Virus record (IMG/VR): IMGVR_UViG_3300021403_000175
Span: 1-20,446 of that record
DNA: 20,446 bases
DNA from: a virus
Strand: one strand, 5' to 3'
Shown: positions 1 to 20,446 of the stretch, piece by piece
Numbering within the stretch: position 1 is the stretch's first letter
How the letters are laid out: each line of letters begins with the position of its first letter
Notes under the pieces: model-generated
What the model was told of the DNA's origin: nothing
The model's database searches: none
What the model saw: only the letters and a program-made list of their open reading frames with translations
Translations under genes and position numbers: made by a program

Positions 1-210
1 GCCGCGCCTGCGCGAGTATCTCCAGGGCTAACCGCGACCAACCCATCCGCGCCCGCCCTGCCTCACCAGTCCGCTACGGACGTTGCCCATCCACACCCGC
101 CGTGCCGTGCCCGTCCTTTGCAGACCTCTCCCCGTCTGACCTCGACTTACCACGCCCGCCATTCCGTGCCCTCCCTGGCCCGTCCGTGCCATGCCAGACT
201 TGCCTCGGCA
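1..210. repeat. Degenerate 5-bp tandem repeat array 1 (NNNCC / GGNNN), runs off the window edge
   Basis: The stretch parses into consecutive pentamers with CC (GG on the other strand) at a fixed phase, for example gtgcc-gtgcc-cgtcc and gtgcc-atgcc-agact. There are occasional one-base phase slips. The other three positions vary, so it is a periodicity rather than an exact repeat. It begins right beside the stop codon of the minus-strand gene at 217 and continues past base 1. In the minus-strand transcript it reads as GG every five bases. No credible gene lies in it. Confidence 0.8.
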
Positions 211-216
211 AAAAAA

Positions 217-744
217 TCATGCCGCTAGATCGCCAACGATTTCTTGCGCCGTCCTGATCGTTTCCGATAGTTCAGCTACGCGGGCCGCGCGTGCGTCCTC
301 GGGCGAGTCTCTACGGATTAAACCGGCGACTTGCTCAATGGTCATCTTGATAGCTTCCATCTGCCGGTTGAGAATCTGAATCGCGGAGCGGCATTCGTCC
401 TGCCTCTGCACGAGTACGGTTATGTGTTGATAAAAGCGGTCCCTGTCACCGCGCGGCCCTTCGATCACATTTACAAAAAGAGGCTTTGGCGGATCTCCCG
501 GTTGAAGCGTTACCTCAACGCTCCGCGAGAGCCATCGAGCCTGTACGAGCCTGTATTTTTTCGCGGCCTTTCCGTCGTGCCATTCAAAGCAGCCATGAAG
601 CGGAGAGGCGGCGGATTTCGCCGCCTCTACTATCGCGACCGGCTTTAACTTCTGTTCCCCGCTCGCCTGCCAGATGCGCTCAAGCTCCGGCCCGACGACT
701 TCTGCTGCTACAGGGAAAGTGCGGTTGCGATATCCGTATTTCAT
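217..744 (-). CDS. Phage protein of unknown function, 175 aa
   Basis: No enzymatic motif is visible. The N-terminal half (about residues 20-75) has the pattern 'PLHGCFEWHDGKAAKKYRL' followed by 'QARWLSRSVEVT', which I recognise as a recurrent uncharacterised phage protein type. The C-terminal half (about 105-175) is rich in charged residues, Gln and Ala and is probably a long helical or coiled-coil segment. The ATG overlaps the TGA of the upstream gene as ATGA, so the two are translationally coupled and probably act together. The stop lies against pentamer array 1. It is unusual in being bordered, with its partner, by two repeat arrays. The gene call is firm; function is unknown. Confidence 0.85.
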   Translation of the reverse strand: MKYGYRNRTFPVAAEVVGPELERIWQASGEQKLKPVAIVEAAKSAASPLHGCFEWHDGKAAKKYRLVQARWLSRSVEVTLQPGDPPKPLFVNVIEGPRGDRDRFYQHITVLVQRQDECRSAIQILNRQMEAIKMTIEQVAGLIRRDSPEDARAARVAELSETIRTAQEIVGDLAA

Positions 745-1448
745 GCCGCTTTCTTTTGTGCCTCCATCCTGAGATCGAACAGACCGTATTCGAGGCCCGC
801 CGAGTTTTTAGAATCGGGCCGACCTTCCGCGAGGCCGACCTGAGCGCCGACACGCTGCATAAGATTGGTCACATCTTGCAACGTGAACAATCCAGCGTCG
901 TATCGGATGGATGGGCGAAGCGACCATTCGCCGGGATGCCAGCGTGGGCGCGGGCGCAGGTCGAAAACGCCCGAGGCGTTGCGAACCGGCGCGATCCACA
1001 TATGCGGAACAGCGGCGTCCTTATCAACGCCCCATATCCGAATGAGCGGTGTGTTATCCTCGGCGTCGTAGCCATCGGCCTTAGTAAAAATGCCCAATTT
1101 CGCGAGGGTCATTTTATAGCCGACCGTGCGGCAGGCGCTTATCATCGCGCACCGAATACTGGCGGCATGAATTCCATACCAGCCTTCGGACGAACGATAA
1201 GCAGCCGCAGTGCAGAGGGCCTCGAAGTTCTTCGGGTCGCGTTTCTTCCGCGATTTAGAAGTTCCGCCCTCTGCCTGCGCCGCCGTGATATCCTCCCTCA
1301 CTTTTTGAGAGACACGGTTCACCGCTATATGCGCGGTGCCGACACAATTGAAGGTCACAATTCGCATGTCGAGCGGAGCAATCTGGACCGACGTTGTCGG
1401 TCGCGCGATAGCTTCGCCGTTTTCTTCTAGCACTGCTTTTTTGGTCAT
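741..1448 (-). CDS. Phage protein of unknown function, 235 aa
   Basis: The layout is a short N-terminus, then 'DMRIVTFNCVGTAHIAVNRVS', a Lys/Arg-rich linker (about 65-70), a central segment with 'GWYGIHAASIRCAMISACR' (about 90-107), and a C-terminal part containing 'DLRPRPRWHPGEWSLRPSIRYD'. This combination matches a widespread uncharacterised phage family by my recall; no catalytic residues are evident. The start is supported by an AAAGGTGG Shine-Dalgarno sequence about 8 bases upstream of the ATG at 1448. It heads a two-gene unit with the 175-aa gene (ATGA overlap). Its 5' side borders a hairpin and pentamer array 2, so translation appears to restart here after a long untranslated repeat. 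Gene confident; role not assigned. Confidence 0.88.
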   Translation of the reverse strand: MTKKAVLEENGEAIARPTTSVQIAPLDMRIVTFNCVGTAHIAVNRVSQKVREDITAAQAEGGTSKSRKKRDPKNFEALCTAAAYRSSEGWYGIHAASIRCAMISACRTVGYKMTLAKLGIFTKADGYDAEDNTPLIRIWGVDKDAAVPHMWIAPVRNASGVFDLRPRPRWHPGEWSLRPSIRYDAGLFTLQDVTNLMQRVGAQVGLAEGRPDSKNSAGLEYGLFDLRMEAQKKAA

Positions 1449-1500
1449 GATTGACCACCTTTCTATTTAGAATTTCCCGGTCGATCCCATTCATTGCGGG

Positions 1501-1531
1501 CGAACGCGATCCCGAGAAAAAATCGCGTCCG
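1501..1531 (-). other. 10-bp hairpin between pentamer array 2 and the next gene
   Basis: CGAACGCGAT (1501-1510) and ATCGCGTCCG (1522-1531) pair with a single G.U in the minus-strand RNA (7 perfect bp plus an extension), enclosing an 11-nt T-rich loop. It sits at the transcript-3' edge of the repeat array and about 50 nt upstream of the start at 1448. No T-run follows the stem on the minus strand, so it is not a standard intrinsic terminator. It could bound the array structurally, protect an RNA end, or be a processing site. Confidence 0.6.
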
Positions 1532-2212
1532 TCCGCTTTCCCATGCCCTGCGTTTCCGAGGCAGGCCCGCGCTGCCGCGTTTCCGTGCCTCGCCTAACCG
1601 GACCAGAGCTTGCGATGCCCCGGCGCTCCGAGCCATACGTGGCCCGTCCATTCCACGCCCGCGTTGCCAATGCTTGTTCGCAGCGAGCCTAGCCGTGCCC
1701 CGCCTGTCCAATCCCGCCACGCCGTTCCTGGCCCATCCGCGCCCCGAATTTCCTGACCAAGCCCGGTCACTACTGGCCCGTACTGCCATGCCCGCCCTGC
1801 CTATCCTTTCCTCGCCGGTCCCTGCCAATACAATCCCGGTCTCGCCATTCCGCGCCTGCCTGTGCTCGCCCTGCCATCGGCTCCCCACCAAGCCCGTCCT
1901 CGACTTGCCACGCCCGCCGTGCCCCACCAGGGCCATCCCGGCGCATCCCGGCCAATGCAGGCCGTGCACCGCCTCGCCCGCCATTGCTCGCCATGCCATG
2001 CGGTCCCACTTCACGACCTGCCGCGCCGCGCCCGCCATGCCCTGCATCGCCTTGCCGGGCCTGTCCACGCGATGCCATAACACGCCGTGCCCGCCATGCC
2101 ACTGCTCGGCGAGCCATAGCAGACCTAGCCCGTCCACGCCATCCCGCCTGACGTAGCCCCGCCGTGCCGCTTCTCGCCTCGCCATCGCCAGACCTGCCAG
2201 ACCTTTTGCATT
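1528..2212. repeat. Degenerate 5-bp tandem repeat array 2 (NNNCC / GGNNN), about 137 units
   Basis: About 685 bases parse almost throughout into pentamers with CC on the plus strand (GG on the minus strand) at one phase, for example ctgcc-tatcc-tttcc-tcgcc, with a few single-base phase slips. Minus-strand units resemble ATGGC, GGGCA and GGCGG. It starts exactly at the stop codon of the winged-helix gene (2213) and ends at the 1501-1531 hairpin. Long open frames occur on both strands, but they follow from the pentamer being free of stops and show no protein-like composition. I see no gene, tRNA or promoter inside it. Its entry sequence on the 2181-2198 side matches that of array 1 at 188-204. 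Confidence 0.85.
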
Positions 2213-2473
2213 TCAAACTTCCTGCTTAATCAAAATTTCATAGAGACTCTGTCGCCGGTTCACTACGCGGTAATCGATTACTCCGCGCTGTCGCATATCG
2301 CGCATGATCCGGTCTGGACTTCCCGGCGCGACCGGCCCCGCCCGATCCGCCACAAAAAACCGCAGTTCGTCGGCGTGAAAATCCCGGCGCTCGCGTCTGA
2401 AAAATTCCAGAATCGCTGCGCCGATCCGTTCGCTCACGCGGTCAAGATGTTCCTCTTGTTCGTCGTCGTACAT
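2213..2473 (-). CDS. Small winged-helix-like protein, 86 aa
   Basis: Residues 8-30 form a likely helix (ERIGAAILEFFRR). They are followed by 'FHADELRFFVADR', then 'PGSPDRIMRDMRQRGVIDYRVV' (about 50-72) and a final 'SLYEI' strand. Helix, helix, recognition helix and then two short strands is the winged-helix layout, and this pattern recurs in small phage proteins I recall. It could bind nucleic acid as a transcription or replication accessory factor; the target is unknown. The ATG follows the upstream TAA directly (TAAATG). Its stop codon abuts the pentamer array, so the array lies in the same transcript. Confidence 0.8.
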   Translation of the reverse strand: MYDDEQEEHLDRVSERIGAAILEFFRRERRDFHADELRFFVADRAGPVAPGSPDRIMRDMRQRGVIDYRVVNRRQSLYEILIKQEV

Positions 2474-2851
2474 TTAGAAAAACTCTCCATCGAAAAACTC
2501 GCCTTCGCCATCGACGCTCAGTAATCGCCGCATCTCATTTAGAAGTCGGGCGTCCCGTTTTCCATGAATGGGTCGCGAGTCCTGTAAACGCTGCCCGATC
2601 TGGAAAGCGGTGCGGTGAAGTTGATCGTTAGACCCCCGACTTAGAGCTATAAGGACCTCCGCGATTTCGTCTCGCAAGGGATCATTAGGCTCCCACGGCT
2701 CACTCGCAAACCTTCGCCGCAGGTGATAGTCAGGCGCAAGCCGATTGCGCGGCGCGAGCCTTCGGCGAAGACCCGGGCTTTCGCTCATCATCCGGTAAAA
2801 GGCGTTCCTTATCACGGTCAAGAGCGTTTCATTCGCTTCAGCCGGTTTCAT
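2474..2851 (-). CDS. Hypothetical protein, 125 aa
   Basis: No recognised family. The chosen start is the ATG at 2851, which overlaps the upstream TGA (ATGA); the longer frame upstream lies inside other genes. The protein is Arg-rich in its centre (about residues 28-50), mostly helical in appearance, soluble, and ends in an acidic tail with a tandem 'GEFFDGEFF'. No cysteine motif and no membrane segment. Its position among early-operon genes suggests a host-takeover or DNA-metabolism accessory role, which is only an inference. Confidence 0.7.
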   Translation of the reverse strand: MKPAEANETLLTVIRNAFYRMMSESPGLRRRLAPRNRLAPDYHLRRRFASEPWEPNDPLRDEIAEVLIALSRGSNDQLHRTAFQIGQRLQDSRPIHGKRDARLLNEMRRLLSVDGEGEFFDGEFF

Positions 2852-3039
2852 CTCCTGCCCCACCAGTGCGCATCGCGCGGAAATTCCATCTCGATTTTTC
2901 GCTGCTCGCGCCGTCGCCTGAATTTCCGCCATACCGCGAGCGTCCACATAATCACCAGCGTCAACGCCGCCGCCATCGCAAGCACGGTGATGACGATGCC
3001 GATAACGATTGCGCCCGAGAAAAACATTGGCTCGAACAT
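2848..3039 (-). CDS. Small single-pass membrane protein, 63 aa
   Basis: Starting at the ATG at 3039 (TAATG overlap with the gene upstream), the protein has a hydrophobic stretch at about residues 6-40, rich in Ile, Val, Ala and Leu. A strongly basic segment (WRKFRRRREQRK) follows, then a short tail ending in 'HWWGRR'. The hydrophobic stretch is long enough for one long or two short membrane passes. By the positive-inside rule the basic tail would be cytoplasmic. It sits directly after another small membrane protein, so the two may work as a pair. A holin-like role is possible on size and topology, but there is no lysis enzyme nearby and no family match. Confidence 0.72.
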   Translation of the reverse strand: MFEPMFFSGAIVIGIVITVLAMAAALTLVIMWTLAVWRKFRRRREQRKIEMEFPRDAHWWGRR

Positions 3040-3260
3040 TAGTTCGTCCTCCGGTTGATCTCCACAAGCCGCCCGGCATGATGCGCCCTGAATTGTTCGC
3101 GCCAATAAACCCGCGCCGTTTTCTTTGCACGCGCAGCATCGGCGGATGCCATGACCTCGACGGCAATCAATTCGTAAATCGCGGTGCGGTTTCGGTACAA
3201 CGCGACCGCGAGCAGCGCCGCGCCGCCGATCAGAACGCATAACTGAAACGTGTCGCTCAT
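3039..3260 (-). CDS. Small membrane protein, 73 aa
   Basis: The start used is the ATG at 3260, which overlaps the TGA of the preceding gene (ATGA). A hydrophobic N-terminal segment at about residues 6-26 (LCVLIGGAALLAVALY) looks like one membrane anchor. The remainder is a helical, basic, cytoplasmic-type domain containing 'VYWREQFRAHHAGRL'. No recognised family. The TAA overlaps the ATG of a second small membrane protein, so both are made from the same message in a coupled way. Confidence 0.75.
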   Translation of the reverse strand: MSDTFQLCVLIGGAALLAVALYRNRTAIYELIAVEVMASADAARAKKTARVYWREQFRAHHAGRLVEINRRTN

Positions 3261-3574
3261 GGTTCCAACTTCCATGAATCAGGCAGCGTGTCGCGCATAA
3301 GAATGTGCGCTGGCAGTGGCACAGGGTCGCCGCGTCCGTTCCGGTTATCGCGCTTGTAGATTGCTGCGCTCACGCACGCAACGGCGTGTCGTAATTCTTC
3401 GCGGTGATATTCCTCTAAATTTCGTTGCCAATGCACTTTGCATTTTTCGCCGCAGGCGGGGCATTTCCAGATGGACGGCGCGTTCTTGTCGTAATTTTTC
3501 ACCACGACTTCGCATTGCCGCACTGCGCATCGCGGATTCTCGCAGTAAATTTCAGTGACGAATATTACATCCAT
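3257..3574 (-). CDS. Small zinc-ribbon-like protein, 105 aa
   Basis: Cysteines at about C11, C16, C21, C38, C41 (CPAC) and C45 are arranged as in a zinc ribbon or treble-clef module with a beta-rich N-terminus. The remaining half has a helix (about 53-74) and a Pro-rich tail. No catalytic motif is seen. The ATG at 3574 lies 9 bases after the upstream TAG and is preceded by a GGTAGGG-like ribosome site. It is one of several small cysteine-rich proteins in this operon, which fits nucleic-acid-binding or protein-binding accessory factors. The specific role is unknown. Confidence 0.78.
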   Translation of the reverse strand: MDVIFVTEIYCENPRCAVRQCEVVVKNYDKNAPSIWKCPACGEKCKVHWQRNLEEYHREELRHAVACVSAAIYKRDNRNGRGDPVPLPAHILMRDTLPDSWKLEP

Positions 3575-3583
3575 AGGGAAGCC

Positions 3584-4228
3584 CTACCTCGGCATCAGTT
3601 CACGCGCGGCATCGTAATCGCGATACAGGCGCTCGATCATCCGCTTGTCGCCCTTGCACTCTTCGAGCAGCCTTGGCATACCCGAATCCATCGAAAGCAA
3701 GACCTCTTCCCGCGTTGCGGCCCGGCCCTCGCGCCACCAGGAAACCTCGATGGGATCGCCGACTTGAAACACGTAATTGTCCTCTTGCCTGCGCATGTAA
3801 TAGCTGCGCGTGGTCCATAGCAGCATCACGCCCGGATTGCGCTTTATCATGCCCGGCACTTCGACATATTCCTCGGGTAGATCGTTTTCCCGGCGCACCA
3901 TGTAAGGCCGCGTGAGGAATGGGCAATTGCGAACGCTCCATTCGGCGCAAGCCTTGTGACAAGGCGGCTCCGCTGAAATCCGGCTGACTCCGCACATCGG
4001 CCCGATCACGAAAACGAAATTTGCGCCCCGGCGCTCGCCGCAAACCCAACACCGTTTTTCGGTGTGCGTGCGTCCGCGCTTGACGGCATCCATGAAGCGG
4101 AAATCGCGCGTGCCGTCCTCCATCGTCGCGACGAACCACGGAATCGGGTAGCCTCGCGCATCGAGCGGCAGGCCCAACATATACAGCGGCAATTTTTCAA
4201 GTTCGGGTCGCATCGTTGGCGTCGTCAT
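3584..4228 (-). CDS. Phage protein with cysteine-rich putative zinc site, 214 aa
   Basis: Around residues 25-33 it carries 'RGYPIPWFVA'. A Cys/His cluster at 60-102 follows: C60-x2-C63, then 'FVIGPMC' (C79), 'SRISAEPPCHKAC' (C90, H91, C94) and C102. By recall, this is a recurrent family of uncharacterised proteins in phages and phage-bearing genomes. The second half has no motif I recognise. The cluster probably binds zinc (one or two ions). The ATG follows the upstream TAA directly (TAAATG). It is of normal length and looks intact. Possible roles include DNA modification or regulatory accessory factor, but none is supported by a visible active site. Confidence 0.82.
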   Translation of the reverse strand: MTTPTMRPELEKLPLYMLGLPLDARGYPIPWFVATMEDGTRDFRFMDAVKRGRTHTEKRCWVCGERRGANFVFVIGPMCGVSRISAEPPCHKACAEWSVRNCPFLTRPYMVRRENDLPEEYVEVPGMIKRNPGVMLLWTTRSYYMRRQEDNYVFQVGDPIEVSWWREGRAATREEVLLSMDSGMPRLLEECKGDKRMIERLYRDYDAARELMPR

Positions 4229-4405
4229 TTAAACCTCGCTGCGTTTCTTTTCGAGCATCGCCGTCACGAGTTCGAGCACTTCGGTATTGCGCCTCACCGC
4301 CTCGGTGTTGCGGTCGAGCGCACGGACCATACTTGCCGTGTCCGTCCCCGGCTCCGGCTCGCCCGAGAGCGCCCGCAATTGTTGCTGTACGCGCTCGTGG
4401 CTCAT
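4229..4405 (-). CDS. Small helical protein, 58 aa
   Basis: I found this short gene by translating the gap between its neighbours. It begins at ATG 4405 inside an ATGA overlap and ends with TAA at 4229-4231, directly followed by the next ATG. The protein starts MSHERVQQQLRALSGE and ends in a heptad-like helix (about 27-55: VRALDRNTEAVRRNTEVLEL). It is likely a short coiled-coil or adaptor peptide. Coupled junctions on both sides are the main evidence that it is real. No family recognised. Confidence 0.75.
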   Translation of the reverse strand: MSHERVQQQLRALSGEPEPGTDTASMVRALDRNTEAVRRNTEVLELVTAMLEKKRSEV

Positions 4406-4797
4406 GCGTTGCCGTCGTCCTCGCCCGATTCCGGCTCCGGCTCCGGCTCCGGCTCGAATTTAAAAACCTCTTGCTGCTCGCGTAGCGTCATCGGCTCCTC
4501 GCGCAACGTTTGAGATGTTTCCGCGATCACTATGCGCTTGACGCCCATTCGCGGCGTGTCCATGAGCACGAGTAGTTCGGTCTCGCGAAGCTCGTAACGC
4601 TGCGCAATTTTATTGGCGGTCTCGTGAATATCCTTTTGCACCGCTTCGATCCGCCCGCGCAGCGCGGTCGCCGTCGCGAGCCGCTCGGCCTTGAGCGATT
4701 CGACCTCCAGCGTTTTGCTCGCGAGTTCGTCGCGAAGCTGGTTAAGCTCCTCGGGCGTAAAATCGTGGCGTACTTCCTCAACCATTTTTTCGTTCAT
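4402..4797 (-). CDS. Coiled-coil protein with acidic Glu-Pro tail, 131 aa
   Basis: The start is the ATG at 4797, overlapping the upstream TGA (ATGA). Residues about 12-70 form a long helix with coiled-coil spacing (EELNQLRDELASKTLEVESL). A mixed segment containing 'LLVLMDTPRMGVKRI' follows. The C-terminus is a (Glu-Pro) run encoded by a hexanucleotide tract (ccggct repeated at about 4429-4455), ending in acidic residues. The repeat tract could vary in length by slippage and give tail-length variants. The acidic tail resembles DNA-mimic or partner-binding tails, but function is not recognised. Confidence 0.75.
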   Translation of the reverse strand: MNEKMVEEVRHDFTPEELNQLRDELASKTLEVESLKAERLATATALRGRIEAVQKDIHETANKIAQRYELRETELLVLMDTPRMGVKRIVIAETSQTLREEPMTLREQQEVFKFEPEPEPEPESGEDDGNA

Positions 4798-5135
4798 TGC
4801 GTAATCTCCCGTCTCACGAAACAGACCGGCAACCAATGCGGTTCTTTGTAGCCGCGCGGCGTGGGCCTCTTGGCGATTGGGAGCTTCAGATACTCGCCGT
4901 CGCAAAGGTAGACAAATGGACGCGCTAGTCGAGGCTCAATCGCGGAGCGAATTAGCCTGAACGCATCCACGAGGCACTCCGAGACGCCTGCCCACATAAT
5001 CGCGTTGGGAAAAAGTTCCCAAGCAAAATCGCCGCGAGCTTCCGGCCCGATTGCCTGGACGATCTCGACAATGCTTGCCTCTTTGCGGTCGTCGATGATT
5101 TTCAAAATAACGTCGCTCATTTCCTGTGCGTTCAT
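4794..5135 (-). CDS. Hypothetical protein, 113 aa
   Basis: Coupled at both ends: ATGA with the J-domain gene upstream and ATGA with the coiled-coil gene downstream. Residues 5-40 form helices with 'SIVEIVQAIGPEARGDFAWEL', which might be a small helix-turn-helix-like unit. The remainder has 'PFVYLCDGEYLKLP' and a basic tail. No family recognised, no membrane segment. It may be a DNA-binding accessory factor, stated only as a possibility. Confidence 0.72.
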   Translation of the reverse strand: MNAQEMSDVILKIIDDRKEASIVEIVQAIGPEARGDFAWELFPNAIMWAGVSECLVDAFRLIRSAIEPRLARPFVYLCDGEYLKLPIAKRPTPRGYKEPHWLPVCFVRREITQ

Positions 5136-5749
5136 TGCGCCGCCTCCAAAACTTTTCGCGCCTGCTCGACCGCGTGAAATCCTTCGTTCGATCCGCCACG
5201 GTCGGGATGCATGTGCATCCGCGCGGCCCTGATCGCCTCGTCGCGCACCTTCGCGGATCGCAAGATTTCGCCCGCGTCAATCTTGGTGATCTGCGAAATA
5301 AACCGCGCCGCGTTAAACCGATCCGCCGCGAATTTCGATACCGTTGCGCCCGCCGCTTCGAGGCGCTTCCATCCGGCGTATTGCTCCGCGTTGCGCGTGA
5401 CACCGTAGCGGTCGATCCGGCGCAGAGCTTCGAGCGCAAGCGTGATCGCGCGAACGTTATCCTGCCACTGGTCGAACGTATCGCAGGGAAAATTAAAGGT
5501 CTCGTTTTTCTTTGTGACGAACGTCAGGATGATCCCCGGCGCGTTCGGCGCAGCGCCGCCTTTCGGCCATCCGTGAATCGAAATTTGATCGTCGCGGAAA
5601 TAGCCCTGAACAAGCACCGTCTCGGCGTGTAGATGTTCGAGTTCGGCTTCGAGTTGGTCGAGCGTTTTCTGCCACGATGCTTTGAACGTTGCCGCTTTGC
5701 GCACGCGCATCGCGCTAGGAGTCTCGATGGGCTTGAATCGAATATTCAT
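5132..5749 (-). CDS. J-domain (DnaJ-like) phage protein, 205 aa
   Basis: The C-terminal 40 residues carry the J-domain signature: a basic helix II, the HPD tripeptide at 181-183 followed by RGGS, and a helix III ('FHAVEQARKVLEA'). HPD is the residue set through which J-proteins stimulate Hsp70 ATPase. The N-terminal about 140 residues are a separate domain with a coiled helix (24-45) and 'PCDTFDQWQDNVRAITLALEALR', which I recall from other phage J-domain proteins. It probably recruits the host DnaK to a phage complex. The ATG at 5749 overlaps the upstream TAA (TAATG). The preceding gene encodes a DnaJ-type zinc motif, so the pair resembles a split co-chaperone. Confidence 0.85.
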   Translation of the reverse strand: MNIRFKPIETPSAMRVRKAATFKASWQKTLDQLEAELEHLHAETVLVQGYFRDDQISIHGWPKGGAAPNAPGIILTFVTKKNETFNFPCDTFDQWQDNVRAITLALEALRRIDRYGVTRNAEQYAGWKRLEAAGATVSKFAADRFNAARFISQITKIDAGEILRSAKVRDEAIRAARMHMHPDRGGSNEGFHAVEQARKVLEAAQ

Positions 5750-5973
5750 TAACTCACTCCGCACTCGTGTCGCTGTTTATTAACCCACCGCATACAACGG
5801 GCGCAGTATCGGCGACATCGATAGCAGGCGATGTATTCTGCAAATTTAAATTTGTCGAATTCTTCGAGCACTTCACCAGTGCCGCCGCACCTGCCGCACT
5901 CAGTACGCGGCGCATCCAGGGATGCGGCGTCGTCGATGGCTCGCAAAACACGCTGCTGAGGGGTCCATGCCAT
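5749..5973 (-). CDS. Small zinc-finger protein with DnaJ-like CxxCxGxG motif, 74 aa
   Basis: The start chosen is the ATG at 5973, with AGGTGA 7 bases upstream; an in-frame ATG at 6003 would overlap the previous gene. Cysteine pairs are C26/C29 in CGRCGGTG, C50/C53, C57/C60, plus C71 near the end. The first pair matches the CxxCxGxG repeat of DnaJ zinc fingers, present here once rather than four times. It probably binds one or two zinc ions. Its stop overlaps the start of the J-domain gene. The function is likely nucleic-acid or chaperone related; the DnaJ link is inference. Confidence 0.8.
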   Translation of the reverse strand: MAWTPQQRVLRAIDDAASLDAPRTECGRCGGTGEVLEEFDKFKFAEYIACYRCRRYCARCMRWVNKQRHECGVS

Positions 5974-5980
5974 TGCGGTT

Positions 5981-6145
5981 TCACCTGCTCCCGCGCGTCG
6001 CAAACGCGAACCACCAAATCAGAATCACCAGTGCGTAAATCGAGATCGTGAACCATCTCGGCGGGCGGCTGATCGACCACCAGAGCGTTGCCGCCGTGAG
6101 GCCGAGTATCAGCACTCCGAACCATACGTAAACGGGGAATTCCAT
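5981..6145 (-). CDS. Small two-pass membrane protein, 54 aa
   Basis: Found by translating the gap after RecT. ATG 6145 overlaps the RecT TAA (TAATG) and the frame ends at TGA 5981-5983. The sequence is almost wholly hydrophobic with two membrane-length segments, about residues 5-23 (YVWFGVLILGLTAATLWW) and 32-49 (FTISIYALVILIWWFAFA). They are separated by an Arg-Pro-Pro-Arg turn, and the end is basic. The N-terminus and C-terminus would lie on the same side. It could be a holin-like or superinfection-exclusion protein, but its place between recombination and zinc-finger genes gives no clear pointer. Confidence 0.75.
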   Translation of the reverse strand: MEFPVYVWFGVLILGLTAATLWWSISRPPRWFTISIYALVILIWWFAFATRGSR

Positions 6146-7044
6146 TACGAAAGATCCTCATTGGCGTCACCTTCCTCCGGCCCCTCGACCGGCTCGCCTA
6201 CGGTTGCCTCTTCGGGATGTTCGAGCAAATGTTCCTCGTCGAGCGCGCCGACCTGCCACATATCGGTAGGCACTTCGGACGAAAATTGCTGCGGCCTGCC
6301 TTTCTCGGCCTGCGCATCGAGATTCCACGCCTGCGCGACCTGCGGCGACATCGGCGCGTGCTTGGCGACTTTGTGGATCATCGTTTTGATCCCCATCGCC
6401 GCGAAGTGATCGGCCCACGGCCCGAACACTTTGCCCTGGCGATCCCGCGAAAGAGCAAAGCGGTCGCGGTGTTCTTCCATCTCTTCTTTGCTCATGTACT
6501 CGACTTGCTTAAAGCCGGTCGAGAGTTTGATGCCGCCCCAAAATCCGATAACCTCGCCGCGCGTGCCGCTCTTTGGATAGCGGTGGCGCACGTCGGGATC
6601 GAGGCCGTCGAGCAATTCGAATTCGTCAAACTCGCGCACCGTTTTCGCGGTGCAACCGGCGACGAATCCCGAGCGGATGAGCAATTGAATTTTGCCCTTC
6701 GCGCCAATAATCAGTTGCGCCTCGTAGCCGCCGCGACCGGCATTCGCTCTTTTATTCCAGAACGGAATCAGGAACGAATGGCCGAGCGGTGTGTTCGGTT
6801 CAAGTCCCAAAATCACCGACTGCATAACCGCGCCGCAGATCGAAGCGGGATGGCACTGGACAAGGCGCGAATTCGTCGCAAGCGTAGTACGCACGATGCC
6901 GAACAACCGCGCGGGCGTCATGATCTTAGGCAGAATGTCGGCAATGCGATCCTTCGATTGCTTGAGTAAGTTCGCGACCTCGACGATAGTGTCGCGGTGC
7001 TGCTGCTGCGGCGGCGTTTTTTGCAGATTCATTTCGTTGGGCAT
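6145..7044 (-). CDS. recT: RecT-family single-strand annealing protein, 299 aa
   Basis: It binds single-stranded DNA exposed by the partner exonuclease and anneals it to complementary strands in phage recombination. Family features are visible in order: the N-terminal helix region, 'TNSRLVQCHPASICGAVMQ' (58-75), 'LGLEPNTPLGHSFLIPF' (79-95), the core 'AQLIIGAKGKIQLLIRSGFV' (109-128), 'EFDEFEL' (138-144) and the late 'MGIKTMIHKVAKHAPMS' (217-233). The last about 30 residues are acidic, perhaps a partner-binding tail. Length is typical. It is coupled to the exonuclease gene by a TAATG overlap; exonuclease first, annealase second is a common order for such modules. Confidence 0.95.
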   Translation of the reverse strand: MPNEMNLQKTPPQQQHRDTIVEVANLLKQSKDRIADILPKIMTPARLFGIVRTTLATNSRLVQCHPASICGAVMQSVILGLEPNTPLGHSFLIPFWNKRANAGRGGYEAQLIIGAKGKIQLLIRSGFVAGCTAKTVREFDEFELLDGLDPDVRHRYPKSGTRGEVIGFWGGIKLSTGFKQVEYMSKEEMEEHRDRFALSRDRQGKVFGPWADHFAAMGIKTMIHKVAKHAPMSPQVAQAWNLDAQAEKGRPQQFSSEVPTDMWQVGALDEEHLLEHPEEATVGEPVEGPEEGDANEDLS

Positions 7045-8021
7045 TATTCACCTGTATTCGTGAACAGAAAACGCCGGGGTGCCGGTTTCATCGTTGTGTG
7101 CTTGGCGATCATGTCGGCCCATTTCGCCCCGTCAATCGGCACGTACTCTCCGTAGACATCAGCGGCGAGCGCGCGCCAATCGACAACGGCGGTATCTTTC
7201 GGCGCGTTCCATGTAGCCCGGTAGTGCGCGGATCGGATGCCCTTTTCCTCGCCGATAGCGGTTTTAACCCGCGTCTCGGTTTCCTTCCGGGCTTGCTCAA
7301 TCATCTTTTCCGCTTCGCGAATGCGGTTGAGTTCCGTGAGCATCGCTATCTCTTCTTCGGTCGCGAGGCGCACCTTGCCGTTAGATCGCGGGTAGCGCGC
7401 GTGAACGTAATCCCTGGCGCTGCGCGAATAATTGATGTCTGGCGGAACGCGCTTAAGGACGTGGTTGAACCAAAAGCATTCGACATCCCTGAGCATTTCG
7501 CGCTCGATATTCAGATCGCGCTCAATTTTGTAAATGCGCAAATCGCTGCCGCCTAAAAGCGCGATGATCTGCCATTCATCGACGTCGCAGAGCGACATAT
7601 ACCAACGGCATTGCCACTCGTAACGCTCCGGGAAAAACGGGTCGTCGTCGTCGGGATGGCCCCACAAATACCGCTGATCGAAGGAAACGTTTTTTGCGTC
7701 GATGCCTAATAGCGGCGCGTCCGCAGAGGGCGAGAGCGCGTCGGGCGAACCGACCTGCCAAGGCCGCTCGGGATGTTGAATCGTTTTATCCCACCACTCG
7801 ACCCGACGCCCGGTCATGCGCGAAAAAGAGTGAACGAGCGCCTGTTCCAAATCCTTGCCGATAGCCCGGCGCATCGCCGTTGACTCGTCTACTTCCGGCT
7901 CGGCCATTCCGATTTTTTTGTTATAGACCGACCAGATTTCACGTTCGTCGGAATCTAGTCCGAGAATCGCGGCAACTTCCGAACCGCCGATTCCGCGCGA
8001 TTTTAATTCGAGGTCAATCAT
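7044..8021 (-). CDS. YqaJ/lambda-type recombination exonuclease, 325 aa
   Basis: A PD-(D/E)XK nuclease expected to degrade one strand of duplex DNA and hand the other to RecT. Visible motifs: 'GIGGSEVAAILG' (10-21), the helix 'AIGKDLEQALVHSF' with E59, 'GSPDA' with D94, 'IDAKN' with D108 and K110, and Q137 in 'EWQCRWYM'. These correspond to the metal-binding and catalytic residues of the YqaJ family, with Asp in place of the more usual Glu in the ExK motif. The C-terminal part has a coiled helix (about 220-250). The ATG lies 3 bases after the preceding stop. It appears intact. Confidence 0.93.
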   Translation of the reverse strand: MIDLELKSRGIGGSEVAAILGLDSDEREIWSVYNKKIGMAEPEVDESTAMRRAIGKDLEQALVHSFSRMTGRRVEWWDKTIQHPERPWQVGSPDALSPSADAPLLGIDAKNVSFDQRYLWGHPDDDDPFFPERYEWQCRWYMSLCDVDEWQIIALLGGSDLRIYKIERDLNIEREMLRDVECFWFNHVLKRVPPDINYSRSARDYVHARYPRSNGKVRLATEEEIAMLTELNRIREAEKMIEQARKETETRVKTAIGEEKGIRSAHYRATWNAPKDTAVVDWRALAADVYGEYVPIDGAKWADMIAKHTTMKPAPRRFLFTNTGE

Positions 8022-8024
8022 TTT

Positions 8025-8231
8025 TCAATTCCCGCCTTTTTTGCATTCGCCTAATGACTCCGCAATTAAATTCGCCCGCGCTAAAGCCATGCATGTTTCG
8101 CAAAGTACACGCCGGTCAAACCATCCAATCGGCCCCTCGCGAAAGCATTTTTCGCAACGGCCCATCAGGTCGGTCAACGCGAGATCGACGGCCTCGCGGC
8201 GCAACGCCGCATAGCGTGCTGAGACGCCCAT
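8025..8231 (-). CDS. Small CxxC...CxxC zinc protein, first gene of the early operon, 68 aa
   Basis: Two cysteine pairs, C26/C29 (CEKC) and C44/C47 (CETC), spaced 14 residues apart, form a likely single four-cysteine zinc site. N-terminal and C-terminal helices flank it. The start ATG at 8231 has AAAGGTG about 9 bases upstream. It is the first gene after the leader with the four hairpin units, immediately upstream of the exonuclease. It could be a small regulator or a partner of the recombination enzymes; neither is shown. Confidence 0.78.
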   Translation of the reverse strand: MGVSARYAALRREAVDLALTDLMGRCEKCFREGPIGWFDRRVLCETCMALARANLIAESLGECKKGGN

Positions 8232-8257
8232 AGCAGGGACACCTTTAGCGAGCGATC

Positions 8258-8289
8258 AAAAAACTAACGAACGGAACTACTGGTTTTTT
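8258..8289 (-). promoter_or_regulatory. A/T-rich 7-bp inverted repeat just upstream of the first early gene
   Basis: AAAAAAC (8258-8264) and GTTTTTT (8283-8289) are perfect inverted repeats separated by 18 bases. In the minus-strand RNA this stem would lie about 25-55 nt before the start codon and end in a U-run. The stem is weak (mostly A-U). It could be a leaky attenuator or a spacer structure following the leader units; it may also be chance in A/T-rich DNA. Confidence 0.35.
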
Positions 8290-8296
8290 CGCGTGA

Positions 8297-8514
8297 TTTG
8301 TTCGGGGTGGTTCCGAAATAGGCTACGCAAAGAGCCTGTCCCGTCTCGCAATTCGTTCGGGTGGTTTAAGGCCGAAAGGTCTGCGCGGCGGCGCTTTGAT
8401 CTGACGTAGTTCGTTTGGTTGGTTCCAAAAGTCTACGCCGAGAAAAAAGACTTATGCCGGGATTTGTTCAGGTCCGGGCTGCACGATTCCTTGCGTCATT
8501 CATTTCTAAATGAC
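8297..8514 (-). repeat. Four tandem box-plus-hairpin units in the early-operon leader
   Basis: A conserved box (plus strand consensus TTYGTTCGGG-TGGTTCC) occurs at 8297, 8352, 8410 and 8464; its GTTCGG core repeats at 55, 58 and 53 bp. Each box is followed by a hairpin: AGGCT/AGCCT (8320-8337), AGGCC/GGTCT with a GAAA loop (8369-8382), AAGTCT/AGACTT (8429-8453), and for the divergent fourth GTCATT/AATGAC (8495-8514). Stem sequences differ but pairing is kept. Downstream of the predicted minus-strand promoter they would be the transcribed leader of the recombination operon, as hairpin then GGAACCACCCGAACGAA. An antitermination (put- or nut-like) or repressor-binding role is possible; both are inference. 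Confidence 0.7.
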
Positions 8515-8537
8515 TGGTTTAATCAAGAACAGTACCG

Positions 8538-8566
8538 ATATTACCCCTGTACCTAAATTTGAGCAA
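8538..8566 (-). promoter_or_regulatory. Predicted sigma70-type promoter for the early operon
   Basis: On the minus strand, TTGCTC (8566-8561) and TAATAT (8543-8538) are separated by exactly 17 bases, a good housekeeping promoter. Transcription would start near 8531 and run through the four hairpin units to the gene at 8231, leaving a leader of about 300 nt. GTACC occurs twice around the -10, about 20 bp apart, which might be an operator, but this is weak. Confidence 0.55.
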
Positions 8567-8588
8567 CAGGATTTATTGGAGAATTTCT

Positions 8589-8613
8589 AGGCGCTAAAAA
8601 AAGCCTTATTTTG
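8589..8613 (+). terminator. Weak terminator-like hairpin with T-rich tail
   Basis: AGGC (8589-8592) pairs with GCCT (8603-8606) around an A-rich loop and is followed by TATTTTG on the plus strand. The stem is only 4 bp, so it would end transcription poorly. No plus-strand gene precedes it, so a functional terminator here is doubtful. Confidence 0.2.
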
Positions 8614-8762
8614 AATAGAATACCCGTCCTTCTGTGGCGCGTTATCGAGAGTGAGCAGAAGTCTAAATCCTCAACAAATTAACCCCTCATTTTCGGCCCA
8701 AATAATTGAAATTAAGCGAGAACAAAAATCAACAGACGACGGCAAAAGCAACCTATAGTTTC

Positions 8763-8807
8763 CTTGTTAAAGATTTGCCAACGCCCCATACTCTAAAGGG
8801 TAACAAG
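8763..8807. promoter_or_regulatory. Inverted repeat bracketing the repressor promoter, candidate operator
   Basis: CTTGTTA (8763-8769) and TAACAAG (8801-8807) are exact inverted 7-mers, 38 bp centre to centre. One lies on the -35 element and the other at the expected start point. This placement suits negative autoregulation by the downstream XRE protein. I see no further copy of the half-site at the minus-strand promoter. Confidence 0.4.
8764..8792 (+). promoter_or_regulatory. Possible promoter of the repressor gene
   Basis: TTGTTA (8764-8769) and CATACT (8787-8792) are spaced 17 bp and match four of six positions at each element. Transcription would begin near 8799, giving a leader of about 73 nt before the GTG at 8872. 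It overlaps the inverted repeat listed next, as expected for an autoregulated repressor promoter. Confidence 0.4.
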
Positions 8808-8871
8808 CGAAAATTTTTGGGACGGGTAGGGACCTTGCGGATTCCGCCTTCTCGGGGAAAGCGTTTGGACC

Positions 8872-9168
8872 GTGCCGGTTGAAGCGTCCAATTTGCGAGC
8901 ACTGTTAGGCCGAGCGATCCGCCAGCGACGCCGAAAACGGAACTTAGCGCAATGGCAACTCGCGGAGATCGCGGGCCTTTCCCGCGCCTACGTGCAGCGC
9001 CTCGAAACCGGCCAAGAAAACGTGACGATAGGGACGCTCACGGCAATCGCGCGGGCGCTCGATGCGGGCATCGACGAGGGTATCGAGGTATGGGATTTTT
9101 TCAGCGACGCCCACGATCTTTTTGAGAAAGCGGGATCAGAAGCGCCCGGCGACGATAACGACGACTAA
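8872..9168 (+). CDS. XRE-family helix-turn-helix repressor-like protein, 98 aa
   Basis: Residues about 8-65 form a Cro/CI-type DNA-binding domain: a basic first helix (RAIRQRRRKR), then 'QWQLAEIAGLSRAYVQRLETG' as the helix-turn-helix, and 'VTIGTLTAIARALD' as the following helices. The acidic C-terminal tail (80-98) is too short for a LexA-type cleavage domain, so it would not be RecA-cleavable like lambda CI. Start GTG at 8872 has only a poor ribosome site; a TTG seven codons on is an alternative. It is the only plus-strand gene, divergent from the recombination operon, and probably keeps early genes off or regulates itself. Its TAA overlaps the stop of the convergent gene at 9165. Confidence 0.88.
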   Translation: MPVEASNLRALLGRAIRQRRRKRNLAQWQLAEIAGLSRAYVQRLETGQENVTIGTLTAIARALDAGIDEGIEVWDFFSDAHDLFEKAGSEAPGDDNDD

Positions 9169-9461
9169 ATGATTTTGTTCACCGACGTTTCGACCGCGCT
9201 CTGTAGGTCGGCGTCGGAAATTGCATCGCCGCCCGCTTCTTGGACCTTCGAGTCCATGACTACGGTCGGCTGAATCTGCGCCGCCGATGCGTCGGGACTT
9301 GCGAAACATTGCTGCGCCCACTTGATGCGCGTATTGTGCGCCGGTGTCGTCGGCTCCTCGCCGGTGATGTAGCTGGCAAACGTCAGGCAGGCCACTTTGA
9401 TGCGCCCGCGAAATTGCATGTCGATCATCAGCGTTGCTGATTCGGTATAAGTCATCGCCAT
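9165..9461 (-). CDS. Small phage protein following the tail fibre, 98 aa
   Basis: The start is the ATG at 9461, with TAAGGGAG (overlapping the upstream stop) about 9 bases ahead; a second ATG two codons later is possible. The sequence 'MTYTESATLMIDMQFRGRIKVACLTFASYI' followed by 'RIKWAQQCFASP' looks like the small helical proteins often encoded beside phage tail or head genes. The C-terminal half is acidic (DAISDADLQSAVET). No function assigned. The reading frame runs to TAG at 9165, so it overlaps the end of the plus-strand repressor gene by four bases. Confidence 0.75.
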   Translation of the reverse strand: MAMTYTESATLMIDMQFRGRIKVACLTFASYITGEEPTTPAHNTRIKWAQQCFASPDASAAQIQPTVVMDSKVQEAGGDAISDADLQSAVETSVNKII

Positions 9462-9475
9462 AGTTTTTTTCTCCC

Positions 9476-11707
9476 TTAGAGCTTGATGTGTAAATTGCCG
9501 CTTGAGTCTTTGTAGATCGATCCCATTAGCAAGCCGCCCGCTCCCGCCGCCGCATCGTTGGCATAGGTCGGCGCGTTGATGCGCACGATTCCGTGGTTGT
9601 CCAGAATGATCGAGTAGGTCGCGTTGCCGAACTGCCCGTAAAAAGTATTCGTGATATAGAGCGAGGTGTCGTAAGACTGGTGGCCGATGCTCGATGACGA
9701 ATAGCCGGTCTGATACAGCGTGAGCGCCGCGCGTGAGCCGCTCGGCGCGGAGACGCATAGCAGGTCGCCGGGATTGATCTCGCCGATGCCTACGTTTCCG
9801 GTTGAGGTAATCCGCATTCGCTCTAAGCTCTGTGTTCCAAAAACGATGTTGCACAGGAGATCGGGCACGGTGTTGAATCCAGACAGATCGATGTAGCTGC
9901 GCTGCGCTCCTGTTCCGCCGCCCGCCGAAAGCCGCAGCAATCCAGCGTCATAATACGCAGCGTTGGTACACGCGCTGATTTCACCGCTGATACGAGCCGT
10001 ACCTACGGCGGGACGTGCCGGGAATGCCGACTGATTGTTTAGCAGGATCGCGCCCACTACATTGAGGGCTGTTTCCGGCGCTCCGGCCTCTGACACCGTT
10101 GTGCCGATTCCTACCTTGCCCGCTTGCGTGAAACGCACATGCTCGGTGCCATTGTTGTCGCAGAAAACCCCATCGCCGGATGCGCCCGCCGCCCCGAAAA
10201 TATAGCCGATGTTCGCGCCCTGGCGCACAAAAATAGCGTATGGATTCGCGCTTGTGAAGGTGCTCGCGCCGACGACTTCAAGCGCTGCGTTGTTTCCTGG
10301 CGTTGCGATCCCGATGCCGAGCTTGCCGACGCTCTGCAATGCAAATCCCGCCGCGTTGATGTTGCTCGCCCACGGTGTTTGTGGCGATCCGCCGCCGCCG
10401 CCCGTCGCGGTAATGGTCACATCGACACGGCCCGCGCCCGAATTATCGACGCCCGCAATGGTGGTATTCGAACCGGCAATCAGGTTCAAAATCGGGCGCG
10501 TTCCGACCGCTACGGAATTGACCCAAACCGCCGTGCTCGATCCAGTGGCCGTGGACGTGAGGGTTACGTCGATACGTCCGCTGCCCGTATTATTCACGCC
10601 CGCGATGGTGGTGTTCGTTCCGGCGATCAGGTTTAAAATCGGCTGCGTACCAACGTTTGCGTTATTGACCCAAATCGCTGTGCTCGATCCGGTCGCCGCC
10701 GCCGAGATCGTAACGTCAACGCGATTTCCACCGCTGTTATCGACCGCCGTAATCGTCGTGCCGCCGCCCTGAAGGAAATTGATCTCTTGACGCGCCGCAA
10801 CGAACGTTCCGCCGAGCGAGACGCGATGGCGCTGCGTGGTGGTGTCGGCGACAACCGCAAGCGTCCGATCCGCGCTTAGGTCGCCGCCGCCCGTTAATCC
10901 GGTGCCGGATAAAACTTGCCGCGTGGTCGGGACGCCGGTCGCGGGCGCAGCGGCCCACTTCAGGCCGTTCGCTTGCGTCGAGTCGGCAGTAAGTATCTGC
11001 CCATCGGTGCCAATCGGCAGGCGCGTGGTCGCCGCGCCATGCACGATCAGGTCGCCCTTAGTAGTCGTCGGGTCGGTCATGCCGGTAACCGGCGCTGCGG
11101 CCCATTTGACGCCGGTAGCCTGCGTTGAGTCGGCGGTGAGTATTTGCCCATTCGCGCCGACCGGCAAGCGCGTGGTGGCCGCGCCGCGCACGACCAAATC
11201 GCCTTTGGTGGTGAGCGGGTCGGTCATGACGCCGGTGATGACGACGTTAGAAAGCGTCTGCCCGCCGCCGTCGATTGGCCCGGTCCACCACTGCGCCCCG
11301 ATGGTGACAAGGCCGTCCGAACGGCGGATGGCAAACGGCGACGGTTCGAGCGGTATTCCGCTGTCGGAGTATCGCTTGATCGAGAAATTTGAGCCAGCGT
11401 TCGCGCCCGTTTCGGTTGCGCCGTCTTTGATGAGCGCCCACCGTGGAAGCGAGTCGCCGCCGCCATCGGTCGAGTCGAGCCATAACGCGCTCGACGGGTC
11501 GCCCGCCGATGGAATCACCTGCGCGGGCGAGAGAATAACCTTGCCGCCGCCATCGGGAACGTAGTCGTCGATGATGACGTTCGAGAGATGATGACCGCCG
11601 CCGTTCACGTCGCCGCCCCAATTGCGGATGTCGTTTGAGAGCGAGTTCAGTTGATCGGCGTGCAGCGAATCGGTCGGCGACAAATCATTGCGCGAAAGCC
11701 ATGCCAT
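9476..11707 (-). CDS. Tail fibre protein with internal repeats, 743 aa
   Basis: Likely a trimeric tail fibre or receptor-binding component. Residues 1-30 are a likely attachment region. Then come two tandem copies of a 49-residue unit (161-209, 210-258; 'TTKGDL', 'TTRLP', 'GQILTADSTQA') and three of a roughly 50-residue beta unit (about 289-437; 'TTIAGV', 'GSGRIDVTLT'). A glycine hinge (GGGGGS) follows, then fibre-type 'KLGIGIATP' and 'KVGIGTTVSE' motifs. The end contains 'RMRITSTGNVGIGEINPG'. There is no recognisable intramolecular chaperone domain at the C-terminus. The start has AAGGAG about 7 bases upstream. It lies in the tail cluster after the tip genes, which fits a distal fibre. Confidence 0.85.
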   Translation of the reverse strand: MAWLSRNDLSPTDSLHADQLNSLSNDIRNWGGDVNGGGHHLSNVIIDDYVPDGGGKVILSPAQVIPSAGDPSSALWLDSTDGGGDSLPRWALIKDGATETGANAGSNFSIKRYSDSGIPLEPSPFAIRRSDGLVTIGAQWWTGPIDGGGQTLSNVVITGVMTDPLTTKGDLVVRGAATTRLPVGANGQILTADSTQATGVKWAAAPVTGMTDPTTTKGDLIVHGAATTRLPIGTDGQILTADSTQANGLKWAAAPATGVPTTRQVLSGTGLTGGGDLSADRTLAVVADTTTQRHRVSLGGTFVAARQEINFLQGGGTTITAVDNSGGNRVDVTISAAATGSSTAIWVNNANVGTQPILNLIAGTNTTIAGVNNTGSGRIDVTLTSTATGSSTAVWVNSVAVGTRPILNLIAGSNTTIAGVDNSGAGRVDVTITATGGGGGSPQTPWASNINAAGFALQSVGKLGIGIATPGNNAALEVVGASTFTSANPYAIFVRQGANIGYIFGAAGASGDGVFCDNNGTEHVRFTQAGKVGIGTTVSEAGAPETALNVVGAILLNNQSAFPARPAVGTARISGEISACTNAAYYDAGLLRLSAGGGTGAQRSYIDLSGFNTVPDLLCNIVFGTQSLERMRITSTGNVGIGEINPGDLLCVSAPSGSRAALTLYQTGYSSSSIGHQSYDTSLYITNTFYGQFGNATYSIILDNHGIVRINAPTYANDAAAGAGGLLMGSIYKDSSGNLHIKL
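10397..10843 (-). repeat. Three tandem ~150-bp coding repeats in the tail fibre gene
   Basis: Two closely matching 50-codon units plus a more diverged first one encode beta-rich segments ending in 'RVDVTI' or 'RIDVTL'. The nucleotide similarity suggests duplication or gene conversion. Unit number could vary between relatives and change fibre length. Confidence 0.65.
10934..11227 (-). repeat. Two tandem 147-bp coding repeats in the tail fibre gene
   Basis: Residues 161-209 and 210-258 of the fibre are near-copies (MTDP, TTKGDL, GQILTADSTQA, KWAAAP). Most differences are conservative. They form an exact in-frame duplication, consistent with recent lengthening of the fibre shaft. Confidence 0.7.
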
Positions 11708-11750
11708 AAGGCGCTCCTTTCCCCGTTGACTGACAAAACTGACAAAAACC

Positions 11751-12128
11751 TTATTCTGCGGGCGGCTCCGGCGCGGCTTCCGGTAGAAGCGATTGAAGTT
11801 CGGCGGAAATCTGGCCGTTTACCTTTGTCGGCGTTGGTTTCGGTGTCGGCTTCGGTGTCGGCGCAGGCTTAGTAGGCGGCGTATCAGGCAACACGCAATA
11901 GATATTTCCGCCGCCCACGCGGGCCTGCATGAAATTCCTTACGTCGCGATGCATGAGCGCCGAGCGCACGAAACTGCGCTGCTGCTCTTGTACCGTTTCG
12001 AGGCGCTTCTTTGCCGCTTCCATATCGAGCGACAACATGCCGATTTGCGCGAGCGTTTTGGTTTGCTCGCTCTCCATTTCGCCGTATGCTTGCGCTTCTT
12101 TTTGATCGAGTGAAAATGCTTTCTCCAT
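11751..12128 (-). CDS. Small coiled-coil protein with Pro-Thr-Lys tail, 125 aa
   Basis: The start used is the ATG at 12128 (GGGAG ribosome site, with 8 bases after the upstream stop). Residues about 5-70 are a charged helix with coiled-coil character ('EMESEQTKTLAQIGMLSLDM'). A short segment with 'FMQARVGGGNIYCVLP' follows, then a proline/threonine/lysine repeat (about 88-105). It lies between two fibre genes, so a fibre-assembly or structural accessory role is likely, but no family is recognised. Confidence 0.75.
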   Translation of the reverse strand: MEKAFSLDQKEAQAYGEMESEQTKTLAQIGMLSLDMEAAKKRLETVQEQQRSFVRSALMHRDVRNFMQARVGGGNIYCVLPDTPPTKPAPTPKPTPKPTPTKVNGQISAELQSLLPEAAPEPPAE

Positions 12129-12136
12129 AATTCTCC

Positions 12137-13120
12137 CTATACGAATTGAACGATTACGCCGCCGCGCACCGTGACCGTGTGCCCGTCTGCGGTTGTGAAT
12201 GAAGCCGAGGGCACGCCGTTCCATTGCGTACCGCCGACAAAAGGATTGAAGCCTGCCCCTGCGATGCCGTTGTTAGGACAGTTCACGCCCGCCCCAACGA
12301 ACGCGCCGACTGTACTGATAACCGTCGTCGCGCCGACCTTGTAACTCGTGCCCGAATGGTTTCCGTTTGAATCGATCCACGTTTGGCCGGTCGGCCCATT
12401 GAACGATGTGCCGGTTTGTATGTTGCCGCTGACCTGAACGCCGGTGCCTACAAAATTTCCGCTGCCGTCAATCAGCATTCTTTGATAGTTGTGAAGTTCC
12501 GAACCGATATTTACAACCGGGATATAGCCGCCGAAACCGTCCGACCGCTGCGTGCATTCGATGATCTTGTTTCCAGACTGATCAGTTAAATAGAAATACG
12601 CAGAGCCGGGATGACGAAAACTCACCGAGCCATCGTTGCCCGATGTCAGTTGCACATTGATGGCCTGACTGGTCGGCGAGTACATCGTTAGCTCGCTCCA
12701 GAACTGCCCGCCGTTCGCGCCGGAGCTATCGCCGTTGAACGCGACGAGCGAGGCGACACGCGCCGATGGCCCGATGATAATCAGGCCCCGGTCGATCAGA
12801 TTGATGCCCTGCGTTGCGCCGGTGTGCGTGAGCGTGATGCCGGGAAATTTGTACGATCCCGCCGATGCGTTGTAGGCGTCCAAGCCAAAGGTGAGGGTGG
12901 TCGCCGCGTTGAACGGATTGCTCGGTTTCGTCGTGTCGTTATAATTCGCGGGCCATGCAATCGTGAACAGGTTGATGTTTCGCAGTTTTACGGTTTGATC
13001 CTTCGCCGCGAGCAAGCGCCAATCGGCGAGCGATTGACCGCCGAGCGCGAATTCGTAAAACCACGCGCCGGAGATGTACGCCGGGTCGGTTGTCGGCACA
13101 AGCGGCGTGTTGGCGTCCAC
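12137..13120 (-). CDS. Tail fibre or tip protein, 327 aa
   Basis: Starts with GTG at 13120, directly after the TGA of the preceding gene, with GGAGG about 10 bases upstream. The protein is Gly/Asn/Thr-rich and beta-like throughout, with 'RMLIDGSGNFVGTGVQVSGNI' (about residue 214) and a C-terminal strand set 'SASFTTADGHTVTVRGGVI'. That ending is common in phage fibre or tip proteins. No enzymatic motif. It probably forms the distal, receptor-contacting part after the modular tail protein encoded upstream. It could alternatively be part of a fibre collar. Confidence 0.75.
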   Translation of the reverse strand: MDANTPLVPTTDPAYISGAWFYEFALGGQSLADWRLLAAKDQTVKLRNINLFTIAWPANYNDTTKPSNPFNAATTLTFGLDAYNASAGSYKFPGITLTHTGATQGINLIDRGLIIIGPSARVASLVAFNGDSSGANGGQFWSELTMYSPTSQAINVQLTSGNDGSVSFRHPGSAYFYLTDQSGNKIIECTQRSDGFGGYIPVVNIGSELHNYQRMLIDGSGNFVGTGVQVSGNIQTGTSFNGPTGQTWIDSNGNHSGTSYKVGATTVISTVGAFVGAGVNCPNNGIAGAGFNPFVGGTQWNGVPSASFTTADGHTVTVRGGVIVQFV

Positions 13121-15196
13121 TCATGGCGGGCCTCCGATCAGTGCGCCGATGCGACCGACCTCTGTGTTTCTGTCGTCGCGGATGGAGATGTAGGGGTAAG
13201 GATTTCCCGCAGCGATGCCGCCGACAATTACCACTCCCGCGTTTGTGCAGTAAAACGGCGCGGTCGGCGGGTCTCCTCCACCGACGTAAAGCTCCCCGAA
13301 CCATCCGCCGTAAATCGAGTGCAGCGTCGGATTGTCCGGCGTGCCCGTTGCGTCGTGCTGCCCCATCCATGCGCGTAGAACGTTTTGACTGTTGTAAACG
13401 GCAATCTGTCCGTTCTGCTGCCCCGCGAAACTCGCCGCATCGGTGCCGGTGCCGCCGCCCACGCGCAACACTGAGCCGACGAAAATTTTCTGCGCGACGA
13501 ATTGCAGAGCTTGAAATTCGCCATCGGGATAAGCGGGCCACTGAAATTCGGTCGGGTCCCACCATCCTGTAGGCATCCGCGAGGGAACGATGTCGCCGGG
13601 CATCGGCGTGAACACGTCCGAGGTAACCATCGGCGTCGTGCCCGGCGCAGGCCATCCCTGCAAGAGCGCGTTGCGGTGGCCCTGCTGGTCGCGCGGGACG
13701 AAATAAAACTCCCATGACCGCGCGGACGGCGCAGGCTCCCAATCGCTCGTAAACGAGGTGTCAGCGAGCGCCGCGTCCCAAATAGCCTCGTCGTCGTACT
13801 CGTTGTTATAAATCCGCACGATGCTGACGCCGCCGAATTGATTGTCGGGCGGATTCACCCATCCCTTGACGGTCGTGCGCATCCGCACCACGCCATCGCT
13901 TGAGTGTTCCTGCTCGAAGCTGATCGTCACGCCGCTTACGTCCACATCGGGCGCGTCGCCTAAAACGGGCGGGCCGATGTGCCAGATCACCGAGGGCGAG
14001 TATTGCGACGGCGCGTTTGGATCGTCGCTCAATTTGCCGTTGTAGTCGTAGGCAATCGCGGTGATCGTCCAGTCCTCGGGCGTCTTCGGCCAATCGATAA
14101 CCTGCAAAGTAAACTGCGTGAGCAGATTGCCCGCGTCGCCCAATTTGACGGGCGGCAATTTGTCGGTGCGCCAAAACTCGACACCTGAAAATCGCGCCGA
14201 ATCAGGCGGCGTCCAGGTTAAATTAGCCTCGGCAAAAATCGTCCCGTCCGGTTGCCACTCCCATAGCGGATCGGAAATCGCGAGGTCGGTCACCGTAGGC
14301 GAGGTGAGCGTTCCATCGGGCGGATAGACGATATGAACATCTACGTAAGGCGTGACGCCGGGAACAATCGTATTCACGCGCTGATTGATGTCGGCGCTCG
14401 CAAACCACACGCGGAATATGCCGGTGACTGCCGGATAAGAATCGCTCACCCACGTATCCGGTTTTTTCGCATCGAGAAATTTCGCCTGAATGCGCTGCCC
14501 GTTTCCGAAACTGCCATCGGAGAGCGGATATTCATAGACGGTCTGCACGCCGCCGAAATCATCCATGCCGGGCGGCAATGGAATCGGATCAGGCTCGTCA
14601 TAGAAAAAATTCATATGATACTGCGGGCCTGCCGGATTATCGAAATCGTCGATCACGGTGATCGCGGGATTTTTAATAAGCAGCGCGTATTCCTGGCCGC
14701 GCACGTATTTGCCAGCGGTCGCGGGCAGCGTGATTTTGATATTCGGAGTTGCGCCCGCTTTGTTCGCGCGGACGAGCACCGCGTTTTTTGCGTTGCCGTA
14801 AGACGCCAGATAAATGCGAATGTCGCGCTGAACGGCCTGCCCGTCGAGGATGATCGACGCCGGGGAATCGGAAGTCTGTTTTTCAAGCGTCGGCGACCAC
14901 GTGCCTGATAACTGCGCCGATCCATCGAGCTTGACCGTGCCGTCCATCGGCGCGGCGGGCTGCGCACTTAAATCAGGATCTTCCAAATACTCGACCACGC
15001 CTTTCCAGTTGTCCGAGGTTGCGCCCGCTGGCTTGTTCCAATAAACATCGACTTGCTGCTGCCCGTCGTACACGTCGCGCCATTCGGCATGGTCAATCGT
15101 GACGGGCGGGGAATTGGGGATGTCGGGTGTACCGCCGCCGCCAGTAGACGCCGCGCCTTTGTCGTAGATCCAATTTTGCGGCGGTGCTGCTGCCAT
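13121..15196 (-). CDS. Modular tail protein with Ig/FN3-like segments, 691 aa
   Basis: The true start is taken as the ATG at 15196: AGGAGG lies 5 bases upstream and the longer frame adds only a basic, unlikely leader. Several Pro/Trp/Gly-rich beta segments ('VTDLAISDPLWEWQPDGT', 'WVNPPDNQFGGVSIVRIYN') look like immunoglobulin or fibronectin folds. The C-terminal 150 residues ('EFQALQFVAQKIFVGSVLRV', 'ISIRDDRNTEVGRIG') resemble a fibre-joining end. It probably extends the tail tip made by the gpJ-like protein. Its first 104 bases overlap the end of the upstream gene in another frame (+1), which is discussed in the findings. Confidence 0.83.
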   Translation of the reverse strand: MAAAPPQNWIYDKGAASTGGGGTPDIPNSPPVTIDHAEWRDVYDGQQQVDVYWNKPAGATSDNWKGVVEYLEDPDLSAQPAAPMDGTVKLDGSAQLSGTWSPTLEKQTSDSPASIILDGQAVQRDIRIYLASYGNAKNAVLVRANKAGATPNIKITLPATAGKYVRGQEYALLIKNPAITVIDDFDNPAGPQYHMNFFYDEPDPIPLPPGMDDFGGVQTVYEYPLSDGSFGNGQRIQAKFLDAKKPDTWVSDSYPAVTGIFRVWFASADINQRVNTIVPGVTPYVDVHIVYPPDGTLTSPTVTDLAISDPLWEWQPDGTIFAEANLTWTPPDSARFSGVEFWRTDKLPPVKLGDAGNLLTQFTLQVIDWPKTPEDWTITAIAYDYNGKLSDDPNAPSQYSPSVIWHIGPPVLGDAPDVDVSGVTISFEQEHSSDGVVRMRTTVKGWVNPPDNQFGGVSIVRIYNNEYDDEAIWDAALADTSFTSDWEPAPSARSWEFYFVPRDQQGHRNALLQGWPAPGTTPMVTSDVFTPMPGDIVPSRMPTGWWDPTEFQWPAYPDGEFQALQFVAQKIFVGSVLRVGGGTGTDAASFAGQQNGQIAVYNSQNVLRAWMGQHDATGTPDNPTLHSIYGGWFGELYVGGGDPPTAPFYCTNAGVVIVGGIAAGNPYPYISIRDDRNTEVGRIGALIGGPP

Positions 15197-18100
15197 AATT
15201 TCCTCCTGCGGTGATGCGCGAAGTCTCGCCCGGCGCAACGGTGATCTGCGTCGAGCCATCCCAAAATGTTTCGCCCGGATAGGTGTTCACGATTGCGTTG
15301 TATGCCCCTGCCGGATCGGGAACGATGTACAGCGTGCGCCCCTCGTAAACCGCGAGCGGCGGCAGGTTGATGTTCACATCGTTCTGCGAATTGTCCACGC
15401 GAATGGTCTGATCGAATTCGTCGGCTTGCCACGGCGCGCCCGCCGCATCGGGATTCGGGTCGTTTGCTTCCGGCCCCACGGTTCGCACCTGCGGCGGCGC
15501 TCCGAACACATAAATCTCGCGGAACACGGCGACCTGCTCGTCGGATAAATTGCCCTGGCTATCGACGAGAAATCCGCCGACGAGCGCAACGCGATTCGCA
15601 AGGTTATCGACGCGCACGCGCAGCGTGACCGCGATGCCCATGCTTGGAACATCGAGTGCGCTTGATGTCGTCGAGTAAACGTAATCGGGCGATTCGATGA
15701 TGATGACGCTCGTTTTGTCGGGCGCGACATCCCACGCAGGCGAGACCGTGTAGGTCAATTCATCGTTCGTGGTGATATAACGGAACTGCCCCGCGCCCTT
15801 GCCCCTCAGAATCCGCGCAATGTTTCCTTTTTCGGAATCAGGCGCTAATCCATCCGCGCCAAATTGCGCTTCGCCGATGCTGTTATCCCATAGCGGATCG
15901 GTGATCGTCATCAGATCCGCGCTTACCGAATCGGCCCAATGGCGAATAATGAACACGTCGCCGACATCGACCGAATCGGCGGGGTCGGCGCGTATGCAGT
16001 CGGGCGTAACCGTGAATTCGCCGGTCACCGAATTAAACGCGGTGATTTCGAAATTCCACAACGGCGCGGAGCCGTCCGAGAAATCCGCGAGCGCCGAGGC
16101 GTAGCGCCCAATCCAGTTCGTATCGGAGCCGATGGCCTCGTTAACCTGAATGATATTCGGCGCGGTTACGCCGCTCACGGTGACGCCCGCGATACCCGAG
16201 TGACGGACGGCCTTCACCTTGACCGCGACGCTCGTAGCCGCTTGCTCGGGCATTCCTTGCGTCATCGGATGGACCGCTAGAAGGTCGATGGTCGCGGGCA
16301 ACGCGCCATCGCCCGATACTTGCTTGCCGATGAGACGCCGGTCGAAACCGGCCCACAAATCCCATCCGGCCCAAGTGGTAGCCGTTGGCAGCGGCGCGTT
16401 CGCGATCTGGACAAGCCGCGAGCGGGAGCGCGTTGCCGGATCGGGCGGCGGCACAGCCGAGATGGTAATTTTCTGATTCGTCGCGCCTGCCGGAATCTGG
16501 ATGCCGCTCAAGTTCGAAGGCGTCGCCGGTTTTCCATCCGCATCGCGCACGGTGACCGCGAAATAAACGGCCTGCTTTCCCGAGAGCGTGCCGCCCGTTG
16601 CAAGAACCGGATCGAAAATGCGCGGTTGAACCGGCGCAACAAATTCGTTGATGCACTCCTCGCCGACGATCACTAACGCCGGTGCCCATACGCCATCTTT
16701 GGTAATTGAAGAGTAGTCCTGCGAAAGCGCAAAGGTGCGCTCTGCCGCATCGGGATAAAGCGGATCGCCCGCGAATGGCGCAACCGTATTCGGCATCCAC
16801 GCCAAGCCCGCGATTGCCGGTAGCAGTTCGGGCGGAACGGGATCGGCGGGAACATCGACCGGCTTCGGCCCGGCGTCCAGATCGTACATTGCGTCGGTTG
16901 TCGGCGACGCGGAAATATCGATAGAAAAATCGGGGTTGAGCGTCCAGTTTTGCACGCGCCCCTCGGCGTAGCCGGTCGGCAGATCGTCGTGCGTCATCGA
17001 GACGATATCGCCGACCTGCGTTTGCAGAGCGAGAATCGTGGTGCGAAATGAAAATGCCCTGGCGTTGGCCTGCTCGACCGGCCCCACGCCGCCGACCTCT
17101 TCGCGCAGCCGCGTCGCGCAGATTCGCGCCGCTTGGCTTTTATTCGAGACGCCGACCAGACTCATGGTCGACGAAAGATAATTCGGCGAGTCCTCGGTGC
17201 CGACCGTCATCGCGTGGTCGATGTCGTAAGTGGTGACGTTGTTCAGCGCGTATGCGAATTCCTCATCGCCAAATTGCACGGTGAGCCAATTGAATTGCGG
17301 CGATATCGGCGTGGCATTGAGTGACTGATAAAGAATCGTGGCGCGAGTAAATGCGTTGCCCGCGAGCACGCTGGAATTCTCGCGGATGCCGATCCATAGC
17401 TTGCCGTTCTTGAAGGTGAAATATCCGAGGCCGCAATTCAGAATTTCGGTGAGCCAATCCTTGAGCGGCTTGCGCTCTTTGAGGATTCCGCGAAAAGGGA
17501 ACTGCCGCTCGTTGCCGTCGCCGATGAGTTTGGGGACCTGAATATCGCAGATCGCCGCCGCCGCCGTTGCTTGCTCGACATCGACAAACTGCTCCATTAC
17601 TTCGGAGGGGATCAGATTCGCGCGGGTCGGATCGCAGCGCAGGCCGATACCGCGCAGGTAGACGTTCACCGCGACCCATACGACATTTCCTAAACCTTCA
17701 AACCATTGCCGGTCGCCCGGCCCGTTCCAAATCCATCCGCCGATACCCTCATCGAGCAGCACCGACATCGTGTGATCCTCGACGGCGGTAAGCTGCAAGC
17801 CGGGCGAATCGGTGCGGCGAATCTCGGCGAACGCGGTGCCAGCGGCCCACGTCGAGCCAACGGGCGGCACACCCCACGGCGCTTGATCGAGCGCGAAAAA
17901 ATCAGAATCCGCCGCCGGGTCATTGCCGAGAATCCCGCGAAATCCCTGGTTGTCCTTCGGGTCGTGCGGTGGTTGCCCGTCAAGCAAGTGATCGCCGAGC
18001 GCGGGCGAATACTTTCCTACCGGCCCCTCGCTCACGATGCCGATAGCTGCTAAGAAGTCGCTTTCATCACGCGCCCCGGCGACGCCATCGACATTGACCG

Positions 18101-19292
18101 GCATCGGCTGATCGGTGTAGACCTCTTGAATCGGTCGCTGATAAATCGTGTCGCTCGCAATGGTGACGCTGGTTAGAACCGAGCGCCCAAAGCCATAGAC
18201 GCCGGTGGTGCTGTCGGCAATGTGGATCGCCGTCGCCGGTAGCACCACGCCGCCGTAAGAGTGGGGGACGCCGCGCTCCACGCAGGAATCGAAATCCTTC
18301 GGGCACGTCGGCAGGCTCGATGTCGAAGGACAAAAGATGCCCTTGTATTTTTTCCAGCACGTTCGCGAAACAAGCCGCGTGGGATAAGGCAAGCCCATCG
18401 CAAACGCGCCATCGGACGCGCCGAGGGTAAAGTGTCCCTGCGCATCGAAACCCCATTGCGTTGCGTAACCGGCCCAAAGCTGTAGCAGGTATTTCGATTC
18501 GACGTGAAAAATCCCGAACGCGACTTGCGCCCGGTATAGATTCACGGCGTTGGCCCACTGCACGAAAACGCTGTCGGCGTTGCCGAGCGTGAATTGCGCC
18601 CCATCCGATGCGCTGCCGATGGACTGCGAAATTCCTGACCACGATTGCAGGCGCGGCAGGTACAGGTTCGTGGTGTTCCCCGGATCGTTCACGTCGGCGA
18701 GCGTGAACCGCTGATTCGAAATCAACGCGGCTGCGGGCGTCGCCGGGTCGGGAACCTGGTCGGTCGCAACCGGCGTGCGCGGTTGAATCGCGAGCAGCGG
18801 AATAAGCGTCTGCACTTCGCCGCGTAGCGCCTCGGTGAAAAGCGAGTCGGGGAAACGCTCGACCACTGCAAAGTACTGGTGATCGGGCGTCACGGTCGGC
18901 ACTTCGAGCAGCGTTACGCCGGGGTCGCTGGTGAGCATCCCCACCATCAAGTTGAAAGTGATGTTCGGATTCTCGTAGCGGACATTGTACGTTTCGAGTC
19001 CGTTCGGCCCAAAGCAGTTGTACGAAAACGTCGCATACAAGCCTTGCGCTTCGAGAAAATGCGCCTTGAGTTGGTCGTATTCGTTACAGGAAAGTTTTTG
19101 CCGGGACACGCGAAACCGGCGCTGCCCCGATCCGAGGATGAACCGCTGCTCGGTTTTCAAGCCCGGCTGATCGAAAACGTGCGTGGCAATCGGCGGCGTG
19201 TAATCGAATCCCGAGCCGTAGTCACCGATGAGCGGGAACGGCCCGATGGAGGGCGGATCGGGAATCGCGATAGGGCCGAGAAAATCACTCAT
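15093..19292 (-). CDS. Fused gpL-like and gpJ-like tail-tip protein, 1399 aa
   Basis: The start is the ATG at 19292 (ATGA overlap with the gpM-like gene); 68 further upstream codons lie in that gene and are not used. Order: about residues 40-170, an M-type beta domain; about 250-345, a segment like lambda gpL, with four cysteines C312, C321, C330, C337 (C-x8-C-x8-C-x6-C) as in the iron-sulfur site of gpL; about 530-800, a gpJ-like hub region ('FRGILKERKPLKDWLTEILN', 'AARICATRLREE'); then several beta modules. Known tail-tip complexes keep L and J separate with K and I between them; here K and I are absent. It ends at TGA 15093, inside the next gene. Confidence 0.85.
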   Translation of the reverse strand: MSDFLGPIAIPDPPSIGPFPLIGDYGSGFDYTPPIATHVFDQPGLKTEQRFILGSGQRRFRVSRQKLSCNEYDQLKAHFLEAQGLYATFSYNCFGPNGLETYNVRYENPNITFNLMVGMLTSDPGVTLLEVPTVTPDHQYFAVVERFPDSLFTEALRGEVQTLIPLLAIQPRTPVATDQVPDPATPAAALISNQRFTLADVNDPGNTTNLYLPRLQSWSGISQSIGSASDGAQFTLGNADSVFVQWANAVNLYRAQVAFGIFHVESKYLLQLWAGYATQWGFDAQGHFTLGASDGAFAMGLPYPTRLVSRTCWKKYKGIFCPSTSSLPTCPKDFDSCVERGVPHSYGGVVLPATAIHIADSTTGVYGFGRSVLTSVTIASDTIYQRPIQEVYTDQPMPVNVDGVAGARDESDFLAAIGIVSEGPVGKYSPALGDHLLDGQPPHDPKDNQGFRGILGNDPAADSDFFALDQAPWGVPPVGSTWAAGTAFAEIRRTDSPGLQLTAVEDHTMSVLLDEGIGGWIWNGPGDRQWFEGLGNVVWVAVNVYLRGIGLRCDPTRANLIPSEVMEQFVDVEQATAAAAICDIQVPKLIGDGNERQFPFRGILKERKPLKDWLTEILNCGLGYFTFKNGKLWIGIRENSSVLAGNAFTRATILYQSLNATPISPQFNWLTVQFGDEEFAYALNNVTTYDIDHAMTVGTEDSPNYLSSTMSLVGVSNKSQAARICATRLREEVGGVGPVEQANARAFSFRTTILALQTQVGDIVSMTHDDLPTGYAEGRVQNWTLNPDFSIDISASPTTDAMYDLDAGPKPVDVPADPVPPELLPAIAGLAWMPNTVAPFAGDPLYPDAAERTFALSQDYSSITKDGVWAPALVIVGEECINEFVAPVQPRIFDPVLATGGTLSGKQAVYFAVTVRDADGKPATPSNLSGIQIPAGATNQKITISAVPPPDPATRSRSRLVQIANAPLPTATTWAGWDLWAGFDRRLIGKQVSGDGALPATIDLLAVHPMTQGMPEQAATSVAVKVKAVRHSGIAGVTVSGVTAPNIIQVNEAIGSDTNWIGRYASALADFSDGSAPLWNFEITAFNSVTGEFTVTPDCIRADPADSVDVGDVFIIRHWADSVSADLMTITDPLWDNSIGEAQFGADGLAPDSEKGNIARILRGKGAGQFRYITTNDELTYTVSPAWDVAPDKTSVIIIESPDYVYSTTSSALDVPSMGIAVTLRVRVDNLANRVALVGGFLVDSQGNLSDEQVAVFREIYVFGAPPQVRTVGPEANDPNPDAAGAPWQADEFDQTIRVDNSQNDVNINLPPLAVYEGRTLYIVPDPAGAYNAIVNTYPGETFWDGSTQITVAPGETSRITAGGNYGSSTAAKLDLRQRRGVYWRRRYTRHPQFPARHD

Positions 19293-19711
19293 TGAACCTC
19301 GCGAAGCCCGAAAGAAACCGTCGAGCGGCCCATTGCGATGCCATCGGAATAGCCGCCGTCGAATACCACTGTGTAGCGGCCAACGGTGTTCTGGCCGGTC
19401 GGATCTTGCGAATACGGCGGCACGGTCTCGCGGCCAAAATAAAAATAAAAAGGCACACCGATGTGCGCGAAATAAAACTTGCGCAGCGTGTCCCACTGCG
19501 GCGGGAATTTTGGCGGATTGCCGGTCGTGATAACCGGCGCGGTGATCTTAAAAAAGCGCCGGGGATTCTGGACTAGCGGCGCTCTATCGCTCGATCCATC
19601 GGGATAGTTATTGTTGACGTTCGCCTCGATGCGCAATTCCTCAGTGAACGCGCTCGCGGGAAGCTGCGGAAACACATCGGTCGGCGTCGCGGGGATGATG
19701 TTCGAGGGCAT
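19289..19711 (-). CDS. Tail-tip protein similar to lambda gpM, 140 aa
   Basis: 'RRFFKITAPV' near residue 52 and 'RKFYFAHIGVPFYFYFGRET' (about 76-95) match the pattern of the gpM family of tail-tip proteins, where a short beta domain fits beneath the distal tail ring. The end is 'GRYTVVFDGGYSDGIAMGRS' followed by 'VSFGLREV', also family-like. It starts with TAATG coupling to the gene upstream. In lambda order, M precedes L, which is what is seen here. Function: assembly of the tail-tip ring before the central hub. Confidence 0.75.
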   Translation of the reverse strand: MPSNIIPATPTDVFPQLPASAFTEELRIEANVNNNYPDGSSDRAPLVQNPRRFFKITAPVITTGNPPKFPPQWDTLRKFYFAHIGVPFYFYFGRETVPPYSQDPTGQNTVGRYTVVFDGGYSDGIAMGRSTVSFGLREVQ

Positions 19712-20446
19712 TAACTCATCACCGTGAGCGGCTCGATCAGCGCGTTGCGCTGCGCCGTTCGGCTTTGCCCCGAGGCGAGGCCGGTCGCGTTCGCGTTCGC
19801 GACGGTGCCGGGATTATTGTTCATCGCATCCACGACTTTTCCGGTGAGCAAATCGGTTGCTTGCTGCGGATTCAGTTGTACGTAGATGCCTTGTGACCAT
19901 TGCTGCGTGGTGCCGCCCGAATACGGGCTTGCGACCACTTGACCGTTTGAATAAACCGGCTGCAATTGCAAGCCGCCCGCTGCCGACGATTGCGCAAGCG
20001 TGGCCGAATACATGGGACGCGGCAGAACGCCGGTCGCGTTGATGCCCTGCGAAAGCGTGTAGGCGTGAATGATCGCCTGAACCTCGGGCGAGCGGATGCC
20101 GACGTTGAAGTCGCCGTATTTTTTCGCCGCCTCGGCGATGGCGTTCAGCACGCCGGTATTCGAAACGTCGATGCCGTAGGCTTTCTTTACAGCGTCGCGT
20201 GCTTTTTCAGCATCCGTTTTATGCAAAAGCCCCATGAGTCCGACCGCTGCGCCGATGCCTGCCGCCGCGACCCATCCCCACGGACCAGACGCGAGCAGCG
20301 GAACGAAAATCGAGGGGAACAGCGCGGCAAGCGAACCGGCTGCTAAAAGGCCCGAGGCTGCGCCCACGAGCGGCGACGCGACCTTTGCGGCAATGTGCGG
20401 CGATTGCCCGAGATCGTATGCGCCCTTGAGTCCGAGCGCCGACACG
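19711..20446 (-). CDS. C-terminal part of a tape-measure-region protein, incomplete
   Basis: The frame is open to the window edge, so the visible 244 residues are probably the C-terminus; the apparent GTG start at the very end need not be real. Residues about 20-75 are hydrophobic with several Gly/Ala-rich membrane-like stretches ('LLAAGSLAALFPSIFVPLL', 'GWVAAAGIGAAVGLMGLL'). A helical region (85-135) and a Gln/Asn-rich tail follow. Hydrophobic patches in a protein directly upstream of gpM-like genes fit a tape measure protein, which spans the tail tube and may insert in membranes. Identity is inferred from position and composition. Confidence 0.65.
   Translation of the reverse strand, partial: VSALGLKGAYDLGQSPHIAAKVASPLVGAASGLLAAGSLAALFPSIFVPLLASGPWGWVAAAGIGAAVGLMGLLHKTDAEKARDAVKKAYGIDVSNTGVLNAIAEAAKKYGDFNVGIRSPEVQAIIHAYTLSQGINATGVLPRPMYSATLAQSSAAGGLQLQPVYSNGQVVASPYSGGTTQQWSQGIYVQLNPQQATDLLTGKVVDAMNNNPGTVANANATGLASGQSRTAQRNALIEPLTVMS

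Follow-up and report, generated by a model that had tools for sequence, protein, structure and literature searches.

Two long arrays of a degenerate 5-bp unit lie at one end of a 20,446-nucleotide stretch of viral DNA (IMG/VR record IMGVR_UViG_3300021403_000175; the whole stretch is referred to here as the window), and the question that this locus raises is what such arrays encode, and on which strand. We conclude that they are very probably the templates of the guide RNAs (vrRNAs) that belong to a VIPR (Viral Interference Programmable Repeat) system encoded by the phage, a newly reported RNA-guided relative of CRISPR that has been proposed as a CRISPR ancestor (2026 preprint, PMC13142463). 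As set out in that preprint, VIPR consists of a phage RAMP protein, Vipr, and of vrRNAs made of GGY/NN pentamers, 9–16 repeats per guide, in which the NN pairs spell a DNA target and pair with it with a 1-nt skip, and the system represses competing mobile elements; RNA expression, Vipr binding, the 1-nt skip rule and repression come from the SUSP1 and P. fulva systems (PMC13142463). The present locus would belong to the kind already described as VIPR, its guide arrays being long and punctuated, and the function that we propose for it follows that one preprint (PMC13142463).

Under this proposal, copies of the Vipr protein, a small Cas7-like RAMP, would line the RNA, with each copy gripping one GGY triplet and exposing the NN that follows it. 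The NN series would base-pair with target DNA, leaving out one base between successive dinucleotides, and a competing phage or mobile element would have one of its genes repressed by this binding. In the clade to which the window belongs, many guides of about 8–12 (up to 16) pentamers would lie head to tail, and the point at which one guide ends and the next starts would be marked by a unit of 4 nt, GGCG in the window and GGCA in relatives. We infer that the locus is expressed and active, and that its targets are rival elements.

Periodicity and unit of the arrays

Relative to 200 dinucleotide-preserving shuffles, plus-strand CC pairs at lag 5 were in excess both in positions 1–210 (22 observed, 9.4 expected; z 5.1) and in positions 1528–2212 (59 observed, 29.2 expected; z 5.8). 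CC autocorrelation was also raised at lag 10 in the first region (z 4.6) and at lags 10 and 15 in the second (z 6.1 and 6.8), with z ranging from 3.5 to 6.8 over both arrays at lags 5, 10 and 15; CC pairs at lags 7 and 12 were depleted, and the period-5 signal was absent from the sequence flanking both arrays. This excess over dinucleotide shuffles (z about 5–7 at lags 5 and 10) bears out the preliminary description, which had reported a real element with a 5-bp period. An in-phase scan placed long tracts only at 1–218 and 1570–2211, with an additional short tract of 53 bp at 17714–17766.

The same description had noted a fixed phase of CC on the plus strand and GG on the minus strand; the periodicity stands, and the meaningful strand is the minus strand. 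Because the likely genes of this region are on the minus strand, we read the arrays there as 5′-GGYNN-3′, giving the minus-strand order array 2, vipr, vap, array 1 (Table 1). The unit is GG(C>A>T)NN, with positions 1 and 2 mostly G, position 3 fairly often A beside C and T, and positions 4 and 5 close to uniform (1.97 of 2 bits each). Periodicity and unit composition together give the fixed GGY and hypervariable NN that characterize the intergenic, RNA-coding arrays of VIPR.

Table 1. Coordinates of the array locus within the window
Feature	Positions	Strand	Description
array 1	1..216	-	~40 pentamers, four blocks; downstream of accessory gene; truncated at contig end
punctuation GGCG	54..57	-	
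punctuation GGCG	98..101	-	
punctuation GGCG	157..160	-	
vap (accessory)	217..744	-	175 aa, phrog_15946; overlaps vipr by 4 nt
vipr	741..1448	-	235-aa RAMP (Cas7-like), phrog_4652; glycine-rich loop near C-terminus (VGLAEGRPDSKNSAGLEYG)
array 2	1528..2212	-	~137 GGYNN pentamers, punctuated blocks; predicted vrRNA guide template series; upstream of vipr
punctuation GGCG	1715..1718	-	
punctuation GGCG	1793..1796	-	
punctuation GGCA	1857..1860	-	
punctuation GGCG	1915..1918	-	
punctuation GGCG	1979..1982	-	
punctuation GGCG	2033..2036	-	
punctuation GGCG	2092..2095	-	
punctuation GGCG	2145..2148	-	weak; upstream block ragged

Array 2 is covered by an ORF with an ATG (1463–2185, minus strand, 240 aa), and it could on that ground be a coding repeat for a Gly/Arg/Ala/Trp-rich protein. 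The length of this ORF, however, is unremarkable relative to the same units shuffled (p 0.07), the same test over 52 arrays gave a mean p of 0.53 with 4% of values below 0.05, the 4-nt punctuations shift its frame, and it matched no family, all of which makes a coding function highly improbable. Tandem pentamers can also be created by slippage, and a few recent internal duplications are present in other loci, as would be expected of a neutral slippage product in decay. Such decay should nevertheless hit all positions alike, whereas the first two positions stay G and the last two are near uniform; adjacent units that share an NN show no excess in the window (7, with 8.1 in shuffled arrays) and a slight excess in other loci (381, with 334 in shuffled arrays), and the association of the arrays with one protein family also counts against slippage, for which we see hardly any likelihood.

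The RAMP gene between the arrays and its neighbor

A profile of the family to which the 235-aa protein belongs matched PDB 36pp, deposited as the SUSP1 Vipr protein, with an E value of 6e-37; the lone window sequence, used without the family profile, did not recover 36pp. The SUSP1 counterpart is a 195-aa gene located between that phage's GGYNN arrays, which was matched by the profile, and hhalign of the Vipr family to this gene gave 99.8%. All 40 aligned family members matched phrog_4652. The AlphaFold2 model of the window protein (pLDDT 88) gave, using Foldseek, 43 PDB matches below 1e-3, which were class 1 CRISPR effector complexes with Csm3, Cmr and type VII Cas7-like chains, at moderate TM-scores of about 0.4–0.5, as for a distant fold match. 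A GxGxxRP-type loop is conserved in the family, and profile, predicted structure and loop together identify the window protein as a RAMP with an RRM core and a glycine-rich loop, as described for Vipr. Scans for Vipr peptide patterns in viral and genome contigs confirmed no close relatives of Vipr, and the first 3.6 kb had no relatives at the DNA level among phage records.

The small accessory gene adjoining vipr, also a feature of VIPR, has homologues next to vipr in about 20 array loci. Its model (pLDDT 86) combines a small domain at the N-terminus with long helices at the C-terminus, and its top PDB match was a MarR-like DNA-binding protein (E 0.03), a resemblance in a predicted model that is only a hint. 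The reading frames of both vipr and vap are intact and retain the invariant residues.

These features place the locus beside several known systems. The Type II VIPR system of Escherichia phage SUSP1 (PDB 36pp; KT454805) has a homologous Vipr and GGYNN arrays flanking the gene pair, but its vrRNAs are separate, each with an invariant structured 3′ tail, whereas the window guides are contiguous and punctuated; its accessory gene, vap1, is unrelated to the phrog_15946 gene of the window, with no HMM or hhalign match to that family. Class 1 CRISPR-Cas systems share, in their Cas7/Csm3 backbones, the predicted RAMP fold and by analogy a filament on guide RNA; they differ in that the window guides would spell their targets in gapped dinucleotides. 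In the window we found no CRISPR repeat-spacer array, with no CRISPR repeats near the arrays, and no Cas family matches among the genes scanned, with no cas genes seen near the arrays.

Array loci in other phages and the four-nucleotide punctuation

We retrieved at least 120 viral contigs solely by a pattern of twelve GG at a spacing of five, together with 72 control contigs retrieved by unrelated patterns, and searched both for Vipr homologues with a profile built iteratively from the 235-aa protein. Among the matches listed, a Vipr-family homologue was encoded in 80 of the 120 pattern-retrieved contigs and in none of the 72 controls, and in the Vipr-positive loci 91 of 92 arrays were carried on the vipr strand. 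This confirmed the earlier proposal that such arrays recur in phages. The locus also shows that guide arrays can be recognized in raw sequence, and, since about two thirds of the matches to the simple GGNNN pattern come with a Vipr homologue, many phage guide sets could be collected. Many Vipr-negative loci were low-diversity repeats or arrays close to contig ends; 15 diverse interior (GGNNN)12 arrays had no match to the Vipr profile (L002, L011, L015, L020, L024, L025, L034, L045, L048, L059, L067, L073, L088, L095 and L117), and these may have more distant Viprs or be arrays without one, as in satellites.

The preliminary description had seen two arrays with a few phase slips. The arrays are upheld, but the apparent slips are mostly occurrences of a unit of only 4 nt (GGCG, with GG next), which recurs about every 8–12 pentamers. 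Blocks between these punctuations in the window are mostly 40–60 nt long, about half being a multiple of 5, and the blocks are contiguous, separated by the 4-nt unit alone; unlike in SUSP1 vrRNAs, no structured 3′ tail is present between them. Across Vipr-positive loci the distance from one 4-nt unit to the next is most often 10–15 units, and the blocks of the window's clade (mostly 10–15 units) and the regular window blocks (8–12) correspond to the 9–16 repeats of a VIPR guide. The clade's 4-nt unit was GGCA in 114 of 140 cases; that of the window is mostly GGCG. The unit preceding a punctuation is less variable than others (3.36 as against about 3.9 bits), and guide ends are therefore not fully free. 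An Rfam search found no hammerhead ribozymes in window positions 1–2600 or in 11 relatives, which sets the locus apart from the hammerhead-interspersed type of VIPR array, and no other Rfam RNA was accepted for the array region.

A tree of 79 Viprs places the window within a supported clade of 25 (SH-aLRT 98) and SUSP1 elsewhere. Punctuation occurs mainly in this clade, in which 21 of 25 members, in the sequence examined, have the phrog_15946 accessory gene; three or more punctuations were associated with that gene (Fisher p 1.6e-8, a statistic that ignores relatedness). Vipr/vap pairs with GGCA-punctuated arrays, their genes annotated as encoding hypothetical proteins, are also present in cyanophage Cy-LDV1 (48% identity), in mycobacteriophages such as Quico (25% identity) and in a Rhodoplanes serenus plasmid that carries phage head and tail genes (NZ_LR026982.1, 20429–31028; 46% to the window Vipr). 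Within positions 33668–42282 of Mycobacterium phage Quico, the array beside gp57 is very regular, with GGC-only units and GGCA punctuation, and Quico, as a cultured mycobacteriophage, is convenient for experiments. In a locus from another Vipr clade (L004, 600–1250, minus strand), the guides are interleaved with at least 4 copies of a conserved non-repeat sequence, about 50 nt long (CTTATTGCRAGGAATAGGGCGG...), which is probably a vrRNA tail.

The punctuation presumably bounds or processes guides. The punctuated array is probably what the preprint calls staggered arrays with overlapping vrRNAs (fig. S18; PMC13142463), with which the window shares GGY/NN pentamers, 9–16 per guide, a vipr RAMP gene with a small accessory gene, and a phage genome. 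More tentatively, and with somewhat less than even confidence, we suggest that the array in this clade stores many tail-less guides within a single precursor, in the manner of a CRISPR array, and that in it GGCA or GGCG, one base short, would serve as punctuation (a guide boundary, and perhaps a signal for RNA processing or capping) that replaces the structured tail of the characterized type, and with which the distinct phrog_15946 accessory protein may act.

Guide content, targets and further features of the window

A single guide common to two loci (L049 and L060), found by a search for NN identity and with both starts set by punctuation, bears on whether NN is the message. Over nine units from one punctuation the NN bases are identical (18 of 18), and the scaffold differs at 7 of 27 bases (five at position 3 and one each at positions 1 and 2). 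As judged from these two sequences, the guide speaks for selection on NN, and it provides evolutionary support for the NN code that is independent of the experiments in the preprint. The close Viprs L100/L017 and L074/L027 had no common NN run above background, and pairwise array alignments were discarded since most arrays are not orthologous.

An alternative is that the G-rich strand, or an RNA from it, forms two-tetrad G-quadruplexes or a protein-binding platform for regulation, replication or packaging. GG-N3-GG spacing formally permits two-tetrad quadruplexes, and GGNNN arrays do recur in many phages, but the common guide kept the “loop” bases and changed the G and Y positions, the opposite of what a quadruplex, or equally a decaying slippage repeat, leads one to expect. 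Linkage on one strand to a RAMP gene and regular punctuation are also left unexplained, and we give the quadruplex or platform reading next to no weight; curvature and origin or packaging uses likewise fit poorly with arrays that follow vrRNA grammar and adjoin a RAMP gene of the Vipr family on the same strand. The suggestion of an RNA product, on the other hand, agrees with the published vrRNA grammar of the arrays and the same-strand Vipr-family gene.

Punctuated arrays give guide boundaries and therefore help target decoding. Searches of viral contigs with gapped 8-unit cores of five window guides, and of genome contigs with a 9-unit core of one window guide, found no target above chance, and the matches mostly failed to extend into flanking units; the top match, in Peribacillus acanthi (10 of 11 units), was within chance. 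A local search with skips of 0–3, on a very small sequence set, yielded no surplus of matches relative to shuffled guides. Phage DNA polymerase genes contain a match to the L049/L060 guide (LDYATVKDY, antisense, with the skips at wobble positions); this was not counted as evidence, since roughly one chance match is expected and G+C content is 50–55% as against 33%. NN composition had a weak sense correlation with codon positions 1–2 (r 0.40). The VIPR code in the window's clade is not confirmed by targets.

That no targets were found for the window guides, and that non-GG units and ragged blocks are more frequent in the window array than in those of most relatives, would also suit a VIPR relic, with decayed arrays and an inactive system. 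The intact vipr and vap genes with their invariant residues, and the regular length of about half of the window blocks, argue against a relic, which we consider improbable, and the arrays are best read as guide templates.

Elsewhere in the window, a RecT-like annealing protein (6145–7044, minus strand; PF03837, E 5e-34) forms a recombination pair with a YqaJ/RecE-like exonuclease (7044–8021, minus strand). The following 8022–8871, about 850 bases of lower G+C (45–52%), holds no ORF of at least 80 aa starting inside it and only the end of 7880–8233. A small cysteine-rich protein (3257–3574, minus strand) weakly matches the Lar-like restriction alleviation proteins (phrog_6422, E 5e-4). Finally, two 147-bp tandem repeats of about two copies each, 77–78% alike (10432–11228), lie inside a 743-aa tail-fibre-like gene (9476–11707).
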